Source: Caldivirga sp.
GTDB taxonomy: Archaea; Thermoproteota; Thermoprotei; Thermoproteales; Thermocladiaceae
Length of the DNA: 55,990 nucleotides
Reading direction: 5' to 3'
Assembly (NCBI RefSeq): GCF_023256255.1
Contig: NZ_JAGDXD010000015.1
Coordinates: 1 to 55,990 of the forward strand
The position numbers and the translations under genes are program-made. This document shows, piece by piece, positions 1-55,990 of this stretch. Position 1 is the stretch's first letter; the number at the start of each line of letters is the position of its first letter. The notes under the pieces were generated by a model. The model saw nothing but the letters and a program-made list of their open reading frames with translations, was not told the DNA's origin and ran no database searches.

Positions 1-456
1 CCGTGTTGAAGTCTGAAACCTTCGGTATTGAGTCCCTTGTGAACAGTATGTTCTCAGGCTTCAAGTCACCGTGAACAATACCCTACTATGTATGAATCTT
101 AAAGCCTCAGCAATACTTGACGCTAGTTTAATACATTCAGCTTCACTAATGCCTCTGTTCATTAAATCCCTTAATGTTAATTCACCATACTCATAGACGA
201 GAACTGGGGGATCAATACCATAACCAATTAAACTAATAATATTTTTATGATTTAAGTTCAATAAGATGTTGAGTTCATTCTTAAAGGCATTAAGACCCCT
301 GACGGCAGTAGGCTTAATGCCGCGTTCAACATAATCCCTGAGATTAATGGGAACCTTAAACACAAGCCTAGAGCCATTATAATCAATAACATAAGCGCAA
401 GAAAAACCACCACAGGCAAGAAATCTTAAGCCTCTGTTCCTTAGTAATCTTGGCTA
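1..456 (-). pseudogene. Frameshifted Ser/Thr protein kinase, 3' end outside window
   Basis: A eukaryotic-type protein kinase read from right to left and running off position 1. The N-lobe is visible: a glycine-rich loop (LACGGFSCAYVI) near 424-390, the VFKVP strand with the ATP-binding lysine near 360, and an alpha-C helix region ending in IHSR near 85. The frame then closes at a TGA at 61-63, but the next frame continues at once with GIVHGDLKPENILF and VSDFN, which are the catalytic loop and the DFG-equivalent. A single missing base around 80-84 (a run of G on the coding strand) explains the switch. Upstream, the N-lobe frame is closed by a TAG at 454-456 without a start codon, while another frame carries coding-like sequence near 420-530, suggesting a second lesion. 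The only start codon in frame is a GTG at 363, after the glycine loop. Probably a pseudogene; programmed frameshifting or a sequencing error cannot be excluded. Confidence 0.72.
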
Positions 457-579
457 GGTCCAGTAGGCTGCAGTCAACCACGAAACCACAACAACGCAGG
501 GGTATATACGCCTAACGTAACTATAGCCACGTCGAAATGTAACAAGTTGAAAGAAACATTCAATCCCAAGACCTTAATC

Positions 580-658
580 TGGCGGGCCCGGTGGGATTTG
601 AACCCACGACCTACGGCTTAGGAGGCCGCCGCTCTAATCCATGCTGAGCTACGGGCCC
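580..658 (-). tRNA. tRNA-Arg(CCT), CCA encoded
   Basis: Complete cloverleaf on the minus strand, no intron. The acceptor stem is GGGCCCG/CGGGCCC, the D-arm has GCTC/GAGC, and the anticodon stem GCGGC/GCCGT closes the loop CTCCTAA, giving anticodon CCT for the AGG codon. The T-arm is GTGGG-TTCAAAT-CCCAC, the discriminator is G, and CCA follows in the genome at 582-580. An A/T-rich box near 684-692 (minus strand) fits a promoter. Intact, unlike the tRNA at 23076. Confidence 0.95.
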
Positions 659-749
659 ACTGAATCTAATCATCTGTGCAGGGGTTTATGAATATTTTCC
701 TTCATAAGTGGCTTTTAAGCGCTCACCATGATTAACTGCGGCTTTACAC

Positions 750-1538
750 TTAAGTGTAGGTAAACACCGCGAAAAGCCTGCCCCCAGGTTTATATGGTTT
801 CTCACCAATGTCCGAGTACGTCTCGATGAGGCTCCATCCCGCTCTTAAGGCTAACTCTCTTAATTCACTCAGTGAATATATTCTTAGTAATAGTTGGGTA
901 TTGGTTATGAGTCTTAAGGTGTACTCATCCTTATCTCTAATGTAATAACTCCAGTCAACCTTAACACTACTCAATGCCTGATTTAGCTTAAACCTTTGTA
1001 TGATTAAGTGATTCCCAATTTCATTAATAATGCTTTTTCCTGCATTATTAATGTAGTACTCCTTATCAACAGTATCTATTATTAGTAATGAACCTGGTTC
1101 TGAAACATCATGTACTTGTTTAAGTATTGAGATATCTGTTTCATAATCATAGTAGCCTATTACTGTTGTGAACATAAATAAGGTAACATTAAATGGAGCG
1201 TAATTCTTAACAACACTGCTTAACTCCCTAGCGTCTCCCAGTAGGAAAACCACGTTATCATTAATCCCCTCCCTGGCGGCCCTCTTAATGGCCTCATTAA
1301 TGAAATCCAGCGATATGTCTAGGCCTATTACTTTGAAGCCTAACTTAGCTAAAGGTATAGCCACCCTACCTATCCCACTTCCAACATCCAGTATCCTGCA
1401 GTTCCTTAACCCCCTCCTACTTAAGTAATCGGCAAGTTTAACTGCCGTTTCCTCGCCCTCCTTTAGCATTGCCTCACTGCTTAATACCTTTACGTAAAGT
1501 TCAGCATTCCTTATGAAAAAGTCATTAACCCACTCCAC
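750..1538 (-). CDS. Class I SAM-dependent methyltransferase
   Basis: 262 residues with a GTG start. Motif I, ILDVGSGIGRVAIPL, lies near residue 50 and is the glycine-rich SAM-binding loop. It is followed by the acidic end of strand 2 (VIGLDIS) and a motif II/III region (VVFLLGDARELSS) that contacts the adenine. The fold is Methyltransf_11/25-like. The substrate cannot be told from sequence; the C-terminal half (residues 150-262) is divergent and should form the substrate lid. It stands alone, and the start is supported by an A/T box (TTTAATTAA) near 1558-1566. A GTTTAAG direct repeat at 1541-1547 and 1551-1557 lies between that box and the start. Confidence 0.8.
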   Translation of the reverse strand: MEWVNDFFIRNAELYVKVLSSEAMLKEGEETAVKLADYLSRRGLRNCRILDVGSGIGRVAIPLAKLGFKVIGLDISLDFINEAIKRAAREGINDNVVFLLGDARELSSVVKNYAPFNVTLFMFTTVIGYYDYETDISILKQVHDVSEPGSLLIIDTVDKEYYINNAGKSIINEIGNHLIIQRFKLNQALSSVKVDWSYYIRDKDEYTLRLITNTQLLLRIYSLSELRELALRAGWSLIETYSDIGEKPYKPGGRLFAVFTYT

Positions 1539-1726
1539 CGGTTTAAGCTTGTTTAAGTTTAATTAATTTATTCCCTATTAACAGGGTTTCGGCTAGAGGA
1601 AGCCTTTAGATTTCAGAAACGCGTACTCAGCCGTGCATTATAAATCACTTTTAATAAGACCTTTCAGTGTGTAGTACATTTATTACATGGACGTAAGGTT
1701 ATAATATACGACGAGAATAATGAAAT

Positions 1727-1980
1727 ATGCCAATAATTAGTATAAGATAAGAGTAGATGATGAGTTGAAGAAAAAGATGGACGAGCTCAGCTACATTAAC
1801 TGGAGTGAGGTAATAAGGAGGAAAATTGAAGAGGTCATTGAAGAGGAAGAGAAAGAAAGAGAAGGATTATAAGAGAATTGCCGAAGCCTCACTTAAGTCA
1901 TGCGAATTCTCTCTGAATTACGGGGAAAGAAGCCTGAGGAAGTTATAAGGGAATGGCGTGATAAGAATTGGCAGTTATAG
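1727..1980 (+). pseudogene. vapB: VapB-type antitoxin, broken by frame changes
   Basis: Pieces of a VapB antitoxin are spread over two frames. An ATG at 1727 opens MPIIS, then the frame must change near 1741 to read IRVDDELKKKMDEL and INWSEVIRRKIEEVIEEEE, the ribbon-helix-helix and linker of crenarchaeal VapB. That frame stops at 1870. Another frame gives KDYKRIAEASLKS from about 1862, and a third change near 1898-1900 gives RILSELRGKKPEEV and [10 protein letters not shown], ending at TAG 1978-1980 and overlapping the toxin start by 13 bases as in normal vapBC operons. The order and content match one family, so this reads as one gene with three indels. One lies in a purine-only run that is prone to slippage. 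Confidence 0.7.
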
Positions 1981-2345
1981 ATGCCTCAGTAGTGATAAAG
2001 TGGTTCGCTAACGAGAATTACAGTAAAGAAGCACTTTTACTAAAGGAGGCTTACGTTAAGGGTTTAGAGGACTTATCGGCACCATGTATCCTCCCCTTCG
2101 AGGTATTAAACGGGTTAAAATATACTTATAATCTGGGAGAAAAGGAATTACAAGAGGTAGGTAAGATCCTATCCGATTTTCAAATAACCTTCTATCCCCT
2201 TGATGAGATATTAAACGATACAGTCTCCCTATCCCTCAAGTACGGAATAACTATTTATGATTCGGCAGTTAATATAACAGTGGATGCAATTCAGGTTACA
2301 CTTATAAGCCATGTTTCAAGTTATTACGGGTCTGAAAACGACTAA
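1968..2345 (+). CDS. vapC: VapC-like PIN-domain toxin, C-terminus atypical
   Basis: 125 residues from a TTG start overlapping the antitoxin. The N-terminus [11 protein letters not shown] carries the first PIN acidic residue, FEVLNGL supplies the second (Glu), and GITIYDSAV supplies the third (Asp). VapC toxins are Mg-dependent RNases that cut tRNA or rRNA and are held by VapB. After IYDSAV the usual AL..A...L.TAD.KL stretch with the fourth acidic residue is not recognisable; the protein instead ends [16 protein letters not shown]. With the antitoxin broken, a toxin weakened at its active site would explain survival. Probably an inactive or decaying toxin. Confidence 0.72.
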
Positions 2346-2561
2346 AATTACTGGGCTTATCCTTACCGTAGTCACCTTTAATCCTAAAGGAAACCATTCC
2401 TTCTCCAGATGCCATAACACTTATCGGTATCACAGTCTCATCTTCTCTTCATATGTAAAATTAATGATAACTAGATTAACAGAGTTAGTTAAAAAGTCGG
2501 ACTTTCAGTGGGGTTTCATGAATTTGTATTCAACCTCTTGTCCTCATTCCCCTTGTCCGGC

Positions 2562-2582
2562 TCCCCAACCTAGGCATGGGGA
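2562..2582 (+). repeat. Perfect 6-bp hairpin inside a larger imperfect inverted repeat
   Basis: TCCCCA at 2562-2567 pairs with TGGGGA at 2577-2582 around the loop ACCTAGGCA. Further out, CCTCAT at 2542-2547 can pair with ATGAGG at 2596-2601, giving a long interrupted stem. The arrangement (C-rich arm, AACCTA in the loop, G-rich arm, then a purine tail) resembles the second hairpin at 54214-54232. It could be a remnant of an insertion-sequence end of the IS200/IS605 type, where such subterminal hairpins are typical. No transposase reading frame is recognisable next to it, so this origin is only a guess. Confidence 0.4.
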
Positions 2583-2853
2583 AGAAGGAGGAGTGATGAG
2601 GCCAAGTGACTAATAGCCACGAAAAACAACTATTAATCGCAATGAAGGCTGAACTCTAATCCCTTACCGCTTTACATTTGATTATACATGCCTATTGAAG
2701 GTGTTCAACATTGATAAACTTCCAGCTTAATAATGCATCTAAGTTGAAAATTGAGGAAGGATAATTGACCGTAAACGTGGTTAAATGACTAGCATACTAA
2801 AAATAGGTTCTATGCCTCATGGTGTAGGTGTCATATCTTAGTGTTCAGAAATG

Positions 2854-2860
2854 TTTTAAA
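2854..2860 (+). promoter_or_regulatory. TATA-like box of rps10
   Basis: TTTTAAA centred about 25 bases before the GTG at 2882. It decides the start of uS10 because the longer reading frame would contain the promoter. Confidence 0.6.
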
Positions 2861-2881
2861 GGGGTTTCCTATCAGTGGCCT

Positions 2882-3193
2882 GTGCCTAGGATTGTGAGAA
2901 TTAGGATTTGGGGGACTAACACTGATTCGGTTGATGGGTTGGCTAGGGATATTACCGGTATAGCTAAGAAGCTTGGAATTAGGGTTAGGGGACCAATACC
3001 ATTACCCACTAGGCGACTTATGGTAACTGTGAGGAGGGCTCCAAGTGGTCAAGGCTACCACACGTATGATCATTGGGAAATGAGGATACATAAGAGGGTT
3101 GTGGACATGGATGCTGATGAGAGGGCCCTTAGGCAATTAATGAGACTTAGAATACCTGAGGATGTTAAGGTTGAGATTGAGTTAATAGGTTAA
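2882..3193 (+). CDS. rps10: Small ribosomal subunit protein uS10
   Basis: Ribosomal protein S10 of the 30S head. The core RIRIWGTNTDSVDGLARDI, then RVRGPIPLPTRRLMVTVRR and HWEMRIHKRVVDMDAD are family hallmarks across archaea. The frame is open from a GTG at 2828 (121 residues), but the usual length is about 102. The GTG at 2882 gives 103 residues starting MPRIVRIRIW. A TATA-like box TTTTAAA at 2854-2860 is centred 25 bases before 2882 and would lie inside the gene if 2828 were used. The start at 2882 is therefore preferred, with a leaderless mRNA. Confidence 0.93.
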   Translation: MPRIVRIRIWGTNTDSVDGLARDITGIAKKLGIRVRGPIPLPTRRLMVTVRRAPSGQGYHTYDHWEMRIHKRVVDMDADERALRQLMRLRIPEDVKVEIELIG

Positions 3194-3225
3194 TTTTAAA
3201 TTTAAATTAAGCACTCCAAATTAAC

Positions 3226-3507
3226 CTAGGTCTCAATCTCCTTCTCAGTTGCCCTCCTCTTAACAGCCCTATCAAAAACAATCCAATTCCTATACCATTC
3301 CTCATTAGCCTTTCTTAGCTCTGTTAATATTGCCTTTGTTAAATCCTTAGCCGATACCTTATCACTATCAATGAACCTACACTCAATTCGTCTAGCAATT
3401 TCCCTAGCTTTATCCAAGGGAGCCCCAGTCTTAAGTATACTGACAACTATCTTCTCCACTACGAAGGGTTCCTCAGTTCCATCCCTTTTAACCACTGTAT
3501 TTACCAT
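3226..3507 (-). CDS. Small stand-alone ATP-cone domain protein
   Basis: 93 residues from the ATG at 3507. The sequence VKRDGTEEPFVVEKIVVSIL near the N-terminus and the following helices match the ATP-cone fold, the nucleotide-binding regulatory domain at the N-terminus of ribonucleotide reductases and in NrdR. Here it is the whole protein, with no reductase or zinc ribbon attached, so it could be a nucleotide-sensing partner of another protein. An earlier start at 3531 adds eight residues, but the TATA-like stretch at 3528-3538 is centred about 26 bases before 3507, which favours the internal ATG. Confidence 0.75.
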   Translation of the reverse strand: MVNTVVKRDGTEEPFVVEKIVVSILKTGAPLDKAREIARRIECRFIDSDKVSAKDLTKAILTELRKANEEWYRNWIVFDRAVKRRATEKEIET

Positions 3508-3666
3508 AATTCCGATAAACGCTATAAGCAAATATAAATATTTCTACTACATTAATTCATAAAGTATAATAGATATGCTGCTTCACTTTTAGTATTATCA
3601 ATTCAATATCATGGTCCCCGGGATTACAGTGAAGGTATTTACTAAGCTAATTTGTGAACGGAGGTA

Positions 3667-3689
3667 GTTCAGTAACTTGGTTCAGTAAC
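3667..3689. repeat. 10-bp direct repeat, 13-bp period
   Basis: GTTCAGTAAC occurs at 3667-3676 and again at 3680-3689, separated by TTG, just after the stop codon of the helicase gene on the other strand. Two perfect copies only; possibly replication slippage. Confidence 0.7.
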
Positions 3690-3694
3690 GCTCA

Positions 3695-6475
3695 TTAATT
3701 AGCCCAGAATGCCTTTGTTCTAACGTAATCTCTTTCAGCCTCAAGAATGTTTAGGAATAATTCATCATCATTACTAATGTTGCTCAGTATTCTCTTAACA
3801 GTGGTTGTACCAACACCATAGGCTGAGAGCGCTATTAAGCCTCTGTAACCGTGATCCATTATTATCCTAGCCCTCTCCCTAAGTTCATTAAGGTACTCCT
3901 CCTCATCAGTGCTAAGTTGTAGACCCCTCCTAGCCCTCATTACTAGCTTAATGGCCTTATCCACATCCTCATCTCTATGCTTAAGTATTGTTAAGGTCTT
4001 CATACCGCATTTCGGGCATTTAAGCTCCATTCTAATTACACTACTTACCTTACCTGTCACGTGCCATCCGCATCGTAGGCATAGGAGCGTCACCTCCTTA
4101 TTCATTATCCTCTTCTTAATAGAATCAACGATTATGTTCCTAGGAACCTCATCAGTGGTTATTGACCTAGTACCTAAGCCACCCATTACCATTAACGCTA
4201 GTTTAGATGGTTTCCTAGCCAGAAAGTTTAACTTAATCACCCCCTCCTTAACACCATTAATGAAGTGTTTGAGCGCGTTTAAGTCAAGCTTATCCACTTC
4301 AATCTCATTAATAACCTCATTATCCAGCAGTGATCCATTATAAACCCTAGTTAACCTATCAACATTAACGTCAATAGTACCCTTAGGTAATACCCCCATT
4401 CTTCTGGCTACATGAATGAACCTGTACCTATACAGGTTACTATTCTTAATAACATTCCTCAAAGTCTCCTCAACATTCTTAACATCCTCCTGAAGCGCAC
4501 TCCTTATGACCTCAGGGTTAATTGGCCTGGGGGTTTTCATAATAACCCTATAGGGATCCCTAACGTAGGAGATTGAGAGGGCAAGCCTACCCGTTAGGTA
4601 GCCTGTTAAGTATAGGCCAAGGGCCTCATTACCCTTAGTGCCTAGGCAGGAGTGAATAACTATTAGGTTGCTTGAGTACTCTATTAATACTTCATTAGTG
4701 TCAGGGTATTTACCCCTTAGGTCATTTGACAGTTCCTTAACATCATTAAGGAGTTCATTGGTATCCATTAACTTAATTCTATTAATGTTAACTAAGGTAC
4801 CATTAGATAATAGCCTTCTTCTCAATTTACAAACCTCCTGAGCCACTTCATAGGAGACTGGTATTTCATCACCAATCCACTCAGGTAACTCACCTTCGCC
4901 GCTCCTTAATTCATCCAATGTAACGATTCCCTCATCCTTATCAATAGCTATAACCCTCCATAATCTACCAGCTAGGACTATTACCTTATTCTGCTCTAGG
5001 GTTAAGGCGAAGTCCTCATCAAGTTCACCTATTGTTGACTTATCCATGTAGTTGATTGCCTTAAATCTCCTCTCATCAGGTATCATTGACACGTTTTGAA
5101 GATAATAAACCCTTAACCCCCTCCTATTCTTTAAGACACCATCGTAACTACCTATTAGTCTTAATTCCCTTGAGGAGAATTCAATGAGTTTCATTAAGTC
5201 ACTTAGCGATAGTGAGGAGTAGGGATGCGCCCTCTTAATGATCCTGTAGGCATCATTAATTGTGACTGATCCCCCATGGTCAAGTATTATACCAGCGAGT
5301 TGATGAAGTAGAACATCCATAGCCCCTGCATGGTATGGGTAATCACCCTCCAATTCACCTTCAATAGCCCTCCTGGCTAATACCAGGGATTCGATGTAGT
5401 CATCAGGTGTTACAGTGAACACATGCCCCTTAGCAACCCCACCAACCTCATGACCACTCCTCCCAACCCTCTGAATTAACCTATCACTCTGCTTAGGACT
5501 CATGTACTGTACTACGGCTTCAATGCTACCAATGTCTATGCCTAACTCAAGGCTTGATGTTGATACAACCACCTTAATTCCCCCACTCCTAAGCCCCTCC
5601 TCTACCGCCTCCCTCCTTTCCCTACTTAAGGAGCCGTGGTAAACCTCCACGCCATTAATAATCTTCTTTAATTCAGTACCCAGGAGTTCAGCCATATCCC
5701 TAGTATTAGTGAAGAGGAGTACTGAGCCCTTATACCTATTAACTACTTCACTAATTCTTCTGGCTGCCTCCTCAACATCCCCATCAGGCCTTAGATAATG
5801 TATTGTTAACTCCATGGTTCTTGAAACATCATTAACATTAACAATCCTCACCCTCCTCCCAACTCCACCCACCAATGATGATGCCAACTCCAAGTCACCT
5901 ATAGTTGCTGAGAGTGCAATCCTCTGAAACTCACCAGCCAACTCCACTAGCCTCTCAAGGCCAACTGACAATTGAATCCCCCTCTTACTGCCGAGGAGTT
6001 CATGAACCTCATCTATTATGACCCAGCCAACACCCCTAAGCCAATTCCTCATTACTGGTGAAACTAATAGTATTTGGAGGGTTTCAGGTGTTGTTATTAG
6101 TATTTGAGGTGGACTCCTCCTCTGCCTATTCCTCTCACTACTCGTTGTGTCCCCGTGCCTCACAGCTATGGTTAAGCCAAGTAACCCACTCAGTTTACGT
6201 ATTCTCTGCTCCAAGTCCCTATTAAGTGACTTAGCTGGCGTAATGTAGAGGACCCTTACTCCCTCCCTCACCCCTGAGTTAAGCAGCATTGAGAGCACAG
6301 GCAGTAACGCTGCCTCAGTCTTCCCTGTACCAGTGGGTGATGATATTAACGTGTGTTCACCGGTTAAAACTATGGGTATGGCTAACTCCTGAACCTTAGT
6401 GGGCTTCACATAACCTAATTCCTTAACAGCCTCCTTAACCTTAGGATGCAGTAATTCGAATGAATTAAGCACCAT
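3695..6475 (-). CDS. Lhr-like superfamily 2 DNA/RNA helicase
   Basis: 926 residues from the ATG at 6475. Walker A is SSPTGTGKTEAALLP near residue 45, the DExH box is IIDEVHELLGSKRG, motif III is SAT, and motif VI is QRVGRSGH, all typical of Lhr-family ATP-dependent helicases that unwind DNA or DNA/RNA hybrids in repair. After the two RecA domains come the winged-helix and long C-terminal regions of the family. A zinc-finger-like block CLRCGWHV...CPKCG lies near residue 815, found in one archaeal Lhr branch. An upstream in-frame TTG at 6520 would add 15 residues, but the A/T box at 6495-6502 sits 20-27 bases before 6475 and inside that extension, so 6475 is preferred. Divergent from the next gene. 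Confidence 0.9.
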   Translation of the reverse strand: MVLNSFELLHPKVKEAVKELGYVKPTKVQELAIPIVLTGEHTLISSPTGTGKTEAALLPVLSMLLNSGVREGVRVLYITPAKSLNRDLEQRIRKLSGLLGLTIAVRHGDTTSSERNRQRRSPPQILITTPETLQILLVSPVMRNWLRGVGWVIIDEVHELLGSKRGIQLSVGLERLVELAGEFQRIALSATIGDLELASSLVGGVGRRVRIVNVNDVSRTMELTIHYLRPDGDVEEAARRISEVVNRYKGSVLLFTNTRDMAELLGTELKKIINGVEVYHGSLSRERREAVEEGLRSGGIKVVVSTSSLELGIDIGSIEAVVQYMSPKQSDRLIQRVGRSGHEVGGVAKGHVFTVTPDDYIESLVLARRAIEGELEGDYPYHAGAMDVLLHQLAGIILDHGGSVTINDAYRIIKRAHPYSSLSLSDLMKLIEFSSRELRLIGSYDGVLKNRRGLRVYYLQNVSMIPDERRFKAINYMDKSTIGELDEDFALTLEQNKVIVLAGRLWRVIAIDKDEGIVTLDELRSGEGELPEWIGDEIPVSYEVAQEVCKLRRRLLSNGTLVNINRIKLMDTNELLNDVKELSNDLRGKYPDTNEVLIEYSSNLIVIHSCLGTKGNEALGLYLTGYLTGRLALSISYVRDPYRVIMKTPRPINPEVIRSALQEDVKNVEETLRNVIKNSNLYRYRFIHVARRMGVLPKGTIDVNVDRLTRVYNGSLLDNEVINEIEVDKLDLNALKHFINGVKEGVIKLNFLARKPSKLALMVMGGLGTRSITTDEVPRNIIVDSIKKRIMNKEVTLLCLRCGWHVTGKVSSVIRMELKCPKCGMKTLTILKHRDEDVDKAIKLVMRARRGLQLSTDEEEYLNELRERARIIMDHGYRGLIALSAYGVGTTTVKRILSNISNDDELFLNILEAERDYVRTKAFWAN

Positions 6476-6494
6476 GAGGTTAACCCAATATCCC

Positions 6495-6502
6495 TTAAAA
6501 AA
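6495..6502. promoter_or_regulatory. Shared TATA-like box of a divergent gene pair
   Basis: TTAAAAAA lies 21-28 bases before the ATG at 6523 on the plus strand. Its complement TTTTTTAA lies 20-27 bases before the ATG at 6475 on the minus strand. Only 47 bases separate the two start codons and no second A/T box is present, so one box appears to serve both directions. Confidence 0.55.
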
Positions 6503-6522
6503 CCTACTCAGTTTAGGCAAAT

Positions 6523-6879
6523 ATGAAGATTGAGTTTAAGAGTGAGGAGTGGGGTAGGATCATAATTGTTAATGGGATTGAGGTTGGTAGAATTGTAGAT
6601 AATGTTATTTCCCTAGACATATATTCCCCTCAATTCACCGAATCAGGGAACAGAATTGACTTAGGTTGGGCTGGCTCCCTAATGTACAGTAGGGTTAACA
6701 TGGGTAATCACGTGGTTGAATTAATTGGCCATGAACATGATGGTTTAAGGGAATTAATAAGTGTAAGAGTAATATTAAATGGGGAGGTTAATGATGACGA
6801 ATTATCATTAATTATCTTGAATATGATGAGGCAATACATGGATAAGGAATTACTAGGTATGATTGAGCGGCATTCATGA
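6523..6879 (+). CDS. Unrecognised 118-residue protein
   Basis: No family recognised. It is a soluble, acidic, beta-rich-looking protein with no cysteines, no signal peptide and no membrane segment. Visible features are repeated hydrophobic strands (GRIIIVNGIEVGRIV, VISLDIYSP), a histidine pair (NHVVELIGHEHDG) near residue 65-75, and a C-terminal helix (LIILNMMRQYMDKELLGMI). It shares its promoter with the Lhr helicase and precedes a radical SAM enzyme by 92 bases. The codon use resembles its neighbours, so it is likely a real gene. Confidence 0.65.
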   Translation: MKIEFKSEEWGRIIIVNGIEVGRIVDNVISLDIYSPQFTESGNRIDLGWAGSLMYSRVNMGNHVVELIGHEHDGLRELISVRVILNGEVNDDELSLIILNMMRQYMDKELLGMIERHS

Positions 6880-6974
6880 TTGATTTCAGTAATGGGAATG
6901 ATATCTCCTAATTATTTCACTTAATTTAATGCAGCCTCATTAAGATTTATATACAGTAATGTGTTCCACTGATG

Positions 6975-8042
6975 ATGCTTTGGCTAGTATTCACCACGGG
7001 CGCATGCAACTTAAGGTGCAGCTACTGCGGTGGCTCCTTTAACCCAAAGGTAGTGCCCTGGAGGATCAATTATAATCCAGTTAAGCTGAAGGAGTTGATT
7101 GAGAAGGATAATAACGCCACTGTAATATTCTATGGTGGGGAACCACTACTTAATCCACGCTTCATAATGTGGATGATGGATAACGTTAAGGCTAATAGGT
7201 GGGGGATTCAAACCAATGGAACATTAACTGAATTACTGCCCAGTGAGTACTGGAGAAGGATGAGTGTCGTGCTTCTATCAATAGATGGTAGAAGGGAGGT
7301 TACTGACGCTCACAGGGGCTTCGGCGTGTATAATCGTGTTGTTAAGGCCTTAATGAGGCTTAAGTCAATGGGCGTTAATAGGTTAATAGCTAGAATGGCG
7401 GTAACGCGATTAACGGACATATACATTGATGTAACGCATTTACTTAATGTTGGCTTCAACTTGGTTCACTGGCAACTGGACGTTATATGGGATGGTAAGT
7501 GGGATGTATTAACGTGGGCTAAGTCAAGTTACCTACCTGGGGTGAGGAGGCTTGTTGAATTATTTCTAAGTAACCTAAGGGAAGGCAGGGTCATCGGTAT
7601 AGTACCCATACTTGGGGTTTTATCAGCATACCTACATAAACCATACAGGGGACCACCCTGTGGTGCAGGGTATAGTTCAATTGCTGTTTCGACTGATGGT
7701 AGGGTTTTATCATGCCCAATTGCTGTTCATGAGGATTGGGCAGTGTTAGGTAATGTTAACACGGGCTTTAATTTAATTGGCATTGAGTCTCAGTTACCTG
7801 AAATGTGTAAGACATGTGAGTATAGGCAATACTGCGGTGGTAGATGCCTATACGCCATTAAGGAGGGTGAGAGGTACTGGGGTTTAGATGGCGTATTGAC
7901 TGTTGATTACGTCACTAAGGAGACCATAAGAACCATACTTGAGATTGGGCCTGAGGTTAAGGAACTAGTAAATAGGGGTGTGGTTAAATTAAGTGACCTA
8001 TACTATGACCCAATCCTGGACTCCACCGAAGTCATACCGTAG
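6975..8042 (+). CDS. Radical SAM/SPASM peptide-modifying-type enzyme
   Basis: 355 residues. CNLRCSYC near residue 11-18 is the CxxxCxxC motif that holds the catalytic 4Fe-4S cluster and [11 protein letters not shown] follows as the GGEP motif. The C-terminal part has a SPASM-like set of cysteines: CGAGYSS near 225, CPIAV near 245, then [14 protein letters not shown] near 278-291, expected to bind auxiliary clusters. The pattern resembles archaeal peptide-modifying enzymes of the AF1577 type (from memory). Those act on ribosomally made peptides or proteins, but no short precursor gene is visible next to it. Two adjacent ATG codons (6972, 6975) compete; TTTATATA at 6946-6953 fits the second. 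Confidence 0.85.
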
Positions 8043-8055
8043 GCATTAAGGAATA

Positions 8056-8069
8056 ACACTTAATAGTGT
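8056..8069 (+). promoter_or_regulatory. Palindrome over the argF core promoter
   Basis: ACACT-TAAT-AGTGT is a perfect 5-bp dyad whose centre lies 26 bases before the ATG at 8089, exactly where the TATA box should be; TTAATA in its middle may be that box. A protein binding here would block TBP. Short dyads arise by chance, so this is suggestive only. Confidence 0.35.
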
Positions 8070-8088
8070 GGGTGGATTTAATTAAGGC

Positions 8089-9030
8089 ATGTTGAATCAA
8101 TTAAAGGGTAGGAGTCTACTCAGTTGGCTTGACTACACACCACAGGAGGTGTTAATGTTACTTAACCTGTCTAAAAGCATGAAGGAGAGGTATTACTTGG
8201 GTGAAAGGTACATTGGTGTTCACCATGGTAAGACACTTCTCATGATATTTGAGAAGCCTAGTACAAGGACAAGGATTAGTTTCGAAACAGCCGCGTGGCA
8301 ACTCGGCATGAAGACTATTTACAGTAATCCCCAGGAGCTTCAATTAGGTAGGGGAGAGACTGTTGAGGATACCGCTAGGGTGGTTTCAAGGATTGTTGAT
8401 GGTATAGCAGCCAGAGTCTTCAGCCACTCAACATTAATTAAATTTACCCAGTACTCTCAAGTACCTGTTGTGAATGCCTTAAGTGATGAATGCCACCCAA
8501 CCCAAGTATTGGCTGATGCGTTAACTTTATGGGAAGTTAAAGGTAAGGTTAATGGAATTAAATTAGCTTTCGTAGGTGATGGGGATAATAACATGGCCCA
8601 TAGCTTAATTGCAATAGGGGCTAGGTTGGGATGGGATATTAGGATAGTGTCGCCTAAGAGGTATTGGCCAAGTAGAAGGTATGTTGAGGATGCTGAGGAT
8701 TTAAGTAAGAGAACCGGTACAGTACTTACTGTGACGGAATCCATTGAGGAGGGGGTTAAGGGTGTTGATGCAGTTTACACTGACGTATGGGTATCAATGG
8801 GTATGGAAAAGGAGACTGAGGAGAGAATGAAACTGTTTAAACCATACCAGGTTAACCAAGGTTTAATGAGTATTGCAGGGGAGAAAGCCGTATTCATGCA
8901 TTGTTTACCAGCTCATAGGGGTCTTGAGGTTACTGATGATGTAATTGACTCGCCTAAGAGTGTCGTGTGGCAGCAGGCCGAGAATAGGCTTCACACAGCT
9001 AAGGCTATATTAGCTGCCTTGATTAGGTAA
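8089..9030 (+). CDS. argF: Ornithine carbamoyltransferase
   Basis: 313 residues, the normal length. It transfers the carbamoyl group from carbamoyl phosphate to ornithine to make citrulline in arginine synthesis. EKPSTRTRISFE near residue 53 contains the STRTR carbamoyl-phosphate site, HPTQVLAD near 135 is the HPxQ motif, GDGDNNMAHS starts the second domain, and FMHCLPAHRG near 270 is the HCLP motif that binds ornithine and the transition state. No other arginine genes lie in the window. A palindrome covers its presumed promoter. Confidence 0.96.
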   Translation: MLNQLKGRSLLSWLDYTPQEVLMLLNLSKSMKERYYLGERYIGVHHGKTLLMIFEKPSTRTRISFETAAWQLGMKTIYSNPQELQLGRGETVEDTARVVSRIVDGIAARVFSHSTLIKFTQYSQVPVVNALSDECHPTQVLADALTLWEVKGKVNGIKLAFVGDGDNNMAHSLIAIGARLGWDIRIVSPKRYWPSRRYVEDAEDLSKRTGTVLTVTESIEEGVKGVDAVYTDVWVSMGMEKETEERMKLFKPYQVNQGLMSIAGEKAVFMHCLPAHRGLEVTDDVIDSPKSVVWQQAENRLHTAKAILAALIR

Positions 9031-9080
9031 GGTAGGATGAGGTTATTTTAAAGGAAATGCCCTAACTTAAATTTAAAACA

Positions 9081-9437
9081 TTAAATTAATTTATAGGCCT
9101 TAACCATGAACTGCCTAATCTTCGGCATTGCATTCTCCACATGCCAAACAGGATTCACGAAAACTATTAACCAACCCTTATCAGTCATGTTGAAGAAGGC
9201 GATTTTGAAGTTTGAGTATTTTATGAGAATGTAGTTAAAGGAGCCGAGGAGGTCATCGGAAAGCTTTCGAGATCTTTGAGCAACCTCTAGGAGGCTCATG
9301 ACGTTTCTAAGGGATTTTAATGTTAATGTTGTTGGTAAATGATGTATTATTGGAATATTATTGGAATCTATTATGGCTGCTCCAACAATCATTTCTCCAT
9401 CTATAAGCTCACTGAGCATAAGCTTCTTAAGCTCCAT
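9081..9437 (-). CDS. Roadblock/LC7-like small protein
   Basis: 118 residues. The order of hydrophobic strands and helices (IVGAAIIDSNNIPIIHHLP near residue 17, FNYILIKYSNFKIAFFNM near 67, WLIVFVNPVWHVENAMP near 88, then a final helix) resembles the roadblock/LC7 or longin-like fold, which in archaea often pairs with small GTPases such as MglA. No GTPase partner lies beside it. The assignment rests on fold pattern only, with moderate certainty. Its start codon overlaps the end of a perfect 8-bp dyad. Confidence 0.55.
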   Translation of the reverse strand: MELKKLMLSELIDGEMIVGAAIIDSNNIPIIHHLPTTLTLKSLRNVMSLLEVAQRSRKLSDDLLGSFNYILIKYSNFKIAFFNMTDKGWLIVFVNPVWHVENAMPKIRQFMVKAYKLI

Positions 9438-9462
9438 CTGCGGTGTAGTCTGCTCCGCAGAT
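9436..9462 (-). promoter_or_regulatory. 8-bp dyad at the start of the roadblock-like gene
   Basis: ATCTGCGG at 9436-9443 and CCGCAGAT at 9455-9462 form a perfect 8-bp inverted repeat with an 11-base spacer. On the minus strand the ATG at 9437 lies at the 3' edge. A TATA-like TAATATA is centred near 9484, placing the transcription start inside the dyad near 9458. It is therefore more likely a protein operator than an RNA hairpin. Confidence 0.5.
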
Positions 9463-9628
9463 TTAGCATCTGGTGATACATATATTACAATACTTCACCA
9501 CCTCTACTAAATATTTTACACACGCAGCTTAATAAACTTTTAGCTCAATGAACCGCCATGACGCCGCCCAACAATAATCCAGCGTATATTTAACGTGTAG
9601 TTCAATAAAATAACTAAAGAACATTTAA

Positions 9629-9642
9629 TAAGCTTACGCTTA
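9629..9642 (+). promoter_or_regulatory. TAAGC-N4-GCTTA dyad before glucoamylase
   Basis: Half-sites TAAGC (9629-9633) and GCTTA (9638-9642) sit between the TATA-like TTTAATAA (9624-9631) and the ATG at 9654. The same half-sites, fused without a spacer, precede the aldehyde dehydrogenase start at 33828-33837. Confidence 0.35.
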
Positions 9643-9653
9643 ATAGCTGGTTA

Positions 9654-11468
9654 ATGACTGAGGTTGTTTATGAGCAAAGCATTATAGGTAACGGTAACAT
9701 GCTTGCTGTTATCGGTGGTAAAGGCGAGTTAAGGTACTTATTTTACCCAAGTAAGTCATTTCCACAGAACATTCACTCATCATTACCTGGAATATATAGG
9801 AGAGGTTACTTCAGTTGGTTGACGGATTGGGGTGATATTAGACAGAGATACGCTGCCCCAGGGGTTTTGGAGACCGTGTTCAGGAGTGGGGATGCTTCAG
9901 TTAAGGTTACTGACTTCGTGCTTCATAGTGAAAGTGTCCTTATCAGGAGGTTTGAATTCAGCATACCGGGTGAATTCAACTTCATATACTACACTTCCCC
10001 TCAATTATGGGAAACCCACACCGCTGATGCAGCATACTTTGATGAGAGGTATGGTGCAGTTGTTGACTATAAGAGGGGTCTTACCCTAGTTGTCTCAGGG
10101 GATAAGATACCTAATGGGTATCAGATTGGTCAATTAGGTTCAGGTTCAGATGCGTTCACTGATGCCTATGATGGTGAACTCAATATGAATAAGCTAAGCA
10201 TATATGAGGGTTTTAGGGGAGTCAACTTCGCGTTAATGTGGAGGCTTAGGGATGAGGAAACATTAACAATGTACTTCGTCCTAGATAATAGTGAGGAAGC
10301 TGCATTAAGGGAGTTAGCTAAAGTTAAGGCCATGGATTGCTGCGTACTAGGCCATAGTGTCGCTGATCACTGGAATAATTGGGTTAGTAAGATTAGGCTG
10401 AGTGGTGTTGTTAATGAAGATATGGTAAAGCAGTCCGCATACGTAATTAAGATGCTTCAAGACTCAGGAGGAGCCTTCATAGCAGCACCAACCGTGTGGC
10501 CAGATTATAGGTATTGTTGGCCTAGGGATGCTGCTTACTCGGCAATGGCACTAGACGTACTTGGTTACCATGATGAGGCTGTTAAGTTCATTAATTGGGC
10601 TGTTAAGTCCCAGGGCGAGAATGGAGCCTTCTACCAGAGGTATTACGCTGAGCCAGGGCTTAAGGCCCCCTCATGGTCATTTCAAATAGATGAAACAGCT
10701 TCAGTAGTGCTTGCCACTTATGTTCACTTCAAGTTAACCCTAGATAGGCAGCTTCTCAAGAATGCTTGGATAATGATTAGGAAGGCTACGGAGTATTTAG
10801 CAGCTAATGTGAGTGATGATGGGTTAACAACCCCCACCGTTGGGCCTTGGGAGGAGCACTTAGGTGTTCATACATATACTAATGCATCAGTATACGCTGC
10901 GTTATCGGCAGCTTCTTATTTAGCCAGTGAAATGGGTGATAGGAATAGGGCAGTTGAGTGGGGTAGGTACGCTTCAGTTATTCGTTCAGCTACACTTAAT
11001 CAAGCCTGGAATGGTAGATTCTTCGCTAAGATGATTAAGCCAAAGTTTAATATACCTGACTCAGCAACACTTGGGTTAATTTTTCCATTCAACATGATTA
11101 ATGTTAATGATGATAGGATGAAGATGAATGTTGATACTATTGAGAAATCATTCAAGTATAAGGCTGGTGGCATAGGTAGAAACCCTGAAGATAAGTACTA
11201 TGGTGGCAACCCATGGATAATAACAACCCTTTGGCTAGCCATATACCATAAGCTAGCTGGTAACGTTGATAAAGCCCATGAATTGATAAAGTGGGCTTCA
11301 ACTCACAGTACTAGTACGGGTATGCTTCCGGAGCAGGTTGATAAGGATTCAGGGAGGCCTATCTCAGCGGTGCCTCTAGCCTGGTCACATGCAATGTACA
11401 TAGTAGCCGAGGTGATCAACAATGATTTATTCAATAAAATCACTCCACCACCTATTAATAGTAAGTGA
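9654..11468 (+). CDS. GH15 glucoamylase-type glucosidase
   Basis: 604 residues, no signal peptide, so it acts in the cytoplasm. The N-terminal beta-sandwich (residues 1-240) is followed by the (alpha/alpha)6 barrel of glycoside hydrolase family 15. WPDYRYCWPRDAAYSAMALD near 282 is the signature at the substrate site. GPWEEHLG near 400 holds the general acid glutamate, and GMLPEQVDKDSG near 562 the general base. PLAWSHAMY near 580 is conserved in archaeal members. The family releases glucose from starch or maltodextrin ends; some archaeal GH15 enzymes act on trehalose instead, which cannot be excluded. Leaderless start supported by TTTAATAA at 9624-9631. Confidence 0.9.
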   Translation: MTEVVYEQSIIGNGNMLAVIGGKGELRYLFYPSKSFPQNIHSSLPGIYRRGYFSWLTDWGDIRQRYAAPGVLETVFRSGDASVKVTDFVLHSESVLIRRFEFSIPGEFNFIYYTSPQLWETHTADAAYFDERYGAVVDYKRGLTLVVSGDKIPNGYQIGQLGSGSDAFTDAYDGELNMNKLSIYEGFRGVNFALMWRLRDEETLTMYFVLDNSEEAALRELAKVKAMDCCVLGHSVADHWNNWVSKIRLSGVVNEDMVKQSAYVIKMLQDSGGAFIAAPTVWPDYRYCWPRDAAYSAMALDVLGYHDEAVKFINWAVKSQGENGAFYQRYYAEPGLKAPSWSFQIDETASVVLATYVHFKLTLDRQLLKNAWIMIRKATEYLAANVSDDGLTTPTVGPWEEHLGVHTYTNASVYAALSAASYLASEMGDRNRAVEWGRYASVIRSATLNQAWNGRFFAKMIKPKFNIPDSATLGLIFPFNMINVNDDRMKMNVDTIEKSFKYKAGGIGRNPEDKYYGGNPWIITTLWLAIYHKLAGNVDKAHELIKWASTHSTSTGMLPEQVDKDSGRPISAVPLAWSHAMYIVAEVINNDLFNKITPPPINSK

Positions 11469-11520
11469 TACTTCTCAGAGTGTTAGTGGTGTGTAAAGCT
11501 TATTAATAACCCAGGGCTTG

Positions 11521-13239
11521 ATGCAGTTAATGCAGGAACTAGTAACCAAGAAGGCTACTGAGGAGCTTACTGTCAAGCCCCTTGTTAATCTAAGCCGTTT
11601 CAAGCTTCCTAAGGCGTTCACTAGGATTATTAATGACCAGAGCCTTCAGACAATGTATAAGAAGAGGTTTAACCTTCCTGAGCCATCTAGAGTAATTAAG
11701 TTATCAACCTCAGTATGCCCAGTCTGCAATAAGCAAATACCAATGGTCGTGTATGAGCATGATAATGTGATTTGGCTTAAGAAAAATTGTCCAGAGCATG
11801 GGCAATTCCTTGACATTTACTGGGGGGATGCTGAAATGTACTACTACTTCCTTCAGTGGGATGACCCAAATTACATTGGTAAGGGTTTAATTAACCCTAA
11901 CACTGATATAACCTACTACGAGGAGGCTGGAGGTTGCCCCTTCGGCTGTGGCTTATGCCCAGTACATAAGACTAATACTGCATTGGCTATAATTGACGTG
12001 ACTAACAGATGCAATATGAAGTGCCCAGTGTGCTTTGCTAACGCAGGGGTAGCTGGTTACGTATACGAGCCATCATTAGCCGATATAGAACGTATGATGA
12101 GGATACTGAGAAGTCAAGGACCATGGGCTCCTAATGCACTTCAATTAAGTGGTGGGGAACCAACTCTTAGAAATGACCTACCTGAGATAGTTAGGATGGC
12201 TAAGAAGCTTGGTTTCGATCATGTTGAGGTTAATACTAATGGTATTAGGATAGCTAATGATATTAACTTCTATAAGGCATTACTTGATGCAGGAATGTCC
12301 ACCATATACCTTCAATTCGATACAATAGATCCTAGCAATAAGGGTGTGTGGAGGCATAGGCTTTATGACCCAAGGGCGTATGCTGAATTGAAGAAGAGGG
12401 TTATTGAGAACGCTAGGAAGCTTGGCCATAGATCAATAGTGTTGGTTGTGACGATGGCTAGGAATTATAATGAAAATGACATGGGTAAGATAATTGACTT
12501 CGCTGTGCGGAATAGGGATGTGGTTAGGTGGATTAACATACAGCCAGTGGCCTTCGCGGGTAGAGCTAAGGAGTATTCACCAGAGGAGCTTAGGCAATAC
12601 AGGATAACAATACCTGATGTGATAATAAATACTGAGAAGCAGACTGGAGGTAAGATCAGTAGGTGGGATTGGAGGCCAGTTAATTGGCCAGTAGCCCTCG
12701 GTAAGTTAGTTGAGGTACTCACTGATTCGCCTAAGCCACTCTTCACCAATAATCCAGTCTGTGGGGCTTCAACATTCATATATTATGATGAGGATACTAA
12801 GGACATAATTCCAATAACAAGGCTTGTTGATGTAGATGGGTTTGAGGCTGAAATATGGAGGATATATAATGAAGTAAGCAAGGGTGGGGTTCATAAGGCC
12901 ATTGGAAGCGTAAAGGTTCTTAAGTTACTTAAATATGTTAAGCATAAGGCGGTTAAGGACCTGCTTCAGGAGGTCCTACTTAAGAGGAGTTATGATGCCT
13001 TAGGTAAGTTCATGTTCAACGTAGTTGGAATAGGCATAATGCACTTCATGGATACAATGAATTTCGATGTTCAACGTGTACAAAGATGCGACATTCATTA
13101 TGCAGTACCTGATGGGAGGATAATACCATTCTGCACCCTCAACAACTTCCATAGGGATAGGATTGAGAGGAACCTTAAGATGGATGCTAAGGATTGGTTA
13201 AAGCTGAATCCAGGTAAATTCGTAACAGGCTTCGCCTAA
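11521..13239 (+). CDS. tes: Tetraether lipid synthase-like radical SAM enzyme
   Basis: 572 residues from the ATG at 11521 (a TTG lies one codon earlier). The N-terminal part has a zinc-ribbon-like CPVCNKQ...NCPEHG. Then GGCPFGCGLCPVHKTNT adds three cysteines, and CNMKCPVC near 168 is the radical SAM cluster motif, followed by LSGGEPTLR. This cysteine layout is that of the MJ0619/Tes family, which joins two archaeol lipids tail to tail by coupling phytanyl methyl carbons to make tetraether membranes. Related enzymes make other macrocyclic or bridged lipids, so the exact product is uncertain. Tetraether membranes are expected of this lineage. It lies alone after the glucoamylase gene. Confidence 0.87.
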   Translation: MQLMQELVTKKATEELTVKPLVNLSRFKLPKAFTRIINDQSLQTMYKKRFNLPEPSRVIKLSTSVCPVCNKQIPMVVYEHDNVIWLKKNCPEHGQFLDIYWGDAEMYYYFLQWDDPNYIGKGLINPNTDITYYEEAGGCPFGCGLCPVHKTNTALAIIDVTNRCNMKCPVCFANAGVAGYVYEPSLADIERMMRILRSQGPWAPNALQLSGGEPTLRNDLPEIVRMAKKLGFDHVEVNTNGIRIANDINFYKALLDAGMSTIYLQFDTIDPSNKGVWRHRLYDPRAYAELKKRVIENARKLGHRSIVLVVTMARNYNENDMGKIIDFAVRNRDVVRWINIQPVAFAGRAKEYSPEELRQYRITIPDVIINTEKQTGGKISRWDWRPVNWPVALGKLVEVLTDSPKPLFTNNPVCGASTFIYYDEDTKDIIPITRLVDVDGFEAEIWRIYNEVSKGGVHKAIGSVKVLKLLKYVKHKAVKDLLQEVLLKRSYDALGKFMFNVVGIGIMHFMDTMNFDVQRVQRCDIHYAVPDGRIIPFCTLNNFHRDRIERNLKMDAKDWLKLNPGKFVTGFA

Positions 13240-13302
13240 TATCCAGCAATTGCCTCAGTTTATTAAAGGTAATTTTTTAATACCAGATGCATATTCTTAA
13301 CT

Positions 13303-13542
13303 ATGGATGCCAAAATAATGCTTATGATTGGTGCAGTGATTAATGTAATTGGGTATGCCGCATCAATGCTAGGTTACGTAATAATTGGCCCTGTAGTTTA
13401 TGGATTAGGCATTATAATATTAGTGTTAAGTGCCTTTGCTTCACCTAAGGGTAAGAGTAGTGAAGGTAATACGACTTCAAGTGAGCCTGGGCCAAGTGAT
13501 ATTAAGAATAGGGGTATTAGGAAGCCGGGTGAGGACTATTGA
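13303..13542 (+). CDS. Small two-TM membrane protein paired with a MinD-like ATPase
   Basis: 79 residues with two hydrophobic segments (about 5-24 and 27-45, ending GLGIIILVLSAFA), then a hydrophilic, Ser/Gly/Pro-rich tail to the C-terminus. No family recognised. Its stop codon overlaps the TTG start of the MinD-like gene by four bases, so the two are translationally coupled and may act together at the membrane, with the tail facing the cytoplasm as a possible dock for the ATPase. That partnership is inference. Confidence 0.65.
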   Translation: MDAKIMLMIGAVINVIGYAASMLGYVIIGPVVYGLGIIILVLSAFASPKGKSSEGNTTSSEPGPSDIKNRGIRKPGEDY

Positions 13543-14339
13543 CCATTATTACCACTATAGTCAGCGGCTCCAAGGGAGGTACCGGTAAGACTACGATAGC
13601 CGTTAATACGGCTACACTAGCCGCATATAGGCTTAGGGGTTCTTCACCATACCCAGTCGTGCTTCTTGACTTGGGTGTTGACAATGGTTCAGCATCTAAG
13701 GTTCTACTAGGTTCATTAACCAAGGTTAATTACACTATCTCAGATTACTTAACAGGTAAGATAAATAGTCCACTTTACGCACTGTACCTTAAATCATGGG
13801 TGATCAATAATGATGAAATGAGGCTTGTCTTCTCAGTACCAGGCAGCATAGTGGAGGGTTTACCACTATTTAAACTAAGGTACATAGTAAGGGTTATTAC
13901 GGAATACTTGAAACCAATAATGCTGGTTATTGATACACCCTCAGTTGGCTTCACAAGGCAATTCCTCGAGCCTGTAATAAGTGAATCAACACATGTTATA
14001 CCAGTCACTACAGTTGACCATAGTTCCATCGAGTCCCTATCATCAATAGTGAGCTTCATTAAGGGTATTAAGAGTGACTTAACCATACTACCACCAGTAC
14101 TAAACATGTTTGACTACAAGTACCCGGTGGATCCAACAACAGGTAAGGAATGGGTTAAGGTAGTTGAGGAGATTATTGGTATAAAGCCATACACCATCGC
14201 CTACGATAGATTACTTTACATCACTAGGCAAGCCATGGATGTTGAGGTTCTTAAATTATCGCCGAGTGAATCACCAGCATTAAGGGATATAATCAAATAC
14301 TTTAATGATGTTGTGTGGCCGCTTACTGCTAATCGTTAA
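13539..14339 (+). CDS. ParA/MinD-type P-loop ATPase
   Basis: 266 residues from a TTG that overlaps the previous stop. SGSKGGTGKTTIAVN near residue 9 is the deviant Walker A with the signature lysine of the SIMIBI class. LLDLGVDNGS near 45 is the A' region, and MLVIDTPSVG near 125 is Walker B. These ATPases dimerise with ATP and position cargo or divide DNA or proteins at membranes. It has no ParB-like partner; the partner here is the small membrane protein just upstream. The C-terminus lacks an obvious amphipathic MinD helix. Confidence 0.85.
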   Translation: MTIITTIVSGSKGGTGKTTIAVNTATLAAYRLRGSSPYPVVLLDLGVDNGSASKVLLGSLTKVNYTISDYLTGKINSPLYALYLKSWVINNDEMRLVFSVPGSIVEGLPLFKLRYIVRVITEYLKPIMLVIDTPSVGFTRQFLEPVISESTHVIPVTTVDHSSIESLSSIVSFIKGIKSDLTILPPVLNMFDYKYPVDPTTGKEWVKVVEEIIGIKPYTIAYDRLLYITRQAMDVEVLKLSPSESPALRDIIKYFNDVVWPLTANR

Positions 14340-14371
14340 AGTAATTTAAACTCAACTTAACACGGTTAGTA

Positions 14372-16054
14372 ATGATTATAATGTTGCTGATAGCCGCATT
14401 AATGCAGCCCCAGTTAATTAACGTGATCCCAGTATCATTCAATATGACTATTGGTTCAGGAACACCAATGTATGGTTTAGTAATTAACCCTAACTCATCA
14501 TACGTAACGTACGTTAATGGGCCAGGGTTACTTTACGTAATTGCTAATGCATCATTAACAATAGTGGCTCAAGGCGTGAAACAAGAGAGTAACGGCAGTG
14601 CCTTACTATTTATTAAGCAGGGTGAGTCACGTATATCGTTTATCAATGAGAATAATTACACGGTTTACGTATTCTACATGTTTCAGCATAACAGTTCAGG
14701 TGGGGTATTCTACTCCTATAATCCAATCGGGGTTGCTGACTATGGCGTAGCGTTGTATTATGATGAACCATTGCTGGCTTACTCATATGAAACAAGCGAA
14801 GTAGTGGGCGTGGCCTCCATTAGGAGTCTTAGTGCAGTCGATGTTAAGAGTGGATGCGGAGTTAAGGCTAGTGATGGGTATATTGATATTCAATTAAATT
14901 CAATAGTTAAGGCTGGTTATGGATACTATATAGTTCAGGACGTTGTAGTATTTAATGGAACAGCAGCATCAATTATTGATAATGTGTGGAACATAACGTT
15001 ACCCAATGCTACCCTAAGTAATTTAGTGGGTTTAGGATCAATTAGTAGCTTTAACGGTGAACAATACTACGCATACAATAAGGATATAGGTGAATTAAAA
15101 CCACCCTTTAACTTAACGCTAGCCATAATGGTTAATGGGGATGATTCAGCACACTTAAGTTTCGGTTATGGTATTCAGGGATCATTAAAGTGGTTTGATA
15201 ATGTTACGATTATTAATGCAGGTAAGCCAAGCATTATAGTTAATGGTTCAAGCTATGTCAAATACGGAGTACCCATTGACACTGAATTAGTAATAACTGG
15301 GCCAGTGTGTGGAATAGGTGCTGTGGTTAAAAGCATTAATGCAACCTTTACACTACTTCACAAGGTTAATGAATCATACTACCCAGCACCTTACACTTGG
15401 GGTATTGGTACACTGACAGGTGAAGCAGTGGCTAATGCATCATCGTCAGTAGGTAAGAGTATTAATATTAAGATTACCAGTAACACCTACGAGTACCCTG
15501 GACCATTATACCACTATGTGCCTGTCATCATAACGACTATTAATGGTTCAGAATCAATGATGGTTCCTAATGGATATGTACTTAACTTAACCTTAAGTGG
15601 ATTATTTGCTAATGGTTCATCAATAATTAAGCCTATTGGGTTCATAATTAATGAAACTCAGGTTATTAAATCAAGCAATATAAGCGTTATTATTAATGGA
15701 CCAACTGAGGTAAGTACTATGTATAGTCAATTATTTAAAGTGACTTTAATTGGATTAAAGGGTAATGAAACACCATTAGTGTACTGGTATCCTAAAGGAT
15801 ACGTACTTAGGCTTAAGGAGCCAAGGTACATGGGGTTAATGATGCTTAGAGGCTACTTACTTAATAATAATACGCTAGTTAAGTACCCTGAGGCTACATT
15901 AGTCATCAATGGTTCATTAACGATTAAGGTTTTGTGGAGTAATGAGGTAAGCATGGGAGCCTTAATGGTAATGTACATAGTATTACCTTTATTATCATTA
16001 TTAGTGACAATGATATTGTTTACGCTTACTTTAAGTGATGCGAATTGGTCATAA
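14372..16054 (+). CDS. Thermopsin-family (A5) acid protease, membrane anchored
   Basis: 560 residues. A hydrophobic N-terminus (MIIMLLIAALM) acts as a signal, and VMYIVLPLLSLLVTMILFTL near 535 is a C-terminal membrane anchor. Between them is a Ser/Thr/Asn-rich, heavily NxS/T-bearing extracellular part. PIGVADYGV near 116, AYSYETSEVVG near 133 and YYIVQDVVVFNG near 190 match the thermopsin core, an extracellular acid protease family of acidophilic Thermoproteota. The conserved region covers roughly residues 20-310; the rest resembles beta-sandwich extensions. Leaderless start supported by AATTTAAAC at 14343-14351. Confidence 0.82.
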   Translation: MIIMLLIAALMQPQLINVIPVSFNMTIGSGTPMYGLVINPNSSYVTYVNGPGLLYVIANASLTIVAQGVKQESNGSALLFIKQGESRISFINENNYTVYVFYMFQHNSSGGVFYSYNPIGVADYGVALYYDEPLLAYSYETSEVVGVASIRSLSAVDVKSGCGVKASDGYIDIQLNSIVKAGYGYYIVQDVVVFNGTAASIIDNVWNITLPNATLSNLVGLGSISSFNGEQYYAYNKDIGELKPPFNLTLAIMVNGDDSAHLSFGYGIQGSLKWFDNVTIINAGKPSIIVNGSSYVKYGVPIDTELVITGPVCGIGAVVKSINATFTLLHKVNESYYPAPYTWGIGTLTGEAVANASSSVGKSINIKITSNTYEYPGPLYHYVPVIITTINGSESMMVPNGYVLNLTLSGLFANGSSIIKPIGFIINETQVIKSSNISVIINGPTEVSTMYSQLFKVTLIGLKGNETPLVYWYPKGYVLRLKEPRYMGLMMLRGYLLNNNTLVKYPEATLVINGSLTIKVLWSNEVSMGALMVMYIVLPLLSLLVTMILFTLTLSDANWS

Positions 16055-16112
16055 TTATGTTAACTATAATGCTATGTTAAATTTTAAATTACTGTACACC
16101 TATGGGATATTG

Positions 16113-17279
16113 ATGATTATTAGGAATGTTAGGGAGGAAGAGTGGGATGACTTCATGAAGCTACTTGAAAGAAGTTATGGCTTCTCAAGCGGTTTCTTTC
16201 CAAGGTACTATCCTTATATTTATGGTGCTGAGTGTAGGGATTTATCATCATTCTATGTCGTTGAAGATAATGGTAAGTTGGTTTCGCATGTTGGCTTATT
16301 TAAAATGAAGGCCATCAGCTTCGGCCACAGTATCATAATGGGTGGTATTGGAGGTGTTGCAACACTACCTGAAGAGAGAGGGAAGGGATACATGACAGTC
16401 CTACTTAACCACGTGATTAACGTGATGAAGAGGGATGGGATACCATTATCAGTACTATGGGGTGATAGGCAAAGGTATGGTGCCTTTGGATGGGAAGTTG
16501 CCGGTCAAAAACAGGCTTTATACATTACATCACGTTCATTATCTAGGTCAGGAATTAGGCCTATTGAGCTTAACAGTGTTGAGTGGGATTATGCAGTACC
16601 ATTAATGAGCAAACACTATGAATCAGTGCCAGTAAGAGTTGAGAGGAGGTGGGAGTGTTATAAGGATTATAGAAGCCTGGACCCCGCATCACTGGGTGAT
16701 CCACCATTAAAGGTTTGGGTTAGTGAGCATGGTTATGTAATTAGCCAAGGTAGTGGTACCGTAAGGGGAGTATTAAGTAAACCAAACATAGTTGAGGTAG
16801 CTTCCTTAAGTAACCATGAGGCAGAGTTAGTGGGTGGATTCATGAAGTCTGCATCAGTTAATGAGGCTGTGGTTCATGTTAATGCATTTGATGAAGCTAG
16901 GCTTGGGAGGTTACTTAAGATCGTATCATACTACGTAACGCTCCCTGAGGGGGTATTTAGGATAAATAATGTCTATGCACTGCTTAAGAGCTTCGAGCCT
17001 TTGTTGAGTAATAGGGCTCAGGAGCTTGGGTTAAAGGACTATGAAGTCACCTTAGGACTTATATTCAATAATGAAGTGGATAAGGCCACGGTATTTATAA
17101 GGGGTGGTTCAGTTTACATTAGTTCAAGCGAGGAGAGTAGGAACTATGTTGAATTAGGTGAAAGGGATGGAGTTAGGTTAATTTTAGGTGGACCAATGAG
17201 TTACGTGGCTAAGGGGCTTAAGCCACTGGCTGCACTATTACCAATCCCTATTCACGTACCATTTCTTAACTACGTTTAA
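16113..17279 (+). CDS. Eis-like GNAT acetyltransferase
   Basis: 388 residues from the ATG at 16113. The N-terminal GNAT domain begins IIRNVREEEWDDF; GGIGGVATLPEERGKGYM near 85-102 contains the acetyl-CoA loop, and WGDRQRYGAFGWEVAG near 132 is typical of Eis-like proteins, which acetylate amines of small molecules or proteins. A second GNAT-like half and a C-terminal SCP2-like domain (about 290-388) complete the Eis layout. An earlier GTG-type frame start at 16035 would overlap thermopsin, but TTTTAAATT at 16082-16090 lies about 27 bases before 16113, so the internal ATG is chosen. The acceptor is unknown. Confidence 0.82.
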   Translation: MIIRNVREEEWDDFMKLLERSYGFSSGFFPRYYPYIYGAECRDLSSFYVVEDNGKLVSHVGLFKMKAISFGHSIIMGGIGGVATLPEERGKGYMTVLLNHVINVMKRDGIPLSVLWGDRQRYGAFGWEVAGQKQALYITSRSLSRSGIRPIELNSVEWDYAVPLMSKHYESVPVRVERRWECYKDYRSLDPASLGDPPLKVWVSEHGYVISQGSGTVRGVLSKPNIVEVASLSNHEAELVGGFMKSASVNEAVVHVNAFDEARLGRLLKIVSYYVTLPEGVFRINNVYALLKSFEPLLSNRAQELGLKDYEVTLGLIFNNEVDKATVFIRGGSVYISSSEESRNYVELGERDGVRLILGGPMSYVAKGLKPLAALLPIPIHVPFLNYV

Positions 17280-17333
17280 TCCCACACTATATAGGTTATT
17301 ATTTAAGAAGAGAAAGGTTTTTAAATGACAGTG

Positions 17334-17348
17334 GATTAGACGTTAATC
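17334..17348 (+). promoter_or_regulatory. Dyad between TATA box and start of the MFS gene
   Basis: GATTA-GACGT-TAATC lies between TTTTTAAA (17318-17325) and the start codon at 17351. It is a plausible repressor site for a drug-exporter-type gene; short arms make chance occurrence possible. Confidence 0.3.
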
Positions 17349-17350
17349 AT

Positions 17351-19075
17351 ATGTCTAATGACCCTTCAGAGCTAATTAGTGATGAGAGGCGAAGAGCAAT
17401 CTTAGTTAATTCATTCCTAGGGTCATTGATGGCATCAATGACGATGTCTGCAATAATAATAGCATTACCCGATATATTGAGGGGTATTGGTGTTGATCCA
17501 ATGTCACCACTTGGCTTCACATCAATGCTTTGGTTAATGTTCTCATACCCACTAATGGTTGCTGTGGCTGTACCAATAGTGGGTAGGTTATCTGACATGT
17601 ATGGTAGGGGCAAGATGTTCACAATAGGTGATGCTGTTTTCACAATACTCTCAACGCTATTAGGCATAGTGCCAGGATATGGGTTAATAGCGGCATTGCA
17701 AATGATCATCTACAGGTTCATTCAAGGCTTAGGCGGATCCATGATGTTCACTAATAGTGCTGCAATAATAACTGACGTTTACCCACCTCACAGGAGGGGT
17801 GTGGCAATGGGTATTGTGAGTATAGCCTTCAGTGCAGGTAGTATAATAGGCTTAGTAATAGGTGGTGTGTTGGCTGTAATCAACTGGAGGCTCGTCTTTC
17901 TCGTCAACACACCGATAGGCATAATCAGCACCATATGGGCTTACTTAACAGTATATAAACTACCGTTGGGTATTAGGAGAGTTAAGGTTGATTACCTAGG
18001 CGCATCAATGCTTGCGGCATCGCTTGTTCTTCTTCTCCTAGGCATAACATTCGGTATGTTACCTTCAGGCAATTCATCAATGAGTTGGGGGAACCCAACC
18101 GTGTGGGGGTTAATAGGCGGTGGCTTACTTCTCCTAGCATTACTGATACCAATCGAAATGAGGGTTGAAGAACCCATACTTAAGATTAACCTATTCAAGA
18201 TAAGGCCATTCACATTCGGAGTATTAAGTGCATTATTCCTATTCCTAGCCCAAGGTGCAAATGTGTTTGTACTATCATTGTTATTACAGGCAATATACCT
18301 CCCAATGCATGGCATACCCTACTCTGAAACCCCATTACTAGCCGGCATATACCTAATACCAAGTAGTGTAGCTAATGCAATATTTGCTCCAGTTGGTGGT
18401 AGATTAATTAACAGGTTTGGAGCCAGGATTGTTTCAACAATTGGTGCATTATTACTGGGGATTAGCTTCGAATTATTAACTACGCTCTCAATGAACTTCA
18501 ACTATACGTTATTTGCAGCTGACCTATTCCTAATGGGTGCTGGTTCAGGCTTATTCCAATCCCCCAACTTAGTCTCAATAATGAGCTCAGTACCCCAGGA
18601 GGATAGGTCAGCCGCATCCGGGTTAAGATCAAGCATGCAGAACATAGGGTTATTAATGAGTTTCGCCATATTCCTAACACTTATATTATCTGGTTCAGCA
18701 TCATCATTATCGTTAGCACTAAGTAAAGCTTTAATCAGTGTTGGTGTTCCTCAGAGTGATGTGGCTGCATTATCAAGGATACCTCCAGCCTACGCGTTAT
18801 TCGCCGCCTTCATGGGTTATGATCCAATAAAGGTGATGCTTAATGAGGCAGGCATTAAATTGCCTGGGACCATTTACGCTGCGGTGACTCACCCATCATT
18901 CTTCCCAAGCGCTATAGCTCCAGCCATGGCCATGGGTTTCGAGTATGCTTACCACATAGCCGCAGTAATGGCTTTTGCAGCCGCAGTGTTCTCATACTTA
19001 AGGGGCAGGGAGCATATTGTTCACCAGGTTAAGCTGCTTGAAGGTCAAAATGGTAAAAGGCACTTCACTGAGTAG
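17351..19075 (+). CDS. Major facilitator superfamily exporter, 14-TM drug:H+ type
   Basis: 574 residues with about 14 hydrophobic segments, the DHA2-type size. The loop after segment 2 reads GRLSDMYGRGKMF, a variant of the MFS motif A GxLaDrxGrkxx(l), and RFIQGLGGSMMFTNS near 122 is the antiporter motif C region of the drug:H+ family. The central loop carries GNSSMSWGNP. Such carriers pump toxic compounds or acids out using the proton gradient, useful in acidic habitats. A long insert sits between the last segments (GVPQSDVAALSRIPP and onward). Substrate unknown. A dyad lies between its promoter and start. Confidence 0.88.
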   Translation: MSNDPSELISDERRRAILVNSFLGSLMASMTMSAIIIALPDILRGIGVDPMSPLGFTSMLWLMFSYPLMVAVAVPIVGRLSDMYGRGKMFTIGDAVFTILSTLLGIVPGYGLIAALQMIIYRFIQGLGGSMMFTNSAAIITDVYPPHRRGVAMGIVSIAFSAGSIIGLVIGGVLAVINWRLVFLVNTPIGIISTIWAYLTVYKLPLGIRRVKVDYLGASMLAASLVLLLLGITFGMLPSGNSSMSWGNPTVWGLIGGGLLLLALLIPIEMRVEEPILKINLFKIRPFTFGVLSALFLFLAQGANVFVLSLLLQAIYLPMHGIPYSETPLLAGIYLIPSSVANAIFAPVGGRLINRFGARIVSTIGALLLGISFELLTTLSMNFNYTLFAADLFLMGAGSGLFQSPNLVSIMSSVPQEDRSAASGLRSSMQNIGLLMSFAIFLTLILSGSASSLSLALSKALISVGVPQSDVAALSRIPPAYALFAAFMGYDPIKVMLNEAGIKLPGTIYAAVTHPSFFPSAIAPAMAMGFEYAYHIAAVMAFAAAVFSYLRGREHIVHQVKLLEGQNGKRHFTE

Positions 19076-19090
19076 TATTGGCAAGCTTAC

Positions 19091-21058
19091 TTAAACTATG
19101 AATTCACCCGTATTATCCAGTACCTTATAACCCGGTATTAAGCTTAACCTTCTTCTAAATTCTTCATCCTTAAGGATGCTTATGAATACCCTTACGCTAT
19201 CCTTACTTAGTTTACTTAATGGCACAGCGAAATCATACCTTTCCCAAGCCAATGGTATGAAGTCTAAGCCGTACATTTCCGCTGCCGCCCTTATTCCTAC
19301 TCCAGCCTCTGCCCTACCCTGCGCAATGGCTGCTGCTACAGCCGTATGCGTCTTAGCCTCATGGTAATAACCCGGTATTGACTTAGCCAGTTCCTCGAAG
19401 TTTACTCCATTCCTCACTGCGTATTCCCTAAGCAATTTATCGAACAGGAACCTAGTCCCAGCACCCTTATTCCTATTCACAACCCTGAGCTTAAGCCTAA
19501 TTAAATCTTCGAAATCCCTAACCCCTCTTGGATTACCCTTAGGCAGTATTATGCCTTGCTCCCTCATGTAGCCGGCCACTAGCCTTACCTTACCTTCACC
19601 ATACTTCCTCACGAAGGGTTCATTATACTCACCCGTTTCCTCATCAATCAAGTGAATACCGGCCACGTCAGCCTCCCCCCTAATAGCCGCCTTAAGCCCC
19701 TCTAAGGAACCTATGTTAATGACCTTAGACGTAACCCAGTTAGGTAATAGGGGTATTAGGGATGAGTCTAGGGCCACATCATGACTACCCATAATGTAGA
19801 GGTTCGCTGGCCTATATTGATGAGTAAATAACTTAACCTCAATCCATTCCCCCTCCTCTAGGAATTCCCTATTTTCAGGAACTTCAATGTAACCCTCCGC
19901 GTAGGCTAAGGTTGTTATTGCACCTGACTCGGCAGGTAGAGGGTATGCCTTAATACCGTTCTCAGTCTCAACTAGGCTAACTGGGTTAAGCCCCCTCCTT
20001 CCTCTTGCCCCCTCAACCCTAATAGCCATTTGAGCTCTAATTACTGATTGAGTTAGACTCAAGCACTGCATTTTAGCCAGTACTGGTTTAACAATTATGT
20101 TAAATATCATTAGGGCACTGCTTGGATAACCAGGTAATCCGATTACAAGCTTCCCTTCACGGCTGACGGCAGCAATGGTAGGTTTACCTGGCTTAACATT
20201 AAGACCATGAACAATTACACCCGGTGGACCAATCTTATCAAGCACCCTGTAACTTATGTCCAATGCACCTGCCGACGTACCCCCTGAAAGCAGGACAAGA
20301 TCGGCCTTACTTAGTGCCTTCCTAATGGCCTCCTCCATCTCTAATTCATCATCTTTAACAATACCCATCAGCAATGGTTCACCCCCAGCCTCCCTAATAC
20401 CGTGAGCTATAGTGTATGTGTTTATATCGTATATCTTACCCATGCTTAAGGGTGAACCTGGTTTAACTAACTCATTCCCACTTGATATTATGGCAACCTT
20501 AGGTTTCTTAAACACAGGTACCTTATCAATACCCACAGCAGCCAATACACCAACCTCCCTTTCCTTAATCAGTGTGCATCTTCTAAGGATCATTTCCCCC
20601 ATCATTATGTCTGAACCGGCTGACATTACATTATCCATTGGCGTCACTGATCTATATACCGTTAAGGTATTATCCTCTACCTTAGTATACTCAACAGGTA
20701 TTACGGCATTAGCCCCTGGGGGCAATGGAGCTCCTGTCGCTATTTCCACTGCACTGCCCTTCTCAACAAATGGTAAAGTGGAGTCACCTGCATTTATGCC
20801 TAAACCACTTAACCTAAGCTTAACTGGGTGTAGCTCATCAGCACCGAACGTATCCTCAGCCCTAAGGGCGTAACCATCCATGGTGGCTCTATCGAATGGT
20901 GGAACATCAACCTTAGCATAAACATCCTCAGCTAAAACCCTCATGTAGGAGTCCTCTAGATTAACGTACTCTACTTCACTATTTTTAATGAACTTACTTA
21001 CTATTGTTAAAGCCTCCTCAGGAGTCTTTAACTCGTGAAAAATCACTCTCTTAGGCAT
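19091..21058 (-). CDS. moeA: MoeA-type molybdopterin protein fused to a PBP-like domain
   Basis: 655 residues. The first 405 or so are MoeA, which inserts molybdenum or tungsten into molybdopterin: PPFDRATMDGYALRAED near 57, IATGAPLPPGANAVIPVE near 107, LLSGGTSAG near 258 and VIGLPGYPSSALM near 310 are family blocks. Residues 420-655 resemble a periplasmic-binding-protein fold (MGSHDVALD, GIHLIDEETGEYN, NRNKGAGTRFLFD, AVAAAIAQGRAEAGVGI), probably a ligand sensor or metal-oxyanion binder. The fusion is found in several archaea. Three starts compete (TTG 21070, ATG 21067, ATG 21058); TTTATAAA at 21081-21088 is 27 bases before 21058 and decides for it. Confidence 0.92.
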   Translation of the reverse strand: MPKRVIFHELKTPEEALTIVSKFIKNSEVEYVNLEDSYMRVLAEDVYAKVDVPPFDRATMDGYALRAEDTFGADELHPVKLRLSGLGINAGDSTLPFVEKGSAVEIATGAPLPPGANAVIPVEYTKVEDNTLTVYRSVTPMDNVMSAGSDIMMGEMILRRCTLIKEREVGVLAAVGIDKVPVFKKPKVAIISSGNELVKPGSPLSMGKIYDINTYTIAHGIREAGGEPLLMGIVKDDELEMEEAIRKALSKADLVLLSGGTSAGALDISYRVLDKIGPPGVIVHGLNVKPGKPTIAAVSREGKLVIGLPGYPSSALMIFNIIVKPVLAKMQCLSLTQSVIRAQMAIRVEGARGRRGLNPVSLVETENGIKAYPLPAESGAITTLAYAEGYIEVPENREFLEEGEWIEVKLFTHQYRPANLYIMGSHDVALDSSLIPLLPNWVTSKVINIGSLEGLKAAIRGEADVAGIHLIDEETGEYNEPFVRKYGEGKVRLVAGYMREQGIILPKGNPRGVRDFEDLIRLKLRVVNRNKGAGTRFLFDKLLREYAVRNGVNFEELAKSIPGYYHEAKTHTAVAAAIAQGRAEAGVGIRAAAEMYGLDFIPLAWERYDFAVPLSKLSKDSVRVFISILKDEEFRRRLSLIPGYKVLDNTGEFIV

Positions 21059-21203
21059 GTTATGCATCAATCTAGGACGCTTTATAAATCATTCCAGCTA
21101 AACTACGTGTTGTTAATCTACGTTACCGTAATTCCACGCATTTAAATTAGTTAATATGACCTGCTCCTTAGGGCAGTACAGGATAGGGGAACTATCTATG
21201 AAA

Positions 21204-21923
21204 TTAGCGCGTAATTGTCCTTGCAAGTGATGTTAAACCTACTAGGAGCATTATAATGCCTATAAATACTATTAAACCCCCTATAACAAGGAACATAAAT
21301 AATAGTAGTATGAAGGTAGTATTAATTGCATTGTAGGAACTGTAAATCATGGGTACATATGAAACTACACTAATTGCTAATATTAATCCAATTATGGTTG
21401 CTAATGAGCCAGTCTTTACAATACTATTTCCATTATCAGAACCTAACTTATAGAGCACCACGAACACTAATAGCCAACCAACCAGGTTAATTAATGAACC
21501 AGCAGCGCCTAGGTATGTTAGTGAATTAACCTTAACAGGTAATGCCTGCATCATGAATCCTGGGATGTTACTTACTTTATATGAGTTCTCTAAAGTTTGA
21601 ATGTAGTACACAGCTCCAACTATTGAGAAAGGCAGTGAGACTAACTGAAGCACTGCACCGTAAACTCCAAACCTATAGACGCTCCCCAAGTTAGATAATT
21701 GCCTGAATCCAATATACTCCAGTATGGATACTATTACTACTAGTAGTGAATTGACGGCTAATGCAACGTAAAGTGGCCCCTCTATGTTAATGTAATATTG
21801 AGGTTTATTGACTATGGAGCTAGCAATATATCCTACAAGTACGATTACTAATAATATTGTGCCAAGTAGGTAAATTAATATGGCATTCCTAACCATGATT
21901 ACGCCATTTCCTACCATTTCCAT
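21204..21923 (-). CDS. Six-TM membrane protein of unknown function
   Basis: 239 residues with about six hydrophobic helices (roughly 12-32, 46-66, 84-108, 135-155, 170-192, 205-232). It has no charged motif that suggests transport chemistry and no cysteines. Similar small polytopic proteins are common in Thermoproteales and are often listed as DUF973-like; the resemblance is only general. The start at 21923 fits an A/T box TTATAAATT near 21940-21948. It stands alone beside a 445-base gene-free region. Confidence 0.6.
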   Translation of the reverse strand: MEMVGNGVIMVRNAILIYLLGTILLVIVLVGYIASSIVNKPQYYINIEGPLYVALAVNSLLVVIVSILEYIGFRQLSNLGSVYRFGVYGAVLQLVSLPFSIVGAVYYIQTLENSYKVSNIPGFMMQALPVKVNSLTYLGAAGSLINLVGWLLVFVVLYKLGSDNGNSIVKTGSLATIIGLILAISVVSYVPMIYSSYNAINTTFILLLFMFLVIGGLIVFIGIIMLLVGLTSLARTITR

Positions 21924-22100
21924 TTATAGTACGGAATTAATTTATAAGTTTTTTCCACCGAACGTACATTCTTTCCTCAGCAAAGCTTAGCCAATATGGG
22001 AACCATTAAATAAGAGATAATGCCAGCACTTAGAACTTAACCCTCATCTTGACCAATAGTCACTTCGCTTCATTACCCTTGTTTTTCTTCACGCCTGGAT

Positions 22101-22317
22101 TTAAGTATTCTCCCTAACCTCGTGATTGCTTCGTAGCCAGCCATATGCCTCTTGTTTTTCTGACTTAAGAGGATCTACGACCAACAAGCTATGAGCTAAC
22201 CCCCAAGATACAGCTAATGTCAATGATTCTTTACCACCAGTGGTTACAATTATTCCACTTAATTGAGTTAAAATAACTCATCACAGCATCTCTACCATAA
22301 ACAACAGTATTAGCTCC
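22101..22317 (-). pseudogene. Remnant of an unidentified coding gene
   Basis: Minus-strand sequence with strong coding character but no start and a frame change near 22258. The first piece reads GANTVVYGRDAVMSYFNSIK (22317-22258). The second, in a shifted frame, reads SGIIVTTGGKESLTLAVSW, then GLAHSLLVVDPLKSEKQEAY and GWLRSNHEVRENT with a stop at 22101-22103. The joined product looks like the end of a globular alpha/beta protein. No family recognised. It occupies most of the gap between two membrane-protein genes and is best read as a decayed gene. Confidence 0.5.
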
Positions 22318-22368
22318 TTAAGGTATCATGGGTTAAAATTTAAATTCGCTATGTCTTAAGGTTGGCTT

Positions 22369-22995
22369 ATGAATGTGGGCATATTTCTGGCGGCACTAGG
22401 AATAAGTATGCTTGAGCTTTCTGAGGCTGGTGCTGTAACTGCTGTTTATCAAGGTATATATAAGGGTATTAAACCTACACTTTACGCAGTAGCTGGTGCA
22501 TTACTGGTTCTTGTACCTACTTTTACGGTAGGAAGATACATAGTGTACTTACCACTTGACTATGTCCTAGCAGTTTCAGCAGTAATACTATTTTACTTTG
22601 GCTATAGGCTACTTAGGAGCGCTAGAAGGTACTTTAAGGGAATTAGGAGGGGTAGTACTGAGGAGGAGAAGGGGGATTTGGTCGTTGTTTTCACTGTTTC
22701 TGCTGTTGAGGCCTTTGAGGCTGCATTAGTATTGATAGCATTGATACCTAAGGGTTACCTATCAGCATTAACTGGAACGCTCATTGCAGCTATAGCCGTT
22801 GTAGCCTTAACCGTGGCGCTTAAGGACCAGATATCTAGGATAAGGCTACCACACCTTAAGTACGTGTTATCAGCATTACTGTTTAGCCTTGGGACACTCT
22901 GGGCAGTGGAAATATTCATGCCGATAAGTGATTTATTCCTCCTAGCATTCTTCTTCATTTATCTAACCGTTAATTATGGATTATTAAAAATCTAA
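22369..22995 (+). CDS. Multi-TM protein resembling COG4280/iron-permease-like family
   Basis: 208 residues, six to seven hydrophobic helices. Each half has an acidic motif in a membrane helix: SMLELSEAGAVTAVYQGIYKG near residue 14 and VSAVEAFEAALVLIALIPKG near 110. This internal duplication with Glu-rich helices is reminiscent of Ftr1-type iron permeases (which have REGLE) and of COG4280 predicted transporters. A cation transport role is therefore possible but unproven. Promoter TTTAAATT near 22338-22345 fits a leaderless start. Ends 25 bases before the tRNA-half promoter. Confidence 0.65.
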   Translation: MNVGIFLAALGISMLELSEAGAVTAVYQGIYKGIKPTLYAVAGALLVLVPTFTVGRYIVYLPLDYVLAVSAVILFYFGYRLLRSARRYFKGIRRGSTEEEKGDLVVVFTVSAVEAFEAALVLIALIPKGYLSALTGTLIAAIAVVALTVALKDQISRIRLPHLKYVLSALLFSLGTLWAVEIFMPISDLFLLAFFFIYLTVNYGLLKI

Positions 22996-23020
22996 ATCCA
23001 AGCTTAAGTGTAGGGGAAAG

Positions 23021-23028
23021 TTTAAAAA
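23021..23028 (+). promoter_or_regulatory. TATA-like box of the tRNA-Ala 3' half
   Basis: TTTAAAAA lies about 50 bases before the first mature tRNA base (23076). Transcription would start near 23047-23051 and produce a GC-rich leader of roughly 25-29 bases before the tRNA part. Its own promoter separates this half gene from the upstream membrane-protein gene. Confidence 0.6.
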
Positions 23029-23046
23029 TCGTGAAGAATCAAGAAG

Positions 23047-23075
23047 CCGAGACCTGAGGACTAGGCTCCGCATAA
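23047..23075 (+). ncRNA. Leader of the split tRNA, presumed pairing arm
   Basis: GC-rich stretch containing CTGAGGACTAGGCTCCGC between the presumed transcription start and the tRNA half. In known split tRNAs, such a leader pairs with a complementary trailer on the separately transcribed 5' half and forms a bulge-helix-bulge site cut by splicing endonuclease. The partner should end with sequence complementary to this leader; none was found in the window. Confidence 0.6.
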
Positions 23076-23122
23076 GCCTCGCACGCGGGAGATCCCGGGT
23101 TCAAATCCCGGCCGGTCCACCA
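23076..23122 (+). tRNA. 3' half of a split tRNA-Ala(CGC)
   Basis: Only the 3' part of a tRNA is encoded. Present: anticodon loop CTCGCAC (23078-23084) with T33 and anticodon CGC, the 3' anticodon strand GCGGG (23085-23089), T-arm CCGGG-TTCAAAT-CCCGG (23095-23111), acceptor strand CCGGTCC (23112-23118), discriminator A and encoded CCA. The U at position 70 allows the G3:U70 pair that identifies alanine tRNA. G30 and C31 (23076-23077) pair with C40 and G39, but the bases before them (CATAA) cannot pair with GGG at 41-43. The tRNA therefore breaks after position 29. No D-arm or 5' acceptor strand exists on either side. A GC-rich leader replaces them, as in trans-spliced split tRNAs. Confidence 0.88.
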
Positions 23123-23145
23123 TGTTTTATTACAATCAGTAATGC

Positions 23146-25290
23146 TTATCTTACCAAGCCTACTACAACTTGTCTACCCTTCAGGGTTAATTGAACTTCA
23201 TTATTAATGATGTTTATTGATGCTCCAGTTACAAGGTCCTTAATTAATGCGTTACCTACGTTAAGTACGTTTTCATTGATTCTCACCTTAACTAGTTGAT
23301 CATTATAGGAATGATTAATTATAAAGAGTAGGTGATCAATCCCGCTCTTCAATACTCTTACCTCAACGTAACCCTGTTTAGTTGACTTAACATCAACAGG
23401 TGGTTGAGCCATGGCCATCCCTATAATTCCATTCACTAGCTTTCCAACTCCACTATCTGGCCCATTAACCTCATAAGATAGGCCAATACTTGTACCAACG
23501 TAAACTGCTTTCCCATTACCATAATCGTTAATCGTTATTGAAGGTTTATCTAAGTTAAGTTCACTAACCCCCACCTCATGGGCTTTTGAGTTAAGCCAAC
23601 TAACGTAATTAGAGCTAATTATCAAGTCACCCACCTTTAAACCTGGTATTAAATCGCTTGTAATCCTTAGGCTCACTTTATCAACGCTTACATAACCATC
23701 CTCGCATCCTCCAATAACTTCACTTAAGCCGTATGCTGGGGTACATGAATCAATGTAGCCATCATTCCTAATTGCGGCGAATCTTGAATCAACCAGTAGT
23801 AACCCACCATTACTTACAAAGTCCCTTAGGCTTAAGGCGGCCTTAGGAGTCATCACTAGTGATAATGGAGCCACAAGTACCTTGTACCTACTAATTAATC
23901 CATTTTCAACCTGCCTAATGGATACTAAGTCTACATTATGATTACTGTTAAAGAGAATCCTATAGACACCCAGTATTGATTTTGATAATACATCACTACT
24001 ATGCCTTTGAGCAATCCAAAGCCACTTATATGACTCAATATTATAGAGTATGGCTATACTTGAGTTAATTAACTTAGCCTTTAGGAATAGGTCACTATAT
24101 TCGTAAATCACCCTGGCTGTTTCCCCAGCTTTCCTAGCCCTATCGGTTAATGAACCATCAGGGTTAATTAACCCGTATCCACCTGACTCGAAGCCAAGCA
24201 TCATGGGGTACCAATGATATATGTTTATTGCCTTAGCTTCATGGGCGATGGCCTGCCACATCCAAAGAGCCACATCATCTGGTGTTACTGGTTCAGTAGC
24301 CTTAAAACCACCGACACCTTGACCAGCCTGAAGTTCCCCTATCCAGTAAGGCTTACCACTGGCTGATGCGGCTGACCTAGCTGCATCAAGTACTAGGGCA
24401 TCAAGGACATGGTCAGGCTTAACCCTACCAGCGTGCTTAGGGTAAAACGATGTACCCCATGCATCAACAACACTGGCCATCTCCCAGTCATCAGGTTCAC
24501 CGAAGAGTGGATTACTGAATACTGATGTACCACCGTGACTATGGCTAACTACTGGATGGCTACTATCAATGCTCCTAATTACCTTAACCCTCCACTCAAG
24601 GTCCTCCCTGAGTTTAATGATGTTGAATGTTAACCAGTCTATGTTATCCCTAGCGAAGTGAAGGGAAACGAAACGTGGTGGTTCAACATCATTAAACTCA
24701 AGGTAACTCCTATGCCAAGCCTTATTTAATTCATTAATGCTACTGTACATGGTCCTTAACCAGTCCCTGAACCTACCCTTAGAGTAATTGCAGTAGCAGA
24801 ATAGCCCACGCCAACCAGTGGGTTGGTAAATCCACTGTATAACATTAGGCTCACTCCAAAGGTCCCAAGCATAGAAGTTAGGGTACTTGACCACTACCTG
24901 GGCTAGTCTCCTCAGGAATTCCTCAGCCCTTGCTCTAACGCCAGGATTATCAAGGCATACGCCTGGACTGCCCTGAGGCATTATGGTGCTTCCTGACTCT
25001 GAGACGTACAGTGAATCAGGGTGAAGCTTAGGCAACCAATCAGGGGCGAATTCAAGGTAAACTTGAAGAATGACCTTTAAACCAATGTCCCCAGCAACCC
25101 TAAGTAGGTTCTCAACATTGTTGAAATCATACTCCCCAGGTCTCGGTTCAGTATCCCTCCAATTCACCCAGCCTCTAACGTACTTGAACCCAGCATCCTT
25201 AATGTTATTTAAATCCCTCTTAATGGTCTCCTCATTAAACGGTGGTGTAACACTACCTATGCCATACCATACAGAAACTGGGAATGACAT
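23146..25290 (-). CDS. GH42-type beta-galactosidase
   Basis: 714 residues, no signal peptide. Residues 1-370 form the catalytic TIM barrel: YVRGWVNWRDTEPRPGEYDF near 38 is typical, DLWSEPNVIQW near 143 holds the acid/base glutamate, and WIGELQAGQG near 318 the nucleophile. Middle residues (about 400-600) form the trimerisation domain (VLVAPLSLVMTPKAALSLRDF, SNGGLLLVDSRFA), and a small beta domain ends the protein. It cleaves beta-galactosides or related plant-sugar links in the cytoplasm. It is divergent from the SIS-ROK operon. A palindrome TTAATA-TG-TATTAA covers its presumed TATA box. Confidence 0.87.
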   Translation of the reverse strand: MSFPVSVWYGIGSVTPPFNEETIKRDLNNIKDAGFKYVRGWVNWRDTEPRPGEYDFNNVENLLRVAGDIGLKVILQVYLEFAPDWLPKLHPDSLYVSESGSTIMPQGSPGVCLDNPGVRARAEEFLRRLAQVVVKYPNFYAWDLWSEPNVIQWIYQPTGWRGLFCYCNYSKGRFRDWLRTMYSSINELNKAWHRSYLEFNDVEPPRFVSLHFARDNIDWLTFNIIKLREDLEWRVKVIRSIDSSHPVVSHSHGGTSVFSNPLFGEPDDWEMASVVDAWGTSFYPKHAGRVKPDHVLDALVLDAARSAASASGKPYWIGELQAGQGVGGFKATEPVTPDDVALWMWQAIAHEAKAINIYHWYPMMLGFESGGYGLINPDGSLTDRARKAGETARVIYEYSDLFLKAKLINSSIAILYNIESYKWLWIAQRHSSDVLSKSILGVYRILFNSNHNVDLVSIRQVENGLISRYKVLVAPLSLVMTPKAALSLRDFVSNGGLLLVDSRFAAIRNDGYIDSCTPAYGLSEVIGGCEDGYVSVDKVSLRITSDLIPGLKVGDLIISSNYVSWLNSKAHEVGVSELNLDKPSITINDYGNGKAVYVGTSIGLSYEVNGPDSGVGKLVNGIIGMAMAQPPVDVKSTKQGYVEVRVLKSGIDHLLFIINHSYNDQLVKVRINENVLNVGNALIKDLVTGASINIINNEVQLTLKGRQVVVGLVR

Positions 25291-25313
25291 TAGCCCACTG
25301 ATGAGGGTAGAAA

Positions 25314-25327
25314 TTAATATGTATTAA
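25314..25327 (-). promoter_or_regulatory. Palindromic TATA region of the GH42 gene
   Basis: TTAATA-TG-TATTAA centred about 30 bases before the start at 25290. It may serve as TATA box and operator at once. A/T palindromes are common by chance, so weight is low. Confidence 0.3.
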
Positions 25328-25445
25328 CTACAATATGTTGCAATTACTACTTAAATATTCAGGACTCAATTAGGAGTATGATGCATGCGGGCGTTGGTTT
25401 TGAAGGTGAGAACCTTAAACCCTGCTTCAGTTCAGGTGATCACTC

Positions 25446-26237
25446 ATGAGTATTCCTAATGAGTATTGGCGTAGCTGGATAAGTAATGTTAAAGGAATTA
25501 TTGATCACATTACCGGTACTCAATTACAGAACATTAATAAGGCCAGTGGCATAATTACTAGCGCCATTGAGAGTGGGCATGCGTGTTTCCTCTTCGGTTC
25601 TGGGCATGCTGCAATACCGGTGATGGAAATGTTCCCCCGGTATGGTTCAACCTTAGGCTTTATACCAATAGTGGATTTACCTCTAGTATCATTCCTAAGG
25701 ATGGTTGGGGACTTAGGTTATCCTCAATTCGACTTCATAGAGAATTCACCTGAATATGGGCGTAGGATAATGGAGAACTACAGTGTGCATAAGGAGGATT
25801 GCGTCATAGTATTCTCCCACTCAGGTACAACACCGATATCCGTTGAGATTGCTATACAGTTTAAGAATAGGGGTGCCCCAGTGATTGGCGTAACTTCACT
25901 TACTCATGCTAGGTCAGCTAAGCCCCGTCACCCATCAAACTTAAGGCTACATGAAGTAGCTGACGTAATTATCGACACTGGTGTACCAGCCGGTGACGTG
26001 TCCTTAACTATAGATTTAGAGGGTAAGAGACTACGCATTGGGCCGCTTTCAACTGTCGCATTCACCATAGTGGCCAACATGCTTCTTTTAAATACCATTG
26101 AGAAACTAATCAATAGTGGTCATGAAATCCCCATCTTCCCGGTTAGGGGCTTTGATGCAGACGCGGACGCTAGGATGAGTCTAATTCTTAGTAAGCATAG
26201 GGAACTATACATTAAGCATATAGCCACTGGTGATTAG
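25446..26237 (+). CDS. SIS-domain sugar isomerase/phosphosugar-binding protein
   Basis: 263 residues of the single-SIS-domain type (UPF0309-like). GHACFLFGSGHAAIPVMEMFPR near 44 and VIVFSHSGTTPISVEIAIQFKNRGAPVIGVTS near 120-150 are the SIS core: the FSHSG turn binds the sugar phosphate. An Asp/Ala-rich end (FDADADARMS) lies near 240. The family isomerises or binds phosphorylated amino or keto sugars. It ends four bases before the ROK kinase gene, so kinase and isomerase probably handle the same sugar. GH42 is divergent on the other side, making released sugars a likely source. Confidence 0.8.
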   Translation: MSIPNEYWRSWISNVKGIIDHITGTQLQNINKASGIITSAIESGHACFLFGSGHAAIPVMEMFPRYGSTLGFIPIVDLPLVSFLRMVGDLGYPQFDFIENSPEYGRRIMENYSVHKEDCVIVFSHSGTTPISVEIAIQFKNRGAPVIGVTSLTHARSAKPRHPSNLRLHEVADVIIDTGVPAGDVSLTIDLEGKRLRIGPLSTVAFTIVANMLLLNTIEKLINSGHEIPIFPVRGFDADADARMSLILSKHRELYIKHIATGD

Positions 26238-26241
26238 TTAA

Positions 26242-27201
26242 GTGGCTAAGGCAACTATAGTTATTGACATTGGTGGATCCAAGATTGCGTCAGCGTTGAT
26301 TTACCAAGATGGTAATGTTGAGGATTATAGGGTTGAGGACATTGATAGGAGGGGAGGTGAATATGTTGTGGACCAGGTTATTAAGGTGATTCAACACTAC
26401 TATAGTAATGTTAACGGAGTTGACCTAGTAGGTGTGGGAATCAGCATACCTGGAATAGTGAAGGGAAATGGGCTAGTTTGGGCACCTAACATAAGGGGTT
26501 GGAGAAACATTAATGTTGCCTCAATAATTAGAAGAAGGTTAAGCCTAAGCAACTTAGTCATGGTTGATGATAGGGTTGCTAACATTATAGGTGAGTATTG
26601 GCAGGGTGAAGCTAAGGGGGCAAGTAATGCAGCATCATTAATGATTGGTACTGGCGTAGCGACTGGATTATTGATCAATGGTAAGCCATTAAGGGGGAGT
26701 AGTGGCGCATCAGGTGCAGTGGGTTGGTGGCTATTAGGTAAGAGGGTGCCTAAGCATAAGTCCTACAGGGGATTCCTAGAGAATGAAGTCTCAGGCCCAG
26801 CAATATTCAGGAAAACATACCTGCACTGCCTACGTGCACGCAGTGAGTCTTGTCTCAGCACTCTTAGGAACTGCAATCCACCCAATGCGTACTGTGTTTT
26901 TCAAATGCTTGACCAAGGATTAACATTAATTAAACCCGTGTTAGAAGGAGCAGCAGTCATAGTGGGTATTACTGTGGCTAACTTAATTAGCTTGATAAAT
27001 CCTGAGGTGGTAGTATTAAGTGGTGGTGTAGGTGTGGAAATTGGGAGAAGATTCATGGACATAATTATTGAAACTACCAGGAAAATCGCGCAACCGTATT
27101 CACTCAAGAGGTGTAGGACAACCGTGTCTAGGCTGGGTTACTTATCAAACCTATATGGAGTGGCTAAGTTAGTACTCGATAATTCATCATTGGTTAACTA
27201 G
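26242..27201 (+). CDS. ROK-family sugar kinase
   Basis: 319 residues from a GTG. IDIGGSKIASALI near 9 is the phosphate-1 loop; GVGISIPGIV near 61 and SGASGAVGWWLLG near 150 are ROK blocks; SLMIGTGVATGLLI near 131 is phosphate-2. ROK kinases phosphorylate glucose, N-acetylhexosamines or similar. The usual zinc site CxCGxxGCxE is missing where expected; instead a cysteine-bearing segment YLHCLRARSESC...NCNPPNAYC lies near 194-216 and could hold a different metal or disulfide. Coupled with the SIS gene. Its 3' end overlaps the convergent GH57 gene by eight bases. Confidence 0.83.
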   Translation: MAKATIVIDIGGSKIASALIYQDGNVEDYRVEDIDRRGGEYVVDQVIKVIQHYYSNVNGVDLVGVGISIPGIVKGNGLVWAPNIRGWRNINVASIIRRRLSLSNLVMVDDRVANIIGEYWQGEAKGASNAASLMIGTGVATGLLINGKPLRGSSGASGAVGWWLLGKRVPKHKSYRGFLENEVSGPAIFRKTYLHCLRARSESCLSTLRNCNPPNAYCVFQMLDQGLTLIKPVLEGAAVIVGITVANLISLINPEVVVLSGGVGVEIGRRFMDIIIETTRKIAQPYSLKRCRTTVSRLGYLSNLYGVAKLVLDNSSLVN

Positions 27202-30200
27202 GCGTATTATGCCTTGATGAGCGCATTAATGCCGTAATAATGATCACTATTACTACCACCGCTATCAATAAGCTTAGTACCACAATGCTCATAGTGGGAA
27301 GTTGTGGTTTTAAGTATATTGCAGTGATTGTTACATTACCGTTAACCATTACTTTAACGGTATCATTACTTACAAATAGTACATTGCCACCATTAATAAT
27401 CCATCCACTGAACCTGTAATCACCCACGGCTTCAGGTACCTTAATTAATGCCAGTGAGCCATTGTAGAGTTTAAGCCTAGCCGCATCCATGGTAGTCTTG
27501 TTGATTACATCGATAAATTCATTGGCGTAGATGCTTATGGGCACAGTCTCATTGCCGGCGGAGACTATTACGCTTAATGTGTAGAGGGGTTGAGGCCTTA
27601 TCGCCATTTCTAACCTATACCAAGCCTGGTAAACCCAGGTTGGTACATCACCTGTTGCGCAGGCCTTTAGGGTTGCTGGACCCCAGTACTTAACCACGTA
27701 GTCCTCATCTAGGAAACTTGAGTAGTAGTGGTCACTATCTATAATGTGCATTATCATCCACTCCACTATTGTTGAATTAGTCCCAAGCCTACTCTTGTTC
27801 TGGAGCCAGCAGTTGAGGGCCTCATTAGCAATACTCCACATTAACTGTTGGGTTGGCGTCGAGTCCCATATTGCTGCCGTCCCAGCCCAGGTTTGAGGTG
27901 GGATGTAGGTTAAATTATATGTTGCCCTGGCATGCTCAATGGCTTGACTAACAGTTACAGTCTCAAGCACCCCAATTGACTGGGTTTGATTCAGGTAGTT
28001 GAGTAGGTAGTTGAAGAATAGTGCAGCCAAGGGCGGTGACTTAGACATTATTATCCAATTCTCCCCATCAGTAGCAACAGTAACTATACCGTTGGGGTTT
28101 TCAATACCCTTAAGCACTAGGTCAACTACCATTAACCTGGCGTTTAACTCGGCCTGTCCTGGATTATCCTCGTTATTAACCGTGAAGGACAGTAGGTTAC
28201 TGATGAATGTGTCCCTGAAGAGTACTATCAACCTGGAACCATTGACCATTATGTAGTAGGGGACGTATATGCCATGAAGTTCACCCACAGCACCGCTGTA
28301 CTCATACTGCTGGTCAAGCACAATAACCTTAACACCAACCTTAGCCAGCATCGGTACTAACTCATCACTCCACCACATCTCCGGGACCCAGAAGACAGTT
28401 GAGTTAACCCCCATGACAAGCCTAGTTACCTCAACCCCAAGCCCAGCATCATCGCTGAGTAAGCCAAGCCACTGGGGGCCGAAGTAGGTCACTAGGAATC
28501 CCGCTATTGGGTGGTCGAAGAAGCTTGTGGCTAACTCAACTTGCCCCCTATTGGCCATGAGTTTAAACATCCATATGGTCTCATTAACCAATTGCATATA
28601 TGGATTCATGGGGCCTAGGGGTGGTATGTAGAGTAATCCGTTTGGCGTCTGCTCATAGATTCCGTAGTTTAACCCATACCACCATTGCCAAAGCAATGGT
28701 GGTGATAACTCAATTGTCCAATGCACCAATGGATACTGCGAGAGTAGATACGCCTGAACGTAGTAGACCCCATAGTTGAAGTACGGCTCAAGTTCACTGG
28801 CCCAAACATGGTAAAAGGCGTATGGTGTGCCCATGTATATACCGTTGGGTGTGTAACCAGTGCCCTGGTGATCATGGAAGACGAAGACTACGTAAACCCT
28901 ATCAACTGGTGTCGAAATAGCCATTAGGCTAAGTGATCGTGTTGAGGCACCGTTGACATTTAGGAATGCATCAACTACGTAGGCACCCAGCCTAGTTGGT
29001 GCCGTGAAGTTAACCTTAAACGTGTTAACGCCTGGATTCAACAACACACTGAGGCTCCTTGACCAAACAACCTCACCACTGGAGTATAATTGCCCTATGC
29101 TGCTTATTAATTCATCACCCAAATACAGTATTGTTACGTTAAGCATTGCCTCGGTGGGTTGCCTCAGGTTGCTTGATGCATTAATGTATATTGAACCAGC
29201 CATACCGGGTAAGTAAACTACCCTATCCGTGTATACACTTAGGCTAAACTGGGATTGTTGAATCAAGTCCTCGCAGGTATCATAGAGTGATGTTAGGTTA
29301 ACTTCAGTTAGCTGGCTACTGTTGAATGGGCCACCGTAGACAAGCGCCACGAAGGTCACTGAACCCCCGGGCCTAAGTAGGAATTGGGGATACTCAATCC
29401 TAACCTCAAGGCCATTAAAATCTGACTCAAGCCACACACTGTACGTTGTGTTGAATGGTTTAATAGCTAATACCAATCCCCCTGGGTGAACTGGGTTTAT
29501 TAAGGCAACCCATTGAACGTCCTGGGCCATGTACCTGACCCAATTCTGCCAATTACCAGGACCCCATAAGTACACTTGACTACCATTAGCGTACGCTTGG
29601 TAATCATTATTAACCGTGGTCCCAACAACGCCAGTATCGGCTAGGGTATAGCCTATGGGCGCCCATGTGGGTGCTGGGTTAAGCGTAGTTGAGCCATTAT
29701 TAATTATCTCAGATACCCACAGGAAGTAGTACTTTCCCCAGCAGAAGACTAGGTATTTAATGACTGTTAGGTTAACACCGCCCAACTGCTGATCTCTAGT
29801 AACGTTAAGTGTGAATTTAACCACAGCCACTGAACCATTATTGAAAACCACGTTGTAGCCCCATAGGCTAGTCGTTAAGGTACCAGGCCAATCCTCAGCA
29901 GGTATCCAGTCGTACAGTGGATAGGAGTGGTTAAGGGTGCCCCTAGGTGGTGAGTAGGCAGCTAATTGCCCATTATTATTGTATATAAGCCAATTAGACA
30001 CCCTCACACCCCTAAGGTCTATGATCAATGAGGCTACACCCACGTTAACGCTTAAGGAATCCGCATCTTGAGTGATGCTTATTGATCCACCACTTGTACA
30101 CTGCATTAACTGTAGGTATTGGTTAACCCAACTGGGTAATTCCTGGGCATGAGTGATGAGATTGGGTAATGTAATTATTAATACTAATGCAAGTAGTATT

Positions 30201-30217
30201 AGTTTAACGATTTCCAC
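27194..30217 (-). CDS. Secreted, membrane-anchored GH57 amylase/pullulanase
   Basis: 1007 residues from a GTG. An N-terminal signal (LILLALVLIITLPNL) and a C-terminal membrane helix (MSIVVLSLLIAVVVIVIIITAL) with a short basic tail place the enzyme on the outer face of the cell. Residues 20-430 are beta-rich and Asn-glycosylation-prone. The GH57 barrel begins with VVFVFHDHQGTGYTP near 440; VFWVPEMWWSDELVP near 610 carries the catalytic glutamate, and VTVATDGENWIIMSK near 710 the catalytic aspartate. The family degrades starch, pullulan and similar alpha-glucans. An operator-like dyad lies directly before its start, so expression may be sugar-regulated. Confidence 0.87.
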   Translation of the reverse strand: MEIVKLILLALVLIITLPNLITHAQELPSWVNQYLQLMQCTSGGSISITQDADSLSVNVGVASLIIDLRGVRVSNWLIYNNNGQLAAYSPPRGTLNHSYPLYDWIPAEDWPGTLTTSLWGYNVVFNNGSVAVVKFTLNVTRDQQLGGVNLTVIKYLVFCWGKYYFLWVSEIINNGSTTLNPAPTWAPIGYTLADTGVVGTTVNNDYQAYANGSQVYLWGPGNWQNWVRYMAQDVQWVALINPVHPGGLVLAIKPFNTTYSVWLESDFNGLEVRIEYPQFLLRPGGSVTFVALVYGGPFNSSQLTEVNLTSLYDTCEDLIQQSQFSLSVYTDRVVYLPGMAGSIYINASSNLRQPTEAMLNVTILYLGDELISSIGQLYSSGEVVWSRSLSVLLNPGVNTFKVNFTAPTRLGAYVVDAFLNVNGASTRSLSLMAISTPVDRVYVVFVFHDHQGTGYTPNGIYMGTPYAFYHVWASELEPYFNYGVYYVQAYLLSQYPLVHWTIELSPPLLWQWWYGLNYGIYEQTPNGLLYIPPLGPMNPYMQLVNETIWMFKLMANRGQVELATSFFDHPIAGFLVTYFGPQWLGLLSDDAGLGVEVTRLVMGVNSTVFWVPEMWWSDELVPMLAKVGVKVIVLDQQYEYSGAVGELHGIYVPYYIMVNGSRLIVLFRDTFISNLLSFTVNNEDNPGQAELNARLMVVDLVLKGIENPNGIVTVATDGENWIIMSKSPPLAALFFNYLLNYLNQTQSIGVLETVTVSQAIEHARATYNLTYIPPQTWAGTAAIWDSTPTQQLMWSIANEALNCWLQNKSRLGTNSTIVEWMIMHIIDSDHYYSSFLDEDYVVKYWGPATLKACATGDVPTWVYQAWYRLEMAIRPQPLYTLSVIVSAGNETVPISIYANEFIDVINKTTMDAARLKLYNGSLALIKVPEAVGDYRFSGWIINGGNVLFVSNDTVKVMVNGNVTITAIYLKPQLPTMSIVVLSLLIAVVVIVIIITALMRSSRHNTPS

Positions 30218-30219
30218 GA

Positions 30220-30239
30220 CTTAACAAATACGTGTTAAG
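30220..30239 (-). promoter_or_regulatory. Perfect 7-bp operator-like dyad of the GH57 gene
   Basis: CTTAACA-N6-TGTTAAG fills the space between the TATA-like CTTTTAAG (30241-30248) and the GTG start at 30217, covering the expected transcription start. This is the classic place for an archaeal repressor to block polymerase. Seven perfect base pairs in exactly this spot make it the strongest operator candidate in the sugar region. Confidence 0.5.
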
Positions 30240-30282
30240 ACTTTTAAGTTTTATCATTAACATTAAGGTATAGGTTACTCCC

Positions 30283-30636
30283 CTACTGGGCCCCAAGCAT
30301 CTTTGCAACATCATATATGATCTGTGGCCTCCAGTAAATCGAATTACGCTCCCTGACTATTCCTATTATCCAAACTATTATGAAGACAAGCCCTACTAAT
30401 ATATTTAATGCCCTAATGATTATGAATAGGGGTAATAGAATCATTGTTGCTAGAGATAGTAAATCTAATATCACTGAGACTACTATTATTACTATGCCGA
30501 ATGAAATGCTTAAATATGACCAATGTTTAACGTAGTTAGAGTTCGGCTTCATTACAAATCCCAGTATTCCACCAACTAATGGTATTATCCAAGCTACTAA
30601 ACCCCAGTTAAGTTCATCGATGCTAACTTGAGACAT
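30283..30636 (-). CDS. Three-TM small membrane protein (DUF4870-like)
   Basis: 117 residues with three hydrophobic helices (about 12-28, 44-66, 70-96). The pattern of WIIPLVGGILGFVM, then KHWSYLSISFGIVI, then a last helix ending in a short cytoplasmic tail resembles the DUF4870/TM2-neighbour family of small membrane proteins. Function unknown. TTTATAAA at 30659-30666 is 26 bases before the ATG, giving a leaderless start. Confidence 0.6.
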   Translation of the reverse strand: MSQVSIDELNWGLVAWIIPLVGGILGFVMKPNSNYVKHWSYLSISFGIVIIVVSVILDLLSLATMILLPLFIIIRALNILVGLVFIIVWIIGIVRERNSIYWRPQIIYDVAKMLGAQ

Positions 30637-30765
30637 AGTCTAGATTGTAAAATATGTATTTATAAATTTTCCTACTACATAGTAAAAATACCATAATGCA
30701 TTAAATCATTAATCATCACTAATAAGTATTACCATTAATCTACGTAGCAATGTTAACAATAAGTG

Positions 30766-31635
30766 TCAATAATTACACGTATACTGCCTAACACCACTGA
30801 CTTTCAAGTCAACTCTAAACAAGTAGCCCTCATACTCAAGGGGTGTTTCACCCATTGCCGTAGATATAAATAATGTTGATAAGTCCCCTCCACCAAAGGT
30901 ACATGAACTAGTGTACCTTGCATTAACAGCCACTGAGCCTGCAATGGTTTTATTAACCGGGTTAACTCTAATGACCCTACCACCACCCCACAATGCAACC
31001 CATAGGTAACCCTCCGAGTCAATAGTCATACCATCTGGGTTACCCTGCATACTAGATAAGTCAATCACGTCCCTAAGGCCCATTAACTCACCACCCTTAA
31101 CATCATAATTATAGATTGCAATTCTCCTTGTTGGGCTATCTATGTAGTACATTGTTGAGCCGTCGCCGGACCATGTTAAGCCATTTGAAACCATAACCCC
31201 ACTTAACAGTCTCCTAACCTTCAAGTCATGGTCAATAATGTACAGTGATGCCTGGGGCTTCCTGGGCATAGGCATGTACATTGTTCCAGCAACCAAACGC
31301 CCAAGTGGATCACACCTACAGTCATTGAACCTATTATCAGGTCCCTCATCAATGGTTACCAGCGTCCTCACCACTGAACCATTATCTGGATTAAGAACTA
31401 TGACCCTATCCTTAACGGTGACTATTACATTACCATCATTATTAAGTGCTATGCAACTGGGCATTTGATCAATTTTAATAGATCTAGTGAATCCATCCAT
31501 TGGCCTAAACATGTGGACATAACCCCCATTAATGTCAACCCAGTACAACACACCCCTAGTGTAATCCCAAATGGGTCCCTCACCAAGCCTAGAGCGAGGT
31601 AAGTTAACCAGCGGTATTGCTGATTCCGAATTCAT
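30766..31635 (-). CDS. SMP-30/gluconolactonase family hydrolase
   Basis: 289 residues forming a six-bladed propeller. RLGEGPIWDYTRGVLYWVDI near 16-36 supplies the metal-binding glutamate, GPDNRFNDCRCDPLGRLVAG near 97-117 an asparagine ligand, SNGLTWSGDG near 145 another, and GNPDGMTIDSEG near 198 the aspartate. These calcium- or zinc-dependent enzymes open sugar lactones to aldonic acids. With gluconate dehydratase about 1 kb away on the other strand, this is likely the lactonase step of the Entner-Doudoroff route here. A 6-bp dyad lies between its promoter and start. Confidence 0.85.
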   Translation of the reverse strand: MNSESAIPLVNLPRSRLGEGPIWDYTRGVLYWVDINGGYVHMFRPMDGFTRSIKIDQMPSCIALNNDGNVIVTVKDRVIVLNPDNGSVVRTLVTIDEGPDNRFNDCRCDPLGRLVAGTMYMPMPRKPQASLYIIDHDLKVRRLLSGVMVSNGLTWSGDGSTMYYIDSPTRRIAIYNYDVKGGELMGLRDVIDLSSMQGNPDGMTIDSEGYLWVALWGGGRVIRVNPVNKTIAGSVAVNARYTSSCTFGGGDLSTLFISTAMGETPLEYEGYLFRVDLKVSGVRQYTCNY

Positions 31636-31644
31636 CTTAATCCA

Positions 31645-31664
31645 CTAAGGCTATGCATCCTTAG
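31645..31664 (-). promoter_or_regulatory. Dyad upstream of the gluconolactonase gene
   Basis: CTAAGG-N8-CCTTAG lies between the start codon at 31635 and the A/T box TTTTTAAA at 31665-31672. Position resembles the GH57 dyad, but the half-sites differ. Confidence 0.35.
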
Positions 31665-31839
31665 TTTTTAAATTGTATACCCGCATGTATTAATTAAGGC
31701 TAAACAGCATGCTAGTGCCTCTTAGGCATATTCACATCAGTAAGCATCTAAGTTTCGCTTCAATAAACCAACATAAAGTACTTGAATTCTACAGCAAAGC
31801 ATATTAGGATCCTCAAGTAGATTAAGACAGCAGCGAGAT

Positions 31840-32346
31840 ATGTTTAATGAGGTGGTATTATCGATAATTGGACTGGCTGTGACTGTAGTTGGTATGCTGG
31901 GTGGTTCACTTTATTGGCTTGGTGGGAAGTTTAAAGAGATAGATAAAGGGTTTGAGAAGGTGGATAGGAGGTTTGATGAAATGGACAGGAAACTAACAAT
32001 CTTTGCGGATTCAGTAAGGTCAGCCGCAGTGGCTATGAATTCGGCAATCATAGAGTTCCTGGGAGTTAAGGGTTTAATAAGCCCCAGTGAGGCGGCATTC
32101 CTAACAAATGAGGTTGCTAGGATATCCTAATCAATTAGGGCTGATTCAATTAGTAAGGAGGAGGTTGAGTATATACGGGCAGTATTCTCCAAGGGTGATA
32201 TTGATAAGATAAGCGTTGAGGAGCTTGAGAGGGTTGCTGAGACCGCTAAGCGTTGGTGGTATGAGGACGGGTCTGAAATAGCCTATAAGCTATTCATATA
32301 CACGTGGATGCTCAGGGCGTATAAGCTATATGGTAAGAGAGGTTGA
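31840..32346 (+). pseudogene. Membrane-anchored coiled-coil protein split by an in-frame TAA
   Basis: An N-terminal TM helix (VVLSIIGLAVTVVGMLGGSLY) is followed by a heptad region of repeated DK/DR/E residues (FKEIDKGFEKVDRRFDEMD). The frame reaches NEVARIS and meets TAA at 32128-32130. The very same frame continues without another stop for 71 codons (SIRADSISKEEVEYIRAVF, then ISVEELERVAETAKRWWYED, ending at TGA 32344-32346). The second part has the KEEVE...VEELE...W pattern that closes related coiled-coil proteins common in Thermoproteales. One base change turned a sense codon into stop. Either a recent pseudogene or two separate peptides. Confidence 0.65.
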
Positions 32347-32574
32347 GGATAATAGGGAACAAGGAACTTACATAAAAGGATAGGGATCAGTAGTGCTACT
32401 AGTTAGTACACTTAAGTTCTTATTAGTTCACGGTGGGCCTATGGATTTACCTTCACGTGTTTAAAAGGTAATGTTAATTCAATTGTATAAAGGTAGGTGT
32501 TAATGGTTAGATGAGGAGAATCATTTATGTATGCGCTCAATGAATGTTTAAAAATACTACTCAGTATACGATTC

Positions 32575-33765
32575 ATGACTACGATTTCCGAGGTGGAACC
32601 GTATATAGTTTATAAGCCTGGCGAGGAAGGGTCAGCTCCCTGGGCTTCCTATGTAATGCTCGTTAAGGTTATTACTAAGGATGGTAGGGTTGGTTGGGGT
32701 GAGACTCTCAGTTCCATTAGGGTTAATGCAGTGGCTCAAATGGTTAAAGTTTTAGCATCAGTAATGAGGGGTAGGGATGTTTTTAACCTTGAGGGTAATA
32801 GACTTGAGTGGTATAGGCAGGACTTCAACATGCCGATTTCCCTGGAATCCACGGCCGCCTATAGTGCATTTGATATTGCCTCCTGGGACATAATAGGTAA
32901 GGAACTTGGTGCACCAGTGCATAAGCTACTCGGGGGCTTAACTAGGGATAGGATTAGGGTTTACGCTAATGGATGGTACGAAGGCGCCAGAAAACCCGAG
33001 GACTTCGCAGAGAAGGCTAGGGAAACTACTAGGAGAGGTTACACTGCCCTTAAGTTCGACCCATTTGGTCAATACTTCGACACAATTGATGCCGTAGGTA
33101 TTAGGGAGGCTACTGAGAGGGTTAGGGCTGTTAGGGAGGCTGTGGGTGATTCCGTTGATATACTGATCGAGGCCCATGGTAGGTTTAATGCGGAGTCTGC
33201 TATTAGAGTGGCGTTAGCCCTTGAGGATTATAACCCATTATTCATTGAAGAACCAGTTCACCCGGAGGATATTGAGGGGTTACTTAGGTTTAAAGCCAGC
33301 ACGAGGATTAGGGTTGCCTTAGGTGAACGCGTCATCAATAAGGGCCACCTACTGCAGTACCTTAAACTTGGCCTTGTTGATTACCTGCAGACTGACCTTG
33401 GGCGCTTCGGTGGGTTAACTGAGGCTAGGAAAGCATCAGCTATAGCTGAAGCCTTCAGTGTACCAATGGCATTCCATAATGCTAATGGTCCAATACTACA
33501 CTCAGCAACGCTTCAATTGGATGCCGCTGTACCTAACTTTGCTGTGCAGGAGTCATTCTATGACTATTGGCCTCAATGGAAGAGGAACCTTATAAGTGAC
33601 CCAATACCCGTGGAGAATGGTTATGTTAAGGTTCCTACTAAGCCTGGATTAGGGGTTGATGTTAATGAGAAGCTTATTGAGGAGCTTAAAGTAAGTGAGG
33701 CTGAGGTTATTACTAAGGGTGGTTTATCATGGGCTGTAAAGGGTACTGTTGGAGGTTATTCGTGA
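32575..33765 (+). CDS. gnaD: Gluconate/galactonate dehydratase
   Basis: 396 residues from the ATG at 32575. Close in layout to the Sulfolobus and Thermoproteus enolase-superfamily dehydratase: SFES-like segment SLESTAAYSAFDIASWDIIG near 84, YANGWYEG near 130, GYTALKFDPFGQYFD near 153, DILIEAHGRFNA near 195 with the metal-binding Asp, LFIEEPVHPED near 223, ALGERVINKG near 246 and FHNANGP near 300. It removes water from gluconate or galactonate to give 2-keto-3-deoxy acids. An earlier frame start at 32527 is rejected because TTTAAAAA at 32547-32554 is the likely TATA box, 24 bases before 32575. Confidence 0.92.
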   Translation: MTTISEVEPYIVYKPGEEGSAPWASYVMLVKVITKDGRVGWGETLSSIRVNAVAQMVKVLASVMRGRDVFNLEGNRLEWYRQDFNMPISLESTAAYSAFDIASWDIIGKELGAPVHKLLGGLTRDRIRVYANGWYEGARKPEDFAEKARETTRRGYTALKFDPFGQYFDTIDAVGIREATERVRAVREAVGDSVDILIEAHGRFNAESAIRVALALEDYNPLFIEEPVHPEDIEGLLRFKASTRIRVALGERVINKGHLLQYLKLGLVDYLQTDLGRFGGLTEARKASAIAEAFSVPMAFHNANGPILHSATLQLDAAVPNFAVQESFYDYWPQWKRNLISDPIPVENGYVKVPTKPGLGVDVNEKLIEELKVSEAEVITKGGLSWAVKGTVGGYS

Positions 33766-33827
33766 ACCATGTGGGCCTAATTGTATACGATTTGGAATTA
33801 AATGAAGTTAATGTTATTAAACCTAGG

Positions 33828-33837
33828 TAAGCGCTTA
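33828..33837 (+). promoter_or_regulatory. TAAGCGCTTA palindrome before the aldehyde dehydrogenase
   Basis: Perfect 10-bp palindrome ending 3-6 bases before the start. Its half-sites equal those of the spaced dyad before glucoamylase (9629-9642). Confidence 0.35.
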
Positions 33838-33842
33838 ATGTG

Positions 33843-35249
33843 ATGAAGCGTCAAATTCCTGTATACGAACCAGCAACCGGTGAGGTTCTGGCCTACGTAC
33901 CAGACATGAGTATTAATGAAGTGAGGGATGCCATAGATAAGGCGTATGACGCATTACCTAGAATTCAATCAATACCAGCCTACGAGAGGGCTAGATTACT
34001 TATGAAGGTCGCTCAAGCTATCAGGGCGCGTAAGGAGGAGTTGGCTAGATTACTAACAAGGGAGATTGGTAGACCAATTAAGAGCACTAGGTTAATAATG
34101 GAGAGGACAGCTAGGATTTACGAATTAGCAGCCCAGGAGTTACCCCATGTTCTGACAGGTGAGTTCATTCCCCTTGAGGCTTACGATTACCCTGCCGGTA
34201 ACGAGAATAGAATAGCCTTCATTAGGAGGGAACCGGTGGGTGTAGTGGGGGCCATAACACCCTTTAACTTCCCACCAGATAGTATGGCTCATAAGGTTGC
34301 CCCAGCCTTAGCAATGGGCAACACTGTTGTGCTTAAGCCAAGTAGAAACTCACCATTAACGGAAACTGAGATTGCCAAGGTTATTACTGAGGTAGGGTTC
34401 CCAGATGGTTCAATTAACGTGGTTACTGGTGACTCATCAATGATTGGTGATGAATTCATCAATAACCCTAAGGTTTCATTAATAACATTCACGGGTTCAT
34501 CTAAGGTTGGCCTTGATTTAGCCAGTAAGGCAATATTAAGGGGTAAGAGGGTTATAATGGAGCTTGGCGGTAGCGACGCAATGATAATTCTTGAGGATGC
34601 CGACTTAAATAAGGCTGCTCAAGCAGCAACAGTGGGTAGGTTTGATTATGCCGGCCAATTCTGTAATGCCACCAAGAGGTTAATAGTCAGGAATGAGGTT
34701 TACGACGAATTCATCAGGAGGTTTATTGAAAATGTTTCAAGACTTAAGATAGGGGATCCACTAAGTGAGGATACTGACGTTGGCCCATTAATAAGTAAGG
34801 AGGCTGTGGAGTCCATGGAATCCTACGTTAATGATGCCTTAAGTAAAGGTGGAAGAATCATCTATAGAGCTAGTAGAATTCCTGAGAGGGGGTTCTATTA
34901 CCCACCAACAATACTAGAGGCCCCCTTTGATGCGGCAGTGTGGGTTGAGGAGGTTTTTGGCCCAGTGTTACCTGTGGCTCGGGTTAAGGATGATGAGGAG
35001 GCGGTTGAGATAGCTAACAGGACTGAGTATGGTCTTGATGCATCAATATTCACTAGGGATTTCTCAAGGGCATATAGGTTAGCCACTAGGATTAAGGCGG
35101 GGACTATTTTCATTAATGATACCACTAGGCTTAGGTTTGATAACCTACCATTTGGTGGATTTAAGAAGTCTGGTATTGGACGTGAGAGCGTTAAGGATAC
35201 GATGATGGAGATGAGTGAAGTTAAGGTAATATCGTATGCATTAAAGTGA
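33843..35249 (+). CDS. NAD(P)-dependent aldehyde dehydrogenase, GAPN/glyceraldehyde type
   Basis: 468 residues from the ATG at 33843 (a GTG lies one codon earlier). AITPFNFPPDSMAHKVAPAL near 140 forms the anion hole region, FTGSSKVG near 219 the cofactor turn, MELGGSDAM near 239 holds the general-base glutamate, and GQFCNATKR near 274 the catalytic cysteine. EEVFGPVLPVAR near 370 completes the ALDH core. Its position after gluconate dehydratase suggests oxidation of glyceraldehyde or glyceraldehyde 3-phosphate to the acid in an Entner-Doudoroff branch. Which of the two, and NAD versus NADP, cannot be read with certainty. Confidence 0.9.
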   Translation: MKRQIPVYEPATGEVLAYVPDMSINEVRDAIDKAYDALPRIQSIPAYERARLLMKVAQAIRARKEELARLLTREIGRPIKSTRLIMERTARIYELAAQELPHVLTGEFIPLEAYDYPAGNENRIAFIRREPVGVVGAITPFNFPPDSMAHKVAPALAMGNTVVLKPSRNSPLTETEIAKVITEVGFPDGSINVVTGDSSMIGDEFINNPKVSLITFTGSSKVGLDLASKAILRGKRVIMELGGSDAMIILEDADLNKAAQAATVGRFDYAGQFCNATKRLIVRNEVYDEFIRRFIENVSRLKIGDPLSEDTDVGPLISKEAVESMESYVNDALSKGGRIIYRASRIPERGFYYPPTILEAPFDAAVWVEEVFGPVLPVARVKDDEEAVEIANRTEYGLDASIFTRDFSRAYRLATRIKAGTIFINDTTRLRFDNLPFGGFKKSGIGRESVKDTMMEMSEVKVISYALK

Positions 35250-35321
35250 ACATAAGTCGCGGAGTCCTTAACGCGTTAAATTAGCATTATAGTTTATAAA
35301 CCAGACTGCGTCTGTGTATTG

Positions 35322-35930
35322 ATGCATAGAGTAAACATTATTGCAGAGTACGGTAATAGGACTGAGAAGGATATTGAGATAACTGTTGGTTCCCTCCTAC
35401 TGGTTCAGCAGGATTCAGGAAGCATATCAACAATAGCTCTTCAACCGTACTTAATAACCACGAGTAATTACGTTAAGAAGATTACAGCATCATACGGTAG
35501 TAACATTGCTTACGCCTTACTTATTAAGAATAGGGAGGACGTATTCGTAACAGTGGCTAGTGATCACACGGATCCTGACGCGGAGAGGTGTAACGTAATT
35601 TCCGGTAAGCACACTTACCCTAAGGTTATTGCCCGTAGGGCTTGGTCCCTTGAAAACATTGAGGATCATTGGGACTTGGTGGAATTAAGAAACATGGCTA
35701 TAATTAATGATGAAAAGAAGATTGCTCAGCAATTCACTGGGAGGGAATTACCCCAGCCCAGTATTGTGCTTGAGATGATTGAGGATACTATGGAGGAACC
35801 TAGAAACATGGTTATTGTTGTTGAACGTAGAATAATGCCCGAGGAGTACGTGGTTAGTAACTACTATGAAATATCGATGATTGATAATTCCAGTAAGAGA
35901 AGTATTGAGCATTATTACTGGGTTGATTAA
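35322..35930 (+). CDS. DUF2848-type protein
   Basis: 202 residues from the ATG at 35322. The block VTVASDHTDPDAERCNV near 75 with the following SGKHTYPKVIARRAWSLENIEDHWDLVELRN matches the DUF2848 family, related to fumarylacetoacetate-hydrolase-like folds; the SDHTD residues may bind a metal. The role is unknown, perhaps hydrolysis or lyase action on a keto acid, which would suit the nearby sugar-acid genes. TTTATAAA at 35293-35300 is about 25 bases before the ATG, supporting this start. Confidence 0.78.
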   Translation: MHRVNIIAEYGNRTEKDIEITVGSLLLVQQDSGSISTIALQPYLITTSNYVKKITASYGSNIAYALLIKNREDVFVTVASDHTDPDAERCNVISGKHTYPKVIARRAWSLENIEDHWDLVELRNMAIINDEKKIAQQFTGRELPQPSIVLEMIEDTMEEPRNMVIVVERRIMPEEYVVSNYYEISMIDNSSKRSIEHYYWVD

Positions 35931-35969
35931 TCCCAGAAATGCTTATTAGCCCTAGTTAAGCTAACCACT

Positions 35970-36449
35970 ATGGTTAGTAAAATTGTAGTATCTGGAGTGG
36001 TTGTATTAGTATTAGGCATTATATTAGCAGTAGTGGGTGCTGTTACGGCAACTAATAATGCCTTAAGCCTATTTAATCAATTAAAGAGCGTGCCTTTATC
36101 ATCCTTAAGTCCAGGCAGCTTCATTAGCCTTTCAATTTACCCAACCTCAGTACTAATAATAGAGTCCAGTAATCCATCATGTATTTCACCAAGTCCAGCA
36201 CCATATGCCTCTAAGACAACTGCTAACATAACTATTATAGTGTATAATAAAACCTCAGCAGTCAACATAATTAATAATTGCACATTTAATATAATGCTTA
36301 GGTATAAGGCCTTTTCAGTTTCAGCAGCAAGTAGTCCATTCATAACTTCAGGCTACTTAATACTCCTCGGTGGTGTGCTGTTCATAGTAGGTATAATAAC
36401 AGTGGTGGTTGGATTCGTGCTTGGCCGTAGGCGTAGGGTTAAGGCATGA
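35970..36449 (+). CDS. Two-TM protein with an extracytoplasmic domain, unknown
   Basis: 159 residues. A membrane helix near 6-27 (VVVLVLGIILAVVGAVTA) and another near 128-150 (LILLGGVLFIVGIITVVVGFVLG) flank an outside domain with several NxS/T sites and three cysteines (NPSCISP, NNCTF). It ends in a basic stop-transfer tail GRRRRVKA. Similar two-helix sandwiches occur in many crenarchaea with no known role. Confidence 0.6.
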   Translation: MVSKIVVSGVVVLVLGIILAVVGAVTATNNALSLFNQLKSVPLSSLSPGSFISLSIYPTSVLIIESSNPSCISPSPAPYASKTTANITIIVYNKTSAVNIINNCTFNIMLRYKAFSVSAASSPFITSGYLILLGGVLFIVGIITVVVGFVLGRRRRVKA

Positions 36450-36454
36450 TTAAC

Positions 36455-37423
36455 TCACGTGAAGTGTATTGATGCGTATTCATTAACGTCAAGGTAAAGT
36501 TCACCACAGTCTCTAGTTTCATAATCCTTAGCCTTAACTATGCATTCGTTCTTTACCCTGGGTTCATAAGTAATGGGGCTATTAGTGTTGTTGGCTATGA
36601 AGACTACACCCCAGTTACTTGATTTCATCATTAGTTCAACAGTTAATGGTTTAATACTTAACCTTGGCTTATTAGTATCAACAACTAATCTACCACCCTC
36701 AACCTGTACAGTGCAGTTGGAGACCGTGTATGGTGATTCAAGGCTCTTAAATTGAACGACAATACAAGTATTATTCCTATACCTAACAGTTACTAATGCC
36801 CAGTCTGAGACATTTAGTATACCGGTGGTTAATATGAGGCCCCTATGCCATGGTGTAATATTCATGAATCCCCTCAGTAGTATTCTAAGCACCATTAATG
36901 GGTAATTCACGACTTCAGACACCTTAAGCCTAAGTAATCTAAGAGCCCTATCGTATAATCCATAAACCGCAAGTGCGTAAATTAACCTAGGTAAGTCTGA
37001 TTCACTAAGTTTGTTAATAATGGCTGCATGGTATAGTTTATTAAGGAGTTTAACTGCATCACCATGTTTAATTAGCCTTAGCTGTAGTTTATCGAGTTCA
37101 TTACTACATTCCTTCATTGCCCTCTCTCGTATTAACCTTAGTTCACTTAAACTAGAGTTAGTAGGCCAGTTCAATAGGAGTATTTTAGCTAATTGGTAGG
37201 AGTCACAGGGATTTAGTGAGTCAAGATTGATTTCAGGCATTGAACCAGGCCACATGATGGCGTTTGCAAGTTCACTTCCATTAATTGCCCCAATCATGCT
37301 TAACATTAGTTCATCCACTGCATTAAGTGGCTTAATTTCATTGATTTTCCTAGCTATGAGTAGGGCGTACTGGTTCAATAACTCATTACTAAACATTAAT
37401 ATGCCTGGTTCAGGAATAGACAT
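36455..37423 (-). CDS. Unrecognised 322-residue protein
   Basis: No family recognised. The first 200 residues are predicted helical and Leu-rich (NELLNQYALLIARKINEI, LIYALAVYGLYDRALRLLRL), possibly helical-hairpin repeats. The last 120 residues are beta-rich with three cysteines and NxS/T sites (NVSDWALVTVRYRNNTCIVV), like an adhesive or sandwich domain. It has no signal peptide. The gene overlaps the preceding membrane-protein gene (37423-37731) by one base, so the two form an operon. Confidence 0.6.
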   Translation of the reverse strand: MSIPEPGILMFSNELLNQYALLIARKINEIKPLNAVDELMLSMIGAINGSELANAIMWPGSMPEINLDSLNPCDSYQLAKILLLNWPTNSSLSELRLIRERAMKECSNELDKLQLRLIKHGDAVKLLNKLYHAAIINKLSESDLPRLIYALAVYGLYDRALRLLRLKVSEVVNYPLMVLRILLRGFMNITPWHRGLILTTGILNVSDWALVTVRYRNNTCIVVQFKSLESPYTVSNCTVQVEGGRLVVDTNKPRLSIKPLTVELMMKSSNWGVVFIANNTNSPITYEPRVKNECIVKAKDYETRDCGELYLDVNEYASIHFT

Positions 37424-37731
37424 CAGCGTTTACCAATACCCCTAGTTGTCACCAGTAGGTAGGCTAATGCGGCGATTATTATGATAACTATGGTCACTAT
37501 TATTAATATATTCTCAGGGTAAGGTACAACAAGTAACGAGGATCTGCTTGTTAAGGCGTAACCCAGGAAACTGAATATGAGTGAGTATGATCCGAGGATG
37601 AAAATTATCAATAAGCTCAACTTAACTATAGTGTAGTATGATTCCTTATCAGGCTTCTTAGCTCTCCTAAATATCCATGCCGTATCCTTAAGCAATCCAC
37701 GCAGTTTCTTGCCTAAATCACTGAACGCCAC
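37423..37731 (-). CDS. Two-TM small membrane protein, first gene of an operon
   Basis: 102 residues from a GTG. A basic N-terminus (KKLRGLLKDTAWIFRRAKKPDK) precedes two hydrophobic helices (about 34-57 and 75-95). No family recognised. It overlaps the start of the downstream 322-residue gene by a base, suggesting a shared function at the membrane. Confidence 0.55.
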   Translation of the reverse strand: MAFSDLGKKLRGLLKDTAWIFRRAKKPDKESYYTIVKLSLLIIFILGSYSLIFSFLGYALTSRSSLLVVPYPENILIIVTIVIIIIAALAYLLVTTRGIGKR

Positions 37732-37974
37732 ATGAGGACTTCACGCTTAGGTTAAATAAGCTTTATGCATTCAAGCGGGACTGGAGCCACCGTTAAGTGA
37801 GGATCACTAAATCTTTAACTTACCTTGGATTCAATATCAATGCAGTTTACAGTTACCTTTTAATTTGGTGGATATTACTGATGTATTATACCTTATACAA
37901 TCAGGGGTGATTAGACGCTTGAGGATTACATACATGTTATGGAGGTAACTAACATCAAAATTAACCTAATTACT

Positions 37975-38997
37975 TCATTGAGGTGGTGTTATGTGGAGTA
38001 TTGGTTTTGGTTTATATGGTTCCTCAAGGTACTTCACTTCATCATCAGTTAAATTAACTGTTAGCGCATCAACAGCTTCCTCAAGGTGTTCCACTTTGCT
38101 TGTACCTATTATTGGCAATATACCTTTCCTAAATATCCATGCTAAGGCTACTTGAGTTGGGGTTACGCCCTTATTCTTAGCAACCTCAATTACCCTCCTC
38201 ACTATTTCAATGTTCTCAGGAAACCTTCCAGTATCCATATATATCCTAGCCGCATAGAAGCCTGTACTTAACTGTAAGCGTGGGTTATCGCTAGGTTCAA
38301 TAAGCTTACCATCCTTATAGTACCTACCTGAAAGCACTCCAACTGCCGTTGGGCTATACGCCATGTAGGCTATGTTATGTGCCTTGCAGAATGGTATCAT
38401 TTCCCTTTCCTCCTCCCTATAAAGTAGGTTATACGGTGTCTGCGTGCTTACCGGCTTCTCATAATCCTTGAACTCAGCAATATAGTACATCTTAGTGAAT
38501 TGCCATGTCCACATGCTTGATGCTCCAATGTATCTTACTTTTCCTTGGTGTACTAGGTCTGTTAGTGTGGATAGTGTCTCCTCAATTGGCGTCTCATAAT
38601 CCCACCTATGAATCTGATACAAGTCAACATAATCAGTACCAAGCCTCCTAAGAGAATCACTAATCTGCCTCATAACATGCTTCCTAGACAAACCCCTATC
38701 ATTAGGACCATTACCAGTGGGGAAGAATACTTTAGTAGCAAGTACAGCATCTTCTCTAATCCCCCGTAGGAACTCGCCGATTATTTCTTCACTCTTGCCT
38801 TGTGAATAAACATTAGCTGTGTCAATAAAGTTAATCCCAAGATCCCAAGCTCTCTTAAGTACCTTAAAGGCCTGCTCCTTAGTAGCAACCCATGAACTAG
38901 TACCATGAGATTGAAGTGATGGTTCCCCAAAAGACATTCCACCAAGAACTATCTTAGAAACCTTAAGACCGGACCAGCCAAGGTGGACATACTCCAT
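37975..38997 (-). CDS. Aldo/keto reductase
   Basis: 340 residues. The catalytic tetrad of the NADPH-dependent aldo/keto reductases is present: Asp and Tyr in INFIDTANVYSQGKSEE near 57, Lys in DAVLATKVFF near 90, His in VDLYQIHRWD near 126. GTSKVEHLEEAVDAL near 292 is the cofactor adenosine-phosphate site. The subfamily is like bacterial YghZ/potassium-channel beta-like reductases; substrate unknown. The ATG at 38997 is chosen over TTG 39003 because TTTATAAAT at 39019-39027 is centred 26 bases upstream. Confidence 0.9.
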   Translation of the reverse strand: MEYVHLGWSGLKVSKIVLGGMSFGEPSLQSHGTSSWVATKEQAFKVLKRAWDLGINFIDTANVYSQGKSEEIIGEFLRGIREDAVLATKVFFPTGNGPNDRGLSRKHVMRQISDSLRRLGTDYVDLYQIHRWDYETPIEETLSTLTDLVHQGKVRYIGASSMWTWQFTKMYYIAEFKDYEKPVSTQTPYNLLYREEEREMIPFCKAHNIAYMAYSPTAVGVLSGRYYKDGKLIEPSDNPRLQLSTGFYAARIYMDTGRFPENIEIVRRVIEVAKNKGVTPTQVALAWIFRKGILPIIGTSKVEHLEEAVDALTVNLTDDEVKYLEEPYKPKPILHITPPQ

Positions 38998-39136
38998 AAG
39001 CAAGTATTAAATACTTAGTTTATAAATACTATGCCGTAATTAGTTCTAGTTAATTATATAATGTTGCATAATTATATTGATTTAAGCTGAATATACATTA
39101 GAAAAATATTTATGGCTTTGAATTATTAAGACCATT

Positions 39137-39164
39137 AATATATTTTATATAATATATTTTATAC
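39137..39164. repeat. Tandem 14-bp A/T repeat, two copies
   Basis: AATATATTTTATAT at 39137-39150 is followed directly by AATATATTTTATAC at 39151-39164 (13 of 14 equal). It lies in a very A/T-rich 240-base gap between two minus-strand genes and could melt easily or supply several TATA-like boxes. Confidence 0.7.
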
Positions 39165-39243
39165 AACTTAAAACAGTAAAGTAATGATAAACCAATTCCT
39201 CAGCGCATGGTAATATTAGATTCGAATCATCATTAACTTATTA

Positions 39244-40590
39244 TTAGGTGGCTTTCCTTACCTTTATTATGTTTCCTTCGTATGACACTACGGTAACTCT
39301 ATCGCCTTCCTTAATATCCTCTAGGGCTATTGCTTTCCAATACTCACCCCTAATCTTAACAATGCCCATTTGCCCAGTTTTAATATCCTCAGTGGCTACT
39401 CCGATTAATCCTGCTGTTGGGTAGTACATCACTGTCGATATTGGTTTAGCCCTAATAGCCCTAGCTATCAGCATTACTATCCAGGCAGATAAGCCACCAA
39501 TACCTGCTATTTCACTGTACAGTATTACCCTAAGCGTGGTTGGGTTATACTTAAGCGCGTATTGGGGTGGTGAAACACTTGGTATAAGTAGTGTTAAACC
39601 CACCGCAATAAGCACTGCACCAACCGCTATCAATACTCCATGCAGCTTACCTCCACTATGCCATTCAAAGGCCATTAATAGGGCACCCACTACCATTAAG
39701 CCTAAGCCAGCGTAGTTTATTGGCAAGCCAAGAAGAGCCAATACTACCAGTAACACGGCACCTATGCCGGCTAAATATACGTGAGCTGTTAGTAACCCTG
39801 CTAGGATAAGCAATACCCCTAGTATGGAGATTATGTTCTCCATTACGGAGCTCTGTAACGCATCATAAAGTTGGTAACTGATTGGCGGAGTTAATTGAGT
39901 CACCACTGGATTCTCCATGACGAGTGTGTAGTTGACGCCGTTCACGTTAACCACTGTGCCATTCATCACGGATAATAATTGATCAATACTGCTTGCCACG
40001 TAGTTGATCACGTGATACTTAAGGGCCTCCTCCGGTCCAAGGTTAGTGTCATTATATACACAGGATGCTGCAAAGGTAGTGTTCCTACCCCTAAACTCAG
40101 CAGCCTCAACGAAGTACTTAGCCACTGCGTTAAGTATCTTAGGCTCAGTTATGAAGATCTCTTGCCCAGTAACCTCATTAATCTCCACCGGCTGACATGA
40201 ACCAATCACGGTTCCCGGCGCCATTGCTGCTACGGTTGTTGAGAGGAGAACTAACGTACCTCCAGACCAGGCGTAGGAGCCTGTTGGGTAAACGAACCCA
40301 ACTGTCACTATACTTGACGTTTCAAAGAGGCTAACTATGTTTAGGGCAGCGTCAAGCAAACCACCAGGTGTCTTCATGTATATGACCAATACGCTACCAG
40401 GTGGGAGTTGGTCAATGACACTCTTCAATTCATAGTAAGTATTCTCAGTTATTTCCCCATTTAAACTATATGTGTAAACTTGAGTTACCTTAATGATACC
40501 GTTAGATGCCGCGTGAACAACCATTGGTAACATTAAGGTAAATGCAATTAATACAAGCAATAACATCCTCATTTTTACCCACACAATCAT
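39244..40590 (-). CDS. NfeD-family membrane protease-like protein (stomatin partner)
   Basis: 448 residues: a signal peptide (MLLLVLIAFTLMLPMVVHAA), a ClpP/crotonase-like protease domain, four to five membrane helices (about 245-365) and a C-terminal OB-fold NfeD domain (GLIGVATEDIKTGQMGIVKI onward). KTPGGLLDAALNIVSLF and GSYAWSGGTLVLLST...AMAPGTVIGSC match the 1510-N protease, which cuts the hydrophobic tail of stomatin. The serine of YAWSGG aligns with the nucleophile; the partner lysine of the known protease is not at the expected helix position, so activity is uncertain. The start may be 40590 or the ATG at 40572. Operon with stomatin. Confidence 0.87.
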   Translation of the reverse strand: MIVWVKMRMLLLVLIAFTLMLPMVVHAASNGIIKVTQVYTYSLNGEITENTYYELKSVIDQLPPGSVLVIYMKTPGGLLDAALNIVSLFETSSIVTVGFVYPTGSYAWSGGTLVLLSTTVAAMAPGTVIGSCQPVEINEVTGQEIFITEPKILNAVAKYFVEAAEFRGRNTTFAASCVYNDTNLGPEEALKYHVINYVASSIDQLLSVMNGTVVNVNGVNYTLVMENPVVTQLTPPISYQLYDALQSSVMENIISILGVLLILAGLLTAHVYLAGIGAVLLVVLALLGLPINYAGLGLMVVGALLMAFEWHSGGKLHGVLIAVGAVLIAVGLTLLIPSVSPPQYALKYNPTTLRVILYSEIAGIGGLSAWIVMLIARAIRAKPISTVMYYPTAGLIGVATEDIKTGQMGIVKIRGEYWKAIALEDIKEGDRVTVVSYEGNIIKVRKAT

Positions 40591-40630
40591 TATTTTTATC
40601 TCACCTATTTAACCCTTTTCCAAAAGACCA

Positions 40631-41443
40631 CTAGCCCGTGCCTGAGGAACCCTGGCCCTCCTGTCCTCCCTTAGTCCTTAATGCTAATGCTGCTGCGGTA
40701 ATTGGCTCTAGGTTACTTGGGACGACTAGTACTAGGTTATGCTCCTTAGCCACCTCAAGGAGTGTATCAAGCTGCCTGAGGGTTAGGGCTGCTGGATTCT
40801 TAACGTACGTATCAGCTGCCTTAAGGTACATTTGTGATGCTTCATAGTCCGCTTGAGCTAATATCACCTTAGCCCTCCTCATCCTCTCAGCCTCAGCTTG
40901 GGCAGCCATGGCTCTAACTAAAGTATCAGGCAACTTAATGTCCTTTATTGCCACACTAGATATCTTAAGGCCCCAAGGCTCCACATGTTCATCAACAATT
41001 GACGCTATCCTCTTAGCCACCTCCTCCCTTTGTGTTAGCAGTGTGTCTAAATCCACCATACCAACCACATCCCTTAGCGTCGCTGCGGCTATGGTAGCTG
41101 CAGCACTCCTATACTCCTGTATTGATAATACTACATTCTTGGCGTCGAGAACCCTTAGGTAAACTGATGCATCCACTGAGACTTCAACATTATCCCTAGT
41201 TAATGCCCTTTGTGAAGGCATGTCAAGCATTATAGTCCTTAAGTCTATGGTGATCACCCTGTCTATGAAAGGTATAACTAGCACTAAGCCAGGTCCGTAA
41301 ACCCCCTTAAATTTACCCAACCTAAGTTTAACGAGTCTTTGATATTCCGGAACAATCCTTATTGCAGAGGCCAATATGGGTATAACTATTATGAGCACTA
41401 TTATTGCAATAACTACATCCACTATCAGAGAAACTACGCTCAT
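40631..41443 (-). CDS. Stomatin/SPFH-domain membrane protein
   Basis: 270 residues. One N-terminal membrane helix (IVDVVIAIIVLIIVIPILAS) is followed by the SPFH/Band 7 domain: RIVPEYQRLVKLRLGKFKGV near 28, VITIDLRTIMLDMPSQRALTRDNVEVSVDASVYLRV near 62-98, and the alanine/glutamate-rich coiled coil MAAQAEAERMRRAKVILAQA near 180. These proteins form ring-like oligomers in membranes. The C-terminal hydrophobic LVLVVPSNL is where NfeD proteases cut. NfeD follows by 40 bases in the same operon. TTTTAAAA at 41465-41472 gives a leaderless start. Confidence 0.93.
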   Translation of the reverse strand: MSVVSLIVDVVIAIIVLIIVIPILASAIRIVPEYQRLVKLRLGKFKGVYGPGLVLVIPFIDRVITIDLRTIMLDMPSQRALTRDNVEVSVDASVYLRVLDAKNVVLSIQEYRSAAATIAAATLRDVVGMVDLDTLLTQREEVAKRIASIVDEHVEPWGLKISSVAIKDIKLPDTLVRAMAAQAEAERMRRAKVILAQADYEASQMYLKAADTYVKNPAALTLRQLDTLLEVAKEHNLVLVVPSNLEPITAAALALRTKGGQEGQGSSGTG

Positions 41444-41524
41444 AGGTTAATGTAATTACTAGGGTTTTAAAACTTTTAGTCAATATACGTAAATTATTTT
41501 AGCAATAATAGTAAGTAACGTTAC

Positions 41525-41857
41525 ATGGCTAGGGGCATAGTTGATCTTCTTGATAATATTAGGGGAATAAAGAGGGATAAGGTAATGGTTAACCGTGAAC
41601 TACTGAGGGCGCTGGAGTATGTTAATTCCTCATCAAAGGGTAATGTAGTTTACATAAGCTATAGGCGCATAGTAAACATTATGCAGGGCCATAGGAGGTT
41701 AAGTAATGGGGATAAATCAATCATTAAGAGTGTGCTCAGTAGTATGATTGTTGATGTTAACGCAAGGAGGATTAGCAGGGATAAGTGTGTTTACGTAGTG
41801 AGTAGGGAAGACTTAGCCTTAATGATTATGAGACTTAAGGAAGCCTTAAATGAATAA
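41525..41857 (+). CDS. Unrecognised basic protein, possibly helix-turn-helix
   Basis: 110 residues, basic, helical. LLRALEYVNSSSKGNVVYIS then RRIVNIMQGHRRLSNGDKSIIKSVLSSMI near 45-78 and a wing-like VDVNARRISRDKCVYVVSRED could form a winged helix, which would make this a DNA-binding regulator. That is pattern reading only; no family is recognised. Divergent from the stomatin-NfeD operon with 81 bases between starts, so it may control it. Confidence 0.5.
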   Translation: MARGIVDLLDNIRGIKRDKVMVNRELLRALEYVNSSSKGNVVYISYRRIVNIMQGHRRLSNGDKSIIKSVLSSMIVDVNARRISRDKCVYVVSREDLALMIMRLKEALNE

Positions 41858-41931
41858 ATATACTGGTAATGCGAGGCAATGTTTAATAATGAGCACTGGC
41901 TAATTCGAAGTAATCATGCAGAGAAGGCTGG

Positions 41932-41958
41932 GGCTGAACTAATGATGATTATTCAGCC
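41932..41958 (+). repeat. 11-bp hairpin upstream of the YchF-like gene
   Basis: GGCTGAA (41932-41938) pairs with TTCAGCC (41952-41958). Inside, after one bulged C, TAAT pairs with ATTA around the loop GATG. It lies after the stop of the 41525 gene and 60 bases before the next start, outside the leaderless mRNA of that gene. It could be a 3' end structure or a small RNA. Confidence 0.5.
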
Positions 41959-42018
41959 GGCTTAGTTTAATGTTAATTAACAGCAAAGCTTTAATTAAAC
42001 CTAAACCATAGCTCAATA

Positions 42019-43230
42019 GTGCTCACTCAAACGCACGTGCAGGTTGGTATTGTTGGGAAGCCTAATGCCGGTAAGTCGACATTCTTCGCAGCATCAACGT
42101 TAATAGACGTTAAGATTGCACCTTACCCCTTCACCACTATTGAGCCTAACATTGGTGTAGGCTACGTCACAATACCCTGCGTCTGCAGGGACTTGGGGGT
42201 TAAGGATAATCCAAGGAATTCAATATGCATGGATGGGACTAGGTTAATACCAGTGGAGTTAATTGATGTTGCCGGCTTAGTGCCTGGGGCATGGCAGGGT
42301 AGGGGCCTTGGTAATCAATTCCTAGATCACCTAAGGAGGGCGCCAGTCCTTATTCATGTCGTGGACGCTTCAGGGGGTACTGACGAGGAGGGTAGGATTC
42401 TTAAGCCTGGTTCCCATGATCCAATACTTGACGTTAAGTTCCTTGAGAATGAGGTTGACATGTGGATGCTTCAGATAGTTAAGAAGGAGTGGGATAAGTT
42501 GATTAGGCAGGTGGAGTACTCTAAGCAGAAGATTGAGGATGTACTCTACAGCATGTTAAGTGGCTTAGGCTTAACGAGGGCTGTTATTGAGGAGGCATTA
42601 AATCAACTATCACTGGTGAATAAACCACCCCACCTATGGAGTGAGGATGTGATTATGGGTTTCGTTAAGTACATTAGATCCATTGGAAAACCCATGGTTA
42701 TTGCCGCTAATAAAGCTGATATACCTGAAGCTGAGGATAACATAAGGAGGATGATTAAGGAGCTTAAGGGGTATAGGGTAATACCGACGAGCGCTGACGC
42801 TGAGTTAGCATTAAGGAAGGCCGCGAATAAGGGCTTAATAAAGTACATACCTGGTAGTCAAGACTTCACAATAGTGGGTAATCTAAAGCCTGAACAGGTT
42901 AATGCACTTGAACGGATTCGAGCAGTGATGAAGAAGTGGGGTGGAACAGGTGTTGTTAAGGCACTCAACACCGCTGTATTTGACGTACTAGGCATGATAG
43001 CTGTCTATCCGGTGGCTGATGAAAAGAGACTAACAGACACTGAGGGTAGGGTTCTACCAGACGTATACCTATTACCCAGGAACGCCACGGTACTTGACTT
43101 AGCGTCAGCAATACACAGTGATATTGCTAAAAGGGCAATGTTCGCCATCGATGCCTTAAGCGGTAGGAGAATTGGGCTTAATGAAAGGCTTCAGCATAGG
43201 TCCATTGTTAGAATTGTGGTAACTAGATAG
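42019..43230 (+). CDS. YchF/Obg-type GTPase with TGS domain
   Basis: 403 residues from a GTG. IVGKPNAGKSTFFAAST near 10 is the P-loop, PFTTIEPN near 38 the switch I region, VELIDVAGLVPGA near 82 switch II, and IAANKADIP near 231 the NKxD base-recognition motif. The insert LLRRAPVLIHVVDASGGTDEEGR-like region and a C-terminal TGS domain (about 320-403) are as in archaeal Obg/YchF proteins, which bind ribosomes and RNA. TTTAATTAA at 41990-41998 is 25 bases before the start. Confidence 0.93.
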   Translation: MLTQTHVQVGIVGKPNAGKSTFFAASTLIDVKIAPYPFTTIEPNIGVGYVTIPCVCRDLGVKDNPRNSICMDGTRLIPVELIDVAGLVPGAWQGRGLGNQFLDHLRRAPVLIHVVDASGGTDEEGRILKPGSHDPILDVKFLENEVDMWMLQIVKKEWDKLIRQVEYSKQKIEDVLYSMLSGLGLTRAVIEEALNQLSLVNKPPHLWSEDVIMGFVKYIRSIGKPMVIAANKADIPEAEDNIRRMIKELKGYRVIPTSADAELALRKAANKGLIKYIPGSQDFTIVGNLKPEQVNALERIRAVMKKWGGTGVVKALNTAVFDVLGMIAVYPVADEKRLTDTEGRVLPDVYLLPRNATVLDLASAIHSDIAKRAMFAIDALSGRRIGLNERLQHRSIVRIVVTR

Positions 43231-43394
43231 GCGTATTAGGTGTAGGACTAAGTGACTGAAATTAACCCTAGCAGTATGGTAAATATTCCACATATTACCT
43301 GAGTTACTAGGCTAGTTGCCCATTAATTGACGTTAATATATTGTCAAATTGATGATAAGGTGTATAAGTAGGCTACGGCAATGGGCATGAAAGT

Positions 43395-44441
43395 ATGAGT
43401 AAGGTTCATCCAGCGGTACTTGAGTTTGAGAAGATGGTTAAGGATAAGGAATCATACGTCAAATTCATTGATGAATGGGTTAAGTACTCCTGGAAGTGGG
43501 CTAGGGAGAGTAAATACGTCACGGTGTTTAAGATTCAAGCCTCCATACTTCATGCAATCCGAGAATACTTAGATTCCCAAGGCTTCACTGAGGTTTTACC
43601 ACCAATAATAGGTCCAGTGACGGATCCAGGCATTAGGGGGGCTAAGCAGGCTACAGTGGATTTCTATGGTCATGAGTACAAGGTAATGTCAAGCGCAATA
43701 CTGTATAAGCAGTACATGGCTGCAGTCCTCGGTAAAATATACTTCATCTCACCTAACATTAGGCTTGAGCCTAATGATAGTGTTTTCACTGGGAGACACC
43801 TTGTTGAATTCTTCCAGGTAGACTTAGAGATACTTAACGGTACACTTGATGACGCGATGAATGTTGCTGAGGGTTTATTCATGTACGTTACTAGGTATAT
43901 TAGGGATACTCACGGTAAGGATCTTGAGAAAATGGGGAGGGATCTACCACACTATAAGACCCCCTTCAACCGCTATACCCACGCAGAGGCTGTTGAACTA
44001 GTTAATAAGCTTGGGTGCAGTAACCCAAGGAACACTGAGATATTGTGGGAGTGTGAGAAGGTTCTCTCAGCTCACCACGATAGTCCAATCTTCATTTACG
44101 AGTACCCTAAGGGATCAAGGGGATTCTACAACAGGGAGGATCCAAGTAAGCCAGGGTACCTGAGGGATTTCGATATGCTTTACCCGGAGGGTTTTGGTGA
44201 ATCTATTTCAGGTGGTGAACGTGAGTATGAGCCGGTTAAGGTTATTGCAAGGATTAGGGAGGCTGGTGAGGATCCTAACAAGTACAGGTGGTTCCTTGAG
44301 ATGCTTAAGGACTTCTACCCATTAAAGACAGCTGGCTTCGGTATAGGCGTTGAGAGGTTAACCAGGTATATTTGCGGCCTTAGAGCCGTCTGGGAGGCTA
44401 GACCATACCCTAAGGTGGCTGGTGTAGGTCCAGCACCATAG
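43395..44441 (+). CDS. Archaeal asparagine synthetase A-like enzyme (AspRS-core paralogue)
   Basis: 348 residues: a class II aminoacyl-tRNA synthetase core of the AspRS/AsnRS type without the N-terminal anticodon-binding domain (about 100 residues missing). Motif 1 is near LDSQGFTEVLPPIIGPVTDP, motif 2 is ISPNIRLEPNDSVFTGRHLVEFFQVDLEI near 115-145, and motif 3 is GFGIGVERLTRYICG near 315. Without the tRNA-binding domain it cannot be a normal AsnRS. Such proteins in Pyrococcus are ATP-dependent asparagine synthetases. The gene ends eight bases before the glutamate-synthase-like gene, so the two form an operon around amide nitrogen. Confidence 0.83.
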   Translation: MSKVHPAVLEFEKMVKDKESYVKFIDEWVKYSWKWARESKYVTVFKIQASILHAIREYLDSQGFTEVLPPIIGPVTDPGIRGAKQATVDFYGHEYKVMSSAILYKQYMAAVLGKIYFISPNIRLEPNDSVFTGRHLVEFFQVDLEILNGTLDDAMNVAEGLFMYVTRYIRDTHGKDLEKMGRDLPHYKTPFNRYTHAEAVELVNKLGCSNPRNTEILWECEKVLSAHHDSPIFIYEYPKGSRGFYNREDPSKPGYLRDFDMLYPEGFGESISGGEREYEPVKVIARIREAGEDPNKYRWFLEMLKDFYPLKTAGFGIGVERLTRYICGLRAVWEARPYPKVAGVGPAP

Positions 44442-44449
44442 GTGGTTTA

Positions 44450-45841
44450 ATGTTTGAGTGGCTTGCGTTAAAGATAAGTGAACTAGCCCTCAGGGTGAAG
44501 GCAGGCTTAATTATGCTTAGGGGCATTAATGACTTCATTAATGATTACCCACTGGACGAGATACTGCTTAAGGCAATTAAAGGTAAGGAGGGTGTCTACC
44601 CCTTCGGTGAATTAGCCTCATATGGGGCAGCAATACTAGGGGCACCGATTAATCGAAGGTCCTACCCAAGGTTCCTAACCATTGATGACTTAATACTGGT
44701 TCCACCAGCCTTCACCCCAAGGAGGCTTGAGAAAATGGCTGAGCTACTTAGGGAACCAGTGTTTACAGATGTTAATCTTGAAACTAACATAGGTGGTTTA
44801 AAGTCATCAATGCCCCTTGTGGTGGCATCAATGGGGTCAACGGACATAGCCAGCAGGTACAGTATAGTAATTGCTAAGGCTGCTGCAGAGGAGGGTATCC
44901 CGTATGGTATTGGGGAGAACGTACACACGGTTAGGGGGTATGATAAAAGGTTAACTCATGGCCACCCAAGTTTCAAGGAGAGGGTTATGGCTTACTTAAC
45001 TAATATTGATAAGTACGGTGGAGTGTTCATTCAGCAGAATGTTGAGGATGCTTATGATGAGCATTGGAATAAGGTGTATAGTGATAAGGATCTTGAACCA
45101 TACATTAATGAAGGTAGGATTGCATTTGAAATTAAGATTGGGCAAGGAGCTAAGCCAGGCTTAGGTGGGGTAATACGGATGAGGAGGGAGGAGGCAGTTA
45201 AGGTTAAGGAGAAGTACCACTTCCTGGAGGATCCTGAGAAAACGAGCAGGAAGGAGGTTGAAAGGTATTCCGTACCAGGAACCTATACAGCGGACATATT
45301 AAGGGGGATGATTAGGTTAATGAGGACTAGTTACCCAAGGGCTAAGGTGTGGGTTAAGGTTGGCCCCTATAGGGATGTGTTAGACGTCATTAAGGTTTCC
45401 TATGAAGAGGGGGCTGATGCAGTAATAATTGATGGAAAGGAGGGTGGAACAGGTATGGCGCCCTCTGTGGCCATGAAGGAACTTGGTTACCCAACCATAG
45501 TGGGTTTAATTAAGATTAGGAGGGCTAGGTTAATGGGTATTAACGAGAAGGTTAGTTTAATGATTGCGGGTAGACTATTTAATGGTGCCCACATAGCTAA
45601 GTCAAGGGCCTTAGGAGCAACAGCCATTTACGCTGGTAGACCATTCATAGTGGCAGCCATGGCTAAGGGTGAAGTAGGTGTTAGGAACCTTATTGAGGCT
45701 ACTCGTGTGGAAACCCAGATGGTTGTCTCCGCATTAGGTAAGTATGATGTTAAGGACCTGTCTCCTGAAGATGTGGCGTCACTTAATAAAGACTTAGCTT
45801 CCGCCTTAGGCATACCTTACGTTTACTCAAGTGAGTACTAG
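44450..45841 (+). CDS. Glutamate-synthase-like FMN domain protein lacking cysteines
   Basis: 463 residues matching the central FMN-binding barrel of glutamate synthase large subunit. LETNIGGLKSSMPLVVASMG near 107, GIGENVHTVRG near 153, IAFEIKIGQGAKPGLGG near 224, KVWVKVGPYRDVLDV near 299, DGKEGGTGMAPSVAMKELG near 325 are the barrel blocks that hold FMN and 2-oxoglutarate. The glutaminase domain is absent, and the whole protein has no cysteine, so the 3Fe-4S cluster of true glutamate synthases cannot form. It must take ammonia or an amide by another route, or perform a different FMN reaction. It follows the asparagine synthetase-like gene directly. Confidence 0.85.
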   Translation: MFEWLALKISELALRVKAGLIMLRGINDFINDYPLDEILLKAIKGKEGVYPFGELASYGAAILGAPINRRSYPRFLTIDDLILVPPAFTPRRLEKMAELLREPVFTDVNLETNIGGLKSSMPLVVASMGSTDIASRYSIVIAKAAAEEGIPYGIGENVHTVRGYDKRLTHGHPSFKERVMAYLTNIDKYGGVFIQQNVEDAYDEHWNKVYSDKDLEPYINEGRIAFEIKIGQGAKPGLGGVIRMRREEAVKVKEKYHFLEDPEKTSRKEVERYSVPGTYTADILRGMIRLMRTSYPRAKVWVKVGPYRDVLDVIKVSYEEGADAVIIDGKEGGTGMAPSVAMKELGYPTIVGLIKIRRARLMGINEKVSLMIAGRLFNGAHIAKSRALGATAIYAGRPFIVAAMAKGEVGVRNLIEATRVETQMVVSALGKYDVKDLSPEDVASLNKDLASALGIPYVYSSEY

Positions 45842-45890
45842 GGTACGTTAATTATAATTGAGTTATTGAATATTAATAACCTGAGAATGA

Positions 45891-45898
45891 TTTAAAAA
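45891..45898 (+). promoter_or_regulatory. TATA-like box of the thiM-thiE operon
   Basis: TTTAAAAA lies 22-29 bases before the ATG at 45920, so the mRNA is leaderless and leaves no room for a TPP riboswitch in the 78-base gap. Confidence 0.6.
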
Positions 45899-45919
45899 GG
45901 GGCATGAGCTGGGCTCATA

Positions 45920-46720
45920 ATGTGGCTTAGTGATGAATTCCCAAGGGACCTAAACACCCTTAGGACCAAGAGACCACTGGTTCATCACTTCATGAATTTC
46001 GTAGTCATGAATGATGCAGCTAACGTTACATTAGCCATAGGGGCTTCGCCAATAATGGCTCATGCTAAGGAGGAGGTTGAGGAGTTGGCCAGTAAGGCTA
46101 ATGTGCTCTACATAAACATAGGTACTCTTGACGAGTATTGGGTTGAATCAATGATAATTGCCGGTAAGGCAGCCAGTAGGAACAATGTGCCAATCCTCCT
46201 TGATCCAGTGGGGGCTGGGGCAACTAGGTATAGGACTGAGGTTGTTAAGAGAATACTAAGTGAGGTGGAGGTCTCAGTGGTTAAGGGTAATGGTGGTGAA
46301 ATGCTGTCGTTAGCTGGTGTTACAGGTGGCGTTAAGGGTGTTGACTCTGTAGCTAACGCAACCATGGAGACTGCGGTCAGGGTTGCTGAAGAATATGGTG
46401 TAACAGCAGTGGTTACTGGGCCATGGGACTACGTCTCAGATGGAGGGAGAAGAATCATTGTTAAGAATGGTACACCACTCCTTCAATACGTAACTGGGTC
46501 AGGTTGCATGGTTGGATCAGTGATAGCAAGCTTCATGGGTGTTAACAGGGATTTCGTTAAAGCATCAGTGGAGGGTTTAGTGGCTTTCGAGATAGCTGCG
46601 GAGAAGGCTGAGTTGAAGAGTAAGGCACCTGGTACGTTTAAGCAGTACTTAATTGATGAATTATATAACTTAACTGGAGATGACTACGTTAAGATGGCTA
46701 AGATTGAGGTGATTCAGTGA
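45920..46720 (+). CDS. thiM: Hydroxyethylthiazole kinase
   Basis: 266 residues. PLVHHFMNFVVMNDAANVTLAIGASPIMAHAKEEVEE near 20-56 is the thiazole-binding start of ThiM; PILLDPVGAGATRYR near 93 and VVKGNGGEMLSLAG near 119 are ribokinase-like blocks, and VTGSGCMVGSVIASFMG near 195 holds the catalytic GSGC turn. It phosphorylates the thiazole alcohol for thiamine synthesis, a salvage route. The final bases overlap thiE by four (GTGA), so they are translated together. Confidence 0.95.
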   Translation: MWLSDEFPRDLNTLRTKRPLVHHFMNFVVMNDAANVTLAIGASPIMAHAKEEVEELASKANVLYINIGTLDEYWVESMIIAGKAASRNNVPILLDPVGAGATRYRTEVVKRILSEVEVSVVKGNGGEMLSLAGVTGGVKGVDSVANATMETAVRVAEEYGVTAVVTGPWDYVSDGGRRIIVKNGTPLLQYVTGSGCMVGSVIASFMGVNRDFVKASVEGLVAFEIAAEKAELKSKAPGTFKQYLIDELYNLTGDDYVKMAKIEVIQ

Positions 46721-47334
46721 AACTACCCAGAGGCATATACGGCATAACTGATGACTCATACACCGTTAAAAGCCATGTTGAGGCAGCTAAAGTATTCCTG
46801 GAGGGTGGGGTTAGGATTATTCAATATAGGCGTAAGGAGGGTAGTATAAGGCAAATGCTTAATGAAGCTAGGGAGATTAGGAAGCTTTGTAATCAATATG
46901 GGGCAGTGTTCATAGTTGATGATAGGGTTGACATAGCCATCCTCAGTGATGCAGATGGCGTTCACGTGGGCTTAGAGGATGCACCCGTGGATGAAGTTAA
47001 GAGGAGGTTTAGTGGTATCATAATTGGGGCTAGTGCAAGCACCGTTGATGAGGCTAAGGCTGGTGAAGCAGCTGGGGCAGATTACTTAGGTGCCGGTTCC
47101 ATATTCCCAAGCCCCACTAAGCCTGATTACAAGATACTTGGACTTAATGGGCTTAAGAATGTTGTTCAATCAGTAAGCATACCAGTCTACGCAATAGGTG
47201 GTGTAACCCTACAATCCATACCGGCAATAAAGGCTACTGGAGCCTGGGGTGCTGCTGTTATATCAGGTATACTGGCTGCTAAGGATCCTGTTAAAATGGC
47301 TAAAGCATTCGTTGAAACATGGGAGAACTCGTAA
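46717..47334 (+). CDS. thiE: Thiamine-phosphate synthase
   Basis: 205 residues from a GTG that overlaps the thiM stop. IIQYRRKEGSIRQM near 32 is the QxR motif, FIVDDRVDIAILSDADGVHVGLED near 63-87 binds the pyrimidine pyrophosphate and Mg, LGAGSIFPSPTKPD near 119 holds the pyrophosphate loop, and VYAIGGVTLQ near 155 closes the barrel. It joins the thiazole phosphate from ThiM to hydroxymethylpyrimidine pyrophosphate to make thiamine phosphate. Full family length. Confidence 0.95.
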   Translation: MKLPRGIYGITDDSYTVKSHVEAAKVFLEGGVRIIQYRRKEGSIRQMLNEAREIRKLCNQYGAVFIVDDRVDIAILSDADGVHVGLEDAPVDEVKRRFSGIIIGASASTVDEAKAGEAAGADYLGAGSIFPSPTKPDYKILGLNGLKNVVQSVSIPVYAIGGVTLQSIPAIKATGAWGAAVISGILAAKDPVKMAKAFVETWENS

Positions 47335-47398
47335 CTTAAGTCCATGAATTAAGTATGGAGAAACCTCAATAGTGCTTTTTAAAATTTCCTATCATTTG

Positions 47399-47530
47399 GA
47401 GAGCCGTAAAGGCTCTAGTTAACTTATGGGTTAATGCCCGTAAATGAGGACAACTCAAGCAGTAAAACCCGCACTTAAGGGTTGGGGCAACTCACCATCA
47501 GTGAATAAGGATAAGTACCCTTCAGTGTAG
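47399..47530 (+). ncRNA. Candidate structured RNA with three successive hairpins
   Basis: The 234-base gap after thiE has no gene on either strand but three hairpins in a row. AGAGCC (47400-47405) pairs with GGCTCT (47411-47416) around GTAAA. TTATGGG (47424-47430) pairs with CCCGTAA (47437-47443) with one G-U. AACCC (47466-47470) pairs with GGGTT (47479-47483). A TATA-like TTTTTAAAA at 47376-47384 stands roughly one promoter distance before the first hairpin. No box C/D pair, tRNA or RNase P consensus is recognised. The 3' boundary is arbitrary. The third hairpin resembles one at 54214-54232. Confidence 0.45.
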
Positions 47531-47568
47531 TCATGGTTTGATTAATGACTTATGTGGGTAATTTCATG

Positions 47569-48171
47569 CTAAATGTTCCAAGTTATGTTCTTTAATGATG
47601 CCTTAATAGCCTCTAGTGTATCTCTGCTTAAGGTAACTTCCCTGTTAACCATTGGGTGTGTAACCTTAAGCTTAACATTACTACTAGTCCTAATTAGCTC
47701 ATCGAGTCCCTGGCTAGCCACTTTAAGGTAATGTATGCTCCTTGGTAATGCCCCTGGCGCATAGTCTTCCGGGTAAATTGGCGTTGCCCCTAACTCAACA
47801 TTATTAATCACTAGTTTAATTGACTTCTCAATGCCAGTGTACTTTGGCAGTAGGTTTCTTAACTCATCATAGTTGTTCACATTTACGAAAACAGTAAGTG
47901 TTAGCTCATTAATCTTCGGCACCATAGGAGCATATGTCTTCACAGCCTCCTTGACTACGCTAATGTCATCCACCCCCTCTAGGTAGGCTGTTTCCTCTAT
48001 CTGAAACCAGACTGTTGCAGCATCCTCAAAAAGCACTGTTACCCTATCATCGATTGGAACATATCTACTCCTCTTATAATCCGAGATAAGCCTATAGACT
48101 TCTTCCCTTATTGGGGAATATTGGGAGGGAGTGTAGATTTTTGAAGTAAGGTTCATTAACTTACTCTGCAT
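47569..48171 (-). CDS. DUF3501 family protein
   Basis: 200 residues. YVPIDDRVTVLFEDAATVWFQIEETAYLEGVDDISVVKEAV near 37-77, then YAPMVPKINELTLTVFV, fits DUF3501: an acid-rich helix pair that could bind metal. In bacteria the family is found next to rubrerythrin genes, and here too the rubrerythrin gene lies 16 bases upstream in the same operon. A role in peroxide or oxygen defence is inferred from this conserved pairing. Start at 48171; the alternative M6 is possible. Confidence 0.75.
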   Translation of the reverse strand: MQSKLMNLTSKIYTPSQYSPIREEVYRLISDYKRSRYVPIDDRVTVLFEDAATVWFQIEETAYLEGVDDISVVKEAVKTYAPMVPKINELTLTVFVNVNNYDELRNLLPKYTGIEKSIKLVINNVELGATPIYPEDYAPGALPRSIHYLKVASQGLDELIRTSSNVKLKVTHPMVNREVTLSRDTLEAIKASLKNITWNI

Positions 48172-48187
48172 TTTAAACTACCCTTAA

Positions 48188-48658
48188 TTACAGTTTACCT
48201 AGTGTTTCATCCTCTACCTCCGTTTTAACCCCAGCTGACTTATAGTACTTCTCAAGCGCCTCATTAAACCTATTCGCGTGGAACCTCTCAACCTTAGCAA
48301 CAGCCTCAAGCCACTCTGCAACCTCCAGTAATCCCTCTTCCCTAGCAGTCTTGGCGAAGGCTGGGTACATTTGCGTCCACTCGTAGGTTTCACCGTATAT
48401 TGAGGCCTTTAAGGCATCCTCAATGGTGTTTATCTCTATCTCAGCCACAGGATCCACACCCAGATACATTAAGTGTCCAAAGGCATGCCCAGTCTCGGCA
48501 TTTGCGGTCTTTTCGAAAACTTCAGCAATATCATTGAGCCCCTTCTGTCTAGCTAACCTGGCATAATACAAGTATCTTCTATTAGCCATTGATTCACCCT
48601 GGAACGCAACTTTCAGGTTCTCGTAGGTTTTCGTACCCTTGGGAATTTTACCGGCCAT
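48188..48658 (-). CDS. Rubrerythrin without rubredoxin domain (sulerythrin type)
   Basis: 156 residues of four-helix ferritin-like fold. Di-iron ligands appear in FQGESMANRRYLYYA near 18, KTANAETGHAFGH near 51, GETYEWTQMYPAF near 93 and AKVERFHANRF near 127. There are no cysteines, so the C-terminal rubredoxin iron site of classic rubrerythrin is absent and electrons must come from another protein. It reduces hydrogen peroxide to water. TTTATAAA at 48680-48687 is 26 bases before the ATG. Preceded by a Fur/PerR gene and followed by DUF3501. Confidence 0.92.
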   Translation of the reverse strand: MAGKIPKGTKTYENLKVAFQGESMANRRYLYYARLARQKGLNDIAEVFEKTANAETGHAFGHLMYLGVDPVAEIEINTIEDALKASIYGETYEWTQMYPAFAKTAREEGLLEVAEWLEAVAKVERFHANRFNEALEKYYKSAGVKTEVEDETLGKL

Positions 48659-48701
48659 GATAGAGTAGCTGAACCTAGTTTATAAATATTTCGGGTTAGA
48701 A

Positions 48702-48717
48702 ATAATTCACGTATTAT
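48702..48717 (-). promoter_or_regulatory. Candidate PerR-type operator of the rubrerythrin operon
   Basis: ATAAT-N6-ATTAT lies 15-30 bases upstream of the rubrerythrin TATA box, at the end of the Fur/PerR gene. Its A/T dyad is similar in kind to bacterial Per boxes. Confidence 0.35.
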
Positions 48718-49118
48718 CAACTCCTCATCTTAGAGCAGTTTCCATTAACAATGACGTTTAGATCCTTAACCTCAATCCCCCTATTCATTAATTCATTTAT
48801 AATCCACGTTAAGTCAACATCAACGTCAATTATTTGCCCAGTGTCCTCACACACCACGTTTAAGTGCGGGTGCTTAGCGATCTCATACCAAGTCTTACCA
48901 TTAACCTCAAAGGATCTCAAGATCCCAAGTCTAGTTAATGCACTTAAGTTATTGTAGACCGTGGAGATGCTTATGCCAGGTTCAATGTTCTTCAACTCAT
49001 CATGAACACGCTCAATAGTGTAATGTCCACCACTACTCAGTAACCTGAGTATTGCAATTCTCTGCGGCGTTATCTTCAATCCCTTGCTTCGTAAAAGATC
49101 TACAGTATCCTCGCTCAT
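48717..49118 (-). CDS. Fur/PerR-family metalloregulator lacking the CxxC zinc site
   Basis: 133 residues. The winged helix is LKITPQRIAILRLLSSGGHYTIERVHDEL near 14-42 and ISISTVYNNLSALTRLGILR near 49-68. The metal region keeps KHPHLNVVCEDTGQIIDVD near 82-100: two histidines remain, the third usual one is Asn, and the CxxC of the structural zinc site has become CEDT. So it likely senses metal or peroxide through His/Asp ligands alone. It sits first in a peroxide-defence cluster and probably represses it and itself. Candidate operators lie before both transcription units. Confidence 0.88.
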   Translation of the reverse strand: MSEDTVDLLRSKGLKITPQRIAILRLLSSGGHYTIERVHDELKNIEPGISISTVYNNLSALTRLGILRSFEVNGKTWYEIAKHPHLNVVCEDTGQIIDVDVDLTWIINELMNRGIEVKDLNVIVNGNCSKMRS

Positions 49119-49157
49119 ATGGTATAGTTCTTACTTGCACTGGAATATAAGTATTTC

Positions 49158-49184
49158 TACCTAGGAATATCTTTCACATAGGTA
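49158..49184 (-). promoter_or_regulatory. Candidate operator upstream of the Fur/PerR gene
   Basis: TACCTA (49158-49163) and TAGGTA (49179-49184) form a perfect 6-bp dyad with a 15-base spacer, just upstream of the A/T box near 49144-49153. Possible autoregulation site. Confidence 0.35.
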
Positions 49185-49260
49185 TTAGGTTAAGCAGTAA
49201 GGAAGCGTAGATTAACCTAATGTGAGTTACGTTCTTAAAGGGTAGGGATTACTCAGCAAT

Positions 49261-50247
49261 GTGTTTAACGTAATTAATGATAATGTCTACTCTATGTTGG
49301 TTGGAGTACAGAGATTCAGCTTACTCTACGCTACATTGTACATACCTTTAGCCTTTAAGGAATTAACCTACCTGTGGGTTTCATTAGGGTATGCATCATT
49401 AGCCATTGGTGGTTTCATAGGTTACTTGTTCGGTTTCAAGAAATGGTTCGTAATACCGACAGTCATACTGTCCGTATTGGCATTACTATTTAAGCAAGCG
49501 CTGGTACCATTACTTATCTTCTTAGGGGCACTTCACTCAGTTATAGTACCGAACGCCTACTCGCTTTTCGGTAATCGTGGGGTTGCTAAATCCTATACTG
49601 CATCTTCAGTAGCATATTTAATATCCGGCTTAGTCATATACTTTACGAAAACCCCAATACCACTACTGGCAACAGTACTGTTAACCCTACTACCTTCCAT
49701 TAACCGTGAAGCTAAAGAGGTGACGAGGTACATGGTTAATTTCATAGTTAAACTAGACTTCGTAAGCATTATACCTTACACAATGGTTACATTCATAGTG
49801 GGTGGCTTATACACGGTCTACTTATCAACAATACCAAGCTTCGGTGATTATGGGAGGGTAATATTAGCATTATCAGCTGGTTTAATGGGTGTACTTAGAT
49901 GGATCTCAGATAAATACGTTGATAATGCACTATGGGTAAGCGTGGCTTTAACTGGTGTAGCCTTCATAATCTACGCCCTCTACCCAAGTATTGCCACTGC
50001 ACTAATCTTCATTGCGCCTTACTCACTTGTCTACCCACTGGTGACAATGACTGCTGGAAGGGGGAGTAAGGACCCTGTTACCAGCATTAATGCTGCCTTC
50101 GCAGGCACATCAACAGGTGAGTCTATTATGCCATTCATCTTCCACTACAACAAGTACCTTGTCCTAACCATTTCTGCATTTCTTGTTACCTTACCATTAT
50201 TGACTAGGCTACGGCAAAAAGGAAGGAGACTAATTACTGCTACGTAA
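49261..50247 (+). CDS. Polytopic membrane protein, MFS-like
   Basis: 328 residues from a GTG with about ten hydrophobic helices and short loops. GFIGYLFGFKKWFVIPT near 43 and YVDNALWVSVALTGVAF near 220 recall the cytoplasmic ends of MFS helices, but the motif A residues are not clear. It is shorter than usual for MFS (400). Substrate unknown. Convergent with the nucleotidyltransferase gene and overlapping it by eight bases. Confidence 0.6.
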   Translation: MFNVINDNVYSMLVGVQRFSLLYATLYIPLAFKELTYLWVSLGYASLAIGGFIGYLFGFKKWFVIPTVILSVLALLFKQALVPLLIFLGALHSVIVPNAYSLFGNRGVAKSYTASSVAYLISGLVIYFTKTPIPLLATVLLTLLPSINREAKEVTRYMVNFIVKLDFVSIIPYTMVTFIVGGLYTVYLSTIPSFGDYGRVILALSAGLMGVLRWISDKYVDNALWVSVALTGVAFIIYALYPSIATALIFIAPYSLVYPLVTMTAGRGSKDPVTSINAAFAGTSTGESIMPFIFHYNKYLVLTISAFLVTLPLLTRLRQKGRRLITAT

Positions 50248-51031
50248 TCTCCAGTAAATCCTTATCACGCACCACTTCATGAACAATACTGTACTCGTTT
50301 GGTGTACCTATACTGAACCATGTCTTTGACCCAATCTCCATGGCCATTACTCTGGCTTTACCCTGCACAGTTAACTTAATGGCATCAGTAAACTCGATGA
50401 TTGGCCTACCCTCATCCTCAATCTTCCTTAAGGCTTCAGTCAACACACCATATTTAAATAAGTACACTGCAGTTAAGGCTAGGTTTGACCTAGGTACCCT
50501 AGGCTTCTCCTCAACCTCAGTAACCCTGTATAGGCCGGGCTTCTCCTCAACGAAACCCTGCAATACACCATACCTGCTTGGGTCATTAACCCTCCTGACG
50601 AAGACTAAGCCATCAACATCATTATTATTAACGAATTTAACAGCGTTCATGAGTATTGAGCTTTCATTAATCATGAAACCATCATCAGAATGTACTATAA
50701 CCCAGTCAACATCATTAAGACACCCTAATCCCCTATAGACCGCATCACCAAAGCCTCTTGGTTCATCTTGAATCACGAAATCTACGTTAAAAGCACCCCA
50801 AAGAGCCTTAGTATACTTGACTATAGCATCATCATCACTCCTCCTCGTTATGCATATTTTGCTGCAACCAACCCTAGCTAAGGTTGTTATTATTAAGTCA
50901 AGCATAGGCCTTATGTTGGTAATCCCATTCACCTTAACAACAAGGGGAAGCAACGCCTTTGGAAAAACCAGAGTCCAAGGCCCATCCCTAGTACCTAAGC
51001 CTGCGGCCGTAACCACAGCACCAATATTCAT
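50240..51031 (-). CDS. Sugar-1-phosphate nucleotidyltransferase
   Basis: 263 residues. VVTAAGLGTRDGPWTLVFPKALLPL near 6-30 is a variant of the GxGxRxxPxTxxxPKxxxPv signature; the Asp-Gly between is unusual. DWVIVHSDDGF near 107 is the metal site, YGVLQGFVEEKPG near 155 and VTEVEEKPRVP near 170 bind the sugar. It makes a nucleotide sugar such as UDP-glucose or dTDP-glucose from NTP and sugar-1-phosphate for polysaccharide or glycoprotein synthesis; base specificity cannot be told. A strong dyad lies upstream of its TATA box. Confidence 0.88.
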   Translation of the reverse strand: MNIGAVVTAAGLGTRDGPWTLVFPKALLPLVVKVNGITNIRPMLDLIITTLARVGCSKICITRRSDDDAIVKYTKALWGAFNVDFVIQDEPRGFGDAVYRGLGCLNDVDWVIVHSDDGFMINESSILMNAVKFVNNNDVDGLVFVRRVNDPSRYGVLQGFVEEKPGLYRVTEVEEKPRVPRSNLALTAVYLFKYGVLTEALRKIEDEGRPIIEFTDAIKLTVQGKARVMAMEIGSKTWFSIGTPNEYSIVHEVVRDKDLLEIT

Positions 51032-51497
51032 TCAAGGTAGTCCATAACTTAGCTAGAATATAAACTGCACTCACCTGTGGTGAGTAATTCCCTTTACAGG
51101 TGGCAATGCAATTAATGAAGTTAAGCCAACTCATAGGGAGACGTAGATTAAGCATAATAGAGTTCTACACTTGCAAAAAGAATGAAAATTTCACTTTCAG
51201 AGTGAGTGTTGTTTATGTTATTGAGAATAATTATGGTCTCCTCTTCCTCACTTTGATGCAGAGTTTTAGCCCTGGATCTATCATACTTGGCATCGTAAGG
51301 AATAAGTGCCCTAGGCCTAATTGTATGTAGTGGCTTAGGATTAGGCATAAGTTGACCTGAGGAGATTATTAAACAGATGTTCAAAATTCATATTCAAAAA
51401 TATGAAGATTTCGTAGTTAATCTCACTAAAAATAAGGGAATCACTATACGCTCGATGAAGGATACAGCAGGAACTAGTCCACGTAAGGGGATTAGAA
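51032..51497. other. Gene-free stretch upstream of the nucleotidyltransferase gene
   Basis: No supported gene. Open frames on both strands (51100-51330 plus, 51148-51384 minus) overlap each other and lack protein-like composition or promoters; the minus one contains a Pro/Arg-rich stretch (MPNPKPLHTIRPRALIPYD) that might be a remnant. The stretch also holds the nucleotidyltransferase promoter and its dyad. Confidence 0.5.
51069..51085 (-). promoter_or_regulatory. Perfect 7-bp dyad upstream of the nucleotidyltransferase promoter
   Basis: ACTCACC-TGT-GGTGAGT stands four bases upstream of the A/T box AATATAAAC (51057-51065), in the usual place of a regulator site that touches the B-recognition element. 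No open frame covers it. Confidence 0.45.
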
Positions 51498-51731
51498 TTA
51501 ACGTTGACGGCCTCCCTTTATTAATTCATCAACATAAATGTTTAATGCAGCGAAAACCACCGTCAGTATTGATATTACCATTACTGCAAGTGTAATTGGA
51601 CTCATACCGGCACCATAGTGGTAACCATTTGCCAATAACATTATGAACCAGGCTAGGAAACCCACCATAGCTCCAGCATACACTACATTGTAATACTTGG
51701 TTATGGTTACGATTACCTTAAGGTAATCCAT
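51498..51731 (-). CDS. Two-TM small membrane protein
   Basis: 77 residues from the ATG at 51731: VVYAGAMVGFLAWFIMLLANG near 17 and SPITLAVMVISILTVVFAALNIYV near 45 are membrane helices, with a short basic tail. No family recognised. The earlier ATG at 51746 is set aside because TTTTAAA at 51754-51760 is centred 26 bases before 51731. Confidence 0.6.
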   Translation of the reverse strand: MDYLKVIVTITKYYNVVYAGAMVGFLAWFIMLLANGYHYGAGMSPITLAVMVISILTVVFAALNIYVDELIKGGRQR

Positions 51732-51970
51732 GCTTAGCCCATGCATCTAAATCTTTTAAACATTACTCATTAAGTTTAATCTAAGATCCTCTGGAAGCCG
51801 AGAATTAACTTTTACTGCAGTATCAGTGAAGGAAAGAGGTAACGCTCATAAAAGAAGCATGATCCACAGGACTTAAGAGAACACTGTTCTTAAGTTAATG
51901 ATTAGTGGAATTTATGAACCTTGAATATTTAAGAAATTGTGGGCCTTTAAGGAAGGAGGCATTATGATTA

Positions 51971-52828
51971 CTACGCTTGGGTTAATTGCCTTGCAGCATC
52001 CTGGATTTGCCTAAGTAACCGTTCCCAACCACCGTAGATTGTCCAACCACCGTCAACAACTATTAATGAACCTGTTACGTATGATGATAATTCTGATGCT
52101 AGGAAGGCTGCCACATAGGCAACTTCCCTAGCATCACCATACCTACCCATGGGTACTCTACCCTCAATGTCCTGTTTAGTGTACTCCCCTCTAGCTATGT
52201 TAACTTCCTGGGCTGAGGACCATATGTAACCTGGGGCTATTGCATTAACCCTAATGCCTAATGGAGCCCATTCCACTGCTAAAACCCTAGTTAAACCAAC
52301 CAAACCAGCCTTGGCTGCCGCGTAGGCTGCACGCTTAGGTAAGGCCACTATTGGGCCAACCATGGAAGCTATGTTAACTATTGATCCCTTAACCTTCTTA
52401 GACACCATTATCCTCGCGACTAGTTGCGACATGTAGAAGGCGCTGAATAAGTCTATTCTGAGGGTCTTCTCCCAATCATCAATGCTTAGGCTTAGGCTAT
52501 CGCGGATCATGTTTATGCCGGCGTTATTTACGAGTACATCTATCTTGTTAAACTTCTCCACAGTCTCATTAACTATTCTTTCGCAGTCATCATACTTACT
52601 GACATCACCAGCCACACCAATTGCTTCACCATCACTTACCTCATCATTTAGCTTCTTAACCGTAGTCTGAACCTCCTCGGCATTCCTAGCATTAATCACT
52701 ACCCTAGAGCCCACTTCCTTAAACAATTTAGCTATCTCATAACCTATCCCCCTAGTGGACCCGGTAACCACCACTACCTTGCCCTTTAAGTCCGGGAAAG
52801 CCACCTTGTGTTGTGTTTCGTAACCCAT
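51971..52828 (-). CDS. Short-chain dehydrogenase/reductase
   Basis: 285 residues. VVVTGSTRGIGYEIAKLF near 19 is the TGxxxGxG cofactor site, VLVNNAGIN near 98 the NNAG motif, SIVNIASMV near 152 has the catalytic Ser, and YAAAKAG near 167 the YxxxK pair. APGYIWS and VTGSLIVVDGGW match the glucose 1-dehydrogenase-like and 3-oxoacyl-ACP-reductase-like classical SDRs. The Arg-rich turn (VVINARNAEE) after strand 2 suggests NADP. In this lineage a sugar or alcohol dehydrogenase is likely; substrate open. Confidence 0.9.
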   Translation of the reverse strand: MGYETQHKVAFPDLKGKVVVVTGSTRGIGYEIAKLFKEVGSRVVINARNAEEVQTTVKKLNDEVSDGEAIGVAGDVSKYDDCERIVNETVEKFNKIDVLVNNAGINMIRDSLSLSIDDWEKTLRIDLFSAFYMSQLVARIMVSKKVKGSIVNIASMVGPIVALPKRAAYAAAKAGLVGLTRVLAVEWAPLGIRVNAIAPGYIWSSAQEVNIARGEYTKQDIEGRVPMGRYGDAREVAYVAAFLASELSSYVTGSLIVVDGGWTIYGGWERLLRQIQDAARQLTQA

Positions 52829-52979
52829 AGTTACCTTTCATGAATCAACACTAATAAGTTTTGCATCGTATACGTAAGGGGTATTGATTAAGCCTAGTTC
52901 ACTTTTATTAATGCAATTACACGCAGGTTGCCGCATACATGTGAATAATGCTTAAATTCAGTGTTAAGCAGCCAGGGTG

Positions 52980-53996
52980 ATGAGGCAGTACATTTACGTT
53001 GCAGTAATGGTAGCAGTTTTGGCTGTAGTTGTTTTCCTTGCCTACATGTATCTTACCACTAAGACCAGCCTAAATACAGTTAACTCAAGGTACAGTAGTT
53101 TACTCGAATCCTTAACTAACCTTCAACTTGTTAAGAATAAGTATGGGTCATTACCTATAATCAATGTTTCAGCGGTTTACGCTACTGAGGATGGGTATGT
53201 TGTAGTGTTTACAATAAGTAACCCTGAGAATTACACTCAATTCCTATACGACCTAGACATAACAATGTTACCCTACTCCGCCCGCACGTACTACGTAGGG
53301 ACTGTATCAATACCACCCTTAAGCACAATAACTTATCCCGTGTTCGTCTACTTCAATAGTACCGTGTTGGCTGTAAGCACTATTTATAATTTCAATCAGG
53401 TGGCAGGTGGTTCAGAATCCATTAGGAATACTGTTGTTGGGCCTGTGTACTATGCATTAAGTACATTACCTGGTTCAATAATAATGTTGAGTTATACCTT
53501 AGTTAATGGGTCAATGCGCACTTACTCCTACATGATTACTAATTTTACTATACTTAAAAACTCCATTTACGCTAATGCCGCAGCTAGTGACTCATGGCCC
53601 TCTGAGGTACTTTTAACCTACTTGGCTCCATCACCCTTCTCCGTAATTGGCTATAGACTTATTGCACCTAATGGAACTGCAGTATTAACCTGCTCCTCAA
53701 TTTCAAAATCAACTTTCCCCAACGGAACCAGCATTAATAACATACCTACACCTATTGGTCAAGTATACCTACCCCTCTATAATGCATCAGCAACGACTAC
53801 AATACATTACTGGCTAGGCAGTTATTGGGACACGTTCATATATAATGTGACAGCCGCATGTGAAGGTTCCTTCGTACTCTTCTCAATGCCCATGATTCAT
53901 TATCAATTGCAGGTAATATACACTATTAATGGGACACAGGAAAGTATAACAATCCCAATAACGTATGTAACCACATCAATGCTGATTTGGAGCTAA
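52980..53996 (+). CDS. Secreted or membrane-anchored beta-rich protein, unknown
   Basis: 338 residues. The N-terminal helix YIYVAVMVAVLAVVVFLAYMYL is an uncleaved signal anchor; after it a coiled segment (SLNTVNSRYSSLLESLTNL) leads to a large outside part rich in Ser, Thr, Asn and Tyr with many NxS/T sites and two cysteine positions (VLTCSS, AACEGS) that could form a disulfide. No family recognised. The start at ATG 52980 is chosen over GTG 52977; GCTTAAATTC lies about 28 bases upstream. Confidence 0.6.
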   Translation: MRQYIYVAVMVAVLAVVVFLAYMYLTTKTSLNTVNSRYSSLLESLTNLQLVKNKYGSLPIINVSAVYATEDGYVVVFTISNPENYTQFLYDLDITMLPYSARTYYVGTVSIPPLSTITYPVFVYFNSTVLAVSTIYNFNQVAGGSESIRNTVVGPVYYALSTLPGSIIMLSYTLVNGSMRTYSYMITNFTILKNSIYANAAASDSWPSEVLLTYLAPSPFSVIGYRLIAPNGTAVLTCSSISKSTFPNGTSINNIPTPIGQVYLPLYNASATTTIHYWLGSYWDTFIYNVTAACEGSFVLFSMPMIHYQLQVIYTINGTQESITIPITYVTTSMLIWS

Positions 53997-54300
53997 GAAT
54001 CTCATTATTACAGTTTATAAATCAAAGCCATGCACCTTAAATCATCATTATTCAAATTATATACGGAACATTAACTTTGCACTGAATTAACTGTGTGTTT
54101 AACATAGTGAGAAAGGCAATAAATGTAGTAGTTTCAGCGATTAAATTACATCATTCATTTAAGTCATAACGGAGTAGCACCCGTGAAGGGGGTGTAGTAC
54201 CAAGACTCAGGAAACCCTAACCTATTAAGGGTGGGAAAGAGGTCAAAGTGCGGTATCTTAACGTGCTAATACTTTAAACTAAGCTTAGGCAGCGTCATTG
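53997..54300. other. Gene-free stretch holding a candidate structured RNA
   Basis: No open frame with protein character. TTTATAAA at 54014-54021 looks like a promoter with no gene at the expected distance. The second half holds two hairpins at 54171-54232 (separate entry) and the promoter of the ATPase gene (TTTAAA, 54273-54278). Confidence 0.5.
54171..54245 (+). ncRNA. Candidate structured RNA with two hairpins
   Basis: The first hairpin begins GGAGTAGCACCC (54171-54182) and folds back on GGGTGTAGTACC (54190-54201): the inner five pairs CACCC/GGGTG are perfect, the outer ones include G-U pairs and mismatches. The second is ACCCT (54214-54218) with AGGGT (54228-54232) around AACCTATTA. TTAAATTA at 54141-54148 stands about 26 bases before 54171. 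The downstream ATPase gene has its own leaderless promoter after these hairpins, so they are not its leader. An origin as a transposon end (TnpB-linked RNA) is possible but unproven. Confidence 0.42.
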
Positions 54301-55383
54301 ATGATAATTGAGGCATGTGTAGGTAACTTCAAGGCAATTAAAAGTGCGTGCATGGAGTTCAGTAAGGGCCTAAACGTAGTGCTTGGTCCCCCTTCTAGTG
54401 GGAAGTCATCGATACTTGAGGCGATTACACTCATAATGCAGTCAAGGGGTGAGGATGCATTGATAATTGAGGGTAGGTTACTAATGATACATGATATAGT
54501 GGATGTTTTGAGAAACATGGATACTAGTAGTAAGGTGACTGTTAGCCTAAAGTTCAGTATTGATGACCAGGTTTCAAGTTTCCTTAAGGATACTGGGGTT
54601 AACGTTAACTCAGGAAGTATAACATACAGTTACAGTTTCATTCACTCCCTGGGCAATGTTGAACAGGAGGTTTGGCTTAATGATAATCTTCTAGTCGCCT
54701 TCGGTAGGGTGAATGATAAGAATCTTATTTTTAAGCCTGAGCCCCTTGATTTATGCATAACCCCATACCACGTTATGCATGAGGATGCCTTAGAGACCTG
54801 TAGTGATCCACCTGATTCAGTTAAGGTGGCTAAGGCCGTTTTATTCTCACTAAGACAGGGATTGAGAGATAGATTCTTCTTCATAGGGGAGAATAGGCTA
54901 GCATGGTGGAAGAGAACATTTGAAACAACAGTAGACCTACTGCCCGACTATTCAGTTGGTGGTGATGCACAGTACACTGTCCACCAATTATCAAGAATGC
55001 TTACAGTACCAAGTTATAGGGAGCAGGTTAAGGAAATTTTAAGTGGAATGAAGTCATTAAACGTTGAGGATATAACAGCCGGCTTCATAGCTCCAAATAG
55101 GTTAATGGGCTTCATAAAGGCTAAGGGATCATGGGGAGTATTATATAATGCTGGGTTGGGAGTAAGGTCAATACTGCCATTAATAGTTCAATTGGTCTTA
55201 GCCCCTAAGGGCTCTACAATAATAATTGATGGAGTAGACATAGGGCTTAATGAAGAATCATTGGATAACATATTAGGCGTGGTAAGTAACTATGCTGAAA
55301 CCAAGAATCTTCAAGTAATAGCCTCAAGTAGGCTAAGGCCAAGAGTAAGCAACGCAAGGATCATTGAGTTAACCGAAGCCTAA
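54301..55383 (+). CDS. ABC/SMC-type P-loop ATPase, single protein
   Basis: 360 residues. IIEACVGNFKAIKSACMEFSKGLNVVLGPPSSGKSS near 2-38 has the aromatic/alpha-1 start and Walker A of RecF/SMC-like ATPases; GLGVRSILPLIVQLVLAPKG near 287 is signature-like, and STIIIDGVDIGLN near 308 is Walker B. The signature is followed by IASSRLRP (switch). Between them is no long coiled coil, so it is like small AAA_15/RecF-type ATPases rather than Rad50. No nuclease partner is adjacent. The ATG at 54301 is 25 bases after TTTAAA. Confidence 0.8.
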   Translation: MIIEACVGNFKAIKSACMEFSKGLNVVLGPPSSGKSSILEAITLIMQSRGEDALIIEGRLLMIHDIVDVLRNMDTSSKVTVSLKFSIDDQVSSFLKDTGVNVNSGSITYSYSFIHSLGNVEQEVWLNDNLLVAFGRVNDKNLIFKPEPLDLCITPYHVMHEDALETCSDPPDSVKVAKAVLFSLRQGLRDRFFFIGENRLAWWKRTFETTVDLLPDYSVGGDAQYTVHQLSRMLTVPSYREQVKEILSGMKSLNVEDITAGFIAPNRLMGFIKAKGSWGVLYNAGLGVRSILPLIVQLVLAPKGSTIIIDGVDIGLNEESLDNILGVVSNYAETKNLQVIASSRLRPRVSNARIIELTEA

Positions 55384-55575
55384 TTAACGCATAGTTTTAA
55401 TCCATTAGGCTTCATGCATACATACGCCTTCAAAATTTCCAGTTACAAGCTTCCTATAGAATAGCATGTATTAAATTATTAAATATATTTTTACCCCATG
55501 TTGAGAATAAGGTGGGTCACATTAATAATGGGGTCAGAATAAAATTTATTTAGCCTTAATAATTAGGGTACGTTA

Positions 55576-55990
55576 ATGAACAACAAGGTAATAATCATAG
55601 TGGTAGCGGTAGTGGTTGCTGCAGTAGCAGTGGTGTTAGTAACATCAGCATTAGGTATAATTCCTCTAAGTATTCCCGGATTAAGTTTTGGTAAATCATT
55701 ACCCAGTAACGGTTTCGTCTACGTAATTGGCGCTTACCCTAATGTACCTACCCTGGTTCGTGATGTTGTCTATGGTCATGAGTTACGTGGCCTAGGTAGT
55801 AGCGAGGGTGTTGGTTCCCTAACTCCTAGTGCGGTGCAGTATATTTTAAAACTTGTTAAGAACGGTAATGACTATGTTATAACTTACGGTAATCCTAAGG
55901 CTTCTGTTTGGCTTCTTGAGTTTCTTGATCCAGTCTGCCCTTATTGTTCAATATTTGATGTTTATAATTTTAGTCAGATAGCTCCATTGA
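55576..55990 (+). CDS. DsbA/thioredoxin-fold protein, N-terminal part (cut by window end)
   Basis: 138 codons are visible and the frame is open at the window end. An N-terminal membrane helix (VIIIVVAVVVAAVAVVLV) leads to an outside domain. Near residue 121 WLLEFLDPVCPYCSIFD contains the redox-active CPYC pair, in the same position as in the DsbA/thioredoxin_4 proteins that oxidise or isomerise disulfides in exported proteins. A preceding spacer of about 80 residues contains no second cysteine. Disulfide formation is common in crenarchaeal proteins. Function from motif only, as the second half is outside. Confidence 0.78.
   Translation, partial: MNNKVIIIVVAVVVAAVAVVLVTSALGIIPLSIPGLSFGKSLPSNGFVYVIGAYPNVPTLVRDVVYGHELRGLGSSEGVGSLTPSAVQYILKLVKNGNDYVITYGNPKASVWLLEFLDPVCPYCSIFDVYNFSQIAPL

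What the first reader, a model, noticed from the sequence alone, without database searches (positions are those of the whole stretch)
23021..23122. Half a tRNA gene: 3' half of a split tRNA-Ala(CGC) with its own promoter and GC-rich leader
Seen: anticodon loop with CGC, T-arm, acceptor 3' strand, discriminator A and CCA are perfect, but the 5' acceptor, D-arm and first three bases of the anticodon stem are missing, and no 5' half lies up- or downstream. A TATA-like box and a roughly 27-base GC-rich leader replace it. Known: Caldivirga and Nanoarchaeum assemble some tRNAs from separately transcribed pieces by trans-splicing. Inference: the split is after position 29, and the leader pairs with the trailer of a distant 5' half to form a bulge-helix-bulge. 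The 5' piece may serve more than one alanine tRNA.
Basis: partly seen in the sequence, partly recalled or inferred. Interest (0 to 1): 0.9.

Follow-up and report, generated by a model that had tools for sequence, protein, structure and literature searches.

The report
Split alanine tRNA in a Caldivirga
This is the 3' half of an alanine transfer RNA whose 5' half lies elsewhere in the same archaeal genome, so the tRNA must be assembled from two separate transcripts; the arrangement is already known from the close relative Caldivirga maquilingensis, and here it recurs in a second species, with a helix change that supports the pairing.

Summary
Window 23076-23122(+) encodes tRNA-Ala(CGC) from position 30 to CCA, behind a TATA-like box and a 23-base leader (23053-23075). 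The 5' half lies on another contig (G000:C28:126946-126917, minus): an exon of positions 1-29 and a trailer that pairs perfectly over 17 bp with the leader, forming a canonical bulge-helix-bulge with splice sites CC|A and AA|G, at 29/30. The joined RNA is called tRNA-Ala(cgc). No contiguous Ala(CGC) or Ala(UGC) was found. The same 5' half fits a second 3' half, Ala(UGC), on C28. One helix pair changed from C-G to U-A in all three genes relative to two congeners. The kind is not new: reviews of Fujishima et al. 2009 state that C. maquilingensis makes tRNA-Ala(CGC) and (UGC) from one shared 5' half, ligated at 29/30. This genome is a different Caldivirga species, so this is a new orthologue. I found no report of one further point: another congener carries intact, intron-bearing Ala(CGC) and Ala(UGC) genes at the very loci where these species carry the CGC 3' half and the shared 5' half. 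That gives an intact-versus-split comparison bearing on how split tRNAs arise. Splicing itself was not tested.

The parts
23016..23031 (+). BRE/TATA-like promoter element (GAAAGTTTAAAAATCG) of the 3'-half gene
   Evidence: Sequence. The box starts about 30 nt before the leader; similar A/T boxes (AAAGCTTAAAAATA, AAAATTTAAAAATA) precede the 3' halves in G001, G003 and C28. Transcription start inferred.
23053..23069 (+). Leader pairing segment CCTGAGGACTAGGCTCC, perfectly complementary over 17 nt to the trailer of the 5' half (G000:C28 minus strand, GGAGCCTAGTCCTCAGG)
23070..23075 (+). Leader end GCAT (pairs with AUGU, positions 24-27 of the 5' half, as the 4-bp central helix) plus AA of the 3' bulge; splice site after 23075
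   Evidence: the same ending CCGCATAA is the 3' end of 29/30 introns in tRNA-Ala of Vulcanisaeta, with close variants in other genera of the order
23076..23122 (+). 3' exon of split tRNA-Ala(CGC): positions 30-73 plus encoded CCA; anticodon CGC at 23080-23082
   Evidence: joined to the C28 5' half, ARAGORN reports tRNA-Ala(cgc)
22369..22995 (+). Upstream neighbour: iron permease-like gene (OFeT_1, PF16955), present upstream of the CGC 3' half in all three split species, absent at the syntenic place in G002
23146..25290 (-). Downstream neighbour, GH42 beta-galactosidase-like; syntenic flank used to align the locus with the intact tRNA-Ala(CGC) locus of G002
21204..21923 (-). DUF973 membrane protein; other syntenic flank (G002:C79:19324-20079)

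Best explanation
23053-23122 is the 3'-half gene of a split tRNA-Ala(CGC). It is transcribed from its own promoter. Its leader anneals to the trailer of a separately transcribed 5' half (positions 1-29, on another contig), giving a 17-bp helix and a canonical bulge-helix-bulge. The tRNA splicing endonuclease cuts both bulges (CC|A and AA|G) and a ligase, presumably RtcB, joins 29 to 30. The same 5' half is used for a second 3' half that makes tRNA-Ala(UGC). Shown here: the sequences, complementarity, BHB geometry, the joined tRNA call, genes for both PF01974 endonuclease-family proteins and RtcB, conservation in three species and the compensatory change. Inferred: transcription, annealing, cleavage, ligation and charging.
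For: 5' half and trailer found in the same genome. 17 contiguous pairs, central helix AU, UA, GC, UG, bulges CC|A and AA|G, outer helix GC, GC, AU; joined RNA called tRNA-Ala(cgc). Second 3' half Ala(UGC) with the same leader core at C28:126566(+). No contiguous Ala(CGC) or Ala(UGC). The same three genes in G001 and G003; one helix pair is C-G there and U-A here, in the trailer and in both leaders. In G001, a single 2,077,567-base contig, the 5' half (392773, +) and CGC 3' half (about 95.95 kb, -) are about 297 kb apart on opposite strands, so no cis intron is possible. Two PF01974 proteins and RtcB encoded. Published for C. maquilingensis: Ala(CGC) and (UGC) share one 5' half (PMC4390854), split at 29/30 (PMC4090602).
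Against: No RNA data. The two leaders could have changed together by gene conversion, so the compensatory change may be fewer than three independent events. The genome is about 97% complete in 71 contigs, so a contiguous copy in a gap is not strictly excluded, although none was found in two other species with the same three genes.
Confidence: 0.96

Rival explanations
1. A truncated, non-functional tRNA remnant left by rearrangement or by an element integrating into a tRNA gene.
For: It lacks the 5' half, and the locus was rearranged relative to G002.
Against: Exon, leader and promoter are conserved in three species with a compensatory leader/trailer change. It is the only source of anticodon CGC for alanine found. 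The orthologous molecules are published as expressed and joined in C. maquilingensis (reviewed in PMC4390854).
Confidence: 0.02
2. An ordinary cis-spliced tRNA with a very long intron, or an assembly artefact that separated the two halves.
For: The halves lie on different contigs here.
Against: In single-contig G001 the halves are about 297 kb apart on opposite strands. The 3' half follows the same OFeT-like gene in three assemblies. One 5' half faces two 3' halves.
Confidence: 0.01
3. A permuted tRNA, with the 3' half upstream of the 5' half, processed through a circle.
For: Permuted tRNAs occur in Thermofilum (PMC3218864).
Against: No 5' half follows in the window; the only free 5' half is on another contig with its own promoter.
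Confidence: 0.01

Closest known systems
[quoted passage not shown] 2009 PNAS; reviewed in PMC4390854, PMC4033280, PMC4090602)
   Same: Same isotype and anticodons, same shared 5' half, same ligation site 29/30. If G001 is C. maquilingensis, as its single 2,077,567-base contig suggests (length recalled, name not shown), the leader and trailer are nearly identical and the loci are syntenic.
   Different: A different species (one genome per species is held; neighbouring proteins about 67-97% identical). One leader/trailer base pair is U-A instead of C-G in all three genes, and the 5' exon has U27 instead of C27.
Split tRNAs of Nanoarchaeum equitans (Randau et al. 2005)
   Same: Separately transcribed halves with complementary leader/trailer and BHB; one half shared between isoacceptors.
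   Different: Other isotypes and split positions; there a 3' half of tRNA-Glu is shared, here a 5' half.
29/30 introns of tRNA-Ala in Vulcanisaeta and other genera of the order
   Same: Same position, start (A), end (CCGCATAA or close variants) and BHB as the trailer/leader here.
   Different: The intron is in cis, within a contiguous tRNA gene.
Split tRNA-Lys(CUU) and tRNA-Asp(GUC) of Desulfurococcales (Chan et al. 2011, PMC3218864)
   Same: Trans-spliced halves, BHB, and a congener comparison with a pair-preserving change in the paired region.
   Different: Halves close together; 30/31 or 37/38; no sharing of a half.

Membership tests
Archaeal split (trans-spliced) tRNA | 5' and 3' halves encoded at separate loci, each with its own promoter | tested here: met
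   C15 3' half and C28 5' half with TATA-like boxes (promoter activity not tested); opposite strands about 297 kb apart in single-contig G001
Archaeal split (trans-spliced) tRNA | 3'-half leader and 5'-half trailer complementary | tested here: met
   17 contiguous base pairs; C-G to U-A change in all partners
Archaeal split (trans-spliced) tRNA | Bulge-helix-bulge at the junction giving an intact cloverleaf when joined | tested here: met
   4-bp central helix, 3-nt bulges CC|A and AA|G; joined sequence called tRNA-Ala(cgc) by ARAGORN
Archaeal split (trans-spliced) tRNA | No contiguous gene for the same tRNA | tested here: met
   limited by about 97% genome completeness
Archaeal split (trans-spliced) tRNA | Joined RNA present in the cell | not testable with these tools
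   No RNA data held
Caldivirga-type split tRNA-Ala (shared 5' half, 29/30) | One 5' half with two 3' halves, CGC and UGC, ligated at 29/30 | tested here: met
   (by sequence); published definition in PMC4390854 and PMC4090602
tRNA splicing machinery able to process non-canonical BHB (two-subunit crenarchaeal endonuclease, RtcB) | Two PF01974 proteins and RtcB encoded | tested here: met
   subunit assembly and activity not tested

The most novel reading that the evidence does not exclude
The Ala split arose inside the genus Caldivirga by breaking intact tRNA-Ala genes at their own loci. The Ala(UGC) gene beside the tRNA-endonuclease gene kept its promoter and 5' half, while its 3' half came to lie nearby on the other strand. 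The Ala(CGC) gene lost its 5' half, its upstream side now being an iron permease gene, and was rescued in trans because both genes carried the same 29/30 intron. Congener G002 still shows intact genes at both loci.
Probability: 0.6. Interest if true: 0.6.

Novelty: new member of a known kind. Interest (0 to 1): 0.42.

Why it matters
Split tRNAs are rare, and whether they are relics or recent breakages is debated. A second and third Caldivirga genome with the same shared-5'-half arrangement, and one helix change seen across all three genes, supports the published pairing model. The finding that a congener has intact Ala(CGC) and Ala(UGC) genes at the same chromosomal places makes the direction and mechanism of splitting directly testable. 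It also shows how a standard tRNA annotator misses an essential tRNA.

Tried and rejected
The first pattern for the 5' half (GGGCCGGT...GCNC) missed it because the exon ends GTCC; the hit at C39 is the contiguous Ala(GGC) gene and the one at C4 is not a tRNA. Rfam scans gave only weak, irrelevant matches: a tmRNA/mascRNA acceptor-T-arm likeness, and miRNA families by chance. Synteny of tRNA-Ala loci with Vulcanisaeta or other genera gave nothing useful, so polarity rests on character states, not on outgroup synteny. A leader-like 12-mer near the endonuclease gene in G002 (C81:19748-19759, minus) is the end of a reading frame and was dismissed. The original PNAS paper is not held; reviews were used.

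Full report
OBSERVATION. At 23053-23122(+) the window holds a 23-nt leader and the 3' part of a tRNA-Ala from position 30 to the encoded CCA, behind a TATA-like box at 23016-23031. No tRNA is called here by ARAGORN, and the genome-wide tRNA model gives it only 16.1 bits. U70 in the acceptor strand fits the alanine identity pair G3:U70 (established knowledge).

THE MISSING HALF. Searching the window's own genome (G000, 2.07 Mb, 71 contigs, about 97% complete) for the complement of the leader found three relevant places: the window leader, an identical leader core on contig C28 (+, about 126546), and the matching trailer on C28 (-, about 126917-126902). Reading C28 shows a free 5' half on the minus strand, GGGCCGGTAGTCTAGCCTGGAAGGATGTCC (126946-126917), followed by A-GGAGCCTAGTCCTCAGG. 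It also shows a second 3' half, GCCTTGCACGCGGGAG..., with anticodon UGC (exon from 126566, +). With up to three mismatches the 5' exon occurs only there and in the contiguous Ala(GGC) gene on C39. With up to two mismatches the CGC/UGC 3' exon occurs only at C15 and C28. The tRNA inventory contains no contiguous Ala(CGC) or Ala(UGC).

STRUCTURE. Trailer and leader form 17 contiguous pairs. Next to them come the 5' bulge CC|A, the 4-bp central helix AUGU/GCAU, the 3' bulge AA|G, and an outer helix of three pairs: a canonical hBHBh' with cuts after position 29 and before position 30. Joining gives a 77-nt RNA that ARAGORN calls tRNA-Ala(cgc); the other 3' half gives tRNA-Ala(tgc). The BHB was laid out by hand from the sequences; minimum-energy cofolding gives the long leader/trailer helix in every case but not the short BHB helices in every case. 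The genome encodes two PF01974 proteins and RtcB. Processing itself is inferred.

COMPARISON. Their helix has a C-G pair where this genome has U-A. The trailer (C to T) and both leaders (G to A) differ together, although the CGC half lies far from the other two. This is consistent with selection for pairing; gene conversion between the two leaders is possible, so I do not count three independent events. The halves are syntenic in the three species. In G001 the 5' half and the CGC 3' half are about 297 kb apart on opposite strands, which excludes a cis intron.

KNOWN OR NEW. Reviews state that C. [quoted passage not shown] 2009 (original not held; that its products were verified experimentally is from my own knowledge of its abstract). 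The window is therefore an orthologue, in another species, of a described system: a new member of a known kind. The intron-leader relationship is also published in principle (PMC4390854). Here, 29/30 introns of tRNA-Ala ending CCGCATAA are seen in Vulcanisaeta, with close variants in other genera of the order.

WHAT SEEMS NOT TO HAVE BEEN DESCRIBED (not found in the held library). In congener G002 the Ala(UGC) and Ala(CGC) genes are contiguous, with an insertion in the anticodon loop that fits a 37/38 intron and no 29/30 intron; in G004 the same holds for Ala(UGC), while its Ala(CGC) was not found in that incomplete genome. Gene order shows that G002's intact Ala(UGC), about 3.6 kb from the splicing-endonuclease gene, occupies the place of the shared 5' half in G000, G001 and G003, with the same promoter core AAAGCTTATAACCCATT. 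G002's intact Ala(CGC), between a DUF973 gene and a GH42 gene, occupies the place of the window's CGC 3' half. In the split species an OFeT iron-permease gene lies directly upstream of the half, where G002 instead has the whole tRNA followed by a decarboxylase-like gene (my reading of a 406-codon frame). The UGC 3' half lies about 0.3 kb (G000) to 1.4 kb (G001) beyond the 5' half on the opposite strand. The simplest reading is breakage within the genus of two intact genes at a shared 29/30 intron, one 5' half then serving both. Outgroup genera of the family have intact Ala genes, which favours this direction. However, the root within Caldivirga was not tested, outgroup synteny gave nothing, and a leader-like sequence upstream of G002's Ala(CGC) leaves re-fusion possible.

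VERDICT. Observation confirmed, interpretation supported, mechanism already known. Moderate interest, mainly for the intact/split locus comparison.

Noticed in passing
[quoted passage not shown] promoter core AAAGCTTATAACCCATT is shared with the 5' half.
   Followed up: partly
G002:C79:20127-20147 (L238:8128-8148): A leader-like sequence TGAGGACTAGGC-CCACGTAA lies about 60-80 nt upstream of the intact Ala(CGC) of G002 (0 of 20,000 same-strand shuffles as good, but noticed after the fact). It may be a relic of a former 3'-half leader, which would mean re-fusion, or chance.
   Followed up: partly
G000:C68:44990-45037 (L079); also G001:C1:1043471, G002:C83:79063, G003:C51:16220: A tRNA-Gly-like 3' piece with its own TATA-like box and a conserved leader GCACCGCCCGCGTGGA(A/G)CG, resembling the shared Gly 3' half of the tri-split tRNAs; it is present in G002 too, so the Gly split may be older than the Ala split.
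   Followed up: no
G000:C7:11064-11143 (L076): Likely 3' half of split tRNA-Glu(UUC): anticodon TTC and intact T-arm and acceptor 3' strand, a further insertion after the anticodon, no matching 5' acceptor.
   Followed up: no
G000:C51:13056-15767 (L228, L229): RtcB is encoded in one 958-codon open frame whose RtcB match is interrupted by about 460 residues near profile position 50, suggestive of an intein.
   Followed up: no
G000:C28:130529-130747; G001:C1:389101-389319; G003:C23:8349-8567; G002:C81:17533-17751: The splicing-endonuclease gene lies about 3.5-4 kb from the tRNA-Ala 5' half, or from intact Ala(UGC) in G002, in all four genomes.
   Followed up: partly
G002:C1:80532-80610 (L148): tRNA-Ala(GGC) with C instead of the near-universal U at position 33 (GCTCGGC; G004 has GCTTGGC); possibly an assembly error or a true oddity.
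   Followed up: no
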